From the NCBI RefSeq assembly GCF_030063445.1, contig NZ_JASITD010000015.1:1-64000 (forward strand): a stretch of DNA of 64,000 bases, written 5' to 3'. The position numbers and the translations under genes were made by a program. Below the pieces are notes generated by a model, which saw nothing but the letters and a program-made list of their open reading frames with translations, was not told the origin of the DNA and did no database searches. This document shows, one piece after another, positions 1 to 64,000 of the stretch (position 1 is its first letter; every line of letters begins with the position of its first letter). Origin of the DNA: Hymenobacter sp. H14-R3. Lineage in GTDB: Bacteria; Bacteroidota; Bacteroidia; Cytophagales; Hymenobacteraceae.

Positions 1-64
1 AGTCGTTAAGCCCCGGTGCGCCTATGGTACTGCCTTCACCGGTGGGAGAGTCGGTCGCCGCCAA
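1..64 (+). rRNA. 5S ribosomal RNA, 3' part
   Basis: The window opens inside a 5S rRNA. The tail GGTGGGAGAGTCGGTCGCCG followed by CCA matches the conserved 3' third of bacterial 5S rRNA (loop E and helix IV/V region). The 5' part lies before the window. A strong terminator follows within 10 bases, as expected for the last gene of an rRNA operon. The exact 3' end cannot be fixed because the pairing 5' end is missing. Confidence 0.85.
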
Positions 65-72
65 CTTTAGAC

Positions 73-123
73 AGAGAGCCCCCTGCCAAGCGCTTTTATC
101 AGCGCCCGGCAGGGGGCTCTCCC
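73..123 (+). terminator. rRNA operon terminator
   Basis: A perfect 14-bp stem pairs 74-87 with 108-121 (GAGAGCCCCCTGCC with its complement), and an inner AGCGC/GCGC pairing sits in the loop. It lies directly after the 5S rRNA and ends the rRNA transcript. The run of T after the stem is short. Confidence 0.85.
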
Positions 124-221
124 GTTTGTGGAGAAATTTGGAGGCCTGTTACTTAGAAAAGTATAGGGTAAAGTTTAGCTAATAGTACGCCATGCGTTGG
201 TATGGGCCGTATAAGCTGGTT

Positions 222-788
222 ATGATTCCGCTAATCACCCAAACGCCTCGCCTTACGATTCTGGCTGCTAGCCGGGCTTTGCTCACCGCTGAACTGCACA
301 AGCCGCAATATTTTTCTACCTTATTGGGGGCTGTAGTACCGGAAAACTGGCCACCTAGTGATTACGACCGCAGTGCAATGGTCTACTTTCTAGACCAACT
401 CACAATAGGAGGTCGTGATGCTGCCGGCTGGTACAACTGGTATGCTTTGCGCAAAGCTGAAGGTGATGTGCCCCGAACACTAATGGGCGCGGGAGGTTTT
501 ATGGGACCGCCCGATACGGATGGCTCGGCTGAAATAAGTTATTCTATTGCGGTAGACTGGCAGGGCCAAGGATTAGGTATCGAACTAGTAAGCGGATTGG
601 TACAACAGGCCGCCGCTACGGGTATGGTGCATCGGTTGGTGGCTCATGCTCGTGCTGATAATCCTGCTTCGCAGCAGGCATTGCTTCATAATGGTTTTGC
701 GCTGGTCGGCCCTGGTCCTGCTGGATACGTGCGCTTTGAGCGCGCAGTAGAGCCTGCTGCTGACCCGCGGCTGCAAGATGTGGCATAG
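222..788 (+). CDS. GNAT-family N-acetyltransferase
   Basis: A 188-residue protein of the GCN5-related acetyltransferase fold, closest in pattern to RimJ/RimL-type enzymes that move an acetyl group from acetyl-CoA to an amine. It opens with PLITQTPRLTI, the usual first strand of this group. The acetyl-CoA pyrophosphate loop is seen as DWQGQGLG near residues 111-118, and the helix NPASQQALLHNGF near 147-159 is the typical final motif. The ATG at 222 is preferred over the ATG at 192 because the family begins just before the PRLT strand. The acceptor substrate cannot be told. It lies between an rRNA operon and a decayed IS element, with no operon partner. Confidence 0.8.
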   Translation: MIPLITQTPRLTILAASRALLTAELHKPQYFSTLLGAVVPENWPPSDYDRSAMVYFLDQLTIGGRDAAGWYNWYALRKAEGDVPRTLMGAGGFMGPPDTDGSAEISYSIAVDWQGQGLGIELVSGLVQQAAATGMVHRLVAHARADNPASQQALLHNGFALVGPGPAGYVRFERAVEPAADPRLQDVA

Positions 789-809
789 GCTGTACTTATA
801 CAGTTAGTC

Positions 810-819
810 AATAATCCGT
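810..819 (+). repeat. Target-site duplication, left copy
   Basis: AATAATCCGT occurs here and again, identically, at 1953-1962, on either side of the decayed ISAs1-type element. Ten bases is within the 8-10 bp usual for this IS family. Confidence 0.65.
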
Positions 820-1952
820 TAGAGCTTCCGCACCAAATGTAAGCGAGTGATAGGCTAGTTTCGGGGATGGATTATTTCGCCTCCTTTGCCCAGTTGACGG
901 ACCCGCGCGTACAGGGTCGGTGCTTACATCAACTGCTTGATATGCTAGGTCTGCTACTCTGCGGCACGTTGGCCGGCTGTGACGATTTACCGGAAATCCG
1001 TGACTATGGCCGTGCCCTGCTCGACTTTTTGCGGTCGGAACTAGGCTTGGCTTTTGCCAACGGCATCCCGTCCGAGGATACCTTGGAACGGCTACTCAAG
1101 CGCTTGGATCCAAAGGAGTTAGAGTAAACCTTGCGGGCCTGCGCTGGGTCGTTGGCCGGCCGGCAGCTCTGCGTCGATGGCAAGGAACACCGCGCCACCA
1201 CCCCCGCCGGCCAGCGCCATGCCTTGGTGCGCACGGTCAGCGTGTGGGTAGCCAATGCGCAATTGCGCTTTGGACAAACCCAGATTGGGGCGAAGACGAA
1301 CGAAAAAACGGCGATTCCGGCCTTACTCGACGCCCTCGACGTGGCCGGCAGCATCGTCACCATCGATGCCATTGCTTGTCAGCCGAGCATCGTGGGATAG
1401 GTTGTGGCGCGCGGAGCCGACTACGTGATTGCCCTGAAGAAGAACGCCAAAACCCTGTACAAACAGGATAGCGAGCACCTACTGGCCCGCACGGCCTGCT
1501 TGCCGGCCTGGCGTAGCCTGGACAAGGGCCACGGGCGGGGGGAGCGGCGTACGATACGCATTTGCCAAGACCTGGCCCTGGTCGAGGCCTGCGCACGCTC
1601 GTGCTGGTGGAAACCGAGGGGTACACGAGCCAAGGCGTTACCCGCGCTCAACGCTTCTACCTCAGCTCCTTAACGGACGTTGACCCGGCGGTCTACGCAC
1701 ACCTCATCCGGGGGCACCGGGCGGTGGAAAATCAGTTGCACTGGCAACTCGACCTCACCTTCAAGGAAGACCAGTCGCGCTTACGAACAGGCCATGCAGC
1801 GCTTAACGCCAATATCTTACGCAAAACGCCCTTGTATTTGCTGGTCCAGGACCCACAAGCCATCAGCCTCAAACGAAAGCGTAAACAAGCGGCCTATGAC
1901 AATGAGTACCTTTAGCAACTACTACAAAAGGCCTGATATTTGGTGCGGCCCT
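820..1952 (+). mobile_element. Degenerate ISAs1-family insertion sequence
   Basis: An element of about 1.13 kb bounded by imperfect inverted ends. The left end contains CCGCACCAAAT (828-838) and the right end its complement ATTTGGTGCGG (1938-1948), with partial matching out to the edges. A perfect 10-bp direct repeat flanks it (810-819 and 1953-1962). The single transposase gene inside is broken by two in-frame stops and a frameshift, so the element cannot move by itself, although its ends might still be recognised by a related transposase elsewhere. Size and duplication length fit ISAs1. Confidence 0.75.
867..1915 (+). pseudogene. ISAs1-family transposase, broken
   Basis: DDE transposase of the ISAs1 (H-repeat-associated) family. 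Recognisable blocks in order are the N-terminal helper domain (LTDPRV, then CDDLPEIRDYG and NGIPSEDTL), the first catalytic Asp in CVDGKEHR, KTNEKTAIPALLDAL, the second Asp in VTIDAIACQ, GADYVIALKKNAK, and the catalytic Glu in HRAVENQLHW. The frame is interrupted by TAA at 1125-1127 and TAG at 1398-1400, and it shifts near 1580-1600, after which the C-terminus continues in the next frame to 1915. All three catalytic residues survive, so decay is recent. Confidence 0.88.
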
Positions 1953-1962
1953 AATAATCCGT
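1953..1962 (+). repeat. Target-site duplication, right copy
   Basis: Second copy of AATAATCCGT, directly outside the right end of the ISAs1-type element; see 810-819. Confidence 0.65.
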
Positions 1963-2003
1963 AAAGTTCGGCTACTTCCTTAGCCTAGCCTCACCCAAAA
2001 TTC

Positions 2004-2037
2004 AAGAAGCACTGACCAAGTGGTTAGTGCTTCTTTT
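2004..2037 (+). terminator. Rho-independent terminator
   Basis: Stem AAGAAGCACT (2004-2013) pairs with AGTGCTTCTT (2026-2035), extended inward by a few pairs and followed by TT. It lies 40 bases after the IS element. It may have served the GNAT transcript before the insertion. Confidence 0.6.
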
Positions 2038-2099
2038 GTGGGCTGACGGTATCTTTCGGATATGCACGTAAGTTGCGTTATGGTACTTATTGGTGGCCA

Positions 2100-2770
2100 C
2101 TACCTTGCGCGCCGCCAGCCCCGACCCGACCGCTAAGCGACCCACGCTGTTATTGCTGAGCCTAGTAGACTAGCAAATCCACGTGCGCCAACCCAAGTAT
2201 TTTTTAGTTTAGCGCGGGTATTTCGGGCTTCGCAATGGCTGGGTGGGACCATCGGTAGGCGTGAGCCGGTGTGCGGCAACATAGTGTGGGGTTGAAAAGA
2301 AATGGTTCTTTGAGCGCGAGCCTTCACGCTGGGGTAGTGTTTACTCTGCGGCCAGCACCTGTCCGCCTTTCCCTTATGCTCTAAGCTGGTCCTACTACCC
2401 GCTACTGGCTTGTCAAAGATTTCCATAAGGCTCTGAAAACGGGGATAGTATTCGAAAAGTGGCAACTGCAGATAGCAGTACGCCCTTTAGGCTGTGCTCA
2501 GTCTTGGGGCCCTGACCCTAGGGGGCCTGCGTGAGCAAAGCTGGTTAGTGCTGGGCAATCCTGCCAAGGAGGCCACGAATTTATGAATGCTGTGCTATTA
2601 TAGTAGCCACTCTTGTGATATGGTGCGCGCCGTGCAGCTAGCCCTTGCCGTGTTAGGCAGGCATTTGGATAGCACAGATTATGACCTACGCGGCTGGCAA
2701 ATTCTCTGACTTAGTCATCGCGGCCTGCGCGTTAAAAGCGTTAAGCTGGTTACGCAACTATTTGATGAGC
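2100..2770 (+). pseudogene. IS4/Tn5-like transposase remnant
   Basis: No open frame survives, but pieces of a DDE transposase of the IS4 group (IS50/Tn5 type) can be read in shifting frames. The clearest is RYWLVKDFHKALKTG at 2400-2444, which matches the YREK signature block (RWxIExFHKAxKTG) of that group. AKRPTLLLLSLVD near 2130-2170 resembles the preceding beta strand. From 2620, QLALAVLGRHLDS and RGWQIL read as the family's C-terminal LxxLGxxL...PGWxxLW block, with TGA in place of the Trp codon. Several stops and frameshifts intervene, and no ends or target duplication were found. Confidence 0.6.
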
Positions 2771-2780
2771 AATGCTTAAA

Positions 2781-2810
2781 AAAAGCGCCAGCCAATCGGC
2801 CGGCGCTTTT
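2781..2810 (-). terminator. Bidirectional terminator
   Basis: AAAAGCGCC (2781-2789) pairs perfectly with GGCGCTTTT (2802-2810), and the inner GCC/GGC extends the stem. It lies 63 bases downstream of the small minus-strand gene ending at 2874 and has T-runs on both strands. Confidence 0.75.
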
Positions 2811-2873
2811 CGATATTTGGGTAAGGGCGAGCCAAATTCTTGACCGGGCCTTTCAGGTGGTTGAGACAACTAC

Positions 2874-2996
2874 TTATTTCTTCTGGGTCTTTACAGTTTT
2901 GCCTGAAGGCTTATCCTTGATAACCTCTTCGTTATCCTTCTCTTTCTTCTTGGTTTCGGGGTCAGTGTGGCTGGGGGTTTTTACGGAAGCGGCCAT
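2874..2996 (-). CDS. Small lysine-rich charged protein (40 aa)
   Basis: A 40-residue open frame from ATG at 2996 to TAA at 2874. The product starts MAASVKTPSHTDPETKKKEK and continues with DNEEVIKDKPSG and a Lys-rich tail. It is almost wholly made of charged and polar residues, has no hydrophobic core, and is probably disordered. A strong terminator follows at 2781-2810, which supports a transcript on this strand. Comparable short Lys/Glu-rich proteins occur in Hymenobacter and relatives, but I know no function. It is an orphan between a transposase remnant and the divergent eutB. Moderately sure it is a gene. Confidence 0.55.
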   Translation of the reverse strand: MAASVKTPSHTDPETKKKEKDNEEVIKDKPSGKTVKTQKK

Positions 2997-3229
2997 GATG
3001 GGGATGGGGGAAAAGGAATGTGCGCCTTATACGTGATTAGTCAAGCACTTGGTTTATGCCGGTGGGCATTACGTTAGGTTAAGCAGTTATGGAAGGAGAA
3101 AATGAACGAGTAATAATGTGTCACGTATGAATGACTGGGGGAGCGAACTCTGTAATTAGCTTTAAATTAGTATGTTATATTAAATAATCGATTAGTGTCT
3201 TACTGGGAATCACAGCATTTTCTATCAAT

Positions 3230-4618
3230 ATGTCGTATCGTCATACTATTGGAGTCCGCACCTACCAGTTTGCAGATTTAAAAGCGCTACTGGTGCGTGC
3301 CTCGCCGCTACGGGCGGGCGACGTGCTGGCTGGCGTGGCTGCCGCCACCTATGAGGAGCGCGTGGCCGCCCAGTATGCCTTGGCCGATGTGCCGCTGCGT
3401 AACTTCCTGAGCGAGACGTTGGTGCCTTATGAGCAGGATGAGGTGACACGCCTTATTATCGACACGCACGATGCGGGGGCTTTTGCGCCCTTGGCGCATT
3501 TCACGGTGGGCGAGTTGCGCGACTGGCTGGTGTCGGACGCAGCCGATGGGCTGACGCTGGCGGCGCTGGCTGCTGGCCTCACGCCCGAGATGGTGGCGGC
3601 CGTGAGTAAGCTGCTGCGCAACCAGGAGCTGATTGCCGTGGCCCGGCGCATAGAGGTGGTTACGCGTTTTCGTAATACGCTCGGGTTGCGGGGGCACCTG
3701 GCTACTCGCCTCCAGCCCAACCACCCTACTGACGACCTGCGCGGTATTGCGGCCAGCCTCGTCGATGGCCTGCTTTATGGGAGCGGCGACGCCGTACTGG
3801 GCATTAATCCGGCTACTGATAACGTGCGGGTTCTGAGTGACTTGCTACGAATGCTGGATGGGGTGCGCCAGCAGTATGAAATCCCGACCCAGACGTGCGT
3901 GCTATGCCACGTTACTACTACGCTCGACCTGATTGGGCGGGGGGCACCTGTCGATTTGGCGTTTCAGTCCATTGCCGGTACCGAGGCGGCCAACAGGAGC
4001 TTTGGCATCAGCCTCAGCTTGTTGCAGGAAGCTTGGGAAGCCACGTTGGCGCTGGGGCGCGGTACGCTGGGCCACAACGTGATGTATTTTGAAACCGGGC
4101 AGGGCAGCGCGTTGTCGGCCAATGCACACCACGGCCTCGACCAGCAGACTTGCGAGGCCCGGGCCTACGCCGTGGCCCGGCACTACCGGCCGCTGCTCGT
4201 CAATTCGGTGGTGGGCTTCATTGGCCCCGAGTATCTATATGATGGCAAGCAAATCATTCGGGCGGCGCTGGAGGACCACTTTTGTGGTAAGCTGTTGGGC
4301 CTGCCGATGGGCGTGGATGTGTGCTACACCAACCACGCCGAGGCCGACCAGGATGACATGGACAACCTGCTTACGTTGCTGGGCGTGGCAGGCTGCAACT
4401 TTATTATGGGTGTGCCAGGGGCTGATGATATCATGCTCGGCTACCAGTCCACTTCGTTTCACGATGCCCTGTACCTGCGCCGGGTGCTGGGCCTGCGCCC
4501 GGCTCCCGAGTTTGCAGCCTGGCTGGCGCAGCAAGGTATTTTTGACGAGAGCGGGCGGCAATTACCCGCAACGGCGGCCCAATTACTGAAGCAGCTGCCG
4601 CCCGCGCTGCGCCCTTAA
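3230..4618 (+). CDS. eutB: Ethanolamine ammonia-lyase large subunit
   Basis: EutB, the 462-residue catalytic subunit of adenosylcobalamin-dependent ethanolamine ammonia-lyase, which turns ethanolamine into acetaldehyde and ammonia in the cytoplasm. Length is as usual for the family. Family blocks are present throughout, including the end of the TIM barrel from about residue 358 (GVDVCYTNHAEADQDDMDN, then GCNFIMGVPGADDIML), where the substrate-binding Glu/Asp and Asn residues of EutB lie. eutC follows after 12 bases, so the two are co-transcribed. No microcompartment shell, eutA or aldehyde dehydrogenase genes are near, and no cobalamin riboswitch was seen upstream (3000-3229 shows no feature). 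The nearby permease gene is dead. Confidence 0.95.
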   Translation: MSYRHTIGVRTYQFADLKALLVRASPLRAGDVLAGVAAATYEERVAAQYALADVPLRNFLSETLVPYEQDEVTRLIIDTHDAGAFAPLAHFTVGELRDWLVSDAADGLTLAALAAGLTPEMVAAVSKLLRNQELIAVARRIEVVTRFRNTLGLRGHLATRLQPNHPTDDLRGIAASLVDGLLYGSGDAVLGINPATDNVRVLSDLLRMLDGVRQQYEIPTQTCVLCHVTTTLDLIGRGAPVDLAFQSIAGTEAANRSFGISLSLLQEAWEATLALGRGTLGHNVMYFETGQGSALSANAHHGLDQQTCEARAYAVARHYRPLLVNSVVGFIGPEYLYDGKQIIRAALEDHFCGKLLGLPMGVDVCYTNHAEADQDDMDNLLTLLGVAGCNFIMGVPGADDIMLGYQSTSFHDALYLRRVLGLRPAPEFAAWLAQQGIFDESGRQLPATAAQLLKQLPPALRP

Positions 4619-4630
4619 CCATCCGTAACC

Positions 4631-5416
4631 ATGCCTGACTTGCCCGAGCTTGCCGCCGCAAATTCCGCACCCGACCCTTGGGCCAGCCTGAATTCCTTCA
4701 CGGCCGCCCGCATTGCGCTGGGGCGTAGTGGCACCAGCGTGCCCTTGCGGGAGGCGCTGGCTTTTAAGCTGGCCCACGCGCACGCCCGCGACGCGGTGTA
4801 TTCGGTACTGGATAACGCGCAGCTAATGAATGAGTTGCTTGAGTTGCAATTGCCTCTTGTTCAAGTGCATAGCCGGGCTGCTACGCGGCAGGAATATTTG
4901 CAGCGCCCCGACCTTGGGCGGCAGTTGGCCGAGGACTCGCGGGCGCAGCTAATGGGCCAGGCGGCCGGGGGGCGTGACTTGGTGGTAGTGCTGGCCGATG
5001 GCCTGTCGGCCACTGCCGTCAATAGTCATGTGCTGCCGCTGCTGCGCCTGCTGGTGCCCGCGCTGCGGCAGGCGAGCTTCCAGCTGGGGCCGCTGGTGCT
5101 GGCCGAGCAGGCACGGGTAGCCCTCGGCGATGAGGTGGGGCACTTGCTGCAAGCCCGGTTGGTGCTAGTGCTCATTGGCGAGCGGCCAGGATTGAGCGCG
5201 CCTGACAGCCTGGGCGCATATTTCACCCACGGCCCCCAGCCCGGCCTCACCGATGAGGCCCGCAACTGCGTGTCTAATATCCGGCCCGAGGGCCTGGGCT
5301 ATGAGGCCGCGGCCGCCAAGCTGTTTTTTCTGCTGGCTGAAGCCCGGCGGCGGCAGCTTTCCGGCGTGCGGCTGAAAGATGACTTTGGTTTGCTAGCGGA
5401 GGGCTCAAAAAGTTAA
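4631..5416 (+). CDS. eutC: Ethanolamine ammonia-lyase small subunit
   Basis: EutC, 261 residues, partner of EutB. It contributes to the cobalamin-binding interface and completes the (EutB-EutC) oligomer. Recognisable blocks are SLNSFTAARIALGRSGTS near residues 19-36, LADGLSATAV near 120, GERPGLSAPDSLGAY near 187, and CVSNIRPEGLGYEAAAAKL near 213, all typical of the family. The enteric protein is about 295 residues; the shorter N-terminus here is normal outside enterics. It starts 12 bases after eutB. The downstream AsmA-like gene begins about 40-100 bases later and may or may not be in the same transcript. Confidence 0.95.
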   Translation: MPDLPELAAANSAPDPWASLNSFTAARIALGRSGTSVPLREALAFKLAHAHARDAVYSVLDNAQLMNELLELQLPLVQVHSRAATRQEYLQRPDLGRQLAEDSRAQLMGQAAGGRDLVVVLADGLSATAVNSHVLPLLRLLVPALRQASFQLGPLVLAEQARVALGDEVGHLLQARLVLVLIGERPGLSAPDSLGAYFTHGPQPGLTDEARNCVSNIRPEGLGYEAAAAKLFFLLAEARRRQLSGVRLKDDFGLLAEGSKS

Positions 5417-5512
5417 TAAGTAGTTGATTAGTAGTAGTATGAGATAATTTTTTGAATGCTTGTCGGCGCCATGGCGCGCGTTACCGTTAGGGGGCTGTTT
5501 AGTGCCCATCTG

Positions 5513-7681
5513 ATGTTTCGTTTTGCCCCGCCGGCCGCCGGCCCTCGTCCTGTTGCCACCCGCCGGGGCCGTCTTTGCCGTTGGTTGCGGTGGGGCGGGC
5601 TGCTGGTTGCGTTGGGGCTGCTGGCTGGGCTGGCCGCTACGCTTTGGCTCGACCCCTGGCTGCGCCGCACGCTGGAGCAGCAGGCCAGCCAGCAAAGCCG
5701 CGGTGCGTATGAACTGCGCATTGGGGCGCTGCGCACGCACCTGTGGAGCCGCAGCCTGGAAATGAGCCAGTTGCAGATGCAGCCCGCACCCCACTGGCGC
5801 GGCCCGTGGCCAGCAGCGCTGCCTCGGCTGCACCTCACTGTGGGCACCGCGCGCCTCAGCGGCTTGGGCGTGCTAGCCTTGCTGCACGGCGGCGTGGTGC
5901 CCGTGGATAGCCTCGTGCTGGCCGACATTGCTTTGAACGTACCCGCCGGCCTACCCCGGCAGTTACTCAATGATAAGAAACTATTATACAAGAAGTTGCC
6001 GCGGCGTATTGCGGGCCTGCGGCTCGGCTTGCTGGCCCTGTGCCGGGTGGGCGTGCGCTACGCCGATGGCCCTGGCACGCTGGCAGCCGTGGCCCGCGCC
6101 GACTTCCTGGCTCACGACGTGCTGCTGAGCGCCGCCGGGGCTGCCGATACGCAGCGCACCGCCTACGCGGCCTACCTGGCGGGCCAGCTGCGCGGCGTGG
6201 CCGTGCGCACGGGGGGCGGGGGGGCGCAGCTGGCCCACGCCCAGTTTGCCGCTGGTCGGCTGGCGCTCGATTCGCTGCGGGTGCTCACGGCGGCTAAGGT
6301 ACCCACCCGCCTCTGGCTGCCACAGCTCCGGCTCACGGGCTGGCAAACAGCTGTGCTTCAGCATAAAAAGTGCTTTGTGGCCGATTCGTTGACGCTTGAT
6401 AAGCTGCTGGTGCAAGGCCCTGCGCCCTGCGCGCCCAGCCAACCGCTCCACGAGCTGCTGGCTCCTTACTTGCGCCGGGCCAGCCTGGCGAGCCTGCGCG
6501 TGCGGCACGGCACGGTGCGCACCGTTGGCCCCGGCCTGGCCTCGGTGATAAGCAATATTATGGTGCAAGCCACTGCGCTGCAAGTAGATGCCGCTGCGGC
6601 CCGCGACCCGCGCCGGGTGGCTTATGCCCACGCCTGGCAGGTGGCCACCGGGCGCATCATGGCCGGGTACGACGCGCCCTTTTACCGGCTGGCGGCCAGT
6701 GGGCTGCGCCTCGACACGCGGCGCCAAACGCTCAGCTTGCGGGGCCTGGCCGTTCAGCCCACTTTTTCGGCCGCCGAGCAAGACCGGCGCAAGGGTGAGC
6801 AATCGGTGCACTTGGTGGTGCGGCTGCCGGCGCTGCACCTGCGCGGGCTGGATTTTGGCCGGCTGGCCCGGCAGCGCGAGCTGGTAGTGCGCCAGCTGGT
6901 GGCCGAGCGGCCGCGGGTCGAAATCGCCAGCGACGGCCGCGCGCCGTTGCCCAGCCAGCCGTCCATCTTCACGCCGCTGGCCGTGCGCCGCCTACCGCTG
7001 CTGGTGAGTATTGCCGAAGTGCGGGTGCAGGCCGCCAATATCAGCCTGCCCTACCGCAGCCCGCGCAGCCCCGTGGTAGGCCACATCACGCTAACTAACC
7101 TCAGCGGTGCGCTGCGCAACCTCAGTAACGACCCACGCCGCATGACGGCCGCCCACCCGCTCACCGGCGCGGCCACCGCGGCCTTGCAAGGGCAGTGCCC
7201 AATGCAGCTACAACTGCGCATTCCGCTGCTCGACCCGCTGGGGCGGCACCAGGTCACGGGCACGTTTGGGGCCGCGCCGTTTGCCATTCTCAACCCCATG
7301 ATTGGCCCCACGCGGCTGTTTGAGTTCAGCAGCGGCCAACTGCGCACCATGCGCTTCGCCCTGCACGCTGACCTGCACCAGGCCGATGGCACTATGTGGG
7401 CCGAGTATTCTGGCTTGCACCTGCGCGTGCTGAAAAGTAAAGGCAATGAGCTGAAAACCAATTTGCTAGCTAAAATAGAGTCCGGCGCAGCCAATGCTCT
7501 TTTCATTCGCAACAATAACCCGCGCGCCAGTGGCAAGCTGGCCCCCGGCCGCCTGCGCAGCAACCGCGACCTGCACTCGGCGGTATTTGTGCTGTGGCGG
7601 CAGGCGCTGGTGAGCGGCTTGCTTAATAGCGCGGGGGTGCCGCAGCCGCTGGCCCAAAAGCTGAGTGAGGGAAAGAATTGA
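5513..7681 (+). CDS. AsmA/DUF748-like membrane-anchored protein
   Basis: A large protein (722 residues from this start, 741 from the alternative ATG at 5456). A basic N-terminus with Arg-rich RRGRLCRWLRWGG is followed by one membrane helix near residues 27-46 (LLVALGLLAGLAATLWL). The rest is a long extracytoplasmic region rich in alternating beta strands, with repeated short patterns such as LRLDTRRQTLSLRGLAV, and a C-terminal half resembling the AsmA/DUF748 group (TAALQGQCPMQLQLRIP, FEFSSGQLRTMRFAL). AsmA-like proteins are thought to work in the envelope in lipid transport or outer-membrane assembly. No enzyme motif is seen. I prefer 5513 because it gives a compact anchor signal. Confidence 0.6.
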   Translation: MFRFAPPAAGPRPVATRRGRLCRWLRWGGLLVALGLLAGLAATLWLDPWLRRTLEQQASQQSRGAYELRIGALRTHLWSRSLEMSQLQMQPAPHWRGPWPAALPRLHLTVGTARLSGLGVLALLHGGVVPVDSLVLADIALNVPAGLPRQLLNDKKLLYKKLPRRIAGLRLGLLALCRVGVRYADGPGTLAAVARADFLAHDVLLSAAGAADTQRTAYAAYLAGQLRGVAVRTGGGGAQLAHAQFAAGRLALDSLRVLTAAKVPTRLWLPQLRLTGWQTAVLQHKKCFVADSLTLDKLLVQGPAPCAPSQPLHELLAPYLRRASLASLRVRHGTVRTVGPGLASVISNIMVQATALQVDAAAARDPRRVAYAHAWQVATGRIMAGYDAPFYRLAASGLRLDTRRQTLSLRGLAVQPTFSAAEQDRRKGEQSVHLVVRLPALHLRGLDFGRLARQRELVVRQLVAERPRVEIASDGRAPLPSQPSIFTPLAVRRLPLLVSIAEVRVQAANISLPYRSPRSPVVGHITLTNLSGALRNLSNDPRRMTAAHPLTGAATAALQGQCPMQLQLRIPLLDPLGRHQVTGTFGAAPFAILNPMIGPTRLFEFSSGQLRTMRFALHADLHQADGTMWAEYSGLHLRVLKSKGNELKTNLLAKIESGAANALFIRNNNPRASGKLAPGRLRSNRDLHSAVFVLWRQALVSGLLNSAGVPQPLAQKLSEGKN

Positions 7682-7730
7682 TGTGGGGTTGCGCGCATGT
7701 ACTCTAGCGGAGCGCCTTACCCCCGACCCT

Positions 7731-8190
7731 CTAGTTAGCAAAATATTTTCTAAAACAACTGAACGCACTATTGCACAATGCCTTAGTGGCGAAAGCGTCA
7801 GCGCGGCCAGTGGCACTGCCAGGTAGCCGAAACGGCCGCGTCAGCTCCGGCTCGCAGCCCAACCTGCACAGGCTCAGCACACTGATACTGTACATGACCA
7901 CCGCGCTCAGCATCGAGAGGATAATCACCTGGTCGGTGGTGCCGGTGCAAATAGCCCGGGGCCGTAGGCCCGCGGAATGGTGCGCCGCGGCTTTCTTATT
8001 TCCTCGGCCACCGGGGCCACGCCCTCAATGGCCAGGTAAAACCAGATGGCAAACGGCCGCGCTGCCCGCCTGCACCAGTCCCGGATGCGCCAGAAGATTG
8101 GCCAGCCGGAAGTGCGGGGCCAGCAGGCCCATAAACACCAGTAGCTCGGCCACGGCCAAGTCCTTTACTACCAAGGTAAAATTGGGGTGG
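7731..8190 (-). pseudogene. Ethanolamine permease remnant (APC family)
   Basis: Fragments of an ethanolamine permease can be read on the minus strand in shifting frames: LAVAELLVFMGLLAPHFRLA, then after a frameshift AIWFYLAIEGVAPVAEE and KPRRTIPRAYG, and after a further shift TDQVIILSMLSAVVMYSISV followed by LSLCRL and ELTRPFRLP. These are the signature C-terminal helices of the Eat-type amino-acid/polyamine/organocation permeases normally found beside eutBC. The N-terminal half is missing, the fragment abuts the end of the DUF2254 gene, and frameshifts and deletions rule out a working protein. Confidence 0.8.
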
Positions 8191-8191
8191 T

Positions 8192-9520
8192 TTAGGAGAG
8201 CCGGGGCAGCACTTTGCGGGCGCGGGCCTGCACCTGGTCGCGGTCGTAAGCGGCCGTTAATGTTTGGGTGGCGGCCTCGGTCACGCGGGTGGCGTGGGCG
8301 TGCAGCACGGCTAGGCGGGCGGGCACTTGGGTGCGGCTGGCGGCCGTGTCCAAGGCCGTGAGCAGGCGCAGGTACACGGCCAGGTTGCCCTCGCCGGACA
8401 CCAGAATCTGGTCGAAGGCCGTGTTGACGAACGTGGCAAACGAGGGCTGCACCGTGATAATGCGCACCGGGCCGTCCTCGTCGGTGCGCAGCGGGTCGGT
8501 GAAGCGGCGGGCGGCCAGGCTGACAACCAGCGCGCCCAGGTAGTCGATGCACATTACGGCCGTGGAAGTGTCGTTGATACCCGGCGACAAGGCTTTGAGG
8601 GCGATATCGACGAGCTGGCGCACGCCAAAGCCGGCATCCTGCTCGGTAGTGCGCTGGCGGCCGGTGCTAAACTGGCCGTTCAGCTCGGCCAGTAGCTCAT
8701 CGGTGAGCGTGAGGGCCGGGCCACCAGTATAGGAAGCTATGGAGGCCAGTGGCGCGCCCTGCGCCACGAAGCCACCCACGCCGCGCTCCATGCGCACCAC
8801 GCCATTGAGGCGGCGCGCTAAGGTTATAAGCCCCTCTTCATTAATGCGTTGGACGTAGCCAGTGGCTTCAGCCGGCACGGGTACCCAGGTCATTTTATCG
8901 GCCTTTTCGAAAAGTGCTTGCTGAGCGGGCTCGCTGGCGGCGGTGCCCAACTCTTGCGGAAACAAGCGCCGGATGGCCGCTTCCGTTTCCTCCGCTACGC
9001 CCTCGATGATGACCCCGGCTTGCATAATAGAGGCAATGTGATGGATGAAAAACACCAGCACCCCAATACTTAGCACCGCCAAAATCAGCCCGCCCGTTAC
9101 GGCCAGCGGCGGAATGAAGCCGCCCTCGTCGCCATCGCGAATGGTACGCAGCACCAGCAGGCAATACACGAAAATGCTCACGAAAGAGCCCAGCACCATC
9201 TGGTTGACGCGGCTGCTCATAAAGTTGCGCAGCACCCGCGAGGTGTACTGGCTCGATACCTGCCCCAACGTGCTCAGCGTGAGCGAGAAACCAAGCGAAG
9301 CCACCGTCATCATGGAGCCCGCAATGGCGGTGAGCACGCCCCGCGCGCCGCTGGCCCCGGCCCCAAACAGCAGCGGATAGTCCTTCACCCAACCGTGCTC
9401 GATGCTCATGTCGAGCCTGACCAAGCCGTAGGCCAGCACCATGGCCGCGGCCACCATCAGGGTAGGCACAAACCAGAGGCTGTCGTTGATGTTGCGCCAC
9501 AGCGTATGTAATTTATTCAT
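8192..9520 (-). CDS. DUF2254 predicted membrane protein
   Basis: A 442-residue protein of the DUF2254 family. About four membrane helices lie in the first 165 residues (WFVPTLMVAAAMVLAYGLV, GVLTAIAGSMMTVASLGFS, MVLGSFVSIFVYCLLVL, ILAVLSIGVLVFFIHHI). A soluble C-terminal region contains the family block IALKALSPGINDTSTAVMCI near residues 306-325. Function is unknown; the family is found in many bacteria. The start ATG at 9520 gives the usual short N-terminus MNKLHTLWRNINDSLWF. The gene is transcribed away from the divergent amidohydrolase gene and its 3' end abuts the dead permease. Confidence 0.85.
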   Translation of the reverse strand: MNKLHTLWRNINDSLWFVPTLMVAAAMVLAYGLVRLDMSIEHGWVKDYPLLFGAGASGARGVLTAIAGSMMTVASLGFSLTLSTLGQVSSQYTSRVLRNFMSSRVNQMVLGSFVSIFVYCLLVLRTIRDGDEGGFIPPLAVTGGLILAVLSIGVLVFFIHHIASIMQAGVIIEGVAEETEAAIRRLFPQELGTAASEPAQQALFEKADKMTWVPVPAEATGYVQRINEEGLITLARRLNGVVRMERGVGGFVAQGAPLASIASYTGGPALTLTDELLAELNGQFSTGRQRTTEQDAGFGVRQLVDIALKALSPGINDTSTAVMCIDYLGALVVSLAARRFTDPLRTDEDGPVRIITVQPSFATFVNTAFDQILVSGEGNLAVYLRLLTALDTAASRTQVPARLAVLHAHATRVTEAATQTLTAAYDRDQVQARARKVLPRLS

Positions 9521-9615
9521 AGCCGGGCATACTGCTGAGGTAGGGGTGGGGTTGCCAGTGGCGGTTGGGGCGGGGGCGGCTACCTTGCGGCCCGCCTGCT
9601 TTCGGGGCCCGCCTC

Positions 9616-11055
9616 ATGAAAAAAACTTTGCTGCTGCTGGCCCTGCCCGCCACCGCGCTGCTGGCCCGTGAGGCCCGCCGCTCCGCGCCACCCGCCAAAA
9701 TCTACGACTTGGTTATCAACCATGTAAGCGTAGTAGACGTGGCCGCCGGCCGGCTGCGGCCCGACCAAACGGTGGCCGTAGCCGGCGGCAAAATCGTGCG
9801 CGTGGGGCCCGCTACGGGGCGCTACGCCGCCCGCCAAACCGTGGACGGCACCGGCCGCTACCTGTTGCCCGGCCTCTGGGACATGCATGTGCATTTTCGC
9901 GGCGGCGACAGCCTGGCGGCGGCCAATAAAAAGAGCCTCGCGCTGTATCTGGCCCACGGCATTACCACGGTGCGCGACGCGGGCGGCGACCTCACACCCT
10001 TTATTTACCAGTGGCGGCAGGAGGAAGCGGCGGGTACGCTGGCCGGCCCGCGCCTCTTCACCTCGGGCCCCAAAATTGACGGGCCCGGCGCTACCTGGCC
10101 CGGCTCGCTGGAGGTGACTACGCCCGCCCAGGTAAGCCACGCGCTCGACTCGCTGCAAAAGCTGCGGGTAGATTACGTGAAGATTTACGACAGCAAACTA
10201 TCGGGCGAGGCGTACCTCGAAACCATTGCGCAGGCCGAGCAGCGGGGCCTGAAAACCACCGGCCACATGCCCTACTCCGTGACGTTGGCCGAGGCCGTGA
10301 ACCGGGGCCTCGACGCCACCGAGCACCTGTACTACGTGTTCAAGGCCTGCTCGGGTAAGGAGGATAGCCTCACGGCCCTGGTGCGCAATAGCCTGACTAC
10401 CAGTAAGCCACTGGGTTTATTTGCCTTGCTGCCGGCCGTGTACGACACGTATAGCCCGGCCGCTGCGCAACGTATTTTCCGGCTTATGGCGGCCCACCAC
10501 ACGGCCGCCGTGCCTACGCTAGCCATTGGCCACACGCTGGCCGGGCTAGCCGAAAACGACCACGCCCACGACACGCTGCGGGCCTACATCGACCCCAAAA
10601 TCCAGCGCACTTATGCCAAGCGGCTGGCCGGGGCCAGGCAGCAGTCGGCCGCCGCGCGGGCCTTTTCGCAAAAGCTGGAAGCCAGGTTCAGAACCTTGGT
10701 GCCGCAGATGCAGGCGGCTGGCGTTGCTATTCTGGCCGGCTCGGACAGCGGGCCGTTCAATTCGTTTACTTACCCCGGCGCGTCGTTGCACGACGAGCTG
10801 CGGCTGCTGGTGCAGGCCGGCCTCACGCCCGCGCAGGCCCTGCGGGCCGCCACGCTCAACGGCGCTACGTTTATGGGGGTGGCCGCCCGTAGCGGTAGCA
10901 TTACCGAGGGCAAAGATGCTGACCTGGTGCTACTTACGGCTAATCCGCTGGCTGATATTACCAACACGCGCCAGATTGAGGCCGTGGTGTCGCGCGGCAA
11001 GCTGTACGCGCGGGCCGATTTGGGGCGCATGCTGGCGGCTATTAAAAACAAGTAG
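9616..11055 (+). CDS. Secreted amidohydrolase-family protein
   Basis: A 479-residue metal-dependent hydrolase of the amidohydrolase superfamily (imidazolonepropionase-like group). The ATG at 9616 gives a clear signal peptide (MKKTLLLLALPATALLA), so the protein acts outside the cytoplasm. Metal-site features are HVHF near residue 91, the candidate metal-bridging Lys in VDYVKIYD near 189, the His residues in GHMPYS near 217 and ATEHLYY near 235, and the Asp in GSDSGPFNS near 376. The end has the usual LTPAQALRAATLNGA and KDADLVLL blocks. Members act as peptidases, lactonases or amidases; the substrate here cannot be told. The stop TAG at 11053 is also the first base triplet of a 29-bp palindrome. 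Confidence 0.88.
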   Translation: MKKTLLLLALPATALLAREARRSAPPAKIYDLVINHVSVVDVAAGRLRPDQTVAVAGGKIVRVGPATGRYAARQTVDGTGRYLLPGLWDMHVHFRGGDSLAAANKKSLALYLAHGITTVRDAGGDLTPFIYQWRQEEAAGTLAGPRLFTSGPKIDGPGATWPGSLEVTTPAQVSHALDSLQKLRVDYVKIYDSKLSGEAYLETIAQAEQRGLKTTGHMPYSVTLAEAVNRGLDATEHLYYVFKACSGKEDSLTALVRNSLTTSKPLGLFALLPAVYDTYSPAAAQRIFRLMAAHHTAAVPTLAIGHTLAGLAENDHAHDTLRAYIDPKIQRTYAKRLAGARQQSAAARAFSQKLEARFRTLVPQMQAAGVAILAGSDSGPFNSFTYPGASLHDELRLLVQAGLTPAQALRAATLNGATFMGVAARSGSITEGKDADLVLLTANPLADITNTRQIEAVVSRGKLYARADLGRMLAAIKNK

Positions 11056-11116
11056 CGTGGACGTTGAGAGCCGGCGCGTAGGTCGTTCTACGCGCCGGCT
11101 CTCAACGTCCACGCTA
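11053..11116. repeat. Intergenic palindrome, family A
   Basis: Two perfect 29-base arms (11053-11081 and 11088-11116), beginning TAGCGTGGACG, separated by 6 bases. The TAG at the very start is the stop codon of the amidohydrolase. The desaturase gene ends 18 bases further on from the other strand, so the palindrome may terminate both. The outer TAGCGTGGAC is shared with the elements at 40422 and, as TAGCGCGGAC, with those at 23940, 57274 and 61611. Confidence 0.85.
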
Positions 11117-11134
11117 CCGCTTGAAACGACGGTT

Positions 11135-12199
11135 CTACGCCCGGCCCATCTGGCGCAGGAAAGCCACGTGCGAGGCTACAGCGTAGCGCATTTTGGGGTA
11201 TTCCTGGTAGGGGAGGCCAAACTCCTCGCACGTGGCGCGGATGATTTTGCTCAGCTTGGGGTAGTGCACGTGCGAGATTTTGGGGAACAGGTGGTGCTCT
11301 ACCTGAAAGTTGAGGCCACCTACTAACCAGCTAATGAGGCGGTTATCGGTAGCGAAGTTGGCCGTGGTACGCAGCTGGTGAATGGCCCAATCGTCTTCCA
11401 TCTTGCGGGTGGTTTCGTGGGGCACCGGGAAGGCCGCCTGCTCCACGGTGTGCGCCAGCTGGAACACGATGCTGAGCACGAAGCCCGCTACTGCGCCGGC
11501 CACCAAGAAGCCCACCAGCCAGCCGGCCCAGCCCACCATGTAAATGGGCAGCGCCACGTAGAGGCCCAGGTTCAGGACCTTAAAGCCCCAGAAAATGAGG
11601 TGGTCGTTGGTGCTCATCGGCTTGAGGGCCACGCTGCCGATGCGGCGGCTGAAGTACTTCTGGTAGTCGGTAAACAGCACCCAGGAGATGAAGAGCAGGC
11701 AGTAGAAAAAGCCGAAATACAGGTGCTGGAAGCGGTGGGCGCGGTGGCGCGGCTGCTCGGGGGTGAGGCGCATCCAGGGCCGGATGTCGAGGTCGTCGTC
11801 CACGCCGTCGATGTTGGTGTACATGTGGTGCACGGTGTTGTGCTTGGCATCCCACATGTAGCTGCTGCCGCCAAACACGTTGAGGGTGAAGGCCGCCGTT
11901 TTATTGAGCCAGTTGTGGCGGCTGAAGCTGCCGTGCGCGCCGTCGTGCATCACGTTGAAGCCGATGAGGGCCAGCACGGTACCCATAAGCACACACTCGG
12001 CCAGGGCCCAGCCGGTGGGCGGAGTAAAGAACACGAGGTGCACGTAGAGCGCAATCATGCTGCCCACCAGCAGCAGGGCCTTGCCCAGCAGCGACGAGTT
12101 GCCGGTTTGGGCCTTGCCCGTGGTGGTGAAGTACTCGGCCGTGCGGCGCTTGAGTTCGGCGTGGAAGGAGCGCGGGGGCGCAAAACGAGGCAAAAGCAT
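11135..12199 (-). CDS. Acyl-lipid/acyl-CoA fatty acid desaturase
   Basis: A 354-residue integral membrane di-iron desaturase that puts a double bond into fatty acyl chains. The three His boxes are present: HDGAH at 85-89, HNTVHH at 120-125 and QVEHH at 299-303. Four strongly hydrophobic stretches lie between the first two and the last box. It fits the front-end/acyl-CoA group (FADS, Bacteroidota 'acyl-CoA desaturase'). No cytochrome b5 domain is fused. It is likely to adjust membrane fluidity. The gene stands alone, divergent from the TPM-domain gene and convergent with the amidohydrolase. Confidence 0.9.
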   Translation of the reverse strand: MLLPRFAPPRSFHAELKRRTAEYFTTTGKAQTGNSSLLGKALLLVGSMIALYVHLVFFTPPTGWALAECVLMGTVLALIGFNVMHDGAHGSFSRHNWLNKTAAFTLNVFGGSSYMWDAKHNTVHHMYTNIDGVDDDLDIRPWMRLTPEQPRHRAHRFQHLYFGFFYCLLFISWVLFTDYQKYFSRRIGSVALKPMSTNDHLIFWGFKVLNLGLYVALPIYMVGWAGWLVGFLVAGAVAGFVLSIVFQLAHTVEQAAFPVPHETTRKMEDDWAIHQLRTTANFATDNRLISWLVGGLNFQVEHHLFPKISHVHYPKLSKIIRATCEEFGLPYQEYPKMRYAVASHVAFLRQMGRA

Positions 12200-12512
12200 A
12201 TTATGTTAATAACCAGCTGATTACCTACTAAAAGGCGGGCCGCTGGGGCGGTGCCGTAGTGCCGGGCGGCAACTGCGGTAAGCTTCTGCACGATGCACAA
12301 GCCGGGGGTTTTGACAGGGTAACTACGCAACCGCAATTGTGTTGGGATTGACGGCGTAACCAGCCACAAAATTACAACGGCCCGCCGGGCGGGTAAGTGC
12401 ACCAAAATGCGGAATGCCCGAATGTCGTACCCACCGGGCCGCCCACCGCGGCGCGGGCAGCCACGGGGCCGGCTGTTGCGTAGAAGGTACTCCTTCACCT
12501 TTTCCCTTTGCC
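12200..12512. other. Divergent intergenic region
   Basis: A 313-base stretch between the desaturase (minus) and the TPM gene (plus), so it must hold both promoters. A possible minus-strand -7 element TAATTTTG lies at 12367-12374, but no convincing -33 box sits 19 bases from it. The open frame that runs through 12414-12512 lacks a signal peptide and is not taken as coding. Nothing else is seen. Confidence 0.4.
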
Positions 12513-13793
12513 ATGTATCGCTTCGTAGTTATTGCCCTGCTGCTTGCCGGGGTTGGGCTGGGCCAGCCAGCCGCGGCCCAAACGGCGGCCGACCTGCCGG
12601 CCCGCCCCGTTCCCTTCACCTTCGTTACGGACCAGGGCAAGCTGCTGAGCGCTACCGACGCCAAAAAGCTGGACGGCGGCCTGCGCAGCTACGCCGAAAA
12701 AACGGGCACGCAGGTAGTCGTCGTCACGGTGCCCAGCCTGGGCGGCCGCAGCGTGGCCGACTACGGCCGGGCGCTGGGCACGGCCTGGGGCGTGGGCCAG
12801 CGCGATAAAAACAACGGCGTAGTGGTGCTGCTGAGCGCCCAAGAGCATAAAGTAACCATTCAGCCCGGCTCGGGCCTGGCCAGCGTGATAACGCCCGCCG
12901 TTACCAGCCGCATTATTGGTGAAATGACGCCTGCTTTCAAACAGGGCAACTACTTTGCCGGCCTGCGCAGCGGCCTCAATACGCTGCTGGTAACGGCCAA
13001 CCCCGGCTCGGACCCGCGCAAGGCAACGGCGGGGGCGGCGGCTAGCGGCGTGGCGGCTACCAACCCGGCTGCCACGAGCGCCAACTTATCGGATAACTCG
13101 GCCGCGCCGGTGACCAACGACCCGGTGGGCGCGCAGCAGAGCGAAGTAGCGGCCCCGGCTTCGTCGGGCATCGGCATGGGCACGCTGCTCCTTGGCGCGC
13201 TGGTAATTGGCGGCATCCTGTGGTTCGTTATCAAGATGTTTCGCAACAAGAGCGCCGCTGCGCAAAGCGGCGGCACGCCCAATTTCTACCCCAACCAGGG
13301 TGGCACCAACCGCCCGAACCAGAACCCAAATCAGCCCAATTTTTACCCTAACCAGGGTGGCAACCAGGGGCCGGGTAATTTGAACAACCAGGGCAACAAC
13401 AGCGGCGGCGGCATAGGCAGCATGGGCGGCATTCTGGCCACGGGCGCGGCGGCGGCGGCGGGCGCGTACATCGGCAACCGCATGTCGTCGCACGGTGGCA
13501 ACGACTCGGCGCAGCACCTCAGCAACAACAGCGACACGCCGGGCCTGGGAGCCGGCGCGGCGGGGGCTGCCGGTGCAGCCGGCACCGGCGCGGCGGGCGA
13601 CTACTTCTCCTCGCGCGGCGGCAATGGGGGCGCTGGCAACGACAGCCCCGACTACTTCTCGGGCAACGACGCGGCCAGCGATTCCTCGGGCGATTATTTC
13701 TCCTCCGACAACTCCTCGTACGACGACACCTCGTCGGACGACACGGGCGGTGGGGGCTTCGACGGGGGCAGCGACAACAGCGGCTCGTGGTAA
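12513..13793 (+). CDS. TPM-domain (YgcG-like) secreted membrane protein
   Basis: A 426-residue protein with a signal peptide (MYRFVVIALLLAGVGLGQPAAAQ, cut near residue 22), a TPM domain (DUF477/YgcG) at about 30-155, one membrane helix near 218-238 (LLLGALVIGGILWFVIKMF), and a long low-complexity tail rich in Gly, Asn, Ser and Asp. The tail contains two copies of NFYPNQGG and repeats of DYFSS. TPM proteins of this layout are proposed to help membrane-protein turnover or photosystem repair in other phyla; the role here is unknown. The ATG at 12513 is chosen because it begins the signal peptide. A terminator follows at 13843. Confidence 0.85.
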   Translation: MYRFVVIALLLAGVGLGQPAAAQTAADLPARPVPFTFVTDQGKLLSATDAKKLDGGLRSYAEKTGTQVVVVTVPSLGGRSVADYGRALGTAWGVGQRDKNNGVVVLLSAQEHKVTIQPGSGLASVITPAVTSRIIGEMTPAFKQGNYFAGLRSGLNTLLVTANPGSDPRKATAGAAASGVAATNPAATSANLSDNSAAPVTNDPVGAQQSEVAAPASSGIGMGTLLLGALVIGGILWFVIKMFRNKSAAAQSGGTPNFYPNQGGTNRPNQNPNQPNFYPNQGGNQGPGNLNNQGNNSGGGIGSMGGILATGAAAAAGAYIGNRMSSHGGNDSAQHLSNNSDTPGLGAGAAGAAGAAGTGAAGDYFSSRGGNGGAGNDSPDYFSGNDAASDSSGDYFSSDNSSYDDTSSDDTGGGGFDGGSDNSGSW

Positions 13794-13842
13794 GCGCCGG
13801 TAACTATTAGCGTAAAATTCAGATTAACAAGTAGTTGAAAGT

Positions 13843-13889
13843 AAGCTCCGAGTTCGGCCCCTGCCAGGGAGTCGGGTTCGGAGCTTTTA
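13843..13889 (+). terminator. Terminator of the TPM gene
   Basis: AAGCTCCGA (13843-13851) pairs with TCGGAGCTT (13878-13886), with further partial pairing inside, then TTT. It lies 50 bases after the stop codon of the TPM-domain gene. Confidence 0.65.
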
Positions 13890-13916
13890 GCAGGCGGTAG
13901 TGTCGGGGCTGCTGGG

Positions 13917-13947
13917 TTAGCCGGCCTACCCACTGGCCGTATTTTTG
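13917..13947 (+). promoter_or_regulatory. Bacteroidota-type promoter of the kinase gene
   Basis: TTAG at 13917-13920, exactly 19 bases, then TATTTTTG at 13940-13947. This fits the Bacteroidota sigma-A consensus TTTG-N19-TAnnTTTG with one mismatch in the -33 box. The kinase ATG lies 33 bases downstream. Confidence 0.5.
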
Positions 13948-13980
13948 CAGGTAGCTTTCCATCTACTCGTTTTTTTACGC

Positions 13981-16532
13981 ATGCCTGATTCCCTGGCGTT
14001 GCTTCCGGCGGGGCTGCCTGCCACGCCGCAGCTGTTACCAGCCCTGCTCGACCTGCTGCCCAATGGCGTGGTGTACTTAACGCCGCAGCTCGATGCGGCC
14101 GGGGCAGTGGCAGATTTTGCCTTTGCCTACCTCAACCCCACTGCCCAGCGCACGTTGCGGCTGCCGGCCCCGCCGGTGACCACGTATACCCAGCAGTTTC
14201 CGGGCAGCCGCGAGAACGGCTCGTTTGCCTTTCACTGCGCTGCCTGGCTGGCCGGCGGCGAGGTGTGCCACTTCGAAATGCTGTACCAGGCCAATGGCTA
14301 CGACGGCTACTACCAGGTAGCCGCCCGGCGGCTGGCCGAGGGGCTGCTGGTGAGCTTTACCGATGGTACCGAGCAGCCGCGCACGGCCGTAGAAGAAGCC
14401 TTGCGCGTCAGCCAGGCCGGCGAGCGGGCCGCCCTGGCCGCCGCCGAAACCCAGCGGGGCGAGTTGCAGCGCATTTTTGAGCAGGCTCCGGTGGCCATTG
14501 CCGTGTACCGCGGCCCCACCTACATTATTGAGCTGGCTAACCCGCTGGTGTGCGCCCTGTGGGGCCGTACCCAGACCCAGGCCCTGCACACGCCCTTGCT
14601 GGAGCTGCTGCCCGAGATAAAGGGGCAGGGCTACGAGGAATTGCTCGACGAGGTAATGGCTACCGGCGTGCCGTACGTGGCCAGGGAAATGCCCTCGACC
14701 ATTGACCGCTACGGCCGCCGCGATACCGTGTACTGGAACTTCGTGTACCTGCCGGTGCGCGCCGCCGACGGCCGTATTACGGGGGCCATGGTGGTGGCCA
14801 CCGAAGTAAGTGAGCAGGTGCAGGCCCGCCAGCAGGTGCAGGCCCTCAATGAGGAGCTGGAGGCCCGCGTAACTCAGCGCACCGCTGAGCTGCAAGTTGC
14901 CTTGCAAGAAGCTGAAAAACAGCGCGAGCAGCTGCGCACTCAGCAGGCCCTGCTGGGCCAGATTCTGGGCCAGGTGCCGGCCGCCATTGCCACCCTTACG
15001 GGGCCCGAGCACCGCTACTCGTTCTTTAATGCCCCCTACCAGGCCCTGGCGGCGGGCCGCACCGCGCTGGGCCTGAAGGTGGTCGAGGTGTTTCCGGAGG
15101 TGGAAGAGCAGGGCTTTGTCGACTTGCTGAACCGGGTGTACGCCACCGGCCAGCCCTATAGCGGCACGGGCACCCCCATTATGCTGCACGATAACGATAC
15201 TGGCCAGCCCGAAACGCGGTACATGGACTTTATCTACCAGCCCCTCTTTAATGCAAAGGGGCAAACAACTGGTATTCTGGCCTTTGTGCTGGATGTAACC
15301 GATAGTGCGCGCGCGCGCAAGCAGGCCGATACGCTGCAAGCCGCCGTGCTGGCCGCCGTGCGGCGGCAGGGCCAGGAGCGCGAAAACGTGCACCAGCTCT
15401 TTGCCCAGGCCCCGGCCGTTATTTGCCTGCTGCGCGAGCCATCGCACCGCATCGAGTACCTCAACCCGGCCTACCAGGCGCTGTTTCCGGGCCGCCAGCT
15501 GCTGGGCCACACCCTGGCCGAGGTGCAGCCCGAGGCCCTGGCGCTGCTAGCGTTGCTCGACGAAGTGCACGGGTCGGGCGAGGCGCAGTTTCGGCGCGAG
15601 ATGCCGGTAGTGGTGCCGCCCACCGAGGCCGGCCAGCCGTGGGGTACGTATTACTTCGACTTCACCTACCAGGCCTACCGCGAGGAGGGCCGCATTGCGG
15701 GCGTGTCCATCTTCGGCTTCGACGTGACCGAGCAGGTGGAAGCCCGCCAGCAGGTGCAAAACCTGAACGAGGAGCTGGCCGCCATCAACGAAGAAATGCA
15801 GGCCACCAACGAGGAGCTGCACGAGAGCAACACCCGCCTGCTGCGCACCAACACCGACCTCGACACGTTTGTCTACACCGCCTCGCACGACCTGAAGTCG
15901 CCCATTACCAACGTAGAAGGCCTGCTGCTGGCCCTGCGCGACCACCTGCCCGCCAACGCCCTCGACCACGCCGTGGTGCCGCGCCTGCTCGATATGATGG
16001 CCGGGGCCGTGAGCCGCTTTCAGCAAACGCTGGGGCACCTCACCGACATTTCGCGCCTGCAACAGGAGCAGAGCCAGCCCGCCGAGGCCGTGGACCTGCC
16101 CGCCCTGGTAGAGGCCGTGCGCCTCGACATCCTGCCCGAGCTCACGGCGGCCGACGCCACCCTGGCCATAGACCTCGACGGCTGCCACACCGTGCACTTC
16201 TCGGCCAAAAACCTGCGCAGCATCGTGTACAACCTGCTCAGTAACGCCGTGAAATACCGCGCCGAGGGCCGCCCGGCCCACTGCTGCTGCGCTGCCACCA
16301 CGCGGTGGGCTGCACGGTGCTCGAAGTGCGAGACAATGGCCTGGGCCTGAGCAAGGCGCAGCAGGGCGAGCTGTTCCGCATGTTCCGCCGCCTGCACACC
16401 CACGTGCCGGGCTCGGGCGTGGGCCTGTACATGGTCAAAAAAATGATTGAAAACGCCGGCGGCACCCTCACGGTGCAGAGCCAGCTGGGGGTGGGCTCCA
16501 CCTTCACCGTGTCGCTGCCCACCGGGCGCTAA
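13981..16532 (+). pseudogene. PAS-domain sensor histidine kinase, single frameshift
   Basis: A sensor kinase of about 850 residues with four PAS-like domains (about 20-135, 162-275, 324-440 and 469-585), joined by coiled coils such as QVQALNEELEARVTQRT and no membrane helix, so it is cytoplasmic. The dimerisation/phosphoacceptor block ASHDLKSPITNVEGLL (His near residue 634) is followed by the N box NLLSNAVKYR near 750. The frame is then lost: one C appears to be missing near 16280-16282. The G1 box (DNGLGLS), F box and G2 box (GSGVGLYMVKKMIE) continue in the next frame (16305-16532). As written, the first frame ends at 16350 without an ATP site. Either a real lesion or a sequence error. A response regulator follows by 26 bases. 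Confidence 0.85.
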
Positions 16533-16558
16533 GCACGGGTTTACGCCACCAATATTCT

Positions 16559-16972
16559 ATGGAAAAGCTATCCAGTATCCTGTTGGTTGACGATGATTCG
16601 ACCAATAATTTTTTAAACGAGTTGCTGCTCAAGAGCCTGGACGTGACCGACCGGCTCCTGGTAGCCGAAAACGGTGCCCAGGCCCTGCACCTGTTGGTGC
16701 AGCAGGTAGCGCCCGAGGAGCCCGCCCTCATCCTGCTCGACGTGAACATGCCCGGCATGAACGGCATCCAGTTTCTGGAAGCCTACCAAGACCTGCCCGC
16801 CGCGCAGCGGGCGGCCACGGTCATCATCATGCTCACCACCACCATGGATGCCCGCGACCTGGCCCGCCTCGATGAGCTCTCTATTGCCGGCCTCGTCAGC
16901 AAGCCCCTCACCAAGGAAAAGGTTGCGAACATTCTTCAGCTGCACTTTCAGCGCCAACTACCGAACCAGTAG
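16559..16972 (+). CDS. Single-domain response regulator
   Basis: A 137-residue receiver domain with no output domain. The acidic pocket is DDD at 11-13, the phosphoacceptor is Asp61 in LLDVNMPGMNG, the switch Thr lies in MLTTTMD, and the conserved Lys is in VSKPLTKEK near 117. Such stand-alone receivers pass phosphate in a relay or act by protein contact. It starts 26 bases after the frameshifted PAS kinase, which is the obvious partner and probably shares its transcript. Confidence 0.9.
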   Translation: MEKLSSILLVDDDSTNNFLNELLLKSLDVTDRLLVAENGAQALHLLVQQVAPEEPALILLDVNMPGMNGIQFLEAYQDLPAAQRAATVIIMLTTTMDARDLARLDELSIAGLVSKPLTKEKVANILQLHFQRQLPNQ

Positions 16973-17082
16973 GCGCGCGCGGTAGGGAATAAATTTGTTT
17001 ATTTTATAAGTATTCATAAATCAAATAGTTGCTAAAATCGGCTTGCATAAAATAAGCGTTGGCACGCGGGCTAAAGGCTTGC

Positions 17083-17334
17083 CTAGCGCCGGGGCATAGT
17101 GGTGCGGGGCCGGCCTACCTTGATAACGCCGCGCCGGGGGTGGGCTTTCTGGTAGCGGCGCTTGTAGCGCCAGCGGCCCACTACGCCCATGCGGCTCCAG
17201 CGCTTGCGGGCCGCCCCGCGGTGCTTGTAGGCGGTGTAGTGGGGGCGATGGCGGCCCGGTGGCGCGCTGAGCGCCGCGCTGGCCTCGCCCAGCGTGAAGA
17301 GCGCGCACAAAAACAGGAGTAGAAAGCGGTGCAT
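17083..17334 (-). CDS. Small secreted basic protein of unknown function
   Basis: An 83-residue frame read from ATG at 17334. It starts with a good signal peptide (MHRFLLLFLCALFTLGEASA) and continues with a very basic, Arg/Lys/Tyr/His-rich mature part containing RRYQKAHPRRGVIKVGRPRT. The ORF stays open 14 codons further upstream, but the ATG before the signal peptide is the natural start. I do not recognise the family. It lies alone between the response regulator and the MFS gene. The signal peptide is the main support; a chance frame in GC-rich DNA is possible. Confidence 0.5.
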   Translation of the reverse strand: MHRFLLLFLCALFTLGEASAALSAPPGRHRPHYTAYKHRGAARKRWSRMGVVGRWRYKRRYQKAHPRRGVIKVGRPRTTMPRR

Positions 17335-17546
17335 ACGTAGCTGGTCGAAATTAATTTTGCGTCGGCTTGTTCGCAAGAGATTGTTAGCCAGAGTATTAAA
17401 CGAATACTAAAAGCTAGTAGCTAAAAGCCAACAGCTCACTACTTACAAAGCGGGGTAAAGACAGGTAGTTTGGCAAAATGGGTGCCAGAGCTGGCCGGGC
17501 CAGGGCTCTACGTAAGTACCCGGCCCCACGGTTTTGGAGAGTACGC

Positions 17547-19214
17547 TCACTGCACGCTGCCAGCCACTTGCAGCGGCGGGGCGGCCACTTCCACATTGGC
17601 AGTGCGCGGGAAGGACAGGAAGTGCGTAACGCGCGGCGGGGCCTCGCCCTGGTGGAAGCGCCGCACCTCGGCCTCCACCTGCTGGTCGTCGCGGGTGAAG
17701 CGGTGGTGCTGGCGCTCGTGCTCGGCCCAGGTAGCCACGTAAAAAAACTCGGTGATGCGGGCCGGCTGGGCCACGTCGGTGAATACGCCGGCCCGCAGTG
17801 CGCCATCGCGCAGGCGCAGGCGGGTGAGGTGCTGGGCCGCCAGCCGGAAGGCCGCGTGGTTAGCGGGGGCCACGTCGTAGTCTATCATCACTATCACGGG
17901 GCCATCGTCGGGGTCAATGGTTTCCTCGCCTTCGGGGAGCTGGTCGCTCCACTGCTCGGCGGGGCTGAAGTCGAGGCCATCGGGCTGGTGCATGGGGAAG
18001 GGTAGCGCCAGGGCCAGCCCGGCCAGCATCCAGCCCGCCGCCGCCAGTAGCGCCACCTCCGTATTGGCCCGGTCGGCCAGCTCGCCCCATACTATGCTGC
18101 CGATGCTCATACCAGCCTGAAAAACAAGCATGTAGATGCTAACGGCCCGCGCCTGCACCCACTTGGGCACGTGCAGCTGCACGCTGGTGCTAAAGCTCGT
18201 CATGGCAATGAGCCAGGCCGTGCCGGTGAGAAACATCACCGGAAACAGCCAGTACTCGCTGTTTACCAGGGCCAGGCACAGGTTGGTGCCCACAAACACG
18301 AACGAGCCCACCAGCACCCGCCGGTTCATGTTGAAGCGGTGGCCGATTTTGCCAATCAGCAGCGCGCCCGTTACGGCGCCCGCGCCCAGCCACGACAGCA
18401 TCACGGCGTAGGAACCCGACTGCAAGTGCAGCCGCCGCGCCACCACTACGCTCAGCAGCGCCCACATGGCGCTGGCCCCAAACGAGAAGGCAAACGTGCG
18501 CACCAGCACCGCCACCAGCGGCGGCGAGTACTTCACATAGCGAATGCCCGCCCGCAGCGCGCCCGAGAAGTTTTCGGCCGGGCCACCCTCGTGCTGCACC
18601 GCCCGCTTCCAGTTATACACCACTAGCCAGGTGCCGATAAACGACACGCCGTTGAGCACAAACACCCAGCCCGGCTGGTAGTAGGCGATAATAATTCCGC
18701 CCACGGCCGGCCCAATGGCGCGGGCAATGTTGTTGCTCACCCCGTTGAGGGTAATGGCAAATGGCAGCACCGGCCGGGGCACCAGCTCGGTGGTCACCGT
18801 TTGCCAGATGGGGCCGTTGAGGGCGGCGCCCATGCCCAGCAAAAACGTGAAACCCAGCACATCAATGGCCCGAATGGCCCCCGACAGCGCAAACGCGCCC
18901 AGCCCCAGCGCCACCACCGCCATAAAGCCCTGCGTAAAAAGCAGCAGCTTGCGCCGGTCGATGAGGTCGCCGATGGCCCCGGCCGGCATGCTCAGCAAAA
19001 AGGCCGGCAGGCTGGTGGCCGTTTGCATGAGGGCCACCAGCAGGGCCGATGTGGTGAGGGTAGTCACGAGCCACACGCCAGCCACGTTCTGCATCCAGGT
19101 GCCCACGTTGCTCACGAGCGAGGCAATCCAGATGGCCCGAAACAGGCTGTAGGTAAACGGCGTGCGCAAGCCAGGCCGGGGCCCGGCCGCGGGCAAAGGA
19201 AGCGTAGGAGTCAT
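17547..19214 (-). CDS. MFS transporter (EntS/MFS_3 type) with soluble C-terminus
   Basis: A 555-residue transporter. The first 415 residues form the 12-helix major facilitator core, with the EntS-like start FRAIWIASLVSNVGTWMQNV and the loop GDLIDRRKLLL between helices 2 and 3. The last 100 residues form a soluble domain (VIVMIDYDVAPANHAAF, FFYVATWAEHERQHHRFT) that resembles a dimeric alpha/beta-barrel (monooxygenase/ABM) fold. This arrangement fits the MFS_3 family, which includes siderophore and drug exporters. The substrate is unknown. It stands alone on the minus strand. Confidence 0.85.
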   Translation of the reverse strand: MTPTLPLPAAGPRPGLRTPFTYSLFRAIWIASLVSNVGTWMQNVAGVWLVTTLTTSALLVALMQTATSLPAFLLSMPAGAIGDLIDRRKLLLFTQGFMAVVALGLGAFALSGAIRAIDVLGFTFLLGMGAALNGPIWQTVTTELVPRPVLPFAITLNGVSNNIARAIGPAVGGIIIAYYQPGWVFVLNGVSFIGTWLVVYNWKRAVQHEGGPAENFSGALRAGIRYVKYSPPLVAVLVRTFAFSFGASAMWALLSVVVARRLHLQSGSYAVMLSWLGAGAVTGALLIGKIGHRFNMNRRVLVGSFVFVGTNLCLALVNSEYWLFPVMFLTGTAWLIAMTSFSTSVQLHVPKWVQARAVSIYMLVFQAGMSIGSIVWGELADRANTEVALLAAAGWMLAGLALALPFPMHQPDGLDFSPAEQWSDQLPEGEETIDPDDGPVIVMIDYDVAPANHAAFRLAAQHLTRLRLRDGALRAGVFTDVAQPARITEFFYVATWAEHERQHHRFTRDDQQVEAEVRRFHQGEAPPRVTHFLSFPRTANVEVAAPPLQVAGSVQ

Positions 19215-19300
19215 GCAGAAGCAGTAAGCTATTTCACAGTACGCTGGTTAGCCGGCCCGGGGTGCGTTGCGGCCGCCGGCCCCGCTGCCGCTAAGCCCAA

Positions 19301-19330
19301 AAAACCTCCCGCAGCTGCGCGGGAGGTTTT
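19301..19330 (-). terminator. Bidirectional terminator
   Basis: AAAACCTCCCGC (19301-19312) pairs perfectly with GCGGGAGGTTTT (19319-19330). It lies 33 bases downstream of the T9SS cargo gene ending at 19363 and upstream of the MFS gene. Confidence 0.8.
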
Positions 19331-19362
19331 AGGGTACCGAAGTAAAAACGAAAGGAATAGAC

Positions 19363-20328
19363 TTACTTCACCACAAGCTGCCGCACCAGCGCGCCTTGCC
19401 TGGAATCGACTCGTAAGAGGTAAACGCCAGTGGCTAAATTACTTAAGTCAATGTCACGCACGGGGCTGGGCACCGCCAGCGCGGGCTGCTGCGCTACCAC
19501 CCGGCCCGTGAGGTCGAGCACCGCGTAGGGCGCCGAGGTCAGGGCCGGCTGCTGGAGCGCGCTGAGGCGAAAGCGCCCGGCTGGGCTGGGGTTGGGCGAC
19601 ACCGTGAGCTGGGCCTGCGTACTAGCATCGGCGCGCACGGCCAGCGCGCCCCCAATCAGCGTAATATCATCAAGCAGCAGCACCGAGCCCGCCGTTATCT
19701 TGGTTTGCGTGGGCGTATTAGCCGAGCCCGAGCTAAACTGCATCCGCACCGAGTCGGGCGTGGCCGTGGAGGAGTAGGGGATATCAATCGTGACCCCCAC
19801 GTAGCCGCCCATAGTGGGCGCCAGGGTTAGGGTGCCGCCCCCGATGATATCGGGCACCGTACCGGTAGCGCTTTTTTTGGTGAGCAGCAGTGTGGCGATG
19901 GCCACATCGGAGGCCGGGCCGGTTAGCTTATAAAAAAACTGAAACTGCGTGGGGCGCGTGGTGCTGGGCACGCCGCCAATGGGGTAGCCTTCGTAGACAG
20001 GGGTGGCTCTGATTTTGGAGCCTAGTATCAAAACTCCCTCCTGCACAAACGAAGCGCCATTGTTGCCCTGAAACGAGATGTTGGTGAGCTTGGCGGCAAA
20101 GGAGCCCGTATGGGCATCCGTCGATTTGGTAACGGTACCAGTATTATAGGTATAGCCTGGGTCCGAGGCAGCATAGATATCATCGGTGGTCAGCCAGTTG
20201 GCGGGGGCCTCGGCGCTGCCGCGGGTGGCCCAGGTTTCGAAGCCCGCGTTGGTAATTGTCTGGGCAGTAGCGCTTAGCGTAGCTAAATAGCTGCCAGCTA
20301 AGGCAATAGCGTAAAGAAATGCGTTCAT
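19363..20328 (-). CDS. Secreted protein with T9SS type A sorting domain
   Basis: A 321-residue secreted protein: a signal peptide to about residue 22 (MNAFLYAIALAGSYLATLSA), a beta-rich carbohydrate-binding-like module (NAGFETWATRGSAEAPANW and the strands to about 225), and a type IX secretion C-terminal domain from about 238 (LTVSPNPSPAGRFRLSAL ... LDLTGRVV ... GVYLLRVDS ... VRQLVVK). The C-terminal domain sends the protein through the T9SS to the cell surface, a system restricted to Bacteroidota. The N-terminal module resembles the PCMD/CBM-like surface domains; no catalytic motif is seen. It is a single gene with its own terminator. Confidence 0.85.
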   Translation of the reverse strand: MNAFLYAIALAGSYLATLSATAQTITNAGFETWATRGSAEAPANWLTTDDIYAASDPGYTYNTGTVTKSTDAHTGSFAAKLTNISFQGNNGASFVQEGVLILGSKIRATPVYEGYPIGGVPSTTRPTQFQFFYKLTGPASDVAIATLLLTKKSATGTVPDIIGGGTLTLAPTMGGYVGVTIDIPYSSTATPDSVRMQFSSGSANTPTQTKITAGSVLLLDDITLIGGALAVRADASTQAQLTVSPNPSPAGRFRLSALQQPALTSAPYAVLDLTGRVVAQQPALAVPSPVRDIDLSNLATGVYLLRVDSRQGALVRQLVVK

Positions 20329-20404
20329 GCGAATTAGTGGTTAACGTGGAAAAGTAAGGGGAGGGGAGCTGCCTGGGTACTAGGGGTAGCTGTGCGCAAC
20401 CTGT

Positions 20405-21502
20405 TCAGGCCCACTGCCTAAGGTATTGATAAACTTCCGAATTACGCAGCAGCCCGCCGTGGTGCTGCTCGCCAAAGCGGGTGGTGCGCACCGCGGTGCC
20501 AGGCGGCAGCTCGGTTTCGTCGGCAAAGAGCTGGCCCCGGCCGCTGGCCGCGCCCACCAGGCCATCGCCAAAATAATCGCGCAGCACCTGGGGCCGGCTG
20601 GCGCGCAGCCAGTCGCCCACCAGCACGTGGTAGCGCACGCCGGGCAGCAGGGGCACCACGGTGCGGGGCCGGGGCAGGGCGGGGTCGTCGGGCTGCTGCC
20701 AGTCCTCATCCACCAGCAGGGCTTGGCCCAAGTCCTTGATGCCGTTGGAGCGCCGCGCAATGGCCTGGCTCAGAAAGCGCGTCGGAAACAGGTTGATGCG
20801 CCGCAGCAGGCGCTCTACCAGCAGGCCGTTTTGCTCCAGGTACGAGCCCTCGTTGGGCACGCCAATGAGAAACACGCTGCGCAGGTGCGCCAGCCAGGAC
20901 GCTTTTTCAGTGCGCAGCGAGTGGTGCGCAGTGCGCAGCTTTTTCTTTTTGACGGGACCTTCAACAGGTAATTTACTGCCATAGTAGCCCGCCGAGCGAA
21001 TAATGAGCCCGCCCATGCTGTGGCCCACCAGCACCAGCTCGCCGATGGCGGCGGGGTAGGTTTCGACCAGCTCGGTAAGCAGCTGGCTGAGGGCGCGGCC
21101 ATTTTCGGAAATGTGCAGGCCCGAGTTGTAGCGCAGGTACAGGGGCCGGCAGCCGGCCTCGGCGGCCAGGCGCGGGCCGTAGCGCAGGGGCTCGCCGGGC
21201 TCGTCCTGGAAGCCGGTTTGCCAGATGAGCTCGTCGCCCATGAGCCCGTGCAGAAAAATGACGGTCTTTTGCGCGGCCTCGCTCAGGCCCAGCTCGGCCA
21301 CGGGCACGTCGTGGCCGCCCCGCCGAAAGCTGAGGGCAATGGTGCGGGCATCGTGGCGGGCGGCCAGCTGGTCGCCGAGCGCGCCGTTGAGCACCGGCTG
21401 AAAAAAATGCTGGTGGGCGCGCCCCGCCTGGTAGAGCAGGGTGGCCCCGCGCACGGGCAGCAGCGCCGCGTGGGCCAGGGTAGCAAGGGTACGGCGCAGC
21501 AT
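20405..21502 (-). CDS. Alpha/beta-hydrolase, lipase-like
   Basis: A 365-residue alpha/beta-hydrolase. TVIFLHGLMGDELIWQTG holds the oxyanion strand and loop, and VLVGHSMGGLIIRSAGY, near residue 160, holds the nucleophile Ser in GHSMG. The pattern VFLIGVPNEGSYLEQNG resembles bacterial triacylglycerol lipases and PGAP1-like esterases. The frame runs upstream over the lipoprotein on the other strand, but the ATG at 21502 (MLRRTLATLAHAALL) gives a sensible N-terminus and avoids that overlap. The N-terminus is hydrophobic but is not a clear signal. The substrate is unknown. Confidence 0.85.
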   Translation of the reverse strand: MLRRTLATLAHAALLPVRGATLLYQAGRAHQHFFQPVLNGALGDQLAARHDARTIALSFRRGGHDVPVAELGLSEAAQKTVIFLHGLMGDELIWQTGFQDEPGEPLRYGPRLAAEAGCRPLYLRYNSGLHISENGRALSQLLTELVETYPAAIGELVLVGHSMGGLIIRSAGYYGSKLPVEGPVKKKKLRTAHHSLRTEKASWLAHLRSVFLIGVPNEGSYLEQNGLLVERLLRRINLFPTRFLSQAIARRSNGIKDLGQALLVDEDWQQPDDPALPRPRTVVPLLPGVRYHVLVGDWLRASRPQVLRDYFGDGLVGAASGRGQLFADETELPPGTAVRTTRFGEQHHGGLLRNSEVYQYLRQWA

Positions 21503-21661
21503 AGACGCAAGGGGTAATGGGTACTTGGGTATTGGGTATTGGGTAAAGAACAACTCGGCGCTGCTGCTAGATACCGCGGCAACCAAAATCTGGTTGCTAC
21601 GTCCAACAAGTATTGGCGGCCGGGCCGCATCTTTGTAGTAGTAATCTCCCCCGCTATCCGC

Positions 21662-22039
21662 ATGAAAGTTTCTTTTCGCTCTGTCCTGGCCCTGTTGCTG
21701 GTAGGCAGCTCCGCCACCTTGCTCACCGCCTGCGACTACGCCTCGCTCAGCCCCGGTGAAAACCCTCAGTCGCGCGAAGGCTTCAGCAACCCGCGCGGCT
21801 ACACCGCTACCGATGTGGACCGCGACAGCATCAACAACCGGCAAACCGTGACCAAGCCCATTGGCAAGGGCTCGGCTACGGCCATCAAAAATGGCTCGGC
21901 GCAGGACAAGCTCGACGCGGCCCCGGCCGGCGACAACGCCACCTCGCCCCAAACCGCCAGCGGCAAAATGGGCTCCACGGACCAGAACCAGCCCAACAAA
22001 GACAGCAAAACCAGCCAGGATAAGTCGGGTAACATGTAA
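21662..22039 (+). CDS. Small lipoprotein of unknown function
   Basis: A 125-residue lipoprotein. The ATG at 21662 starts a typical signal (MKVSFRSVLALLLVGSSA) ending in the lipobox LTAC, so the mature protein is lipid-anchored at Cys23. The rest is polar, rich in Asn, Asp, Ser, Lys and Gln, and probably unstructured. I do not recognise a domain. The antisense lipase frame also covers this stretch but lacks a start there. Its own terminator follows 31 bases after the stop. Confidence 0.7.
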   Translation: MKVSFRSVLALLLVGSSATLLTACDYASLSPGENPQSREGFSNPRGYTATDVDRDSINNRQTVTKPIGKGSATAIKNGSAQDKLDAAPAGDNATSPQTASGKMGSTDQNQPNKDSKTSQDKSGNM

Positions 22040-22069
22040 GTTGCTCAAATTAGACATAAGTTGAACAGC

Positions 22070-22103
22070 AAGAGCCCATTACCTCTTTGGTAGTGGGCTC
22101 TTT
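22070..22103 (+). terminator. Terminator of the lipoprotein gene
   Basis: AAGAGCCCATTACC (22070-22083) pairs with GGTAGTGGGCTCTT (22089-22102) with one G-U pair, followed by T. Confidence 0.8.
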
Positions 22104-22183
22104 GCGTGGATGGCGGCCGGAACTCACTGGGCTAAGTGCCGTACTATTTTCATCTTCTGTCCCTGTCCTTAGTCCCTTCGCCT

Positions 22184-23188
22184 ATGCTTTCCAACCATGC
22201 TTCCCGCGCCAGCACGCCAGCCTTTGCTACCGTAGTGCCCGGCCTGCACGTGCTGCGCGACGTGTTTGTGAACCTCTACTACGTGGCCGCCGACCCCAGC
22301 CAGCCCCAGGGCGATTGGGTGCTGGTTGATACCGGCCTGCCCGGCTCGGCCAGCAAAATCAAGCAGCACGCCGCCGCCGTGTTTGGGGCCGACAACCCGC
22401 CCGTAGCCATCGTGCTCACCCACGGGCACTTCGACCACGCCGGCAGCCTCGTAAGCCTGGCTAAGGCTTGGCCCCAGGTGCCCATATACGCGCACCCGCT
22501 AGAGCTGCCCTACCTCACGGGCCTTTCGGGCTACCCCCCGCCCGACCCCACCGTGGGGGGGGGGCTCATGGCCTGGGGCTCCTTTCTGTACCCCAAAAGC
22601 CCCTATGACCTCGGCGGCCGCGTGCAGCCACTGCCCGCCGATGGCAGCGTGCCTGGCCTACCCGGCTGGCGCTGGCTGCACACACCGGGGCACACGCCGG
22701 GCCACGTTTCGTTCTTCCACGAGGCTACGAAAGTGCTGGTAGTTGGCGATGCGTTTACTACTGTGGTGGGCGAGTCGGGCTTGGCTACGTTTTCTCAAAA
22801 GCAGGTGGTGCACGGCCCACCGGCCTATTTCACGCCCGATTGGGACGCCGCCCGCACCTCGGTGGCCGCGCTGCTCAGCTTGGTGCCCGAGGTAGCCGCC
22901 ACCGGCCACGGCATTGCCATGCACGGCGATGAGCTACGCCACCAGCTAGCGCAATTGGCCGTGAATTTCAACACTCAAACCCGCCCCAAAGTAGGCCGTT
23001 ACGCCCACCAGCCGGCCGTGGCCGATGCCAGCGGCGTGCGCTCGGTGCCGCCGCCCGTAGTGAGCCCTTTGGTGAAGAGTTTGGCAATTGCCGCTACCCT
23101 ACTCACAGTGGTAGGGCTGGCCGCCGCCACCCGCAAAACGAAGCGTAAGCACCCGTACCGCGCACCCTACCGCAACCATCCGGCTTAG
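22184..23188 (+). CDS. MBL-fold metallo-hydrolase with C-terminal membrane helix
   Basis: A 334-residue metallo-beta-lactamase-fold hydrolase. Its zinc motif THGHFDHAG lies near residues 79-87, the second metal His is in TPGHTPGHVSFFHE near 170, and the metal-bridging Asp is in VVGDAF. After the enzyme domain a hydrophobic helix (LAIAATLLTVVGLAAA) near 305-320 and a basic tail (KTKRKHPYRAPYR) suggest anchoring by the C-terminus. The ATG at 22184 is preferred to the GTG at 22136. The substrate is unknown; many such proteins cleave thioesters or lactones. It converges on the flavin reductase gene with a palindrome between. Confidence 0.85.
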   Translation: MLSNHASRASTPAFATVVPGLHVLRDVFVNLYYVAADPSQPQGDWVLVDTGLPGSASKIKQHAAAVFGADNPPVAIVLTHGHFDHAGSLVSLAKAWPQVPIYAHPLELPYLTGLSGYPPPDPTVGGGLMAWGSFLYPKSPYDLGGRVQPLPADGSVPGLPGWRWLHTPGHTPGHVSFFHEATKVLVVGDAFTTVVGESGLATFSQKQVVHGPPAYFTPDWDAARTSVAALLSLVPEVAATGHGIAMHGDELRHQLAQLAVNFNTQTRPKVGRYAHQPAVADASGVRSVPPPVVSPLVKSLAIAATLLTVVGLAAATRKTKRKHPYRAPYRNHPA

Positions 23189-23207
23189 CCTAAGCCGAAA
23201 AATACGT

Positions 23208-23256
23208 AAGCTTTATTCATAATTTATTGATTATAAGTAAATTATGAATAAAGCTT
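23208..23256. repeat. AT-rich intergenic palindrome
   Basis: Perfect 19-base arms, 23208-23226 and 23238-23256, starting AAGCTTTATTCATAATTTA. It lies 20 bases after the MBL stop and 18 bases after the stop of the convergent flavin reductase. The GTAAGCTTTA core is shared with the palindrome at 57951-58023. Probably a bidirectional terminator. Confidence 0.75.
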
Positions 23257-23273
23257 GCCCGTTTTTACCTTCG

Positions 23274-23903
23274 TTAAAGCGGCTGCGGAAACTGGCCCGG
23301 CCGGGCGTAGCCGTAGCGCACGGGCGGCAGCACCTCGTGGTAGCCATCGAGGCCCGAGATGGCGGCCTCGCCTAGCGCGGCCAGGTCGAGGGTGCCGTCG
23401 GGGCGCAGGGCCTCGGGGCGCAGGTACACGTGCTCCACAGTGCCCACCAGCAGCACGGTTCCGTTAAATATGGCGTGCTCCTCGCGCAGGCGCATCCCAA
23501 TGCTAACCGCGCTTTCGGCCACGTAGGGCGCCGGGAAGCCGTCGCGAAAATCGGCCGTGAAGCCGCAGGCCTCAAACTCCGACACGTCCTCAAAATTGGC
23601 GGACGTGTAGTGCGCCTGCGCGGCCAGGCTCAGGGGCACGTGGTTGAGGGTGTAGCAACCGCCGTTGTCCTTGATATTCTGGTAGGTGTGGCGTGGCACG
23701 GTGGTGGGGCGCGTCACCATGCCCAGCACCGCCGGGTCGGAGCCCAGGTGCAGCACCGAGCTGAAAATGGCCAGGTTGGTGCGGCCATCGGGTGCGGCCG
23801 TGCCCACCAGGTTGGCCGGCTTGTAGCCCGGCAGGCCATTAACGAAGTTGAGGCGATATACTTTTTCAAAGGCCGAGATGTCGGCCGCGGTAATGTGCTG
23901 CAT
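23274..23903 (-). CDS. Flavin reductase-like FMN-binding protein
   Basis: A 209-residue split-barrel flavoprotein of the flavin reductase-like family. Family blocks are NLVGTAAPDGRTNLAIFSSV near residues 31-50, which forms the FMN phosphate site, TYQNIKDNGGCYTLNHVP near 73-90, and the late strand NGTVLLVGTVEHVYL. Members reduce flavin with NAD(P)H or use bound FMN for other reductions. No monooxygenase partner lies beside it, so the substrate is open. The gene is downstream of a family A palindrome that belongs to the creatininase-like gene. Confidence 0.85.
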   Translation of the reverse strand: MQHITAADISAFEKVYRLNFVNGLPGYKPANLVGTAAPDGRTNLAIFSSVLHLGSDPAVLGMVTRPTTVPRHTYQNIKDNGGCYTLNHVPLSLAAQAHYTSANFEDVSEFEACGFTADFRDGFPAPYVAESAVSIGMRLREEHAIFNGTVLLVGTVEHVYLRPEALRPDGTLDLAALGEAAISGLDGYHEVLPPVRYGYARPGQFPQPL

Positions 23904-23939
23904 GGAAGAGGTTTAGGAGGATAGGTTTAGCCAAGTGTA

Positions 23940-23997
23940 GCGCGGACTTTGTAATCCGCGTCAGGAACAAACAAAGCGCGGACTACAAAGTCGGCGC
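23940..23997. repeat. Intergenic palindrome, family A
   Basis: Arms of 21 bases, 23940-23960 and 23977-23997, starting GCGCGGACTTTGTAATCCGCG, with two mismatches. It lies 25 bases after the stop of the creatininase-like gene (minus strand). Same family as 40422, 57274 and 61611. Confidence 0.75.
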
Positions 23998-24021
23998 CAC
24001 CGGCTGTTGAAGAGGCTGAAT

Positions 24022-24786
24022 TTACTCATATAAATCGCGCAAATCAGCTGCGGCCAGCTCCACCAAAAACTGCCCCAGCTGCCGGGTAACCGCTTGCAGA
24101 AACGCCGCGCCCTTGGCAGCGGTGGCGGCGGCCGGGTTGCCCACGCCCGTGTCGGCGCTCACCTGGCTCCAGTCGCGCTGGGCCCAGGCCCACTCGCGCA
24201 GCGCCCGCATGCGGAACTGCTTGCCGGTACCCGGCCCGGCTTCGGCCAGGGGCCGCACCAGGTCGGGGGCAATGTGCAGCATCATGCTGGTTTCCATCTC
24301 ATCGGCGTGGTCGCCGGGCGCGTCAAAAAACTGACTGCGGTCCACGATGCGGAAGAGCGTGGCCGTGCTGAGAAACACGCCCGGGAACTCGGCTTGCAGC
24401 TCGCGCAGCATCTGCCGGAAATCGTTGCCGCCGTGGCCGTTTAGTACCAGCAGCTTGGGAATGCCCTGGCGGGCCAGCACTCGTACTACGTCGCGCAGCA
24501 CGGCCAGCTGGGTGCTGGGGTTCAGGTTTATATCGAGGGTAATGTCGAGCTGGCCGGTATTCACCCCAAACGGAATGTTGGGCAGTACGACCACCTTGGC
24601 GCCCTGCTCCCAGGCCAGGCGGGCGGCCTCGGCAGCTACGTAGTCGCACTGGATATTGTCGGTGCCGTAGGGCAGGTGGTAGTTGTGGGCCTCGGTGGCG
24701 CCCCAGGGCAAAATAACCACCTCAAAGGCGGCGTCTTTTACGGCCTGCCAGGTGGTTTCGGCCAGAATGTAGGGGCGGTTGGGCAT
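24022..24786 (-). CDS. Creatininase-family amidohydrolase
   Basis: A 254-residue protein of the creatininase/MftE/FAPy-deformylase family of metal-dependent amide hydrolases. Metal-site blocks are LPWGATEAHNYHLPYGTD near residues 27-44 (Glu, His and Asp ligands), LNGHGGND near 115-122 and the Glu in GDHADEMETS near 158-167. Creatininase itself, mycofactocin maturation and formamidopyrimidine hydrolysis are all known roles; the neighbours do not decide between them. ATG at 24786 is chosen over the upstream TTG. It runs on the minus strand after the POT transporter gene, with 32 bases between, so the two are probably co-transcribed. Confidence 0.85.
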   Translation of the reverse strand: MPNRPYILAETTWQAVKDAAFEVVILPWGATEAHNYHLPYGTDNIQCDYVAAEAARLAWEQGAKVVVLPNIPFGVNTGQLDITLDINLNPSTQLAVLRDVVRVLARQGIPKLLVLNGHGGNDFRQMLRELQAEFPGVFLSTATLFRIVDRSQFFDAPGDHADEMETSMMLHIAPDLVRPLAEAGPGTGKQFRMRALREWAWAQRDWSQVSADTGVGNPAAATAAKGAAFLQAVTRQLGQFLVELAAADLRDLYE

Positions 24787-24818
24787 ACGCAATGCGGGTC
24801 AAAAATGGATAGGAGACC

Positions 24819-26195
24819 TTACTCGGCCAGCGGCTCCGGGGCCGGCGGCTCTGCGCCAACGTACGTTTTTTGGGTGAGCCGCGCCGCCACCAAGGCAAAC
24901 AAAACTACGTTCACGGCCATCAGCCCCACAAAAAACCAGTAGTAGTTAGCGCCCTGAAACCGGGCGAAGAAGCCGCCCCGCGCAATGCTGGCGTTCATAA
25001 TGGCCAAGAAGTAGTTGCCGCCCGCAATGGTGAGCAGCCACAGCGAGGTCGTGAGGCTTTTCAGGGCCGGCGGCGCGTGCGTGTAGGCGTATTCCAGCCC
25101 GGTTACGGCCACCATGAGCGTGCCGCCTGCCACTATAAAGTAGGCCAGCACCTGCCACCACACTGAGGGGCTGCCGCCCCCGTCGAGCCCGTGCTGCACC
25201 CCGGCAATGACGCACATGGCCACCGCCACCAGCACCATGCCCACCCCCATGCGCCGCAGCGGCGTGGCCCGCACCCCGCGCCGCTCCAGGGCCGGGTAAA
25301 TGCGGTAGGTGAGCAGCGGGTTGAGCCCGATGCCAAACACGATACCCAGAATCTGAAGCTGCTCGGGCAGCGGCGCGTAGCCGGGCCACAAGTGGCGGTC
25401 GAGGTGCGCGGCCTGCAGCACCCATTCCGACACGCTTTGGTCATACAAGGCCCACAGCACCGGAATAAACAGGAAAACCACGCCCACCCGGCGCAGCGCG
25501 GCGCGCCCCTCGCCAGGCCCCAGCGTGTGGCGCAGGCCCGCTAGCAGGCCAGTGGGCGGCACCCGCACGTAGTGCCGCCGCCCCAGCCAGAACGTGAGCG
25601 CCGCCGCGCCCATCAACAGGCCCGGCACGCCAAAGGCCCAGGCCGCCCCGGCGCGGGCATACAGCTCCGGAATAAAGAACGTGGACAGGGCCGCGCCCAC
25701 GTCAATGGCCAGCTGAAACCACCCGTAGGCCTTGGGCAGCAGGTGGGCGTTGCGGGCGTCGAACTGGTCGCCGAGGTTGGCGGTTACGCTCGATTTGATG
25801 CCCCCCATGCCGATGGCAATGACCAGCAGCCCCGCCCGGAACCCCGCCAGGTCGTTGGTATACGCGGCTAGCAGCGCGTGACCCACGCAGTAAAGTATTG
25901 ATAGATAAAGAATTACGCGGTACTTACCCAGCACCCAGTCGGCCAGCAGCGCGCCCAGCACCGGCAGGGCGTAGCCCAGCGCCGCAAACGAGTGCACAAA
26001 GTCGTTGGCGCGGGCCTCGGCCCCGGCCGTAAGGGCCACGCTGTGCCCAGGGTTGAAAAACTGCGCCACCAAAAACGTGGGCAAAATGGCCCGCATCCCA
26101 TAGTAGCTGAAGCGCTCGGCCACCTCGTTGCCAATAATGAACGGCACGGCGCGAGGAAAGGCTGCCGACGCGGCCGGCAGGGGAGGAGTAGGCAT
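24819..26195 (-). CDS. POT-family proton-dependent oligopeptide transporter
   Basis: A 458-residue transporter of the POT/PTR family (H+/di- and tripeptide symport across the inner membrane). The N-terminal signature IGNEVAERFSYYGMRAILP, with the ExxERFxYY proton-coupling motif, is complete at about residues 22-40. A second family block GMGGIKSSVTANLGDQFD lies near 129-146. Twelve or more hydrophobic helices follow. Length is slightly short of the usual 480-500. It lies upstream of the creatininase-like gene and may import its substrate, which is only a guess. Confidence 0.9.
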   Translation of the reverse strand: MPTPPLPAASAAFPRAVPFIIGNEVAERFSYYGMRAILPTFLVAQFFNPGHSVALTAGAEARANDFVHSFAALGYALPVLGALLADWVLGKYRVILYLSILYCVGHALLAAYTNDLAGFRAGLLVIAIGMGGIKSSVTANLGDQFDARNAHLLPKAYGWFQLAIDVGAALSTFFIPELYARAGAAWAFGVPGLLMGAAALTFWLGRRHYVRVPPTGLLAGLRHTLGPGEGRAALRRVGVVFLFIPVLWALYDQSVSEWVLQAAHLDRHLWPGYAPLPEQLQILGIVFGIGLNPLLTYRIYPALERRGVRATPLRRMGVGMVLVAVAMCVIAGVQHGLDGGGSPSVWWQVLAYFIVAGGTLMVAVTGLEYAYTHAPPALKSLTTSLWLLTIAGGNYFLAIMNASIARGGFFARFQGANYYWFFVGLMAVNVVLFALVAARLTQKTYVGAEPPAPEPLAE

Positions 26196-26279
26196 ACAGG
26201 GCGGCCCGCGAAAGTTGGTAAGGAACGGCCGGCAAGGTACTTGCCAGCATCCACTGCGCGCTCGCTACCCCAGGTTTAC

Positions 26280-26687
26280 CTACGCCGGTACCGCTACTGC
26301 GTCGAGACACAGGCGGTTGCGCTGCAAGTGCAGCACCAGCGTGATGATGTAGAGGCCGTACACCAGCTGGTCGCCCACCAGATTCCACTTTTCGAGCAGG
26401 CTGCTGCCAAATACCAGGCTCATTATCACCAGCATAGATGCCACCAGCGCCGGGCGCGTCCACAAGCCCAGCAGCAGCAGTAGCCCCACGCCGCCTTCCA
26501 CAAACGGTAGCGCGGTGGCGTAGGCGCTCACTAGCCTCGCCGGCAGTGGCGCGGCCGCAAACTCCTTGAGAATACCCGCCTGAAAAACGTCTAGCTTAGG
26601 AATGCGTACCAGCCCGTGCATCAAGAAATTAAGTCCCAGCAGCAGGCGGCCCAGCACAAAGGCCAATTCGAAGTTATTAAGTTTCAT
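26280..26687 (-). CDS. DoxX-family membrane protein
   Basis: A 135-residue, four-helix membrane protein of the DoxX family. The start ELAFVLGRLLLGLNFLMHG and the second block YATALPFVEGGVGLLLLLGL are typical, and the last helices end in LVYGLYIITLVLHLQRN. DoxX-like proteins are linked to redox stress and sulfur oxidation in some organisms, but no role is established for this type. It is a single gene, 85 bases downstream of the end of no other minus-strand gene, and read toward the POT gene. Confidence 0.85.
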   Translation of the reverse strand: MKLNNFELAFVLGRLLLGLNFLMHGLVRIPKLDVFQAGILKEFAAAPLPARLVSAYATALPFVEGGVGLLLLLGLWTRPALVASMLVIMSLVFGSSLLEKWNLVGDQLVYGLYIITLVLHLQRNRLCLDAVAVPA

Positions 26688-26861
26688 AAGGTAGGAGATG
26701 GCCTAGTGCCAGCTTAGCTTACGCACGGTGGCTACCTGGGTTAGCCGCCTAGCCCGCGCACAAGCAGTAACTTTTGCGGGCCGGGCGCAACGTTGGTTGC
26801 CCGGCCGGCATCGCTTGGCCGCCCTGTTTGCGGCCTTTCTCCTCGTTTATAGCACCCGCAC

Positions 26862-27761
26862 ATGACAGTATTTCGCCATCAGATGGCTGGCGGAGCGGTT
26901 GCGTAGGTAGCGTCTGCCCCGCCCACGGCGGCCGGGCAGGCGCAGTTTGCCGGCTCGCTCACGCCGCAGCTAGTGGCCAAGCAGCTTGCCTTCACCGAAG
27001 GCCCCGCCGTGGACCGCCAGGGTAATATCTTCTTCACCGACCAGCCCAATGATAAAATTTGGAAGTACGACCTCCACGGCCAACTCAGCGTTTTTTTGAG
27101 CCCCGCCGGCCGGTCCAACGGCCTGTATTTTGACAAGCAGGGCAGCCTCATCGCCTGTGCCGACGGCCGAAACCAGCTCTGGGCCATCATGCCCGCCGGT
27201 AAGGAAAAAGTACTGGTAGCCCAGGTGCGAGGCTAGCGCCTCAACAGTACCAACGACGTGTGGGTCAGCCCTAAAGGTGGCCTCTACTTCACCGGCCCCC
27301 ACTATGAGCGCGACTACTGGACCGACCAAAACCGCCCGCCCATTGGCCAGTGTGTGTACTACCTGGCCCCCGGCGCGGCGCAGCCCACTGCCGTCGAAAC
27401 CACCCTGCGCAAGCCCAACGGCCTCATCGGCCCCCCCGACGGCCGCACGCTCTAGGTGGCTGATATTGAGGGCAACAAGACCTTCCACTATCGCATCGGC
27501 CCCAAGGGTAAACTGCTTGATAAACAGTTGTTTGTAGAGCAAGGCTCCGACGGTATGACCCTTGCCGAGCAGGGCAACGTGTACCTCACCGGCCAGGGCG
27601 TCACCATCTACAGCCCCGCCGGCCAGCGCATCGCCCACCTCAATGTGCCCGCCGCCTGGACGGCCAACCTCTGCTTCGGCGGCAAGGATATGCGCACGCT
27701 GTTCGTCACCGCCTCGGAGGCGGTGTTTACGGTGCCCATGTGCGTACGAGGCGTTCGGTAA
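26862..27761 (+). pseudogene. SMP-30/gluconolactonase-like gene with three in-frame TAG
   Basis: One continuous frame of 299 codons that is interrupted only by TAG, at 26904-26906, 27234-27236 and 27453-27455; no frameshift is seen. The product would be a secreted six-bladed propeller lactonase (SMP-30/LRE family). FTEGPAVDRQGNIFFTDQ gives the first metal Glu, GRSNGLYFD follows, then RLNSTNDVWV with the metal Asn after the second TAG, PNGLIGPPDGRTL before the third, and the usual end VFTVPM. The second and third stops replace residues that are normally Lys and Tyr in the family (GKRLN, LYV). Most likely a recent pseudogene. Confidence 0.8.
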
Positions 27762-27779
27762 GTCCTAACTGACTGCCAG

Positions 27780-29582
27780 CTACTTCTGCTTAGCCGCCCA
27801 GGCGTCCATCTTCTTCTCCAGTACGGCCAGCGGCATCACGCCATCTTTCAGCAACTCATCGTGGAAGTCGCTGAGCTTGAACTTGCTACCCAGCTCCTTT
27901 TCGTAGCGGGTGCGCAGCTCCCGAATCTTGAGCGCCCCCGTTTTGTAGCTCAGCGCCTGGCCCGGAATGGCCATGTAGCGCTCAATCTCGGCCGTGGCCC
28001 CGTCTTCGCTGATGGGCTCCTGCGCCATCATGTATTTGATGGCCTCCTCGCGGGTCATGCTGCGCGAGTGCAGGCCGGTGTCTACCACCAGGCGCACGGC
28101 GCGGTGCATCTCGTCGCCGAGCGCGCCCATGTACTGGTAGGGGTCGGTATAGAGGCCGAGTTCCTTGCCCAGGCTCTCGCTGTACAAAGCCCAGCCTTCG
28201 CCCATTGCGCCGTACCAGGCAAATTGCCGAAACTTGGGCAGGCCCTGGTTTTCCTGCTGCAACGACGTCTGGTAGTGGTGCCCCGGAATGGCCTCGTGCA
28301 AAAACAGCGACTCCATGCCCGAGGTGGTGTTAAACGTGGTGGCATCCACAATTGGCACGTAGAAAATGCCCGGCCGCGTGCCATCGGGCGAGCCCGAGTT
28401 ATACTCGGCCGAGGCCGAGGCGGCGCGGAAAGCCTCCGTCTGCCGAATCTCAAACGGCGTTTTGGGCGTGCGCCCAAACATCTTTTTCAGGTTGGGGTCG
28501 ATGGTCGCCTGAATTTTGCGGAACGCGTCCAGCACCTCCGTGGCCGACTTGTAGGGCATGAATTTCTTGTCCGTTTTCAGGTACTGGAAAAACGCCGGCA
28601 GGTCGCCCTTAAAGCCAACCTGGGTTTTCACCTTCTCCATCTCGCCCTTAATGCGGGCCACCTCACTCAGGCCCGTCTGGTAGATTTCGGCGGGTGTGCG
28701 GCTCGTGGTTGTCCAGTAGGCCACGGCGTAGGTATACATAGCCGGCCCACCGGGCACGGCCGCAATGCCGCTCGTGAGGCGCGACTTCGGCAGGTACTCC
28801 GTGGCCAGGAAGTTGCCCAGCTTTTGATAAGTCGGCACCAGCTCGGTCAGAATCGCCTTTTTGTAGGCCGCCGTCAGGCGCGTTTTATCGGCCTCCGAAA
28901 AGCTCTTCGGCAGGGCCGCTATCGGCCCGTAAAACAGCGACTTGGCAGGGTCAGTAACGATAATATCTTTGCCGCGCATCTGTGGTATCATCTTCACCAC
29001 CAAAGCTTTGGGTAATACCACGCCCGCCTTCATGCCCCGCCGGAAGTTGCCGATGGCCGAGTCGGCCCACAGCGTATAGCCGTGCACCCGACCCAGCCAG
29101 TTGTCGTAGTCCTGCACGGTTTTAAACGGCTGGTTGCCCGAGCCCGCGCCGTACTGCCCCAGCGTAATGGGCAGCCCCCAAAACTGCTGAAACGGCAGCA
29201 TCCAGGTGTTCAGCTTCAGGCCGGCCAGGCGCTGCTGCATCTCGTACTGAAAGATGTCGTAGCTTATTTTGTCGTTGTCGTCCAGCGTGTTGCGGTCGTA
29301 TTTCTCCAGCCGCGTCAGGTAGTTCTGGTAAAACGTGCGCAGCGTGTCGCGGTAGGCCTGGGTCTGGTCGTTGGGCAGCTGGTCGTTGAAGCGGTTGTCG
29401 CCCTGGCCGGTGGCGGCCAGCGGGTCGAGGCGCGACTGCTTTTCCCAATACTGCCCAAACAGCCCGCTTAAGTCCTTATTCCCAACATTGGTGCCGGCCG
29501 TGGCCTTGTCTGAAGAAGTGCCCGACTGGCAGCTAGCCAGCCCGAGCGCCGCCGCAACGGCCGCCTGCGCAAAGTATTTCAT
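27780..29582 (-). CDS. DUF885 lipoprotein, putative metallopeptidase
   Basis: A 600-residue protein of the DUF885 family. The N-terminus MKYFAQAAVAAALGLASCQS is a lipoprotein signal with Cys18, so it is anchored in the envelope. The block FLHEAIPGHHYQTSLQQEN near residues 424-442 contains HEAxPGHH, the HExxH-like metal site of the family, and GEGWALYSE follows as the usual downstream block. DUF885 proteins are thought to be zinc carboxypeptidase-like enzymes related to the M2/M32 group. It lies alone, downstream of cyanophycin synthetase on the same strand with a palindrome between. Confidence 0.88.
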   Translation of the reverse strand: MKYFAQAAVAAALGLASCQSGTSSDKATAGTNVGNKDLSGLFGQYWEKQSRLDPLAATGQGDNRFNDQLPNDQTQAYRDTLRTFYQNYLTRLEKYDRNTLDDNDKISYDIFQYEMQQRLAGLKLNTWMLPFQQFWGLPITLGQYGAGSGNQPFKTVQDYDNWLGRVHGYTLWADSAIGNFRRGMKAGVVLPKALVVKMIPQMRGKDIIVTDPAKSLFYGPIAALPKSFSEADKTRLTAAYKKAILTELVPTYQKLGNFLATEYLPKSRLTSGIAAVPGGPAMYTYAVAYWTTTSRTPAEIYQTGLSEVARIKGEMEKVKTQVGFKGDLPAFFQYLKTDKKFMPYKSATEVLDAFRKIQATIDPNLKKMFGRTPKTPFEIRQTEAFRAASASAEYNSGSPDGTRPGIFYVPIVDATTFNTTSGMESLFLHEAIPGHHYQTSLQQENQGLPKFRQFAWYGAMGEGWALYSESLGKELGLYTDPYQYMGALGDEMHRAVRLVVDTGLHSRSMTREEAIKYMMAQEPISEDGATAEIERYMAIPGQALSYKTGALKIRELRTRYEKELGSKFKLSDFHDELLKDGVMPLAVLEKKMDAWAAKQK

Positions 29583-29612
29583 TAATTGAAACGTTGTTGA
29601 TTAAAAAACTTG

Positions 29613-29661
29613 CCTGTTCTTGCGAGCGCATCAAGCAGAATGTTGCGCTCGCAAGAACAGG
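29613..29661. repeat. Intergenic palindrome, family B
   Basis: Perfect 18-base arms, 29613-29630 (CCTGTTCTTGCGAGCGCA) and 29644-29661. It lies 21 bases after the stop of cphA. The core CTTGCGAGCGCA is shared with the larger element at 45892-46011 and the half element at 51047-51064. Confidence 0.8.
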
Positions 29662-29682
29662 TGGCTTTGCTCTTGCCTATGC

Positions 29683-32322
29683 TTATTCTGCTTTCAGGCT
29701 AGCCTCGTACTCGTCGAGCTTCTTGATAACGCCCGCAATGTTCTCGGTCAGCAGCGTGATAACCGCCCCATCGGGCGCCGTGGCCAGCACGTGGTCAATG
29801 GCCTCCAGCTCGTTTTCGATATAGGTAATGGGCAGCTCCGGGTTGTCCAGCCGCAGGCCCCGCGTCATTATCTCGCGCAGAAACTCGGCCGATTTACCGC
29901 GCAAATCGCGGTCCTGCCGCAGAATAACTTCGTCAAACGTGCGGCCCGCAATGCGCGAGAAGCCCAGCGTATCCTCATCGCGGCGGTCGCCCAGGCCCGA
30001 CACCACGCCAATTTTGCGGGTGGCCGTGGTGGCGTTCATAAACTCGGCGTACTTGCCGATGCCCGCCGTGTTGTGGGCGTAATCCACAATCACCTCGAAG
30101 CGCGGAAACTTGTACAGGTTCATACGGCCCGGCGTTTTGGTAGCCGAGGGCACGAACGTGCGGAACGCCGTTTTGATGGCGTCCTTGTCAAAGCCCGCCA
30201 GGTAGCCGGCCAGCGCGGCCGCCAGCGCATTCTCAATATTGAACGTGGCCCGGCCGCCAAACGTAACCGGAAACTCAGCCGCCCGGTCGATACGCAGCTT
30301 GTATGAGTTCTTGTAAATCGTAATGTAGCCTTCCTCGTACACTGCTGCCACGCCGCCGGCCTCCACATGCTCCTGAATGCGCGGATTATGCTCATTCATA
30401 GAGAAATAGGCTACCTTACAGTCGAGGTTACGTCCCATCTCGTACACTAGGCTGTCGTCGGCGTTGAGTACGGCCCAGCCGTGTTTCTGCACCGTGCGGG
30501 GCAGCACGCCCTTCACGGCCGCCATCTCCTCCACGGTGTGAATGTCGCGCATGCCCAGGTGGTCGGCCGCCACGTTGGTTACCACCGCGATGTCGCAGGT
30601 ATGGAAGCCCAGGCCCGAGCGTAGCATGCCGCCGCGCGCGGTTTCGAGCACCGCGTAGTTCACAGTAGGGTCGCGCAGCACAAACTCGGCGCTTTGCCCG
30701 CCCGTGCAGTCGCCCTTTTGTAGCTGAACCCCCTGAATATAAATGCCATCGGTAGTGGTAAAGCCCACCTTATACCCAATGCTGCTCACCAGGTGCGCAA
30801 TGAGGCGCGTGGTGGTCGTTTTACCGTTGGTGCCCGTAATAGCGATAATCGGAATGCGCGTCGCGGCCCCGGCCGGAAACAGCATGTCAATCACCGGCGC
30901 GGCCACGTTGCGGGCCAGCCCTTCAGTAGGCGCAATGTGCATCCGGAAGCCGGGGGCCGCGTTCACCTCAATCACCGCGCCCCGCGTTTCATTCAGCGGA
31001 ATGGCGATGTCGCTGGTTAGCATGTCGATACCACAAATATCGAGGCCCACTATGCCGGCCACGCGCTCGGCTAGCAGCACGTTGTAGGGCGCTACCAGGT
31101 CGGTTACGTCGGTGGCCGTGCCGCCGGTGCTGATGTTGGCCGTGCTCTTGAGATACAAGGTTTGGCCGGCCGGCAGCACCGACTCCAGGCTTAGCTCCTG
31201 GCCCTTCAGAATGTCCAGCGTATGCTGGTCAGCTTTAATGGAGGTGAGTACTTTTTCGTGGCCTACGCCCCGGCGTGGGTCCTCGTTTATTTTGTCAATA
31301 AGCTGCTGCACTGTGAGTTGGCCATCGCCCACTACGGCGGCGGGCGTGCGGCGGGCGGCGGCAATGAGCTTGCCGTTCACCACGAGCAGGCGGTGGTCGT
31401 CGCCCTCCACAAACTGCTCCACAATCACGGCCCGCGAGTATTCCTTGGCAAATTTCAGGCCCTCTACGGCATCCTCCCAGTTCACAATGCGGATGGTGGC
31501 GCCCTTGCCGTGGTTGCCGTTGAGCGGCTTGGTCACGATGGGGAAGCCCAACTCCTCAATGGCGTCGCGCAGGCCGTCTTCCGAGTACACCGTTGTACCG
31601 CGCGGCACCGGCACACCGCCGTCTTCCAGCATGGCCTTGGTGCGGTTCTTATTGCCGGCCACCTCCACGCCCGCGTGCGAGGTGAGGTTGGTCGTAGTAG
31701 CCCAGATGCGACGTTGGTTTACGCCGTAGCCGAGTTGAATAATATTGCTGTTTTTCAGCTGGATGTACGGAATGTTGCGCGAGGCGGCCTCGGCCACGAT
31801 GCTCCAGGTGCTGGGCCCGAAAAACTCCTCTTCCCGAATGTCGTGCAGCTCGTCAATCACGGGCTTGAGGCTGAATTCCTCGCCTTTGCACAGGGCCTCT
31901 ACCAGTTCTACGGCGGCCTGGGCAGCGTAGCGCCCGGCCCGCTCTTCCTGGTAGGCAAATACCACGTATTCGACGCCTTCTTCACGGGCGGGGTAGCTCT
32001 TGCCCCAGAATACTGGCATGCCGGCCAGGCGTTGCAGCTCCAGCGCCACATGCTGCACTACGTGGCCCAGCGGCTCGCCATCGGCCAATTGCTCCTGGGT
32101 GAGTGGCGGGTGCTTGGCCAGCTGCTTGCTGGTGGGGAGGCTTTGCGCGTGCGGCTGCCCAATCTCGGGCAGCAAAGCCGTCAGCCGCTCGCCAAACCCA
32201 TTAATGGTATTGCTCCACTCGCCGGCAAGTTCTTGTAAATCAACTTTGCATACAATCAGTCGGTAGTGCTTCACCGACCAGTAGCTCGGCCCGCGCATGG
32301 TGCGGAGGTCAATAATCTTCAT
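29683..32322 (-). CDS. cphA: Cyanophycin synthetase
   Basis: A 879-residue CphA, which polymerises Asp and Arg with ATP into the storage peptide cyanophycin in the cytoplasm. The N-terminal domain (to about 160) is followed by an ATP-grasp domain (about 220-480, with FPIVTKPLNGNHGKGATIRI) that adds Asp to the chain. Then comes a Mur-ligase-like domain with the P-loop ITGTNGKTTTTRL near 495 that adds Arg. ATG at 32322 (MKIIDLRTMRGPSYWS) is the family's usual start. Length is normal. No cyanophycinase or isoaspartyl dipeptidase gene lies in the window, unlike the usual arrangement. Confidence 0.93.
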   Translation of the reverse strand: MKIIDLRTMRGPSYWSVKHYRLIVCKVDLQELAGEWSNTINGFGERLTALLPEIGQPHAQSLPTSKQLAKHPPLTQEQLADGEPLGHVVQHVALELQRLAGMPVFWGKSYPAREEGVEYVVFAYQEERAGRYAAQAAVELVEALCKGEEFSLKPVIDELHDIREEEFFGPSTWSIVAEAASRNIPYIQLKNSNIIQLGYGVNQRRIWATTTNLTSHAGVEVAGNKNRTKAMLEDGGVPVPRGTTVYSEDGLRDAIEELGFPIVTKPLNGNHGKGATIRIVNWEDAVEGLKFAKEYSRAVIVEQFVEGDDHRLLVVNGKLIAAARRTPAAVVGDGQLTVQQLIDKINEDPRRGVGHEKVLTSIKADQHTLDILKGQELSLESVLPAGQTLYLKSTANISTGGTATDVTDLVAPYNVLLAERVAGIVGLDICGIDMLTSDIAIPLNETRGAVIEVNAAPGFRMHIAPTEGLARNVAAPVIDMLFPAGAATRIPIIAITGTNGKTTTTRLIAHLVSSIGYKVGFTTTDGIYIQGVQLQKGDCTGGQSAEFVLRDPTVNYAVLETARGGMLRSGLGFHTCDIAVVTNVAADHLGMRDIHTVEEMAAVKGVLPRTVQKHGWAVLNADDSLVYEMGRNLDCKVAYFSMNEHNPRIQEHVEAGGVAAVYEEGYITIYKNSYKLRIDRAAEFPVTFGGRATFNIENALAAALAGYLAGFDKDAIKTAFRTFVPSATKTPGRMNLYKFPRFEVIVDYAHNTAGIGKYAEFMNATTATRKIGVVSGLGDRRDEDTLGFSRIAGRTFDEVILRQDRDLRGKSAEFLREIMTRGLRLDNPELPITYIENELEAIDHVLATAPDGAVITLLTENIAGVIKKLDEYEASLKAE

Positions 32323-32420
32323 ATAGCCAAAACGGGGGTAAGCCGCCGGCCCTGCCAGCGGTATAGCAATGTAGGCAGCGCCGGGCTTACTTCGTGCTTT
32401 TACGGTAAACTGGCTACGAA

Positions 32421-32458
32421 AAAGCCCCCACACTTCAGAAAGAAGCAGCGGGGGCTTT
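32421..32458 (-). terminator. Terminator after tRNA-Cys
   Basis: AAAGCCCCC (32421-32429) pairs with GGGGGCTTT (32450-32458); on the minus strand a T-run (TTTTTCG) follows. It lies directly 3' of tRNA-Cys and separates it from cphA. Confidence 0.8.
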
Positions 32459-32460
32459 AG

Positions 32461-32531
32461 AGGTAACGGGCGGATTCGAACCGCCGTAGGAGGTTTTGCA
32501 GACCTCTACCTAGCCGCTCGGTCACGTTACC
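32461..32531 (-). tRNA. tRNA-Cys (GCA)
   Basis: A 71-base tRNA folds on the minus strand: acceptor stem GGTAACG/CGTTACC, D arm ACC-GGT, anticodon stem GAGGT/ACCTC around the loop CTGCAAA (anticodon GCA), T arm GGCGG-TTCGAAT-CCGCC, and discriminator U, which is the identity base of Cys tRNA. CCA is not encoded. A consensus promoter and a terminator flank it, so it is an independent unit. Confidence 0.95.
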
Positions 32532-32543
32532 GGCTTGGGGGCA

Positions 32544-32574
32544 CAAAGGTACGAAAAAAGCCGGTATTGCCAAA
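32544..32574 (-). promoter_or_regulatory. Consensus promoter of tRNA-Cys
   Basis: On the minus strand TTTG (32574-32571), exactly 19 bases, then TACCTTTG (32551-32544). This is a perfect match to the Bacteroidota sigma-A promoter TTTG-N19-TAnnTTTG. The tRNA 5' end lies 13 bases downstream. Confidence 0.8.
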
Positions 32575-32584
32575 TCTAACGCGC

Positions 32585-32616
32585 ACAAAAAAGCCCCAAC
32601 CTTGCGGTTGGGGCTT
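32585..32616 (-). terminator. Terminator of rpsA
   Basis: AAGCCCCAACC (32591-32601) pairs perfectly with GGTTGGGGCTT (32606-32616). On the minus strand it ends in a run of six T. It is 26 bases after the rpsA stop. Confidence 0.88.
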
Positions 32617-32641
32617 CCTGTTTTACCCTACTGGGGTTGCA

Positions 32642-34531
32642 CTAGGAAATCTCAGCGTTGTCGGGCGAGGGGCCAGCCAGGGGCACCTCGGCATCAACGC
32701 GGGCCTTCAGGCGGTCCTCAGCAGTCTGGCGCTCGGCACCAGCAAGCTGGTCACGCAGGGCGCTCAGGGCGTCGAGGTCGCCGAGGGTGTTCTTGTCGGC
32801 CGGCTTCTTGAGGTCGCTCAGTTTGCCTTCACCCTGGCTCTGGCCAGCGTTGGGCGACTTCTTCGCGAACTTCGAGTTGGTCGACTTGTTGCTTTCGTCC
32901 TCTTTGTTGTACACCGCGGTGTGCGAGAGCACAATGCGACGGTCATCTTTCGAGAACTCGGTAACGCGGAAGTCCAACTGCTCGCCGTTTTCGGCGTTCG
33001 AGCCATCTTCCTTCACCAAGCCTTTGGGGTAGGCGAAGCCCTCGATGCCGTAAGGCAATTCGAGTACTGCGCCACGGTCCGACTTCTCGGTGATGGTAGC
33101 CTTGTGTACCGAGCCAGTGGTGAACACCGTCTGGAAGGTATCCCAGGGGTTTTCCTCCAACTGCTTCACGCCCAGGGCGAGGCGACGGGCCGACATATCC
33201 AGCTCGAGTACTACTACGTCGAGTTTGTCGCCAACCTTTACCACTTCCGAAGGGTGCTTCACTTTCTTGGTCCACGACAGGTCCGATACGTGCACGAGGC
33301 CGTCCACACCTTCTTCCAGTTCTACGAACAGGCCGAAGTTGGTCAGGTTACGCACGGCACCGCTGTGCTTGGTGCCCACGGCAAACTTCTCAGCGAAGTC
33401 ACTACGCGTCCACGGGTCCTCGGTCAGTTGCTTGATACCCAGGCTCATCTTACGGTCTTCACGGTCGAGGGTCAGTACAACTGCCTCCACGATGTCGCCC
33501 TGCTTGATAAAATCCTGCGGGTTGCGCAGGTGCTGGCTCCAGCTCATTTCCGATACGTGAATCAGGCCTTCCACGCCCGGTACCACTTCCATGAAGGCGC
33601 CGTAGTCGGCCACGTTCACGATGCGGCCCTGCACACGCGAGCCTGGACCGAGGTCGGCCGGCAGCGAGTCCCATGGGTGAGGCGTGAGTTGCTTCAAGCC
33701 CAGCGAGATACGCTTCTTGGCCTCGTCGAAGTCCAACACAACCACGTTGAGTTTCTGGTCGAGCTGCAATGCCTCGCTCGGGTGAGCGATGCGGCCCCAC
33801 GAAATATCCGTGATGTGCAGCAGACCATCGACACCGCCGAGGTCGATGAACACGCCGAAGTTGGTCATGTTCTTGATGTTGCCTTCCAGAATCTGGCCTT
33901 TTTCGAGGTTGTTGAGGATGGCTTCGCGCTGCTGCTCCAAGTCCTTCTCAATCAGGACTTTGTGCGACACCACCACGTTGTCGAATGCGGCGTTGATTTT
34001 CACCACTTTCACTTCCATGCGGCGACCCACATAGATGTCGAAATCGCGGATAGGCTTCACGTCGATTTGCGAGCCGGGGAGGAAGGCTTCTACGCCATCC
34101 ATCTCCATGATGAGGCCGCCTTTGGTGCGGCGCTTCACCACGCCTTCCAGCACGGTATCATTCTCCAGGGCCGCGTAAATCGCGTTCCAGGCCTGCTTGA
34201 TTTTAGCTTTTTTACGGCTCAAGATGAGCTGGCCGTTGGCATCCTCCTGGTCTTCGATGAACACGTCCACCTCGTCGCCAACCTTGAGGTCGGGCAGGTC
34301 ACGGAATTCGCTCAGGGGTACGAGGCCGTCCGATTTGAAGCCAATATTGAGGATAACATCGCGGTCGGTCATGCCCACCACGGTGCCTTTAATTACCTCT
34401 TCCTCCTGAACGGTGGTGAGGGTATCGCTGTACATTTTTTCCAGCTCAGCACGCTGGTCGGCGTTGTAGTTACCACCAAAGCCGCTGGCATCGACATTGT
34501 CCCAGTCGAAATCGTCAATCAATTCTGCCAT
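32642..34531 (-). CDS. rpsA: 30S ribosomal protein S1
   Basis: A 629-residue S1 protein that binds mRNA at the 30S platform and helps initiation. Successive S1 OB-fold repeats can be read, each ending in patterns such as GVFIDLGGVDGLLHITDISW, GAFMEVVPGVEGLIHVSEMSW and GLFVELEEGVDGLVHVSDLSW. The first repeats (GTVVGMTDRDVILNIGFKSDG near residue 46) are the diverged ribosome-binding ones. A charged tail rich in Lys, Ser and Asp follows the last repeat. The ATG at 34531 (MAELIDDFDWDN) is the natural start; the upstream open frame is the 5' leader. S1 is central in Bacteroidota, which lack strong Shine-Dalgarno sites. Confidence 0.95.
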   Translation of the reverse strand: MAELIDDFDWDNVDASGFGGNYNADQRAELEKMYSDTLTTVQEEEVIKGTVVGMTDRDVILNIGFKSDGLVPLSEFRDLPDLKVGDEVDVFIEDQEDANGQLILSRKKAKIKQAWNAIYAALENDTVLEGVVKRRTKGGLIMEMDGVEAFLPGSQIDVKPIRDFDIYVGRRMEVKVVKINAAFDNVVVSHKVLIEKDLEQQREAILNNLEKGQILEGNIKNMTNFGVFIDLGGVDGLLHITDISWGRIAHPSEALQLDQKLNVVVLDFDEAKKRISLGLKQLTPHPWDSLPADLGPGSRVQGRIVNVADYGAFMEVVPGVEGLIHVSEMSWSQHLRNPQDFIKQGDIVEAVVLTLDREDRKMSLGIKQLTEDPWTRSDFAEKFAVGTKHSGAVRNLTNFGLFVELEEGVDGLVHVSDLSWTKKVKHPSEVVKVGDKLDVVVLELDMSARRLALGVKQLEENPWDTFQTVFTTGSVHKATITEKSDRGAVLELPYGIEGFAYPKGLVKEDGSNAENGEQLDFRVTEFSKDDRRIVLSHTAVYNKEDESNKSTNSKFAKKSPNAGQSQGEGKLSDLKKPADKNTLGDLDALSALRDQLAGAERQTAEDRLKARVDAEVPLAGPSPDNAEIS

Positions 34532-34643
34532 GTAATAGCAGGTTCCTAAACTACTGAACGCCACCGCCGGAACCCAGGGCGAAGCGCATTTTGAGTTGGT
34601 TCCGAAGGGGGTAAGCCCCCGGCCTGCCGCCTTGACAGGGCCG

Positions 34644-34651
34644 CAAAGGTA
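34644..34651 (-). promoter_or_regulatory. -7 element of the rpsA promoter
   Basis: TACCTTTG on the minus strand, the Bacteroidota -7 consensus, 113 bases before the rpsA start. No clear TTTG lies 19 bases upstream. The long GC-rich leader can fold (GGGGGC next to GCCCCC-like stretches), which could matter for S1 autoregulation. Confidence 0.5.
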
Positions 34652-34658
34652 CGGGTTT

Positions 34659-35292
34659 TCAGGTGGGTTTGCTAACATCCGTTATAGGCTGTTCGCTTTT
34701 GTTCCACTTCGCCCAGTAGGTACGGGCTATCTGGTTGAAATAGCCACACATAATTCTGTCAGCCGCTTCCAAACGGTTAGCATGAGTAGCTACTAAGTCT
34801 TTCTCATTCAGCGGAAGTTGAATCTCAGCTAGCAGCTTGCGAATGTACTTTCTGGCTATCACTGGCTCGAAATGGCCTTTCATTTTGCGAATAACTTCTA
34901 TGCAAGACCAAGTAACTTCGTCGAACCCTACTCTTGTTAGGAGCAAATCAACAATCTGCGGTAAATAGGCAGTACAGTCATACATTATGCTTATCTAAGG
35001 GCCATATAAAATTGCTTCTATAGGTCTCGTTCTGGGGGTCGGCCGCAGCTTTTAGTAATGGTCGAATAACTCGCGGGTCTTTTGTTGTACCCAAAGCTTC
35101 AGCAATGAAGTGCTTCGATGCTTGTTGGGTTACCGAGCTGAGGAGTTTAATTAGCTCAGAGACTGCCTTCTCTGGTGATTTTGCAAGTATAGCTTGGGTA
35201 GCTATAAGCTCGATACTCAAAACAGAGCCCGGTTCTTTTCCTTTCAGCATTTTGCGCAGTTGCTCTCGATTGGAAAGACGTTGTTTGCTCAT
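34659..35292 (-). pseudogene. HEAT-repeat protein split in two frames
   Basis: Two frames of 104 and 108 codons (35292-34978 and 34985-34659) overlap by 8 bases and read like one protein of about 210 residues. The first begins MSKQRLSNREQLRKMLKG and has HEAT-like helices (IAEALGTTKDPRVIRPLLKA), then ends YRSNFIWPLDKHN-V-stop. The second continues directly with YDCTAYLPQIVDLLLTRVGF. Bacteroidota have single HEAT-repeat proteins joining just these two blocks. One extra base at 34980-34984 explains the break. Two coupled genes (ATGTATGA overlap) is the alternative. Function unknown. Confidence 0.55.
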
Positions 35293-35706
35293 CTACTGAA
35301 TAATACTTGATATTCCCAAAAACTCCGCTGCCGATACCACCCGCACCTGTGGAAAGCCGGCCGTTCGTAGTTCAGCAAAATGGCGGTCGTTGCTGACCAA
35401 GTAGTTAACTTGCCCAGCCACGTAGGCATCTACAAAATTCTGGTCGTCGGGGTCGGGGAAGGGTAGGCGCTAGTTGTAACGCACTTCGTGGCGGCTCACG
35501 TTGCGGAGGTTGCCCAAGGCTGCCAACACATTTTGGGCCAATGTGGGGTGGTGCGCTGGGCGATAATTTCTTCGTATTCCAGCAGGATGCCGGTACTGAC
35601 GACTAACGTAAGACGCTGACGCATAATAGCATCAAAGATTGGCCGGAAGGCCGTCTGCCGACCGATGCTGGTTAGCAGCAGCGTTGGTATCTAAAACGAC
35701 CCTCAT
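35293..35706 (-). pseudogene. PIN-domain toxin (PIN_3/COG1569 type), broken
   Basis: From ATG at 35706 the start MRVVLDTN, with the first catalytic Asp, is in one frame. The sequence then shifts to SIGRQTAFRPIFDAIMRQRL and VVSTGILLEYEEIIAQ, shifts again to LAQNVLAALGNLRNV, meets a TAG in place of a codon before RLPFPDPDDQNFVDAYVAG, and ends NYLVSNDRHFAELRTAGF. These are the ordered motifs of a PIN RNase toxin, including the acidic DPDDQNF and SNDRHF blocks, but at least two frameshifts and one stop make it dead. It follows and overlaps the antitoxin gene. Confidence 0.8.
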
Positions 35707-35998
35707 GCACTCGGCCAGCCGTGGGCTGTACGCAGGTACTCCGCAGCCATTCGTGCATGGTTTCATTGGTCCAGCCCTTCTCAGTCCACTGGGCATCAAA
35801 CAAATCGGCTGCCCGCTCGGCATAATACAGGCCGATAAGGTGCCGGATATCGGCCAACTCTTGGAGTGATACCGGGCGACCCAGTAACGTAGCCAACTCG
35901 GCGGAACTAGCCGGCGCAAATTACCTGCTGGCAGTCTTTTCCAAGATTATCGCCTGAATTTCCTGCGCACTTATTTCTACTGAGCTGGGCAGCGACAC
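35672..35998 (-). pseudogene. Antitoxin partner of the PIN toxin, interrupted by TAA
   Basis: A GTG-started frame (35998) reads MSLPSSVEISAQEIQAIILE-KTASR, then meets TAA at 35921-35923, and continues in the same frame with FAPASSAELATLLGRP and RHLIGLYYAERAADLFDAQW before TEKGWTNETMHEWLR. The last block (YYAERAxDxxDxxWxEKGWTNETMxEWL) is typical of the small antitoxins that precede PIN toxins in Bacteroidota. The 3' end overlaps the toxin start, the usual coupling. With the toxin also broken, the pair is inert. Confidence 0.6.
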
Positions 35999-36050
35999 CG
36001 TCTATCTGTTTTGTAAGTGTGAATTACGTAAGTCGCTCACTTAATGTGTC

Positions 36051-36737
36051 TTACTTTGGACGCCGAAACAGCCGCCCCGCCAGCAGCGTGCCCACGGCCA
36101 GCAACGACCCCACCGCTACGCGCCGCCAGCGCTTGGTGGCGGGCGCCTCATACGCCTGACCGCCGGCCAGCCCGGCCGTTACGGCGTTGAGTGCTTTCAC
36201 CTTAGCGGCGAAGTCGCCGGCCAGCCGGCCCCGAATGACGGTCATTTGCTGCAATACGTCGTCCAACTCGTCGGGCAGGGTTTCTTCGAGCACGGCGCGC
36301 ACGCGTTTGGCTACGGTGGGCGACTTGCCGTTGGTGGAAATGGCCACTTTGAGCTGGCCTTTCTGCACCACGGAGGAGAGATAGAAATCGCAGAGGTCAG
36401 GCGTGTCGGCTACGTTCACGAGCAGGCGGCGGGCGCGGGCGGCGGCTTTGATGCGGCGGTGCAGGGCCGGGTCGTCGGTGGCGGCGAAGACGATATCGGC
36501 GGCGTCGAGGTCGGTTTCCTGCCAACCGCGCGCTACCAGGCGCAGGCGCGGGTGCTGGGCAACTACTGCGCGCAGTTCGGGCAAGAAGCTGAGGCTGACG
36601 ATAGTGACGGCCGTTTCGGGGCTGCTGCGCAGGATGGCAGTGAGCTTTTCGAGGCCCACGTTGCCGCCGCCTACTAGCAATACGCGCAGGTTTTCGAGCT
36701 TGAGAAAGGCGGGAAAAAGAGGGTTTTGAGCAGACAT
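36051..36737 (-). CDS. Precorrin-2 dehydrogenase/ferrochelatase (siroheme synthase N-domain)
   Basis: A 228-residue Met8/CysG-N-like enzyme that oxidises precorrin-2 to sirohydrochlorin with NAD+ and may insert iron to give siroheme. The Rossmann motif VLLVGGGNVGLEKL is at residues 19-32, and VNVADTPDLCDFYLSSVV near 107-124 and AISTNGKSPTVAKRVR near 132-147 are family blocks. A hydrophobic C-terminal segment (VAVGSLLAVGTLLAG) near 208-222 is unusual for the family and suggests membrane attachment. It lies 61 bases downstream of the DUF4202 gene on the same strand. Siroheme serves sulfite or nitrite reductase, neither of which is in the window. Confidence 0.87.
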   Translation of the reverse strand: MSAQNPLFPAFLKLENLRVLLVGGGNVGLEKLTAILRSSPETAVTIVSLSFLPELRAVVAQHPRLRLVARGWQETDLDAADIVFAATDDPALHRRIKAAARARRLLVNVADTPDLCDFYLSSVVQKGQLKVAISTNGKSPTVAKRVRAVLEETLPDELDDVLQQMTVIRGRLAGDFAAKVKALNAVTAGLAGGQAYEAPATKRWRRVAVGSLLAVGTLLAGRLFRRPK

Positions 36738-36798
36738 TTTTTCAGGAATAGAAAATAAACAGTTACGATTTGGCTGAGCCTGGCGCAGCCTGTAAAAG

Positions 36799-37389
36799 CT
36801 AGCCCAGCGCTTTGCCGATAATGGCCAGCGCCTCGGGCGTGAAGGGCAGTTGCAAGGCCAGCGCGTGGCCGCGCTCCGTCATTTTGGGCCAGGTTTTCCG
36901 CATTATTTCAATTATCTTCTCCTCGGGGTGCTGGGCGGCGAAGGGCAGGAAATAATATTCCAGAAATACCAGGCAGATAACGTCTTCCAGCAGCTGCATC
37001 TCGGGGTCGTCCTTCAGGCGTAGCTTTTGTAGCAACTGCTGCACCCGCTCGATGGTGGCCAGCTCGTAGCCGGCCTGGGCCATGAGCTGGCCGGCCAGCT
37101 CGGCGTGGTATTTCTTGAGCGCGTTGCGCCACTGGTGGTAGCCGGGGCGCGTCAGGGGGAATTCGGCCCGTGGAATGGCCCAGCGCCTGATGTGCTGGGC
37201 GCGGGCGGCCAGCTGCACAGCCTCGGGCGCATCGGGGGCCACGCGGGCCAGGCCGGCGCTCATGCGCTGGGCGTAGAGCACTTCTTTGGCAATGGGCTGG
37301 CCCGCGGCGTCGGTTTCGAGGTTGAGGTCTTCGCTGTTGGCAGCGTCAAACAGACGGAAGGTTTCGGCCAGACGGGAAGTATTAGGCAT
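36799..37389 (-). CDS. DUF4202 family protein
   Basis: A 196-residue protein of the DUF4202 family: RLAETFRLFDAANSEDLNLE at the start, then AQHIRRWAIPRAEFPLTRPGY near 103-123, and LLEDVICLVFLEYYF near 151-165. The His, Arg and Asp/Glu residues in these helices suggest an HD-like all-helical enzyme fold, but no activity is known. The family is often found next to assimilatory sulfite/nitrite reductase and siroheme genes, and here the siroheme gene follows it, so a role in sulfur or nitrogen assimilation is likely. Confidence 0.8.
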   Translation of the reverse strand: MPNTSRLAETFRLFDAANSEDLNLETDAAGQPIAKEVLYAQRMSAGLARVAPDAPEAVQLAARAQHIRRWAIPRAEFPLTRPGYHQWRNALKKYHAELAGQLMAQAGYELATIERVQQLLQKLRLKDDPEMQLLEDVICLVFLEYYFLPFAAQHPEEKIIEIMRKTWPKMTERGHALALQLPFTPEALAIIGKALG

Positions 37390-37421
37390 AAGTATTTGTA
37401 GTACTGATAGTTAATAAAATA

Positions 37422-38651
37422 TCAGCGGTTGGCTACCGAGCTGGCTTCAGGTAGCGGCAGGTCTTCACGCAGCAGCGCCCGCACGGCCGAGAGGGGTAGA
37501 AACACGCGTACTTCGCCCTGGGCATAGGAGGCGATTTCGTAGGGCTGGTAAATAAAAACGACGCCACCCACCGTCAAAAAAACGTTGTGCGTCACGGGCA
37601 TTTGGCTCACAAACAGGCCTTTACCGAGCGGGGTGCCGGGCGCCAGGCCCACTAGGGGGCGCACAGCCTGGCCCAACAGCTTGGGCAGCTGAGCCGCGGC
37701 GGTGGGCCTAAAAATATCGTTGTAGCGCAGGCGGCGGCCAGTGCGTAGGTCGTAGCTGGCGGCCAGGGTACCGTTCTGCCCGTGGGCCCCGCCGGTGTAT
37801 AAGTAGCTGAAAAAGCCCAGGCTCAGCAAGTTACCCTGCTGGTGCAGCACGTAGGTGGCTGCCTGATTGGCGTAGTTGAGGGTGGCCGACGGGCGCTCGT
37901 CGGGGCTGGTGGCGGCTAGCACATCGGCCACGTCTTCGCGGTATTCTTGGTAAAACGTGTCGCGCTGCTGCTTGAAAAGCGCGGGCAGCGTAGTTGCGGC
38001 CAGGGTGCTAAGGGTATCGCCGCGCAAATCGCGCAAGATGTTGGCCTGCAAGGTCTGGCACACGGCGGCAGCTCCACCAGTCGGTACCAGCGCTTGCAGG
38101 CTGAAGCGGGCCTTCGGCGACTCCAGGTCTTCCGGGTACGCGGCCAGCGAATCGGCCAGGTAGCGCACGGCAAACGTGAGGCTGCCGGCCGGCGGGGCCA
38201 CTAGCCGCAGGCGCACGGCCTGCCCCTGCAGCAGGCCTGCCAGGCCGCCGCCCGGCTGCCGCCGCAAGCGCCAAACCGGGCCGTTACCGGTAGGGCCAGC
38301 CCCGTGCTCTGGGCTGAGGTCGGCCAGCACGAGGCTGTCGGGCGAGCTGGGTTGGCTCTGCACTTCATAGGGGTGGCCATCGGGGCCATAGTAGCTGCCG
38401 TGGCTGCTGGGGCCAGCCGCATCATAGAGGGGCTGCGGAGCCGCAACGAGGTGCAGCGTAATGCTGTCGGCCTGGCCGGGTAGCAGCCCCCGATACACTT
38501 GGTAGGCCGTGCCGGGCGAGTTGGCTATGGGCTGGCTAGCAGTCTTTTGGCCGGCCGGTGCCTGGGTAGTGGCCGCCGGGGTAGAGGTGGTGGGCGGGTT
38601 GCAGGCGGCCAGGCTGAGCAGCCCAGCCAGGGCCAGAAGGGAGGTTTTCAT
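37422..38651 (-). CDS. DUF3298/DUF4163-domain lipoprotein
   Basis: A 409-residue lipoprotein. ATG at 38651 starts the signal MKTSLLALAGLLSLAAC with the lipid-bearing Cys17. After a Thr/Pro/Ala-rich linker, the C-terminal half shows the DUF4163-DUF3298 pair found in RsiV-like proteins: LSLGFFSYLYTGGAHGQNG near residue 280, LRTGRRLRYNDIF near 305, and the last strand VRVFLPLSAVRALL. RsiV proteins bind lysozyme and restrain a sigma factor in Firmicutes. No sigma factor lies nearby, and most Bacteroidota members have no known role. Confidence 0.8.
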   Translation of the reverse strand: MKTSLLALAGLLSLAACNPPTTSTPAATTQAPAGQKTASQPIANSPGTAYQVYRGLLPGQADSITLHLVAAPQPLYDAAGPSSHGSYYGPDGHPYEVQSQPSSPDSLVLADLSPEHGAGPTGNGPVWRLRRQPGGGLAGLLQGQAVRLRLVAPPAGSLTFAVRYLADSLAAYPEDLESPKARFSLQALVPTGGAAAVCQTLQANILRDLRGDTLSTLAATTLPALFKQQRDTFYQEYREDVADVLAATSPDERPSATLNYANQAATYVLHQQGNLLSLGFFSYLYTGGAHGQNGTLAASYDLRTGRRLRYNDIFRPTAAAQLPKLLGQAVRPLVGLAPGTPLGKGLFVSQMPVTHNVFLTVGGVVFIYQPYEIASYAQGEVRVFLPLSAVRALLREDLPLPEASSVANR

Positions 38652-38848
38652 GCCGCAAAAGAACGGGGCAGCCCACGATTGCCAGCTGCCTGCGCGCCCG
38701 GGCGCTGTCGGAAAGCCTGAGTCGTTAGCCAATGTTAACCAAGCAGCTAGCCTATCCACTATAAAATTTGGGCATTGTTAGTCTTTCGCTTTAGCTGAGC
38801 CGTAAGTACAGGGCATTCTCTTTCCATTCCCGTTCCTTTTCTTTTTAT

Positions 38849-39769
38849 ATGAACTTCATTAAAGCAGGCAGCGACGCTGCCGGAAAACCAGTAGAAATCA
38901 ATTATGTAGACTACGGCCAGGGCAAGCCCGTGGTACTTATTCACGGCTGGCCCCTCGACTTGCAGTCGTGGGAATTTCAACTGGCCGAATTGCCGCTGCA
39001 CGGCGTGCGCGTGATTGCCTACGACCGCCGCGGCTTTGGCAAGTCGTCGAAGCCCTGGGACGGCTACAACTATGACACGCTGGCCGACGACCTGAAGGCC
39101 GTGCTCGATGAGTTAAATCTGCAAGACGTAACCCTCGTAGGCTTCTCGATGGGCGGCGGCGAAGTGGCCCGCTACATGAGCCGCCACCAAGGCGCGCGCG
39201 TGAGCAAAGTAGTGTTTATCAGCTCCGTAACGCCTTACTTGTTGAAGACCGACGGTAACCCCGATGGGGTTGACAAATCAACCTTCGATGGCATGATTGA
39301 GGGTATAGGCAAGGACCGCCCCGGCTTCCTGGCCGATTTCGGCAAAGCTTTCTACGGCGTGGGTGTGTTGAGCCACCCCGTGAGCCAGCCTATGCTGGAC
39401 TGGAGCCAGAGCATTGCGCTGCAAGCCACGCCCCGCGCCACCACCGAGTGCGCCAAAGCATTCAGCGACACCGACTTTCGCCAGGACTTGCAGGGTATTA
39501 AAGTGCCCACGCTGTTCATCCATGGTGATGCCGACAAAACGGTACCCCTCGAGAACAGCGCCCAGCGCGCTGTTAAGCTAGTAGCTGGTGCCCAGCTGGT
39601 GGTGTACGGTGGCGAGCCCCACGGCCTGAACGTAACGGCCAAGGACCGCCTCAACCGCGACTTGCTCACCTTCCTCAGCGGCCAGCCGGTGCGGGATAAT
39701 TTTGATGCCGACGGCCCAGAGGCCATGCCCCGCCGCGCTGAAAACGGCTCTGCTACGGCCACGTATTAA
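38849..39769 (+). CDS. Alpha/beta-hydrolase, chloroperoxidase-like
   Basis: A 306-residue alpha/beta-hydrolase close to non-heme chloroperoxidases and arylesterases. VVLIHGWPLDLQSWE near residues 30-44 holds the oxyanion loop, GFSMGGGEVARYMSRH near 99-114 the nucleophile Ser, FIHGDADKTVPLENS near 222-236 the acid Asp, and GEPHGLNV near 252 the catalytic His. The sequence keeps all parts of the triad. Such enzymes hydrolyse esters or make peracids. It has no signal peptide and is cytoplasmic. It stands alone and ends in a very strong terminator. Confidence 0.9.
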   Translation: MNFIKAGSDAAGKPVEINYVDYGQGKPVVLIHGWPLDLQSWEFQLAELPLHGVRVIAYDRRGFGKSSKPWDGYNYDTLADDLKAVLDELNLQDVTLVGFSMGGGEVARYMSRHQGARVSKVVFISSVTPYLLKTDGNPDGVDKSTFDGMIEGIGKDRPGFLADFGKAFYGVGVLSHPVSQPMLDWSQSIALQATPRATTECAKAFSDTDFRQDLQGIKVPTLFIHGDADKTVPLENSAQRAVKLVAGAQLVVYGGEPHGLNVTAKDRLNRDLLTFLSGQPVRDNFDADGPEAMPRRAENGSATATY

Positions 39770-39785
39770 TTGACTGATAGTTAAC

Positions 39786-39824
39786 AAAAAAGGGCTTCCC
39801 GCTACGTAGCGGGAAGCCCTTTTT
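39786..39824. terminator. Bidirectional terminator
   Basis: A nearly perfect palindrome, AAAAAGGGCTTCCCGCTAC followed at once by its complement, with A- and T-runs at the edges. It serves the hydrolase gene (stop at 39769) and the convergent HNH gene (stop at 39838). Confidence 0.9.
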
Positions 39825-39837
39825 GCGTTTCGCCCGG

Positions 39838-40332
39838 TTAGCCCAGGTAGGCGTGCCAGTTCTGGTCGAGGGTGCCGGCCGAGAGCTTGAGAAAGCCCGC
39901 CAGGGTGGGCTTCTTGGGCTGAGTACGCAGCGGCATGTTGGCCTCGGAGGGGGTGCGCTGGCCTTTGGCGTGGTTGCAGCGCGAGCAGGCCGCCACGAGG
40001 TTGGTCCAGCCCGAATCGCCGCCGCGCGAGCGGGGCATCACGTGGTCGAGGGTCAGCGTTTTGGTTGAGCCGCAGTACTGACACTCGTACTGGTCGCGCT
40101 TGAAAATATTGTGGCGGCTGAGGGCAATGCCCTTGTAGGGCACCCGCACGTAGCGCGCCAGCCGAATGATGCTGGGCTTGGGAAAGGCTTGCGAAATCGT
40201 GCGCAGCACCCCGTGCTCCGATTTGGCTACCATTTCCGCTTTATCCAGGAATAATAATACGAATGCCTTCTGCACGCTGCATAAGGTGATGGCGGTGTAA
40301 TCGCCATTGAGTACGAGCACTTTCTGGTCCAT
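39838..40332 (-). CDS. HNH endonuclease
   Basis: A 164-residue HNH nuclease. Two zinc-binding CxxC pairs frame the active site: YECQYCGS near residues 82-89 and CSRCNHAKGQ near 116-125. Between them LTLDHVMPRSRGG carries the catalytic His. The N-terminal part (VLVLNGDYTAITLCSVQKAF) is typical of the widely conserved Bacteroidota and cyanobacterial HNH protein of this length. That family is usually chromosomal, single-copy and not in a phage or restriction locus; its cellular role is unclear. The gene is downstream of lepB but separated by a terminator. Confidence 0.9.
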   Translation of the reverse strand: MDQKVLVLNGDYTAITLCSVQKAFVLLFLDKAEMVAKSEHGVLRTISQAFPKPSIIRLARYVRVPYKGIALSRHNIFKRDQYECQYCGSTKTLTLDHVMPRSRGGDSGWTNLVAACSRCNHAKGQRTPSEANMPLRTQPKKPTLAGFLKLSAGTLDQNWHAYLG

Positions 40333-40387
40333 ATACGATAGCGAAAACTAGCAGACTGCAAGCTACTAGGTTTCATGCACATGAACA

Positions 40388-40418
40388 AAAAACCCCAGCC
40401 GAATAATTCCGGCTGGGG
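40388..40418 (-). terminator. Terminator of the lepB transcript
   Basis: CCCCAGCCG pairs with CGGCTGGGG across a 7-base loop (40393-40418). On the minus strand it runs into TTTTTTG. It lies between lepB and the HNH gene, next to a family A palindrome. Confidence 0.8.
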
Positions 40419-40421
40419 CTT

Positions 40422-40486
40422 GTAGCGTGGACTTTGTAGTCCGCGTTTTGGCTGCTGCAAACGCGGACTCACAAAGTCCACGCTAC
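40422..40486. repeat. Intergenic palindrome, family A
   Basis: Arms 40422-40449 and 40459-40486 of 28 bases, beginning GTAGCGTGGACTTTGTAG, with a single slip. Each arm also holds the shorter inverted pair GGACT/AGTCC. It lies 6 bases after the lepB stop codon. Confidence 0.82.
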
Positions 40487-40492
40487 CTCCGC

Positions 40493-41644
40493 TTAGTCGA
40501 TGGTATGGAGCAGGCGGTTCCAGCGCACTTTGTGCCAGGCATCGCCGAAGGGGTCGAGCGAGAGCCAGATGAGCACGGCCTTGCCCACTACGTGGTCTTC
40601 GGGCACGAAGCCCCAGAAGCGCGAGTCCTCCGAGTTGTGGCGGTTGTCGCCCATCATGAAGTAGTAGTTCTGCTTGATGGTGTAGCTGGTGAGCGGCTGG
40701 CCATTCTGCGTAATCATGCCATCCTTCCAGCTGATGTTGGTGTTGTGCTCGTACTGGCCCACTATTTTGTAGTAAATCGCGGCGTTGCCGGGCGTGAGCG
40801 CAATGGTCTGGCCCTTTTTGGGCACCGGCAGCGGGCCGTAGCTATCAAGCTGCCACTTGCGCTGCACGGCGCTCATGGCCCCCGAGCCGTGGAAATCGGC
40901 CACGTCGGGGAAGAGCAGCACGCCAGGCGCAGTCACGGTCAGCGACTTCACGTAGGGCTGCTTTTTGAAGAACTCGGCCACCGGGGCGGGGCAGCTGATG
41001 AAGTAGCCCAGCTTACCAGTTTCGGGGTCGGTGCCGGCGGCGGGCATGCCGTCGGGCTGGTCGTAGTCCACCACACCTTGCTCGTGCAGGGCCTGGCGTA
41101 CCTCGTCGTTGGGCGTTTCTACCTCCAGGAAGTAGGTGGTTTGGGGCGAGCCGCCAATGGCGCCGGGCTTGCCGTTGAGGAAAATCTCGCCGTTGCGAAT
41201 TTGCAGCGTGTCGCCCGCAATGGCAATGCAGCGCTTGATGTAGTTGGTGCGCAGGTCGGCCGGGTACTGCGCCTCGTGCGGCACGTGAAACACCACCACG
41301 TCGTTGCGCTTAATCGAGCTAAAGCCCGGCAGGCGGTAGGTGGGCAGCTGAATGGCGTCGGAATAGCTCTTGATATTGAGAATCGGCACCGTTTGGTGGG
41401 TGAGGGGCACCTGCAACGGCGTTTGGGGCGTAATGGGCCCGTAGTGCAACTTGCTCACAAACAGGTAGTCGCCCACCAGCAGCGAGTGCTCCATGCTCGG
41501 CGACGGGATAACGTAGGCCTCAAACGTGGCCCAGCGAATGAGCGTGGCCGCGATAACCGCAAACAGCAGCGAATCGAACCACTCGCGGCTTTTGGTTTTG
41601 GGCGGCCGGGGTGGGGCAGTAGGGTCGGTTTTGCGAAAAAGCAT
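40493..41644 (-). CDS. lepB: Signal peptidase I
   Basis: A 383-residue type I signal peptidase, which cuts Sec and Tat signal peptides on the outer face of the inner membrane. One N-terminal helix (SLLFAVIAATLIRWATFEAY near 25-45) precedes box B, IPSPSMEHSLLVGDYLFVSK, with the catalytic Ser near 50. The catalytic Lys is in NYIKRCIAIAGDTLQI near 134, and MGDNRHNSEDSRFWGFV near 340 is box E. A long insert between boxes D and E makes it larger than the E. coli enzyme, as usual in Bacteroidota. It is the last gene of the parA-parB-DUF5683-dapB-lepB run. Confidence 0.95.
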   Translation of the reverse strand: MLFRKTDPTAPPRPPKTKSREWFDSLLFAVIAATLIRWATFEAYVIPSPSMEHSLLVGDYLFVSKLHYGPITPQTPLQVPLTHQTVPILNIKSYSDAIQLPTYRLPGFSSIKRNDVVVFHVPHEAQYPADLRTNYIKRCIAIAGDTLQIRNGEIFLNGKPGAIGGSPQTTYFLEVETPNDEVRQALHEQGVVDYDQPDGMPAAGTDPETGKLGYFISCPAPVAEFFKKQPYVKSLTVTAPGVLLFPDVADFHGSGAMSAVQRKWQLDSYGPLPVPKKGQTIALTPGNAAIYYKIVGQYEHNTNISWKDGMITQNGQPLTSYTIKQNYYFMMGDNRHNSEDSRFWGFVPEDHVVGKAVLIWLSLDPFGDAWHKVRWNRLLHTID

Positions 41645-41691
41645 GAAACGGGACGGCGGGCGTTACCCAGCCAGTAGAATATCCAACAAAT

Positions 41692-41746
41692 AAACGGCTT
41701 AGCCCGTCATTGCGAGCCTGCGAAGCCATGACGGGCTAAGCCGTTT
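41692..41746. repeat. Intergenic palindrome with TGCGAGC loop
   Basis: Perfect 19-base arms (41692-41710, AAACGGCTTAGCCCGTCAT, and 41728-41746) around the loop TGCGAGCCTGCGAAGCC. The last base overlaps the dapB stop codon (41746-41748). The loop resembles the CATTGCGAGC motif seen in many bacterial dispersed repeats and relates to family B. Confidence 0.8.
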
Positions 41747-42468
41747 CACAGGCCCAGCAATTCTTTCATGCCGAACACGCCGTGGCGGCCGGGCAGCCAC
41801 TCGGCGGCTAGCAGCGCGCCCAGGGCAAAGCCTTCGCGCGAGTGGGCCTCGTGGCGCAGCTCGATGGTGTCGGCGCTCGATACGTAGCGTACCTCGTGGG
41901 TGCCCACTACCTCGCCACGCCGCTCGCTGAGTATCGCTAGCTCGTGCGGGGCCTGGGCGGGGGCATTGCGCCAGGTGGTTTTGGCCGGGAAATTCTCCAT
42001 AATGCCGTGGGCCGCCGTGAGGGCCGTGCCGCTGGGCTGGTCTACCTTGTGCACGTGGTGAATCTCGGTCATCTGCACGTCGTAGCCGGCCGCAAACTGG
42101 TTCATCTTGGCCGCCATATACTCGTTGAAGTGGAAAAACAGATTCACGCCCACGCTGTAGTTGGAGGCGTAAAACAGCGCTCCGTTGGTGTCCTGCACCA
42201 ACTGGCTGGCCTCGTCAAACTGGTGCAGCCAGCCCGTGGAGCCGCACACCACCGGCAGGCCCTGGCGCAGGCAAGCCGCCACGTTGGCAAACGCCGCCTC
42301 TGGATGCGTAAACTCAATGGCTACGTCGACCTGCGCGGGGGTGAAGTCCTCGATGCGCTGGGTACCCGTTTGGTGGTCCACCACGCCCGCGATTTCGTGG
42401 CCCCGGCTGGCGGCCAGGCCGGCAATAGTCTGGCCCATTTTACCGTAGCCGATGAGGAGTATTTTCAT
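41746..42468 (-). CDS. dapB: 4-hydroxy-tetrahydrodipicolinate reductase
   Basis: A 240-residue DapB, which reduces the dehydration product of 4-hydroxy-tetrahydrodipicolinate with NAD(P)H in lysine and diaminopimelate synthesis. The Rossmann motif LLIGYGKMGQTIAG is at residues 4-17, FTHPEA near 53, and the substrate-binding EIHHVHKVDQPSGTAL near 136-151 has the family's conserved His pair and Lys. The protein is shorter than in E. coli (273) but normal for Bacteroidota. The place between DUF5683 and lepB is conserved in this phylum. Confidence 0.95.
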   Translation of the reverse strand: MKILLIGYGKMGQTIAGLAASRGHEIAGVVDHQTGTQRIEDFTPAQVDVAIEFTHPEAAFANVAACLRQGLPVVCGSTGWLHQFDEASQLVQDTNGALFYASNYSVGVNLFFHFNEYMAAKMNQFAAGYDVQMTEIHHVHKVDQPSGTALTAAHGIMENFPAKTTWRNAPAQAPHELAILSERRGEVVGTHEVRYVSSADTIELRHEAHSREGFALGALLAAEWLPGRHGVFGMKELLGL

Positions 42469-42492
42469 GCTAATTACTTGTTAAGCAACAAG

Positions 42493-43245
42493 TTATTTTA
42501 AGCTTAAGGTCAAGGCTATGCCGCCCGCAGGCACCACCTGGCCGGGTACCGGCAGCAGCGTGGGCTGCCAGTTCAGCGAGAGGTTGTCGCTCACGTCGAA
42601 GTCGTGCAGGTGGGCATCCACCACGGCATCCAGTATTTGCAGCGAATAGCCCAGCGCGCTGATGAGGATGGCCAAATCGCGGTAGCTGCGGTAGCCGGTG
42701 AGGTTATTGTAAACGTTCGTTAGGGACGTTTCCTTGCGGGCATTCGGATAATCATCCTTATTCAGGTAGCTGGTAAGCGGTAAAGGATTTGTCGTGGCCG
42801 GAATTGCACGAACTATGTAGTATGCCTCCCGGTATTCGATGTAGCGGCTTTGCTGGAAATAAACCCAGTAACCTAGGCCACCCACCATGCCGTACACAAT
42901 GGGCAGCTTCCAATACTTCTTATTGTAAATCTGCCCACCGCTAGGTGCAAGCGCCAGAATGCCAGCCTTTTGCGGACGCGTTAGGTGCAGGCCGAAAAGC
43001 CGTTCGGTGCGCTTAGCCGAGTCAGCGGCGGCCAGGGCGCGCCGCTCCTTTTTGGTAGGCTTGCGGCGGACGGTGGCCGTGTCGGGGCGCACCAGCACGG
43101 GCGCCGCGGGGTTGATTTCCAGCGGGTTGGTGGCGGTGGGTATTTGGGCCAGGGCCGGGCGCGCCCCGGCCAGCAGCAGCACGAAACCCAGCAGCCAGCC
43201 GCAACGGGCGGGCCACTGGCCCAGAAAAAGCAAGGAGTTCTTCAT
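42493..43245 (-). CDS. DUF5683 membrane/envelope protein
   Basis: A 250-residue protein with a signal or anchor (WLLGFVLLLAGARPALAQ near 17-34), a charged linker rich in Lys/Arg (VRRKPTKKERRALAAADS), and the DUF5683 region: AGILALAPSGGQIYNKKYWKLPIVYGMVGG near residues 94-123, with two membrane helices, and LAILISALGYSLQILDAVVDAHLHDFD near 190-216. The function is unknown. The family sits between parB and dapB in many Bacteroidota, as here, so it is probably a core envelope protein. Confidence 0.87.
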   Translation of the reverse strand: MKNSLLFLGQWPARCGWLLGFVLLLAGARPALAQIPTATNPLEINPAAPVLVRPDTATVRRKPTKKERRALAAADSAKRTERLFGLHLTRPQKAGILALAPSGGQIYNKKYWKLPIVYGMVGGLGYWVYFQQSRYIEYREAYYIVRAIPATTNPLPLTSYLNKDDYPNARKETSLTNVYNNLTGYRSYRDLAILISALGYSLQILDAVVDAHLHDFDVSDNLSLNWQPTLLPVPGQVVPAGGIALTLSLK

Positions 43246-43287
43246 AAGTAAGCCGCTAACGCCGACCGGCGATTGGTAGTGCGGTAC

Positions 43288-44268
43288 CTATGCAGGTTGC
43301 AGAATATGCAGAATGCGTTGCATGTCCTCCACCGAATCGAAGGATATTTTGATTTCGCCGCGGCCCTGGGCCCCGGGGCGCAGCTGCACCTTCGAGCCAA
43401 AGTGGTCGGTGAGCTGGCGCTCGGTGCGGCGCAGTTCGGCCACGGGCACCACGGGCGCAGCCGCGGGCTGGGGGCTGGCGGAGTTGGGGGCTTCGGCGCG
43501 GCCGTAGCCGTTGCGCACCAGCTCCTCGATGCGGCGCACCGAGAGGTCTTCGGCCACAATGCGGCGGTAGAGGTCTACTTGCAGCTGCGGGTCTTCGATG
43601 GTGATGAGGGCGCGGGCGTGGCCCATGCCAATAACCGAGTCGCGCAGGCCAATCTGGATGCTGGGCGGCAGCTTTAGCAGGCGCAGGTAGTTGGTGACGG
43701 TCGAGCGGTTTTTGCCCACCCGCTCGCCCAGGTCCTCCTGGCGCAGGCTGCACTCGCTGAGCAGGCGCTGGTAGCTGAGCGCAATTTCAATCGCGTTGAG
43801 GTTTTCGCGCTGGATGTTCTCGATGAGCGCCATTTCCAGCATCTGCTGGTCATCGGCCTTGCGCACGTAGGCCGGAATGGTGTCGAGGCCGGCCAGCTTA
43901 CTGGCTTGCAGGCGGCGCTCGCCCGAGATGAGCTGGTAGGAGTTGGTACCCAGCTGGCGCACCGTTACGGGCTGGATAATGCCCTGAATCTTAATGCTAT
44001 CGGCCAGCTCGGCCAATGATTCCTGGTCGAAGTGCGTGCGGGGCTGGTAGGGGTTTGCCTCAATGTGGCCCACCGGAATCAGGCCCACCGAGCTCACGGG
44101 GTTGGGGGTGGAGGCAAGGAGGTGCTCGCTGGGTTTGTCGTAGCTGCCCTCAATAAGGGCGTTGAGGCCCCGGCCCAGGCCACCAAGGCGGCGCTTGGCC
44201 ACGCTGGCCGCGCCAGGGTTGGCGTTCAGGGCCGCCTGGATTTTATCGTTATTCTTCTCTACAGACAT
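43288..44268 (-). CDS. parB: Chromosome-partition protein ParB
   Basis: A 326-residue ParB/Spo0J, which binds parS, spreads on DNA by CTP-dependent clamping and works with ParA in chromosome segregation. The N-terminal domain has IEANPYQPRTHFDQESLAEL near 81-100 and the CTP-binding box ISGERRLQASKLAGL near 131-145. The helix-turn-helix follows (QEDLGERVGKNRSTVTNYLRL near 193-213). The C-terminal dimer domain starts near 285 after a Pro/Ala-rich linker. ATG at 44268 (MSVEKNNDKIQ) is chosen over an upstream in-frame ATG. Two small genes separate it from parA. Confidence 0.94.
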   Translation of the reverse strand: MSVEKNNDKIQAALNANPGAASVAKRRLGGLGRGLNALIEGSYDKPSEHLLASTPNPVSSVGLIPVGHIEANPYQPRTHFDQESLAELADSIKIQGIIQPVTVRQLGTNSYQLISGERRLQASKLAGLDTIPAYVRKADDQQMLEMALIENIQRENLNAIEIALSYQRLLSECSLRQEDLGERVGKNRSTVTNYLRLLKLPPSIQIGLRDSVIGMGHARALITIEDPQLQVDLYRRIVAEDLSVRRIEELVRNGYGRAEAPNSASPQPAAAPVVPVAELRRTERQLTDHFGSKVQLRPGAQGRGEIKISFDSVEDMQRILHILQPA

Positions 44269-44356
44269 CTTGGCAAGGGTCTGGGGGCCGAAAGGCCGGC
44301 CCGCCCAGAACTTCAAAATTACGGACTAGGGGGCGAAGGGCAAGCCTTTGCCAAAT

Positions 44357-44578
44357 TCAATACGACCAGTGCCCACGGTCGGCGGAATGGTGGAGGCAGG
44401 CCCGAATCATGGCGGGGGTTAAAACCGGAAAATCGCGCAGCAAGTCGGCCTCCGTCAAGCCACTGTTGAGCCAGTCGAGCACATCGGCCACGCTGATGCG
44501 GGTGCCCGTGAGGTAGGGCCGCCCCGAGCGCACGGTAGCGTCGGTGCTGATGAGCGGGTTGTGCGGGTGGGGAGGCAT
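44357..44578 (-). CDS. DUF433 protein, antitoxin-like
   Basis: A 73-residue DUF433 protein: ISTDATVRSGRPYLTGTRIS, then VADVLDWLNSGLTEADLLRDFP and the helix TPAMIRACLHHSADR. DUF433 is a small winged/homeodomain-like helix-turn-helix family (VapB-like), usually paired with a DUF5615 PIN-like toxin. No such toxin gene follows: the next gene is parB, 88 bases away. It may be an orphan antitoxin inserted between parA and parB together with the gene before it. Confidence 0.82.
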   Translation of the reverse strand: MPPHPHNPLISTDATVRSGRPYLTGTRISVADVLDWLNSGLTEADLLRDFPVLTPAMIRACLHHSADRGHWSY

Positions 44579-44594
44579 GAAGGGTAATTATAGA

Positions 44595-44930
44595 CTAAGG
44601 AGTTGTCAGTGAATAGGCCATAACATCCAATTGCCGGTTGCCATTATCGAACCCAACCAGCCTCCCGGTAAGCACACTATCCAGCGCCGGGTAATCATCC
44701 GGGAATAGTATTGGCCCTTGCTTTACATTGAATTCTACAACTCTCAGAAGCACCGGAAAACCCAGTTCGGCATTGTAAAAGACACCGAACTGGGTTTGAA
44801 TATATACCTTGCCAGTGAGAATGGTCCCCAAAGGCAGCTGCTTTTTTAGTGTTTCCCAAGCGGCAGTTTGTTGCTCCGAGAATAGGCCGTCAGCGAAGGG
44901 CGGATTGAGGGCGAATTTCCAACCATTCAT
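44595..44930 (-). CDS. Hypothetical protein, possible S1-like OB fold
   Basis: A 111-residue protein of unknown family. It has the pattern LPLGTILTGKVYIQTQFGVF at about residues 33-52, followed by GFPVLLRVVEFN and SVLTGRLVGFDNGNRQLDVM. That resembles one S1/OB-fold strand order (GTxxxGxVxxxxxFGVF), so a nucleic-acid or protein binding role is possible. This is inference from the pattern alone. It starts 18 bases after the parA stop and ends 16 bases before the DUF433 start, so parA, this gene and DUF433 look co-transcribed. Confidence 0.6.
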   Translation of the reverse strand: MNGWKFALNPPFADGLFSEQQTAAWETLKKQLPLGTILTGKVYIQTQFGVFYNAELGFPVLLRVVEFNVKQGPILFPDDYPALDSVLTGRLVGFDNGNRQLDVMAYSLTTP

Positions 44931-44948
44931 AGCTGTAAGCTATTTTAC

Positions 44949-45758
44949 TTACACCAGCTCATCCTCGGCGGCTTCCTCGGGGTTGGCTTCCACGCTGTTC
45001 TTCTCCACAATTTCGCGGGCCAGGTTGAGGTAGCTCACCGCGCCTTTGCTCTCGGCGTCGTGCAGGATGACGGGGATGCCGAAGCTCGGCGACTCGCTCA
45101 GCTTCACGTTGCGTGGGATGATGGTGTCGAACACGAGTTGCTGGAAGTGCAGCTGCACTTCCTCCACCACCTGGTTGCTGAGGCGCAGGCGCACATCGTA
45201 CATTGTGAGCAGGATACCTTCGATTTCGAGGTTGGTGTTGAGGCGGCTCTGAATTATCTTAATGGTATTCAGGAGCTTACCCAGGCCTTCGAGGGCGAAG
45301 TACTCGCACTGCACCGGGATGATAACCGAGTGCGCCGCCGTGAGGGCGTTCACCGTGATGAGGCCCAGCGAGGGCGAGCAGTCAATAATGATGAAATCGT
45401 ACTGGTCGACGAGGGGGCGCAGGGCCTCCTTCATCTTCTCCTCGCGGTTGGGCAGGTTAATCATCTCCACTTCGGCCCCCACAAGGTCGATGTGCGAGGG
45501 CATGAGGTCGAGGTGGGGTAAAATGTTCGTTTTCAGGATGATATCCTGCGGGTCGATGCCATCGACCATGCACTCGTACACGCTGTTTTCGATGTCTTTG
45601 GGGTCGAAGCCCACGCCCGAGGTGGCGTTGGCCTGCGGGTCGGCATCCACGAGCAGGGTGCGGTAGTCCAGGGCCGCCAGCGAGGCGGCCAGGTTGATGG
45701 CCGAGGTGGTTTTGCCGACGCCACCCTTCTGGTTGGCTACCGCGATAATTTTACCCAT
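44949..45758 (-). CDS. parA: Chromosome-partition ATPase ParA/Soj
   Basis: A 269-residue ParA/Soj ATPase that binds DNA as an ATP dimer and moves ParB-parS complexes. The deviant Walker [15 protein letters not shown] is at residues 11-24, Walker A' [14 protein letters not shown] near 35-48, and Walker [15 protein letters not shown] near 118-131. [20 protein letters not shown] is the usual C-terminal end. There is no N-terminal DNA-binding domain, as in chromosomal Soj. It is the first gene of the parA-...-parB-DUF5683-dapB-lepB run. Confidence 0.95.
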
Positions 45759-45891
45759 AACAACAAACGATATAACAGAGGAAACGCGTTGCGCGAAGAA
45801 ATAAGTCAGCCGGGACCGGCGCTGTTTAATCTACAAAATAAGGCTAAAAAAACTGGATTAGCCAAGTAGATAGCCAGAATTGGCCCCGACC

Positions 45892-46011
45892 GTCCTTGCG
45901 AGCGCAACGAAGTGGCGCGTGGCAATCTTTCCTTTCCGCTGGGTTAGTAAACCATTTAGGCAGCCGACCAGGAAAGATTACCGCGCGCCACTTCGTTGCG
46001 CTCGCAAGGAC
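45892..46011. repeat. Long intergenic palindrome, family B
   Basis: The largest palindrome of the window: arms of about 41 bases (45892-45932 and 45970-46011) with two small mismatches. They begin GTCCTTGCGAGCGCAACGAA and contain GTGGCGCG and AATCTTTCCT. It ends 8 bases from the stop codon of the metal-dependent hydrolase at 46020. The outer 18 bases recur alone at 51047-51064. Confidence 0.88.
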
Positions 46012-46019
46012 AAGGAGCC

Positions 46020-46700
46020 TTATAATTCCACCGTTTCGCCGATGCGCAGCAGGCGCAGGTTTTTGCCAGCGGCTTTAGCTTCGGCCTGGGCAGCGGCGTG
46101 GTCGATGGCGATAATCGGGAAGGTGTCGTAGTGCATGCCGATGATTTCGGTGGTGCCTACCCAGTCGGCGGCCACCAGCGCGTCGGTGAGGCCCATGGTG
46201 TAGTTGTCGCCGATGGGCAGCAGGGCCACATCCACTTTATGGCGCTCGCCGATGAGCTTGAGGTCGTAGGTGAGGGCCGTGTCGCCGGCGAAGTAAAGCG
46301 TCTGGCCCTCAGTGGTTTTGATAACGAAGCCCATGGCCACGCCTGCGTACGAGCCGTCGGGGAACGAGCTGCTGTGGGCGGCGGCCACGCAATGCACCGT
46401 ACCGAAGGGCAGGGCCACTTTGCCGCCCAGGTTGGTGCCAATCACGTCGAGGCCTTTGGCGCCGAAGTAGCCGGCGACTTCGGCAATGGCCAGCACCTTG
46501 GCCCCGGTACGCTTGGCAATGCTTTCGACGTCGGCAATGTGGTCGCCGTGGCCGTGCGAAACCAGGATGTAGTCGGCCTCAATGGCCTCCACGTTGATGG
46601 CTTTGGCCAGCGGGTTGGGGCTGATGAAGGGGTCGAAAAGCACGCGCACGCCGCCGATGGTGGCCAAAAACGATGCATGACCGAAATAGGTAAGCTGCAT
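46020..46700 (-). CDS. UPF0173-type metal-dependent hydrolase
   Basis: A 226-residue metallo-beta-lactamase-fold protein of the UPF0173 group (UlaG/YtkL-like). Motifs are MQLTYFGHASFL at the start, the metal site SHGHGDHIADVE near 49-60, the His in AAAHSSSFPDG near 108, GDTALTYDL near 139, and the final His in IIGMHYDTFP near 187. All metal ligands are present, so it should be active, but the natural substrate of the group is not known. It is divergent from the oligopeptide-binding lipoprotein gene. Confidence 0.9.
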   Translation of the reverse strand: MQLTYFGHASFLATIGGVRVLFDPFISPNPLAKAINVEAIEADYILVSHGHGDHIADVESIAKRTGAKVLAIAEVAGYFGAKGLDVIGTNLGGKVALPFGTVHCVAAAHSSSFPDGSYAGVAMGFVIKTTEGQTLYFAGDTALTYDLKLIGERHKVDVALLPIGDNYTMGLTDALVAADWVGTTEIIGMHYDTFPIIAIDHAAAQAEAKAAGKNLRLLRIGETVEL

Positions 46701-46744
46701 AAAATGGGTAGAAAAAAACGAAAAACCGGGGCCGGCGCGGCCCC

Positions 46745-46752
46745 TACCTTTG
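46745..46752 (+). promoter_or_regulatory. -7 element of the SBP gene
   Basis: TACCTTTG matches the Bacteroidota -7 consensus and lies 20 bases before the ATG at 46772, giving a very short untranslated leader. No TTTG is seen 19 bases upstream. Confidence 0.5.
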
Positions 46753-46771
46753 CAACCGACACCCCAAACCG

Positions 46772-48460
46772 ATGTTTCTACCTGAATTGCGAATGCGCCG
46801 GGCCGCTGGGCTGGCCGTGGCGGCCGGCGCGGCGCTGCTGGCCGCCTGCTCGGGCGCGGGCCCGTCGGCGGCCGATGAGCGGCGCGTGTTTCGCTACAAC
46901 CAGCCCGAGGCGCTCACCTCACTCGACCCCGCCTTTGCCCGCAACCAGGCCAACAGCTGGGCCGTGGCGCAACTCTACAATGGCTTGCTGGAGCTAGATT
47001 CTACTTTGCAGCCCGCGCCGTCGCTGGCTAGGCGCTACCAGATTTCGCCCGATGGACTCACGTACACTTTTTGGTTGCGGCAAGGGGTGCGGTTTCAGGC
47101 TAGCGAGGCGTTTGCGGGCGGTCAGGGCCGGGCGCTGGTGGCCCGCGACTTCGTGTACAGTTTTCGGCGCTTGCTCGATGCCAAAACGGCTTCGCCGGGC
47201 GGCTGGATATTTCGGGGTAAAGTGCTGGAAGATAAGCAGGGAAATAGCAGCGACACTTGCTTTGTCGCGGCCAACGACTCGACGCTGCGCATTCACATGA
47301 AAGCGCCGTTTATTCCATTTTTGGGGATATTAACGATGCCCTACGCCTACGTGGTGCCGCACGAGGCGGTAGCCAAGTATGGCAAGGACTTTCGGGAGCA
47401 TCCGGTGGGCACCGGGCCGTTCCAGTTCAAGGTGTGGGATGAGGGCAACGTGCTGCTGTTTCATAAAAACCCCACCTACTGGCGAAAAGATGAGCAGGGC
47501 CGCCAACTACCTTATTTAGACGCCGTTGCCATCAGCTTCATCGCCGACCGCAAAACGGAGTTCCTCACGTTTTTGCAGGGCAAGCTGGACTTTCTGAGTG
47601 GTATCCGCGAGGGCTCGCGCGACCTCATTCTCAACCCCGACGGCTCGGTGCGCAGTGATTTCCAGGGGCGCTTCAACCTGCAAAAAGCTCCTTACCTGAA
47701 TACGGAATACCTTGGCTTTCAATTGGATAGTGCCAAGCTCACCGGCGAGCAAGCCACCCAGGGCCGCAAGCTGCGCGATGTGCGCGTGCGCCAGGCGCTG
47801 AGCTACGCCATCAACCGGGCCGAAATGCTGGCCTACGTGCTCAACCACGTGGGGCGGCCGGGCACGTCGGGCTTCGTGCCGGCGGCGCTGCCCTCGTTTT
47901 CGGCCGCGCAGGTGCCGGGCTACGACTACCAGCCGCAGCGGGCGCGGGCCCTGCTGGCGGCGGCCGGCTACGGCCCCGGCCGGCCCTTGCAGCTGCGCCT
48001 GAGCACCGTGGCCGAGCGCAAGGCCGTGGCCGAATACCTGCAAAAAAACTGGGCCGACGTGGGCGTGCAGGTGCAGATTGATATCAACCAATCGGCGGCC
48101 CAGCAGGAGCTGGTGGATAACGGCCGCACGGCCTTTTTCACCAAGAGCTGGCTCGGCGACTATCCCGATGCCGAGAACTACCTGGCCCTGTTCTACTCGC
48201 CCAATTTCAGCCCCGCCGGCCCCAATAAAACGCACTATAAATCAGCGGGGTACGACCAGCTGTACCAGCGCGCTATTCGGGAGCAGGCCGGTGCCAAGCG
48301 CACGGCCCTGTACCAGGCCATGGACCGCCTGGTAGTGCGCGACGCGCCCGTGGTGTCGCTGTATTACGATGAGATAATTCGCCTCACGCAGCGCAATGTG
48401 CGCGGCCTCACGGCCAACCCCATGAACCAGCTGCTGCTGGAGCAGGTGCGCAAGGATTGA
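46772..48460 (+). CDS. ABC-transporter substrate-binding lipoprotein (SBP_bac_5)
   Basis: A 562-residue solute-binding lipoprotein of the OppA/DppA family (SBP_bac_5), which captures peptides or nickel outside the inner membrane for an ABC importer. The signal LAVAAGAALLAACSG has a lipobox Cys near residue 27. Then come NQPEALTSLDPAFARNQ, VAQLYNGLLELDS, LARRYQISPDGLTYTFWLR near 85-103, the domain II block GTGPFQFKVWDEGN near 212, and the late YLALFYSPNFSP. No permease or ATPase gene is near, so it is an orphan. An internal ATG at 46793 would give a tighter signal peptide. Confidence 0.92.
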   Translation: MFLPELRMRRAAGLAVAAGAALLAACSGAGPSAADERRVFRYNQPEALTSLDPAFARNQANSWAVAQLYNGLLELDSTLQPAPSLARRYQISPDGLTYTFWLRQGVRFQASEAFAGGQGRALVARDFVYSFRRLLDAKTASPGGWIFRGKVLEDKQGNSSDTCFVAANDSTLRIHMKAPFIPFLGILTMPYAYVVPHEAVAKYGKDFREHPVGTGPFQFKVWDEGNVLLFHKNPTYWRKDEQGRQLPYLDAVAISFIADRKTEFLTFLQGKLDFLSGIREGSRDLILNPDGSVRSDFQGRFNLQKAPYLNTEYLGFQLDSAKLTGEQATQGRKLRDVRVRQALSYAINRAEMLAYVLNHVGRPGTSGFVPAALPSFSAAQVPGYDYQPQRARALLAAAGYGPGRPLQLRLSTVAERKAVAEYLQKNWADVGVQVQIDINQSAAQQELVDNGRTAFFTKSWLGDYPDAENYLALFYSPNFSPAGPNKTHYKSAGYDQLYQRAIREQAGAKRTALYQAMDRLVVRDAPVVSLYYDEIIRLTQRNVRGLTANPMNQLLLEQVRKD

Positions 48461-48493
48461 GCGCCAGCTACCGGCAGCGACTTGGGAAGTGCC

Positions 48494-48985
48494 TTATTTC
48501 TCCAGGCTCTGCTGCGTCAACGGGTCAATGCGGGCACCTACGTAGTCGATGTACGCCTTGAGGCTGGGCGGAAAGCCTTCCTCCGCCAGCACGGCGTGCC
48601 GGGGCTGGCCTACTGGCTGCACCGTAATGATGGCCGCCGGCAGGTCGACGGTGAGGCCCGAGTAGCGCTCGTCGAACTGGCTGAAATTGATGCGCTTAGC
48701 CTCGGCCAGGATGTCGTTGATGGTAGCCACGGGCAGGCTGAGCGTTTGCTTGCCCAGGAACTTCACGAAGCGCTGGCCATCGTACTCCACCCGCCCATCG
48801 GCAAAAACGGTGGCCGTGTACACCGGGCAGGTACCGTTGCAGGGCGTGCGCTGAAACACGAGTACGGGGGCGGCTTCTTTGGGCACGGCGGCGGCGCGAA
48901 CGGCCTTGGTTTTGCGCGGCGGCTTCTGCTGGGCGCAGGCGGGCAGGGCCAGGGAAAGGGCGAGGAGCCAGAGTAAAGAACGCAT
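48494..48985 (-). CDS. DUF6438 lipoprotein
   Basis: A 163-residue protein read from ATG at 48985. The signal MRSLLWLLALSLALPACAQQ ends in a lipobox with Cys17. The mature part has FQRTPCNGTCPVYTATVFADGRVEY near 46-70, the Cys-containing block of the DUF6438 family, followed by NFSQFDERYSGLTVDLP. The function is unknown; the paired cysteines (CNGTC) could form a disulfide. It converges on the oligopeptide-binding gene, 33 bases between stops. Confidence 0.8.
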   Translation of the reverse strand: MRSLLWLLALSLALPACAQQKPPRKTKAVRAAAVPKEAAPVLVFQRTPCNGTCPVYTATVFADGRVEYDGQRFVKFLGKQTLSLPVATINDILAEAKRINFSQFDERYSGLTVDLPAAIITVQPVGQPRHAVLAEEGFPPSLKAYIDYVGARIDPLTQQSLEK

Positions 48986-49108
48986 GGCAGGGAGGGGCGA
49001 AAGATTTAAAAATAACTTGACCGAGGCAAGTGTAAACCACTGAGCCCGGTACGGCAAAGTTGCGGCGCAAGCGCTAAAACGAAAACCGGGCCAGAGGTAC
49101 GCACAAAA

Positions 49109-49147
49109 AAAAGCGTTCCGTAGTGCCTGGCACTGCGGAACGCTTTT
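49109..49147 (-). terminator. Terminator of yidC
   Basis: AAGCGTTCCGTAGTG (49111-49125) pairs with CACTGCGGAACGCTT (49131-49145) with one G-U pair. On the minus strand it runs into eight T. It is about 30 bases after the yidC stop. Confidence 0.9.
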
Positions 49148-49174
49148 TGGCTTGGGAAGGCGTTTGCGTTGGAG

Positions 49175-50968
49175 CTACGCTTTGCCAGGCTTTTTGGCCT
49201 GGGCTTCGCGCTCCTGGGCGGTTTTCATGGCCTCGGCCAGGCGGGCCTGGAAGCCGCCGGGCTTCTTGTCCTTGTTCTTCACCTTGTTGGCTTCGAGCTG
49301 GGCCCGAATTTTGGTGTCGTTCACAAAGGAGCGGGTGAGGGCTTGCTGGCCCAAGGTTACCACGTTGGAAACCAGGTAGTACCACGTGAGGCCAGCGGCG
49401 AAGCTATTCAGCACGAAGAAGAACACCAGCGGCATGAGGTAGCTGTAGAACTTCATGGGCCCCTGCATAGCGGCCGCGTTCATCTGGTTGCTCTGGTAGG
49501 TCATGAAGAGCGTCGAAATCGTCATCAGCACCGTGAACAGGCTGATGTGGCTGCCCAGGTAAGGTAGCGTAAATGGCAGGTGAATCGGGCTGTCGAAGGT
49601 GCTCAGGTCGCTGGCCCACAGGAAGGGCTGCTGGCGCAGCTCAATCGCGTTGGGGAAGAACTGGAACATGGCAAACAGAATGGGCAGCGTGAGCAGCGTA
49701 GGCACGCACCCACTGAGCGGCGACACGCCAAACTGCGTGTACAGCTTCATGGTCTCCTGCTGGGTCTTGGCCGCGTCGTCGGGGTGCTTGGCCTTAATCT
49801 CGTCTATCTCGGGCTTCAGCACTTTCATGCGGGCCTGGCTTTCGTAGGTCTTGTAGGTCAACGGCCACGTTACCAGCTTGATAAGTACTACCAGCAGCAG
49901 GATGATTATGCCGTACGAGCTGATGTACTGCTCCAGAAATGTGAACACGGGCAGCACCACGAAGCGGTTTACCCAGCGGAACAAGCCCCAACCCAGGTAC
50001 ACGTTGCGGTCGAAATCCGGGGCCACGCTCTTGAGCAGGCTAAACTGGTTGGGGCCGAAAAAGAAGCGGTACTGGCCGCCGGCCGCGCTCGTCACATCGG
50101 CTACGGGTAGGCCCAGCGTGGTACTCAGCGTCTTAATGTAGGTCGAGTCGGCCAAGTTCACCGTGGCGTTGAACTGGCCACTGGTGAAGGGCTGCGAGTC
50201 GGCCACGAGGCCCGCTACGAAGAAGTCGTGCTTGTCGGCGGCCCACAGCAGGGGCACGGCCACGGTCACTTCCTCCGGCTTTTCGCTGGCCTCGGCCAGG
50301 GCATCGTGGTTGCCGGCGGCTTGGTAGTGGTTGATGGTAGTGTGGTTGCGGTTCTGCTTGAGGTCCTGCTCGGTCTGGCGCACGTTATCCACGAAGCTGA
50401 GCTTGAGCGGATCCGCCGACACGGCCACGCCGGCCAGCTTGAGGTTATACTTCACCTCGTAGCCGGTTTTGGGCACGGTGTAGGTCTGGGTGATGGTGCC
50501 GCCGCCCACGGGGGCCACGAAGGCCAGCTGCTGGCCACCATCGGCGGTAGCTACCGGAGCGCTGGCCTGAAAGTTCAGTCCCGCGAAGTCCACCTTTTGC
50601 CCGCCGGTGGTGGTGAAGGTGGTGTTATAGCGGGCGCTCTGGGCGTCGAACAGGTCGAGCGGCTTGCCGAAGAACGTCTTGTAGTTGTTCAGGCGCACGG
50701 CGGCCACGCGGCCTCCTTGCGTGGAGAAAGTCAGCGTCAGCTCGGGGTTTTTAAGCTCGATGCTGCGCACCGGGCCGGCGGCCGAATCGAGCACCACTAC
50801 GGGCGGCAGGCCGGGCGAAGGCGCGGCGGCCACCGGCGTTTTAGCGGCGGTGGTGGTAGTTGCCTGGGCTTTGTTTTTGTCCGGCTCGGCTTTAGGCGAG
50901 AAGAAAAACAAATACACCAGGAGCAAGGCCGAGATGAGGAAGAGGCCAGTCGCTTGATTGCGGTCCAT
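49175..50968 (-). CDS. yidC: Membrane protein insertase YidC
   Basis: A 597-residue YidC, which inserts and folds inner-membrane proteins with or without SecYEG. The first helix (GLFLISALLLVYLFFFSP at 8-25) is followed by the large periplasmic beta domain (about 60-345). The conserved insertase domain with five helices follows from about 355 (SYGIIILLLVVLIKLVTWPL, with the functional hydrophilic-groove Lys/Arg nearby, then SPLSGCVPTLLTLPILFAMF). The C-terminus is basic (KVKNKDKKPGGF). Its usual partner order with pyrG upstream is found in many Bacteroidota. Confidence 0.96.
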   Translation of the reverse strand: MDRNQATGLFLISALLLVYLFFFSPKAEPDKNKAQATTTTAAKTPVAAAPSPGLPPVVVLDSAAGPVRSIELKNPELTLTFSTQGGRVAAVRLNNYKTFFGKPLDLFDAQSARYNTTFTTTGGQKVDFAGLNFQASAPVATADGGQQLAFVAPVGGGTITQTYTVPKTGYEVKYNLKLAGVAVSADPLKLSFVDNVRQTEQDLKQNRNHTTINHYQAAGNHDALAEASEKPEEVTVAVPLLWAADKHDFFVAGLVADSQPFTSGQFNATVNLADSTYIKTLSTTLGLPVADVTSAAGGQYRFFFGPNQFSLLKSVAPDFDRNVYLGWGLFRWVNRFVVLPVFTFLEQYISSYGIIILLLVVLIKLVTWPLTYKTYESQARMKVLKPEIDEIKAKHPDDAAKTQQETMKLYTQFGVSPLSGCVPTLLTLPILFAMFQFFPNAIELRQQPFLWASDLSTFDSPIHLPFTLPYLGSHISLFTVLMTISTLFMTYQSNQMNAAAMQGPMKFYSYLMPLVFFFVLNSFAAGLTWYYLVSNVVTLGQQALTRSFVNDTKIRAQLEANKVKNKDKKPGGFQARLAEAMKTAQEREAQAKKPGKA

Positions 50969-50993
50969 TTACAATAAAAAGAATACGAAGGGC

Positions 50994-51001
50994 AAAGGTA
51001 C
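50994..51001 (-). promoter_or_regulatory. -7 element before yidC
   Basis: TACCTTTG on the minus strand, 25 bases before the yidC ATG, matches the Bacteroidota -7 consensus. The -33 box is not clear. It suggests yidC has its own promoter despite lying after pyrG. Confidence 0.5.
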
Positions 51002-51046
51002 GGCGGGGCAGGCGCGCCGATTGCTACGGCGAATACAAACGGCTGT

Positions 51047-51064
51047 CGTTGCGCTCGCAAGGAC
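51047..51064. repeat. Solitary arm of a family B palindrome
   Basis: CGTTGCGCTCGCAAGGAC is identical to the outer end of the right arm of the palindrome at 45892-46011. No second arm is present. It lies 9 bases after the pyrG stop, the same position relative to a stop codon as the complete elements. Confidence 0.7.
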
Positions 51065-51072
51065 AAATGGGG

Positions 51073-52851
<1,779 letters not shown>

Positions 52852-52853
52852 TT

Positions 52854-54755
52854 ATGAAAAACACCCAAATACTGCCCCAGCGCGCGGCTACTCAGGCCCG
52901 TGGCTGGCTGGGGCCCTTGCTTTTGAGTGCCCTGCTGTGGGTGGGCTGGGGGCTGCCCGCCCACGCTCAGGCCGGGTTGCAGAAAGACTTGAAAAAAGAT
53001 TTTGGGGCCGTGGGCAACGGCCGCGCCAACGACCAGCCGGCCTTTCAGCGCGCCGCCGAATTCTTTAATAAGCGGGCGCTCACGCCGGCCGGGGCGGGGC
53101 GGGCTGTGCTGCGCATTCCGGCGGGCACCTACCTCGTGGGCGACCCTGGCGCGCCCGGTAGCCTGGGTAACTTGCTGGCCCTCAGCGGCTGCCGCAACCT
53201 GCGCATAGTGGGGGCCGACAGCGCCACCACCGAAATCCGCTACGCCCGGGGGCTGCGCTACGGCTCCTTCGACCCCGCCACCAGGTTGCCGTTTGAGGCG
53301 GCCACCGCGTACTTCACCGATGGCAATTACGGCTTCGGCCTGGGTGTCGCCATTGTGTTGCAACAGTGTGATAACGTGGAAGTTGCCGATATTATGCTCA
53401 ATGGCAGCAGCCCGCACCTGGTGGTGGGCGGGCACTGGGGCGACACCGGCATTCAGCTGCCGGCCGATGGCGTGTTTGTGCAAGACTCGCGGCGCATTAC
53501 GCTGCGGCGGCTGGCGGTGCACCACTTCGGCCGCGACGGTGTTCAGGTGCTCAATCGCCTGGCCAAGCGCCTCGACGACCCCAACCGCGAGGATATTGTG
53601 CTCGAAAACTCGACCTTCGACTACAACGGCCGGCAGGGCCTGTCCATCACGGGCGTCAATGGCCTGCGGGCCGTCAAGTGCAGCTTTAGCTACACCGGGC
53701 GGGTCGTGATTCCGGCGCTGGGCAAGGCGCTGTTTTCCAACCCCGGCGCGGGCGTAGACATTGAGCCCGAGGGCGGCTACGTCAGCCACGTGCGCCTGGC
53801 TGGCTGCCGCTTCGTAGACAACGCCGGCCAGGGCCTGGTATCGGACCACTACGGCGATGGCCCGCCCGTTACGCAGGATATTGTGCTCAGCAACTGCCTG
53901 TTATGGGGCATCACCAACTGGTCGGCCTGGGTGCGGCAGCCCGACTTTCTGTTTGAAAACTGCCGCTTCTACGGGGCCTTTGTCAATGGCTGCGCCCAGG
54001 CGGCGGGGGCCACCCGCTTCGTGGGCTGCACCTTCGAGGACCGGCCGTACCGCGGGCAGGCGGCCTACGGGCTCTTTTTGGTGCATTCCGACAAGGAGGC
54101 GCGCCGCATGAGCTTCACCAACTGCCACTTCATCGGCCACCACAGCTACTGGCTGCTGGCCCGCCCGGCCGCGCCCGATACGGCCAGTGCCTTCCGGCTG
54201 CGCGGCTGCACGTTCAGCTACGCCTACGGCAGCAACCCGCCGCTGGGCAGCCGCGACCAGCTGCTGGGCGTCGTGTTTGGTGGTGATAACCTATTGAATA
54301 GTAATGCATTGAATATCAATGCCCCCCGTATGTTGCTGGGCGATTCAACCGGCAGCAGCCCCACGGTGGTGCTGGGGCCTGGCCGCCTGCGCCTGGCCGC
54401 CCCCAGCGACTATGTGGTGCAGTCGGGCCTGCGTATTGGGCGGGCCGGGGGTGCGGCGCAGGTAGTGGTGGAGGCGGGCAGCGTGCTGCTGCTACAGGCC
54501 CAGGCGGGCCGGATGCCGGAGTTATATATTGGCCCGGCCTCGCGGCTGGTTGTTAAAAAAGGCGGCGCGCTGCGGCTGGCGCCACGCACCAAGGTATTGA
54601 TTGAAGGGCAGTTAGTGGTGGAAACTGGCGCGTATTTCGACCAGCCACCGCAGGCCGAGGTGGCCACCGCCGGGCGGGGCCAGCTGCGCGTGGCAGCGGG
54701 CGCTATTAGGAGCCGGCCGCCAGCGCCCGCGCCGGTGGCCGCGCCGGGCAATTAG
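52854..54755 (+). CDS. Secreted right-handed parallel beta-helix protein
   Basis: A 633-residue protein with a signal peptide (WLGPLLLSALLWVGWGLPAHAQ, cut near residue 39). It then has a pectate-lyase-3-type start (DFGAVGNGRANDQPAFQRAA near 50-70, GGRAVLRIPAGTYLVGDPG-like near 86) and many short turns of a right-handed beta-helix (NLRIVGADSATTEIRYA, NTSFDYNGRQG-like turns, LSNCLLWGITNW). The final 130 residues form another beta solenoid-like stretch (LYIGPASRLVVKKGGALRL). It probably acts on or binds polysaccharide outside the cell. No T9SS sorting domain is seen. It is divergent from pyrG. Confidence 0.82.
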   Translation: MKNTQILPQRAATQARGWLGPLLLSALLWVGWGLPAHAQAGLQKDLKKDFGAVGNGRANDQPAFQRAAEFFNKRALTPAGAGRAVLRIPAGTYLVGDPGAPGSLGNLLALSGCRNLRIVGADSATTEIRYARGLRYGSFDPATRLPFEAATAYFTDGNYGFGLGVAIVLQQCDNVEVADIMLNGSSPHLVVGGHWGDTGIQLPADGVFVQDSRRITLRRLAVHHFGRDGVQVLNRLAKRLDDPNREDIVLENSTFDYNGRQGLSITGVNGLRAVKCSFSYTGRVVIPALGKALFSNPGAGVDIEPEGGYVSHVRLAGCRFVDNAGQGLVSDHYGDGPPVTQDIVLSNCLLWGITNWSAWVRQPDFLFENCRFYGAFVNGCAQAAGATRFVGCTFEDRPYRGQAAYGLFLVHSDKEARRMSFTNCHFIGHHSYWLLARPAAPDTASAFRLRGCTFSYAYGSNPPLGSRDQLLGVVFGGDNLLNSNALNINAPRMLLGDSTGSSPTVVLGPGRLRLAAPSDYVVQSGLRIGRAGGAAQVVVEAGSVLLLQAQAGRMPELYIGPASRLVVKKGGALRLAPRTKVLIEGQLVVETGAYFDQPPQAEVATAGRGQLRVAAGAIRSRPPAPAPVAAPGN

Positions 54756-54762
54756 TTGGTAA

Positions 54763-56037
54763 TCACACCAACAGGCTCAGGAAATCCTGCTTGCCATTGA
54801 GGTATTCAAACCCAAAGCCTTCCTCCACCATGCGGGCTTTGATGCCCTCCACATCGTGCGGGTTGCTGACTTCGACGCCGATGAATACGGGGCCTTTCTC
54901 CTTGTTATTCTTCTTAATGTACTGAAATTGAATGATATCAGTACCCTCGGCCAGCACGTTGTTCACGAAGCGCCGCAGCGCGCCGGGCGCTTGGTTGAAC
55001 GTTACCATGAAGTAGTGTTTGAGGCCCTGGTGGCGCTGGGCGCGCTCCTTAATGTCCTCCATGCGGGTGATGTCGTTGTTGGAGCCGCTGACGATGCACA
55101 CCACCGTTTTGCCCTTGATTTGGTCGGCGTAGGCGTGCAGCGCCGAGATGGCGAGCGTGCCGGCGGGCTCCAGCACCATGCCTTCCTCGTTGTACATCTT
55201 CAGCAGGTCTTCGCACACCTGGCCCTCGGGCACGAGGTGCACCTCATCGAGCAGGGCCTGGCAAATCTCAAACGTGAGTTCGCCAGGGCACTTTACGGCC
55301 GCGCCGTCCACAAAGGTGTCGAGGCTGGCCAGCGCCTGCCGCCGCCCGGCCCGGATGGCGTCGTGCATGCTGGGTGCGCCCAGTGGCTGCACGCCAATGA
55401 GTTTGGTTTCGGGGCTCAATTGCCGAAACACGCTCGATAAGCCCGAGGCCAGCCCGCCGCCGCCGATGGGCATGAAGCAAAAGTCAATCGGCTTGTGGTG
55501 AGCCGCTTTCAGAATTTCCAGCCCCACCGTAGCTTGCCCTTCCACAATGGCCAAGTCGTCGAACGGGTGCACGAAGGTGCTGCCGCGCGCGTCGCAAAAC
55601 GCCTGCGCCGCCTGGTAGCAGTCGTCGAAGGTGCGGCCCGTGAGGTGCACCGTTACCATGTCTTTGCCGAAGAGGCGCACCTTGTCCACCTTCTGGGCGG
55701 GCGTCTGGGCTGGCACGAAAATGTCGCCCTGCAAGCCCAATAGCTGGCAGGCGTAGGCCACGCCCTGGGCGTGGTTGCCGGCGCTGGCGCACACGATTTG
55801 GCGGCCCGGCACGGTAATCGGCAGCATCGAAATCTTGTTGTAAGCCCCCCGGATTTTGTAAGAGCGCACCACCTGCAAGTCCTCCCGCTTGAGCAGAATA
55901 GTCGCGTCGTAGGTGCGCGAGAGTCCCAGGTTCAGCATAAGGGGCGTCTTGGTAATCACGCCTTTGAGGCGGCGCGCGGCGGCCTCCACGTTTTTGAGGG
56001 TGACGGCGGTGGCCGCCGGGGCGAGCAGGTCGGGCAT
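54763..56037 (-). CDS. ilvA: Threonine ammonia-lyase
   Basis: A 424-residue PLP enzyme that deaminates threonine to 2-oxobutanoate, the first step of isoleucine synthesis. The PLP Lys lies in LQVVRSYKIRGAYNKI near 54-69, the phosphate loop in MPIGGGGLASGLSSVF near 192, and CASAGNHAQGVAYAC near 83-97. The C-terminal 90 residues form one ACT-like regulatory domain (KHYFMVTFNQAPGALRRFV, then GPVFIGVEVSNPHDVEGI), the biosynthetic type sensitive to isoleucine, with one ACT instead of the two of E. coli IlvA. Last gene of the leu-ilv block. Confidence 0.94.
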   Translation of the reverse strand: MPDLLAPAATAVTLKNVEAAARRLKGVITKTPLMLNLGLSRTYDATILLKREDLQVVRSYKIRGAYNKISMLPITVPGRQIVCASAGNHAQGVAYACQLLGLQGDIFVPAQTPAQKVDKVRLFGKDMVTVHLTGRTFDDCYQAAQAFCDARGSTFVHPFDDLAIVEGQATVGLEILKAAHHKPIDFCFMPIGGGGLASGLSSVFRQLSPETKLIGVQPLGAPSMHDAIRAGRRQALASLDTFVDGAAVKCPGELTFEICQALLDEVHLVPEGQVCEDLLKMYNEEGMVLEPAGTLAISALHAYADQIKGKTVVCIVSGSNNDITRMEDIKERAQRHQGLKHYFMVTFNQAPGALRRFVNNVLAEGTDIIQFQYIKKNNKEKGPVFIGVEVSNPHDVEGIKARMVEEGFGFEYLNGKQDFLSLLV

Positions 56038-56080
56038 GGGGGTAGGGAACTGGTTCTAAGTCAGTACAGAAAAAAAGAAC

Positions 56081-56172
56081 GTCATGCTGAGCTTGTCGAA
56101 GCATCTCTACCGCTTCGTTGGATTGGTAACCCTGGCGGCGTGGTAGAGATGCTTCGACAGGCTCAGCATGAC
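56081..56172. repeat. Intergenic palindrome, family C
   Basis: Arms of 31 bases, 56081-56111 (GTCATGCTGAGCTTGTCGAA, then GCATCTCTACC) and 56142-56172, with one mismatch. It lies 29 bases after the ilvC stop. The GTCATGCTGAGC...GAAGCATCTC sequence is a dispersed repeat known from many unrelated bacterial genomes. Confidence 0.88.
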
Positions 56173-56200
56173 GGCCTGTTATAATCGGTGATAGAAGGAT

Positions 56201-57262
56201 TTACGCCTCCACACTGACACTGCTGCGCGAGCGCAGCTCGCGCACTTGCGCGCCGGTAGCCCACAGCTCCGATTCGCGCACTTCCTTCAGCTCCGCCTCC
56301 AGCTCCTGGCGGTAGTTGGGGGTCGAGCCGCGCTCGATGGTGCGGCGGGCTTCCTCGCCGCTGGCTACGCTGTCATACAGCTCGTTGAGTACGGGCAGGG
56401 TAGCGTCGCGGAACTTGCCTTTCCAGTCGAGGGCGCCGCGCTGGGCGGTTACCGAGCAGTTGGCAAACATCCAGTCCATGCCGTTTTCGCCCACCAGCGG
56501 CACGAGGCTTTGGGTGAGTTCCTCCACGGTTTCGTTAAAGGCCTCGGAGGGCGAGTGGCCGCGCTGGCGCAGCACCTGGTACTGGGCTTCGATGATGCCG
56601 GCCAGGGCGCCCATCAGCACGCCGCGCTCGCCGGTGAGGTCGGAGTATACTTCCTTTTTGAAGTCGGTTTCGAACAAGTAGCCCGAGCCCACGCCGATGC
56701 CCATGGCAATGGCCTTCTCCCAAGCCTTACCCGTCGCATCCTGGAACACCGCGAACGACGAGTTCAACCCGCCGCCGGCCACAAACAAGCGGCGCAGGCT
56801 GGTGCCGCTGCCTTTAGGCGCCACCAGAATCACGTCGATATCCTTGGCCGGGATGATGTGGGTCTGCTCATTAAACGTGATGCCGAAGCCGTGCGAAAAG
56901 TACAGCGTTTTGCCCGGCGTGAGGTACTTCTCAAGCGTGGGCCACAGGGCAATCTGCCCCGCATCGCTCAGCAGGTTGCAGATGATGGTGCCCTTGTCGG
57001 CGGCTTCCTCAATCGAAAACAGCGACTCGCCCGGCACCCAGCCATCCTTGAGGGCGCGCTCCCACGAAGGCGTGCCTTCGCGCTGACCCACAATGACATG
57101 GAAGCCGTTGTCGCGCATGTTCAGCGCCTGGCCGGGCCCCTGCACGCCGTAGCCGATTATGGCAATGGTGTCGTCTTTCAGGAAGTCGAGGGCCTTGGCG
57201 AGCGGAAATTCGTCGCGGGTAATCACGGTTTCGGGTACGCCGCCGAAGTTGATAGTAGCCAT
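56201..57262 (-). CDS. ilvC: Ketol-acid reductoisomerase
   Basis: A 353-residue class I ketol-acid reductoisomerase, which isomerises and reduces acetolactate and acetohydroxybutyrate with NAD(P)H and Mg2+. The nucleotide motif IIGYGVQGPGQALNMRDNG is near residues 35-53. KGSGTSLRRLF near 151 and the metal-site Asp and Glu in LTGERGVLMGALAGIIEAQY near 210 follow. The C-terminal knotted domain is complete, with VEELTQSLVPLVGENGMDWM near 253. The cofactor loop GQREGTPSWERA lacks the usual KDGS spacing, so the NADH/NADPH preference is open. Confidence 0.95.
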   Translation of the reverse strand: MATINFGGVPETVITRDEFPLAKALDFLKDDTIAIIGYGVQGPGQALNMRDNGFHVIVGQREGTPSWERALKDGWVPGESLFSIEEAADKGTIICNLLSDAGQIALWPTLEKYLTPGKTLYFSHGFGITFNEQTHIIPAKDIDVILVAPKGSGTSLRRLFVAGGGLNSSFAVFQDATGKAWEKAIAMGIGVGSGYLFETDFKKEVYSDLTGERGVLMGALAGIIEAQYQVLRQRGHSPSEAFNETVEELTQSLVPLVGENGMDWMFANCSVTAQRGALDWKGKFRDATLPVLNELYDSVASGEEARRTIERGSTPNYRQELEAELKEVRESELWATGAQVRELRSRSSVSVEA

Positions 57263-57273
57263 GGGGGTAGGGA

Positions 57274-57360
57274 TGTAGCGCGGACTTTCAGTCCGCGAGT
57301 TGGTTGAGAAAGGTGTCGTATTAAAATCGTCTGGTTCGCGGACTGAAAGTCCGCGCTACA
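57274..57360. repeat. Intergenic palindrome, family A, holding the ilvN stop codon
   Basis: Perfect 25-base arms, 57274-57298 (TGTAGCGCGGACTTTCAGTC and CGCGA) and 57336-57360. The ilvN stop TAG (57358-57356) lies inside the arm, as in the element at 11053. Each arm also folds on itself through CGGACT/AGTCCG. Confidence 0.88.
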
Positions 57361-57946
57361 TGGTAAAGACCTGCTCGCGGTCGTTCAAAAACTCGTTCTC
57401 GGCCACTTCCTCGCCCGGCTCGCGGCGCTCGAACTCCTTGAGCTTGTGGTGAAAGCCATCACTGGCCTTGATAATGGCAATACGCGCCGAGCGCACAAAC
57501 TCAATCAGCCCGTAGGGTTGCAAAGCCTTAATCAAATTGTCGGTTTCCTCGCGGTGGCCGGTGGTTTCAAACACCGTGTAGTCCTTGCGAATGACCACGG
57601 CGCGGGCCCCGTTTTCGCGCAGCAGGCGCTCTACGAGCACTTTCTCGGCAATGATGTCGGTGGGCACTTTATACAGCGCCATCTCCTGCCAAATCACGTC
57701 GGCGTTGGTGTTGAAGTACACTTTGAGTACCTCCACCTGCTTCTCGATTTGCTTGGCGAGCTTCTCCACCACCTCCTCCGTTTCCACAATCACGATGTTG
57801 AAGCGGTGGATGCCCTCAATCTCGGAAGGCGACACGTTGAGGCTCTCGATATTGATTTTGCGGCGCGAAAAGATGATGGCAATGCGGTTGAGCAGGCCCA
57901 CCTGGTTTTCGGTGTACGCGGTGATGTTGTATTCCTGGCGGTCCAT
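57356..57946 (-). CDS. ilvN: Acetolactate synthase small (regulatory) subunit
   Basis: A 196-residue regulatory subunit of acetohydroxyacid synthase. The N-terminal ACT domain (YTENQVGLLNRIAIIFSRRK at 10-29, then INIESLNVSPSEIEGIHRF) binds valine and gives feedback inhibition. A second ACT-like C-terminal domain runs from about 82 (LYKVPTDIIAEKVLVERLLR). The length lies between E. coli IlvN (96) and long IlvH forms plus a tail. The stop codon is part of a family A palindrome. It follows ilvB after 79 bases that hold another palindrome. Confidence 0.94.
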   Translation of the reverse strand: MDRQEYNITAYTENQVGLLNRIAIIFSRRKINIESLNVSPSEIEGIHRFNIVIVETEEVVEKLAKQIEKQVEVLKVYFNTNADVIWQEMALYKVPTDIIAEKVLVERLLRENGARAVVIRKDYTVFETTGHREETDNLIKALQPYGLIEFVRSARIAIIKASDGFHHKLKEFERREPGEEVAENEFLNDREQVFTM

Positions 57947-57950
57947 AGCG

Positions 57951-58023
57951 TGTGCGGTAAGCTTTAGCTTGCCGTAAGTAATTAATTTGAAAGGAGTTAC
58001 GGCAAGCTAAAGCTTACCGCACA
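57951..58023. repeat. Intergenic palindrome between ilvB and ilvN
   Basis: Perfect 27-base arms, 57951-57977 (TGTGCGGTAAGCTTTAGCTT and GCCGTAA) and 57997-58023. It begins 2 bases after the ilvB stop and ends 5 bases before the ilvN start, so it fills the whole gap. It shares GTAAGCTTTA with the element at 23208. Confidence 0.88.
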
Positions 58024-58025
58024 GC

Positions 58026-59771
58026 CTAGCGCAGCCGGATTTCCGCCACGCTGCACCCCTGCGGCACCATCGGGAAGATGTTGTTCTCCTTCGTCACCAT
58101 CACTTCCAGTAAAAACGACCCTGGGTGCGCCAGCATCCGCTCCAGCGCCGGGCGCAGGTCGGCGCGGGCATCTACGCGCTGGCCGGCGATGCGGTAGCCG
58201 GCCGCTACGGCCACAAAATCAGGGCTTTGGATATCCACGAACGAGTAGCGGCGCTGGTGAAATAGCTCCTGCCACTGCCGCACCATGCCCAAAAACTGGT
58301 TGTTGAGGATGATGATTTTCACGTCCACGCCCGTCTGCATAATGGTGCCCATCTCCTGAATGGTCATCTGAAAACCACCGTCGCCAATGACGGCCACTAC
58401 CGGCCGGTGCGGGGCCCCAAACTTGGCCCCAATGGCTGCCGGCAGCGCGAAGCCCATGGTGCCCAGGCCGCCGCTCGTGACGTGGCTGCGCGACTGGTTT
58501 TGCCGCGCGTAGCGGCAGGCCACCATCTGGTGCTGCCCCACATCGGACACGATAACGGCCTCACCCCCAGTTATTTCATTGAGCTGCTGCATCACCTCGC
58601 CCATCGTCAATTCTTCCGAGGATGGAAACAATTCCTCCCGAATCACGGCGTCCACTTCCTGCGCCGCGTAGCCGTTGAAGCGGGCCAGCCAGGCGGCGTG
58701 CTCCTTGCGCTCGACCAGCGCCGTGAGCAGGGGCAGGGTTTCCTTGCAATCGCCCCAGACAGGCACGGCGGTGGGCACGTTTTTGCCGATTTCGGTAGGG
58801 TCGATGTCGAGGTGGACGATTTGGGCCTGCCTGGCGTACTTATCGAGGCGGCCGGTTACGCGGTCGTCGAAGCGCATGCCAATGGCAATCAGCACGTCGC
58901 ACTCGTTGGTGAGCACGTTGGGGCCGTAATTGCCGTGCATGCCCAGCATCCCCACGTTGAGCGGGTGGCCAGTGGCCAGCACGCCCACGCCCAGAATGGT
59001 CCAGGCCGCCGGGATACCCGATTTCTCCACAAATTCCTGGAATTCGCGCTCGGCCCGGCCCAGCACCACGCCCTGGCCCCAGAGGATAAACGGCTGTTTG
59101 GCGCTGTTAATGAGCGCCGCCGCCTGCTCAATGTACTCGTTGCGCACCACCGGCGCGGGCCGGTAGCTGCGGATGTGCGTGCACGGCGCGTAGGCCGGCG
59201 CGTCGAACAGCTGCATCTGCGCGTTCTTGGTGATGTCGACCAGCACGGGGCCCGGGCGGCCGCTACGCGCAATGTAGAAGGCCCTGGCCAGCGCCTCCGG
59301 TATTTCTTCGGCCCTGGTTACCTGGTAGTTCCACTTCGTAACGGGCGTCGTGATGTTGATGATGTCCGTTTCCTGAAACGCATCGGTGCCCAGCAAATGC
59401 GCGAACACCTGCCCCGTAATGCAAACCAGCGGCGTGCTGTCAATGAGCGCATCGGCCAGCCCGGTTACGAGGTTGGTCGCGCCCGGCCCGCTGGTGGCCA
59501 GCGCCACTCCCACCCGGCCCGAACTGCGCGCATAGCCCTGCGCCGCGTGAATGCCGCCCTGCTCGTGGCGCACCAGCACGTGGTTGAGCTGCTCCTTGAA
59601 GTCGTAGAGCGCATCGTAAATCGGGATGATGGCCCCGCCGGGGTAGCCAAAAATCGTGTCCACGCCCTCGGCCACCAGGGCTTGCAGCGTGGCTACCGCG
59701 CCCGTGATGGGCGTGGTGGCGAGGGCGGGGGCCGCGCTAGCGGCGGGCGGGGCTAAGGTTTGCGGCGACAT
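58026..59771 (-). CDS. ilvB: Acetolactate synthase large (catalytic) subunit
   Basis: A 581-residue thiamine-diphosphate enzyme that joins pyruvate with pyruvate or 2-oxobutanoate. The start [27 protein letters not shown] leads to the catalytic Glu in [18 protein letters not shown] near 64-81. The FAD region follows, and the ThDP/Mg motif is [19 protein letters not shown] near 449 to [11 protein letters not shown]. Length and motifs are normal. Its ATG lies 35 bases inside the 3' end of ilvD, so the two are translationally coupled. Confidence 0.96.
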
Positions 59772-61455
59772 AATCTTCTTCTAATAAGTCAGTTATGCAC
59801 CCGTGGCTGGCGTCGCTCACGGTTCGGATGTACTTGAGCAACACGCCCTGCGTGGCGGGCAGCGGCGGGCGCTGCCAGGTGGCGCGGCGGTCGGTCAGCT
59901 CCTCGTCGCTGAGCTGCACGTCGATGGTGTTGGCGCTGGCATCCAGGATAATCCAGTCGCCGTTCTGCACCAGGGCCAGGCCGCCGCCGTCGAACGCCTC
60001 GGGGCAGATGTGGCCGATAACGAAGCCGTGCGTGCCGCCCGAAAAGCGGCCGTCGGTTATCAGGGCCACTTTATCGCCCAGCCCGGCACCCATAATGGCC
60101 GAGGTGGGCTTGAGCATTTCGGGCATGCCCGGCCCGCCTTTCGGCCCCACGTAGCGAATCACGACTACCTGCCCGGCCTCGATTTTGTGGTCGATAATGC
60201 CCTGGTTCAGTTCTTCTTCCGAGTTGAATACTATCGCCGGGCCCTCAAACCGCAGCCCTTCCTTGCCGCTGATTTTGGCCACGCTGCCCCTGGTGGCGAG
60301 GTTGCCGTACAGCATCTGAATGTGCCCGTCGGCCTTGATGGGGTTACTAAGCGGGCGCAGCAAATCCTGCTCAGGGCCAAGGGGTTGCACGTCGGCCAGG
60401 TTCTCGGCCAGCGTGCGGCCGGTCACGGTCAGGAGGTCGCCGTTGAGCATGCCTAGGTCGAGCAACGTGCGCTGCACGGCGGGCACGCCGCCGATTTTCG
60501 ACAAATCTTCCATGAGGTAGCGGCCGCTGGGCTTGAGGTCGGCCAGCACCGGCGTGCGGTTGCTCACGGCCTGGAAGTCCTCCATCGTCAGCTTCACGCC
60601 GGCCGCGTGGGCAATGGCGATGAGGTGCAGCACGGCATTGGTGGAGCCACCGAGCACGGTTATCATCACCATGGCGTTCTCAAACGCCTCACGGGTAAGG
60701 ATATCGCGCGGCTTAAGGTCGAGCTCCAGCAAATTGCGCAGGTAGCTGCCGGCATCGAGGCACTCCTGCACCTTGGCGGCGCTTTCGGCGGGTAGCGACG
60801 ACGAGGCGGGCACGCTCATGCCCAGCGTTTCGATGGCCGCGGCCATGGTATTGGCCGTGTACATGCCGCCGCACGCGCCGGGGCCAGGGCAGGCGTTGTG
60901 GATAATGCCCTGGTAGTCTTCCTCCGAAATATCGCCGTTAACTTTCTTACCGTAAGCCTCAAAGCATGACACAATGTTGAGCTGCTGCCCCTTAAACTCG
61001 CCGCCCTTGATGGTGCCGCCATACACCATCAGCGAGGGCCGGTTGAGCCGCGCCATGGCGATGAGCGCGCCCGGCATGTTCTTGTCGCAGCCCACCACCG
61101 TGGCAATGGCGTCGTAGTAGTGCGCGCCCGCCATTGCCTCAATCGAGTCGGCGATTATCTCCCTCGACACCAGTGAGTAGCGCATGCCCGCGTTGCCGTT
61201 GGTGATGCCGTCGCTCACGCCGATGGTGTTGAAGCGCAGCCCCACTAAGCCCTGGGCGGCCACGCCGCGCTTCACCTCGTCGGCCAGGCCGTTGAGGTGC
61301 ATGTTGCAGGTGTTGCCCTCGAAGCCCGTGGAGCAGATGCCCACGAACGGCTTGCGCAAATCCGCATCCGACAGGCCCGCGCCGATGAGCATGGCCTGCG
61401 AGGCGGGCAAGCTGTCGTCCTGGGTGTAGATGCGGCTGAATTTATTGAGTATCAT
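59737..61455 (-). CDS. ilvD: Dihydroxy-acid dehydratase
   Basis: A 572-residue Fe-S dehydratase that turns 2,3-dihydroxy acids into the 2-keto acids of valine and isoleucine (and leucine through valine). Cluster Cys motifs are [14 protein letters not shown] near 41-54, [12 protein letters not shown] near 117 and [20 protein letters not shown] near 187-206. The C-terminal [25 protein letters not shown] stretch is complete. It is the first ilv gene after the attenuator; the terminator lies about 35 bases before its ATG. Its last 35 bases overlap ilvB. Confidence 0.96.
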
Positions 61456-61490
61456 GGAGTTAATTCGGCAAAGAAATTCAGTTTGGCCCT

Positions 61491-61527
61491 AAAAAAACCT
61501 TCCTGAGCCGCGGGCCAGGAAGGTTTT
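61491..61527 (-). terminator. Attenuator terminator before ilvD
   Basis: On the minus strand, AAAACCTTCCTG (61527-61516) pairs perfectly with CAGGAAGGTTTT (61505-61494) around a 10-base GC-rich loop, followed by more T (seven in all with the stem). It lies between the leader peptide and ilvD, with no gene end nearby to serve, so it is a premature terminator. Confidence 0.85.
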
Positions 61528-61548
61528 CTTTGGGGTAAGAAGTACCTG

Positions 61549-61602
61549 CTAGCCCGCGAGGGTAGGAATAATGACCACGGAAATGACGGGTAGCAGGGGC
61601 AT
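61549..61602 (-). CDS. ilv leader peptide (17 aa)
   Basis: A 17-residue open frame, MPLLPVISVVIIPTLAG, from ATG at 61602 to TAG at 61549. Nine of the 17 residues are Leu (3), Val (3) or Ile (3), including the run VVII, and one is Thr. Those are the amino acids made by, or feeding, the downstream ilvD-B-N-C-A genes. It ends 22 bases before a perfect terminator that precedes ilvD. Ribosome stalling at these codons when a charged branched-chain tRNA is short would be the sensor. It is too short for gene finders. The composition and position are seen; the function is inferred. Confidence 0.8.
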   Translation of the reverse strand: MPLLPVISVVIIPTLAG

Positions 61603-61610
61603 GGCGGGCA

Positions 61611-61675
61611 GTAGCGCGGACTTTTAGTCCGCGAGTGGTGACGCTTGATATTCGCGGACTAAAAGTCCGCGCTAC
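61611..61675. repeat. Intergenic palindrome, family A
   Basis: Perfect 24-base arms, 61611-61634 (GTAGCGCGGACTTTTAGTCC and GCGA) and 61652-61675. It starts 2 bases after the leuB stop and ends 8 bases before the ATG of the ilv leader peptide. Nearly identical to 57274-57360. Confidence 0.88.
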
Positions 61676-61677
61676 AC

Positions 61678-62799
61678 TTAAATAATCGTGCTCACGCCCA
61701 CCGCAATGTTATGCGCGTTCCACTGCTGCTCGTTCGAGTCGGTAATCCAGAACGCCACGTAGCTACCTACCTGCTCAGTGGTATAGGGCGCGGTAGGGTT
61801 CAGCTCCGGCGTCAAGATGTTGTTAGTCAACGCTTCATCCACGGCTTCGCGCACCAAGTCGGCTTCGGCCGGGAGGCCCAGGTGCTCAAGCAGCATCGCG
61901 GCCGATAGAATGGCGGCTAGCGGATTAGCAATGCCCTTGCCCTTGGCCTGCGGGTAGGAGCCGTGAATGGGCTCGAACACCGCTACCGCCGCGCCCACCG
62001 AGGCCGAAGGCAGCAGGCCCATCGAGCCGGCAATAACCGAGGCTTCGTCCGAAATAATGTCGCCGAACATGTTCTCGGTGAGTATCACGTCGAACTGCCG
62101 GGGGTTGGTGATAATCTGCATCGCGGCATTGTCCACGAACAGGTAATCGACCGTCACCTCCGGGTATTGGTGGGCGATTTCGCGTACTACTTCGCGCCAC
62201 AAGCGCGAGGTTTCCAATACGTTAGCTTTATCAACCAGCGTGAGGTGCTGGCGGCGGCCGGTGGCCGACTGAAACGCCAGGTGCGCGATGCGCTCAATCT
62301 CGGGGCGCGAGTAGGTGCAGTTATCGTAGGCCGCGCCGTCGGCCGTACGGCCCTTCTCGCCGAAGTAGATGCCGCCCGTCAGCTCCCGAAAAATCACCAG
62401 GTCGGTGCCCTCGATGCGGTCCGATTTCAGGGGCGAATGCTTCAGCAGCGCGTTGTAGGCCGTGACTGGCCGAATATTGGCAAACAAGCCCAGTTCCCTG
62501 CGCATGCGCAGCAGGCCCTGCTCGGGGCGCACTTTGGCGGTGGGGTCGTTGTCGTACTTGGGGTCGCCGATGGCCCCGAACAGCACCGCGTCGGCGGCGC
62601 GGCAGGCGGCCAGGGTTTCGTCGGGCAGCGGGTTGCCGGTGGCGTCGATGGCGCAGGCGCCCACGAGGTGCGAGGTAAACTCAAAGCGGTGGCCGAAGCG
62701 CTCGGCTACGGCGTCGAGCACTTTCACGGCCTGCCGACAGACTTCCGGCCCGATGCCATCGCCGGGCAGTAAAGCTATTTTCTTGGTTACCAGGTCCAT
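61678..62799 (-). CDS. leuB: 3-isopropylmalate dehydrogenase
   Basis: A 373-residue NAD-dependent decarboxylating dehydrogenase of leucine synthesis. Family features are [20 protein letters not shown] at 8-27, the substrate Arg residues in [17 protein letters not shown] near 95-111, the catalytic Tyr in [15 protein letters not shown] near 155, the Lys in [15 protein letters not shown] near 187, and the Asp residues of the metal site in [18 protein letters not shown] near 243. It is fused to no other domain. It overlaps leuD by 13 bases upstream and is followed by a palindrome and the ilv attenuator. Confidence 0.95.
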
Positions 62800-63383
62800 G
62801 CGCGTTGTTTTTCAAAGGCCTCAATGGCCGATTTTTGATTTACTAAAAAGTCAATATCGTCGTAGCCGTTAATCAGGCACTCCTTTTTGTAGCCGTCGAT
62901 GGCGAAGCTGAACGTTTCGCTCCAGGCCGGCACGGCCAGCGTCTGGGAAGGCAAATCGACGGCTAATTCCAACTGCGGGTCGGCTTCGATGGCGGCCAGC
63001 AGGCGGGCCAGCACCTCGTCGCTCACTTGCAGGGGTAACAGGCCGGTATTCAGCGCGTTGCCCCGAAAAATATCGGCGAAGTAGCTGGAGATAACCGCCC
63101 GAAAACCAGCGTCGTACAGCGCCCAGGCGGCGTGCTCGCGGCTGCTGCCGCACCCAAAGTTTTTACCCGCCACCAGCACGGAGCCGGTGTAGCGCGGGTC
63201 ATTAAGCACGAACTCGGGCTTGGGCGAGCCGTCGGCGTTGTAGCGCCAGTCGCAAAACAGGTTTTCGCCGAAGCCTTCGCGCGTGGTCGCCTTCAGAAAC
63301 CGGGCCGGGATAATCTGGTCGGTATCAATGTTTTCCAGCGGCAGCGGGCGGCCGGTGGTGCGCAGGGTTTGAAATTTCTCCAT
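62787..63383 (-). CDS. leuD: 3-isopropylmalate dehydratase small subunit
   Basis: A 198-residue LeuD, the swivelling small subunit of isopropylmalate isomerase. [19 protein letters not shown] at 14-32 and [21 protein letters not shown] near 69-89 are the family signatures, the latter with the substrate-loop Ser-Ser-Arg. Its 3' end overlaps leuB by 13 bases, which points to coupled translation. Upstream a long GC-rich palindrome separates it from leuC, its large-subunit partner. Confidence 0.95.
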
Positions 63384-63387
63384 TGGT

Positions 63388-63536
63388 GCAGCCCCACCCC
63401 CCGGCCCCCTCCCCTGCGGGGGAGGGGGAGCCGGACGATAACAAGGGGTGGTACTTATGAATGAGTCACTTATCGAGATAGTTGGCTGACGACTGGCTCC
63501 CCTCCCCCGCAGGGGAGGGGCTGGGGGTGGGGCTGC
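63388..63536. repeat. Long GC-rich palindrome between leuC and leuD
   Basis: Arms 63388-63432 and 63495-63536 of 42-45 bases, with a few slips. The right arm reads GGCTCCCCTCCCCCGCAGGG and on through GGGTGGGGCTGC. The 62-base loop is AT-richer. The right arm ends at the first base of the leuC stop codon. A C-run/G-run palindrome of this kind is a further family (D) of dispersed repeat. Confidence 0.85.
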
Positions 63537-64000
63537 TAATTCAAATACTGCGTAATGTCCACGATGCGGCCCTGCACGGCCGTGATGGCCGCCACCAGCG
63601 GCGAGGCCAGCAGCGTGCGCGAGCCGGGCCCCTGCCGCCCCTCAAAGTTGCGGTTGGAGGTAGCCACGCAATACGCGCCGGCCGGAATCTTGTCCTCGTT
63701 CATGGCGAGGCAAGCGCTGCAACCGGGCTCGCGTAGCTCGAAGCCGGCGGCGGCAAAAATCTTGTCGATGCCCTCGGCAATAGCCTGCTGCTCAACCTGT
63801 TTGGAGCCGGGCACGATGATGGCTTCTACGTGCCCGGCCTTCTGCTTGCCTTGCACGTAGGCGGCCACGGCGCGCAGGTCTTCGATGCGCGAGTTGGTGC
63901 AGCTGCCGATGAATACGTAGTCAATCTGCTTGCCGAGCAGCGACTCGCCGCGCTCGAAACCCATGTATTTCAGCGACTTATCGAAGCTCTCGGCCTCGTT
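63536..64000 (-). CDS. leuC: 3-isopropylmalate dehydratase large subunit, C-terminal part
   Basis: The last 154 codons of LeuC, the Fe-S subunit of isopropylmalate isomerase; the gene runs off the window end. The frame is open up to base 64000 ([15 protein letters not shown]). The first cluster Cys is in [19 protein letters not shown], and the pair CSACLAMN gives the other two ligands. [20 protein letters not shown]-like and the final VDITQYLN complete the family end. With leuD and leuB it forms the leucine half of the operon; leuA, if linked, lies upstream outside the window. Confidence 0.95.

Follow-up and report, generated by a model that had tools for sequence, protein, structure and literature searches.

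A probable ribosome-mediated attenuator between leuB and ilvD in the leu-ilv gene cluster of Hymenobacter sp. H14-R3

To our knowledge, amino-acid regulation in Bacteroidota has been little studied. Some attenuators in Bacteroidetes/Chlorobi were reportedly predicted by Vitreschak et al. in 2004, and initiation of translation in the phylum often occurs without Shine-Dalgarno sites. Strong clues to leader-peptide attenuation upstream of amino-acid biosynthesis operons are given by a transcriptome map of Flavobacterium psychrophilum (PMC9723704), which belongs to the same phylum as the organism studied here but to a different family; the main text of that paper, in which 'ilv' occurs 0 times, names no ilv operon and no layout of the kind described below. 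Leader-like sORFs are reported in Bacteroides (PMC7366714), and the Bacteroid-trp RNA is listed in PMC2864571. Among the matches listed in a literature search, no title or abstract opening described an ilv attenuator of Bacteroidota, a weak negative with most subscription journals outside its scope.

In Hymenobacter sp. H14-R3, the region between leuB and ilvD carries a short ORF rich in Leu, Ile and Val codons, an intrinsic terminator placed before the structural genes, and an antiterminator that excludes this terminator and could be masked by a ribosome, which are the features of ribosome-mediated attenuators as a class. Judged from its parts and their mutual exclusion, its conservation, codon bias and geometry, all of which can be followed in the sequences, this element is very probably a ribosome-mediated transcription attenuator gating ilvD-ilvB-ilvN-ilvC-ilvA.

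The leuB-ilvD gap and its putative switch

In the window, by which the whole stretch of 64,000 nucleotides is meant, the minus strand carries leuC (cut by the window end), leuD and leuB and, after a gap of 222 nt, ilvD, ilvB, ilvN, ilvC and ilvA; these presumptive names were assigned by us from the protein sequences. Past the window, the contig continues with the remainder of leuC and then leuA, and no comparable leader was seen by eye upstream of leuA in this contig. We infer one transcript spanning the leu and ilv genes, with the leu promoter feeding the attenuator. When the regions upstream of 65 leaders were searched for TAnnTTTG, which we take to be the Bacteroidota promoter motif, 3 matches only were obtained.

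A dispersed palindromic repeat makes up most of the gap between leuB and the leader (Table 1). This repeat, TAGCGCGGACTTTTAGTCCGCG, has 45 half-repeat matches in the genome when up to 2 mismatches are allowed, and is also present at 57276-57358 of the window. In several other Hymenobacter, related palindromes were seen by eye about 10 nt 5' of the leader ATG.

Table 1. Features of the leuB-ilvD region, in the order of transcription
Feature	Position in the window	Strand	Basis or remark
leuB, last gene 5' of the putative attenuator	61678..62799	-	ORF; presumptive name
Dispersed palindromic repeat, leuB-leader gap	61611..61675	-	outside the switch itself
Leader peptide ORF, MPLLPVISVVIIPTLAG plus stop codon	61549..61602	-	readable leader in 64/66 Hymenobacter elements
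Leader 5' segment able to pair with segment 2 (protector-like 1:2)	61587..61597	-	fold; z -4.7 here
Presumed regulatory codons Val-Ile-Ser-Val-Val-Ile-Ile	61567..61587	-	Ile/Val density and GTC/ATT bias, 64 leaders and 23 relatives
Antiterminator 5' strand (segment 2), includes the leader stop codon	61545..61558	-	pairing peak at the stop, three sequence groups
Small spacer hairpin UUCUU...AAGAA, stop-terminator interval	61526..61541	-	weak evidence
Antiterminator 3' strand (segment 3), covering the terminator loop and the upper end of its 5' arm	61509..61519	-	pairing, duplex energies
Intrinsic terminator hairpin and T-tract (segments 3:4)	61491..61527	-	fold; conserved pairs
ilvD, first gene 3' of the putative attenuator	59737..61455	-	35 nt from T-tract to start codon
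ilvB, ilvN, ilvC, ilvA, presumed controlled downstream genes	54763..59771	-	ORFs; presumptive names

The original prediction had placed in this gap a 17-codon leader with nine Leu/Val/Ile codons, a perfect 12-bp terminator with a U-run 22 bases past the leader stop, and an 11-bp alternative pairing with the stop codon at its bulge, and all three were recovered on the minus strand. Leu, Ile or Val is encoded by 9 of the 17 codons, the stop codon is at 61551-61549, and the presumed regulatory codons are codons 6-12 of the ORF, that is, -12 to -6 relative to the stop. The 12-bp terminator stem (AAAACCTTCCTG/CAGGAAGGTTTT, 61527 to 61494) is followed by a tract of 7 T (61497-61491) and begins 21 nt after the stop codon, or 22 nt when the stem is taken without its outermost A-U pair. 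The alternative pairing is exact, joining CGCGGGC-UAG-CAGG (61558-61545) to CCUG-GCCCGCG (61519-61509), and the three nucleotides of the stop codon are bulged out.

The RNA of 112 nt folds with -44.8 kcal/mol (z = -6.6), and none of 200 dinucleotide shuffles was as good. The spacer between stop and terminator has fold energies of -0.4 to -8.3 kcal/mol in 65 sequences and of -1.9 in the window. A terminator scan with a loop limit of 8 did not return the hairpin at 61491-61527, presumably because its 10-nt loop exceeds that limit.

As metabolite riboswitches and T-boxes use an expression platform of the same terminator/antiterminator type, ilvD could also be controlled by one of these, the ORF being a by-product. 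Against this, an Rfam scan of positions 55000-64000 gave no family at its gathering score, no T-box or riboswitch match fell on the element up to E 5, and conservation is found in the ORF and in the pairing strands, in an RNA of 112 nt that has little space left for an aptamer. Such control is exceedingly improbable, and attenuation by a translating ribosome is the reading followed below.

Distribution in Hymenobacteraceae and in distant Bacteroidota

The genus was sampled with 120 genomes, 80 of which had an IlvD match; after genome G043 (34% match only) and weak second copies were dropped, 79 loci were left. In the other 40 genomes there was no IlvD match at E 0.001, which suggests that part of Hymenobacter has lost branched-chain amino acid synthesis. 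The search profile was made from the leuB-ilvD gaps of 15 sequences (16 chosen, one fragment empty). The element was found upstream of ilvD, or of the gene preceding ilvD, at 66 of the 79 loci, always on the ilv strand and with a weakest E of 0.0085. Two further loci had the terminator half alone (E 8.5e-10 and 3.7e-8), with weak scores of the covariance model (E 8.1 and 1.8), and at 11 nothing recognisable as the element was present in the 4-7 kb of upstream DNA covered. When these 11 genomes were searched in full with the covariance model, the best E was 0.17. It therefore appears that the attenuator can be lost.

In many genomes the element lies about 1 kb 5' of ilvD. It then precedes either a gene for an aminotransferase-like protein, which we take to be ilvE, or a gene that we named methyltransferase-like from its sequence. 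Standing before whichever gene opens the ilv block, the element thus marks the start of this block. At five loci (L018, L231, L233, L269 and L287), the methyltransferase-like gene is located between the attenuator and ilvD and would share its control.

The covariance model, made from 65 sequences, was run on 200 genomes of the family (Hymenobacteraceae) and matched 109 of them at E <= 1, many of the weak matches being false. Forty matches were fetched, chosen mostly as being outside the genus or weak. Two other genera contributed 24 of them (16 and 8), located before an ilvE-like gene or ilvD, and another 15, one of them with E 8.7e-4, had none of the searched ilv or leu genes adjoining. Weak matches to the model were not accepted as attenuators, as they were often other terminators. 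The last fetched match (L158) was an element after leuB in a Hymenobacter genome (G010) with no IlvD match; judged by eye, it looks like a decayed attenuator, as if it were a leftover of a lost ilv block.

In a set of 80 named loci, which overlaps with the sets above, 47 had a match on the ilv strand at E <= 0.01, with Hymenobacter, Rufibacter, Sabulibacter and Cesiribacter among them, and in all 47 the element preceded either ilvD or a gene resembling ilvE or a methyltransferase gene. At the four Pontibacter loci of the set, the 2.5 kb examined contained no match. H. polaris shares the order leuB, element, ilvD with the window. In 27 of the 47, leuB was found 58-435 nt upstream. The position in the middle of the operon, after leuB, had been singled out as unusual; it is real, yet other genomes share it, and it recurs in Hymenobacter and Rufibacter.

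With leuB directly upstream, both here and in those 27 loci, and with a hairpin this strong, the structure might be a plain terminator at the end of the leu operon, the ilv genes having their own promoter and the short ORF being accidental. However, just 35 nt lie between the T-tract and ilvD, and the next gene starts 116-187 nt from the first base of the element in 46 of the 47 named loci (542 nt in the other), even without leuB nearby. The ORF content, the codon bias and the stop-centred pairing moreover recur in relatives, which makes an end-of-operon terminator most unlikely and favours the attenuator.

Beyond the family, 40 distant Bacteroidota ilvD loci were hand-picked for spread, 20 from each of two lists. 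The strict scan demanded an ATG ORF of 12-32 codons, rich in Leu, Ile and Val (fraction 0.45) and shortly 5' of a terminator. It gave 10 forward matches in the 40 loci, and ten shuffles of the complete set gave 0; with the fraction set at 0.4 or 0.5, the forward matches were 12 and 7. An ORF-terminator pair of any composition was present on the forward strand at 14 of the 40 loci, 10 of the 14 being Leu/Ile/Val-rich, and this triple had the top count among 1140 amino-acid triples, the runner-up reaching 7. The strict scan of the reverse strand gave 0 of 40, a weak control, as an ORF-terminator pair of any composition was likewise found there at 0 of 40.

A looser list held 24 candidate ORFs at 19 distant loci, of which 18 ORFs at 16 loci were retained, picked by eye before the pairing was examined. 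Excluded were the two ORFs of L215, the ORFs of L222 and L226, and the second ORF at each of L195 and L216. At L195, L205 and L212, two candidate leaders, each with a terminator, are arranged in series before an aminotransferase-like gene and ilvD, and could possibly be tandem attenuators.

Leader codons, alternative pairing and the position of the ribosome

Sixty-four Hymenobacter leaders were analysed, one element being cut (L019) and another having no frame (L067). When several starts were possible, the one nearest 18 codons was taken, so that the uniform length of the leaders is partly a matter of choice. Leu, Ile and Val made up 50% of residues on average. Compared with ilvD of the same species, the leaders (codons up to -6) showed a raised use of GTC for Val (74% vs 5%), ATT for Ile (91% vs 50%) and CTA for Leu (31% vs 4%). 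Non-branched codons were likewise raised, with Thr ACT at 41% vs 4%, Pro CCT at 30% vs 8% and Ser TCT at 22% vs 4%; therefore, part of the codon bias may be general composition. In the leaders of 23 relatives, GTC reached 72% and ATT 81%, and outside Hymenobacter hardly anything of the peptide is kept apart from its content of Ile and Val. The bias towards Leu, Val and Ile, whose lack among relatives the original prediction had named as a refuting outcome, is conserved.

In the tRNAs of the H14-R3 genome, read at 40 of 41 places, tRNA-Val was found once with anticodon GAC and once with UAC, and tRNA-Leu with UAG, CAG, GAG, UAA and CAA; no tRNA-Ile was among those read. As both Val tRNAs are present, GTC is probably decoded by another tRNA than the main Val codon, GTG. 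Particular synonymous codons are reported to be favoured in attenuator leaders (PMC1183508).

Ile and Val are nearly missing at codons -1 to -5 of the 64 Hymenobacter leaders and common from -6 upstream, with Leu present at -3 and -4; in the 23 relatives, counted without L151, they are frequent from codon -7 upstream. The footprint of a ribosome reaches about 12-13 nt ahead of its A site. Consequently, a ribosome stalled at an Ile or Val codon at least 6 codons before the stop is expected to leave the GGGC core of the antiterminator free, and a ribosome at the stop to cover it.

In a sliding-window profile, complementarity to the terminator arm was greatest at the stop codon in each of the three groups of sequences, with the maximum at 0 to +3 nt. 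The stop codon was part of the pairing strand in 63 of 64 Hymenobacter, 21 of 21 relatives and 12 of 18 distant leaders. The 2:3 duplex is possible in all 65 aligned sequences, with energies from -12.2 to -24.8 kcal/mol, and its core pairs are kept in 62 to 65 of them. From this alignment, RNAalifold returned only a four-pair GGGC/GCCC core; named pairs and duplex energies were used in its place, because the terminator and the antiterminator are in competition and their registers vary from clade to clade. The leaders' own pairing beat 5000 of 5000 permutations in each group, that is, Hymenobacter (64), relatives (21) and distant ORFs (18), the first two results being less independent because the members of those groups are closely related. 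For the distant ORFs, which were chosen without regard to pairing, the own pairing had -16.2 kcal/mol against -11.5 in permutations. When strands were exchanged between the two other genera, the loss was small in one direction, from -22.1 for the own strands to -21.4 for the swapped ones. Three relatives with atypical leaders (L151, L173 and L188) were excluded from the terminator, swap and pairing tests, leaving 21 of 24.

Covariation of the stems among Hymenobacter had been proposed as a check, and the outcome was divided. Column pairing within the genus was 75.8% vs 72.6% in shuffles (none of 500 as high), the covariation score was 0.162 vs 0.122 (0 of 500; a slide of +2 gave 0.175), and a third covariation measure exceeded all shuffles but one of 500. 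Shuffles were not exceeded in the number of pairs with both bases changed or in the number of pair types (301 and 179 of 500). Covariation is thus modest overall, because the sequences are too alike.

Folding with a ribosome mask at the stop gave the terminator in 62 of 64 leaders and the antiterminator in none of the 64. At an intermediate length, with only segment 3 emerged, the antiterminator formed in 51 of 64 for a ribosome placed at -8 and in 46 of 64 for one at -6; without a ribosome it formed in 49 of 64. At full length and equilibrium, the terminator still won in 42 of 64 with the ribosome at -8, and the antiterminator in 13. Therefore, the order of folding matters, and the model requires that the antiterminator forms first and lasts.

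Before segment 3 emerges, the core of segment 2 is paired upstream in 64 of 64 leaders. The protector fold 1:2 has a z of -4.7 in the window, with a median of -0.04 over the 64 species and 11 of 64 below -1. A protector hairpin was hence not kept as a general feature, its stability being no better than that of shuffles in most of the 64 species. Such a hairpin is a feature of trp-type attenuators that is not required of ribosome-mediated attenuators. In the broader proposal made below, in which no protector exceeds chance, readthrough might be the default for an untranslated leader.

In the proposed mechanism, RNA polymerase arriving from the leu genes would transcribe the leader, and a ribosome would start on the 17-codon ORF. 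With sufficient Val, Ile and Leu, the ribosome would reach the stop codon and cover the strand centred on it; the antiterminator being blocked, the terminator hairpin would fold and transcription would end 5' of ilvD. If charged tRNA for Val, Ile (or, upstream, Leu) ran short, the ribosome would stall at least 6 codons before the stop, leaving the stop-codon strand free to pair with the emerging top of the terminator 5' arm, and the polymerase would continue. Termination in cells and its relief by starvation are thus what we infer from the sequences.

Leader peptides may have other roles. For peTrpL, roles in trans are reported (PMC7298713), and in the Streptomyces ilvB case regulation is reported as unaffected after candidate regulatory codons were altered (PMC1262725). 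By analogy, the leader could act on how the ilvD message is translated or degraded, or as a peptide in trans, with the hairpin being secondary. However, a terminator was present in 85 of 85 sequences examined (64 Hymenobacter and 21 relatives), the pairing is tied to the terminator arm, and a function in trans is at odds with a peptide that outside Hymenobacter largely keeps its Ile/Val content only. We regard these alternatives as very unlikely and favour attenuation at the hairpin.

Significance and comparison with known leaders

The enteric type of attenuation envisaged at the outset is supported at the sequence level, with the bias conserved and mutually exclusive terminators and antiterminators recurring in other genera. 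A broader proposal, which is possible and which we put forward tentatively, is that Bacteroidota have widespread and largely undescribed ilv attenuators with a stop-centred antiterminator, no protector beyond chance, a split between leu and ilv in Hymenobacter and Rufibacter, and some attenuators stacked in pairs. If this were true, one transcript in the latter two genera would be gated in its ilv half but not in its leu half, and the internal placement would explain two expression levels from one leu-ilv operon. The stop-centred layout would give a simple search rule for more attenuators in Bacteroidota, and the element a concrete, testable regulator of branched-chain amino acid synthesis in the phylum.

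In the H14-R3 genome, trpE (L353, contig C12) is also preceded by a leader, MPFSATVSQSWWHSTFPKG plus stop codon, with tandem Trp codons and a terminator. Its pairing is best at +3 to +6 from the stop, in a layout similar to that of the ilv element, although its codons would sense Trp and those of the ilv element branched-chain amino acids; both would be Bacteroidota cis-regulatory leaders, as is Bacteroid-trp (RF01692). The trp leader scored 34 bits with Rfam Trp_leader, below the cut-off of 41, and had no match to RF01692 up to E 0.5. No leader with a terminator was found within the 1.5 kb flanks of hisG in this genome, which also carries a SAM riboswitch (RF00162, 76.7 bits; L354:852-970) 5' of a homoserine dehydrogenase gene.

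Seven E. coli leaders were put through the same pairing profile. The thrL leader had a plateau from -9 to 0 relative to the stop, ivbL a peak at -3 and pheL one at +6; leuL and ilvL peaked about 30 nt 5' of the stop, hisL far downstream, and trpL was broad. With three of these peaks within 9 nt of the stop, the working principle is already known.

In the genes served and the amino acids sensed, the element resembles E. coli ilvL (ilvGMEDA) and leuL, which also have 21 nt between stop and stem, but their best pairing lies upstream of the stop. The stretch VISVVVIIIPP of ilvL resembles VISVVIIP of the Hymenobacter leader. Homology of the peptides was rejected, as the codons of this stretch differ, and the likeness thus looks convergent.

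In its layout, the element is like E. coli thrL and ivbL (ilvBN), in which a leader with regulatory codons has its stop within, or next to, the region that pairs best with the terminator arm, and the distance from stop to stem is 21 nt in thrL, 24 nt in ivbL and 21 nt here. Thr_leader (RF00506) was also the best cis-regulatory match in Rfam, although its 20 bits (E 4.4, cut-off 55) indicate no shared family. In contrast to thrL and ivbL, which stand at the head of their operons, the Hymenobacter element stands between leuB and ilvD. The mechanism itself is textbook, and what is unusual is the internal position in Hymenobacter and Rufibacter and the recurrence of the stop-centred layout in the phylum.
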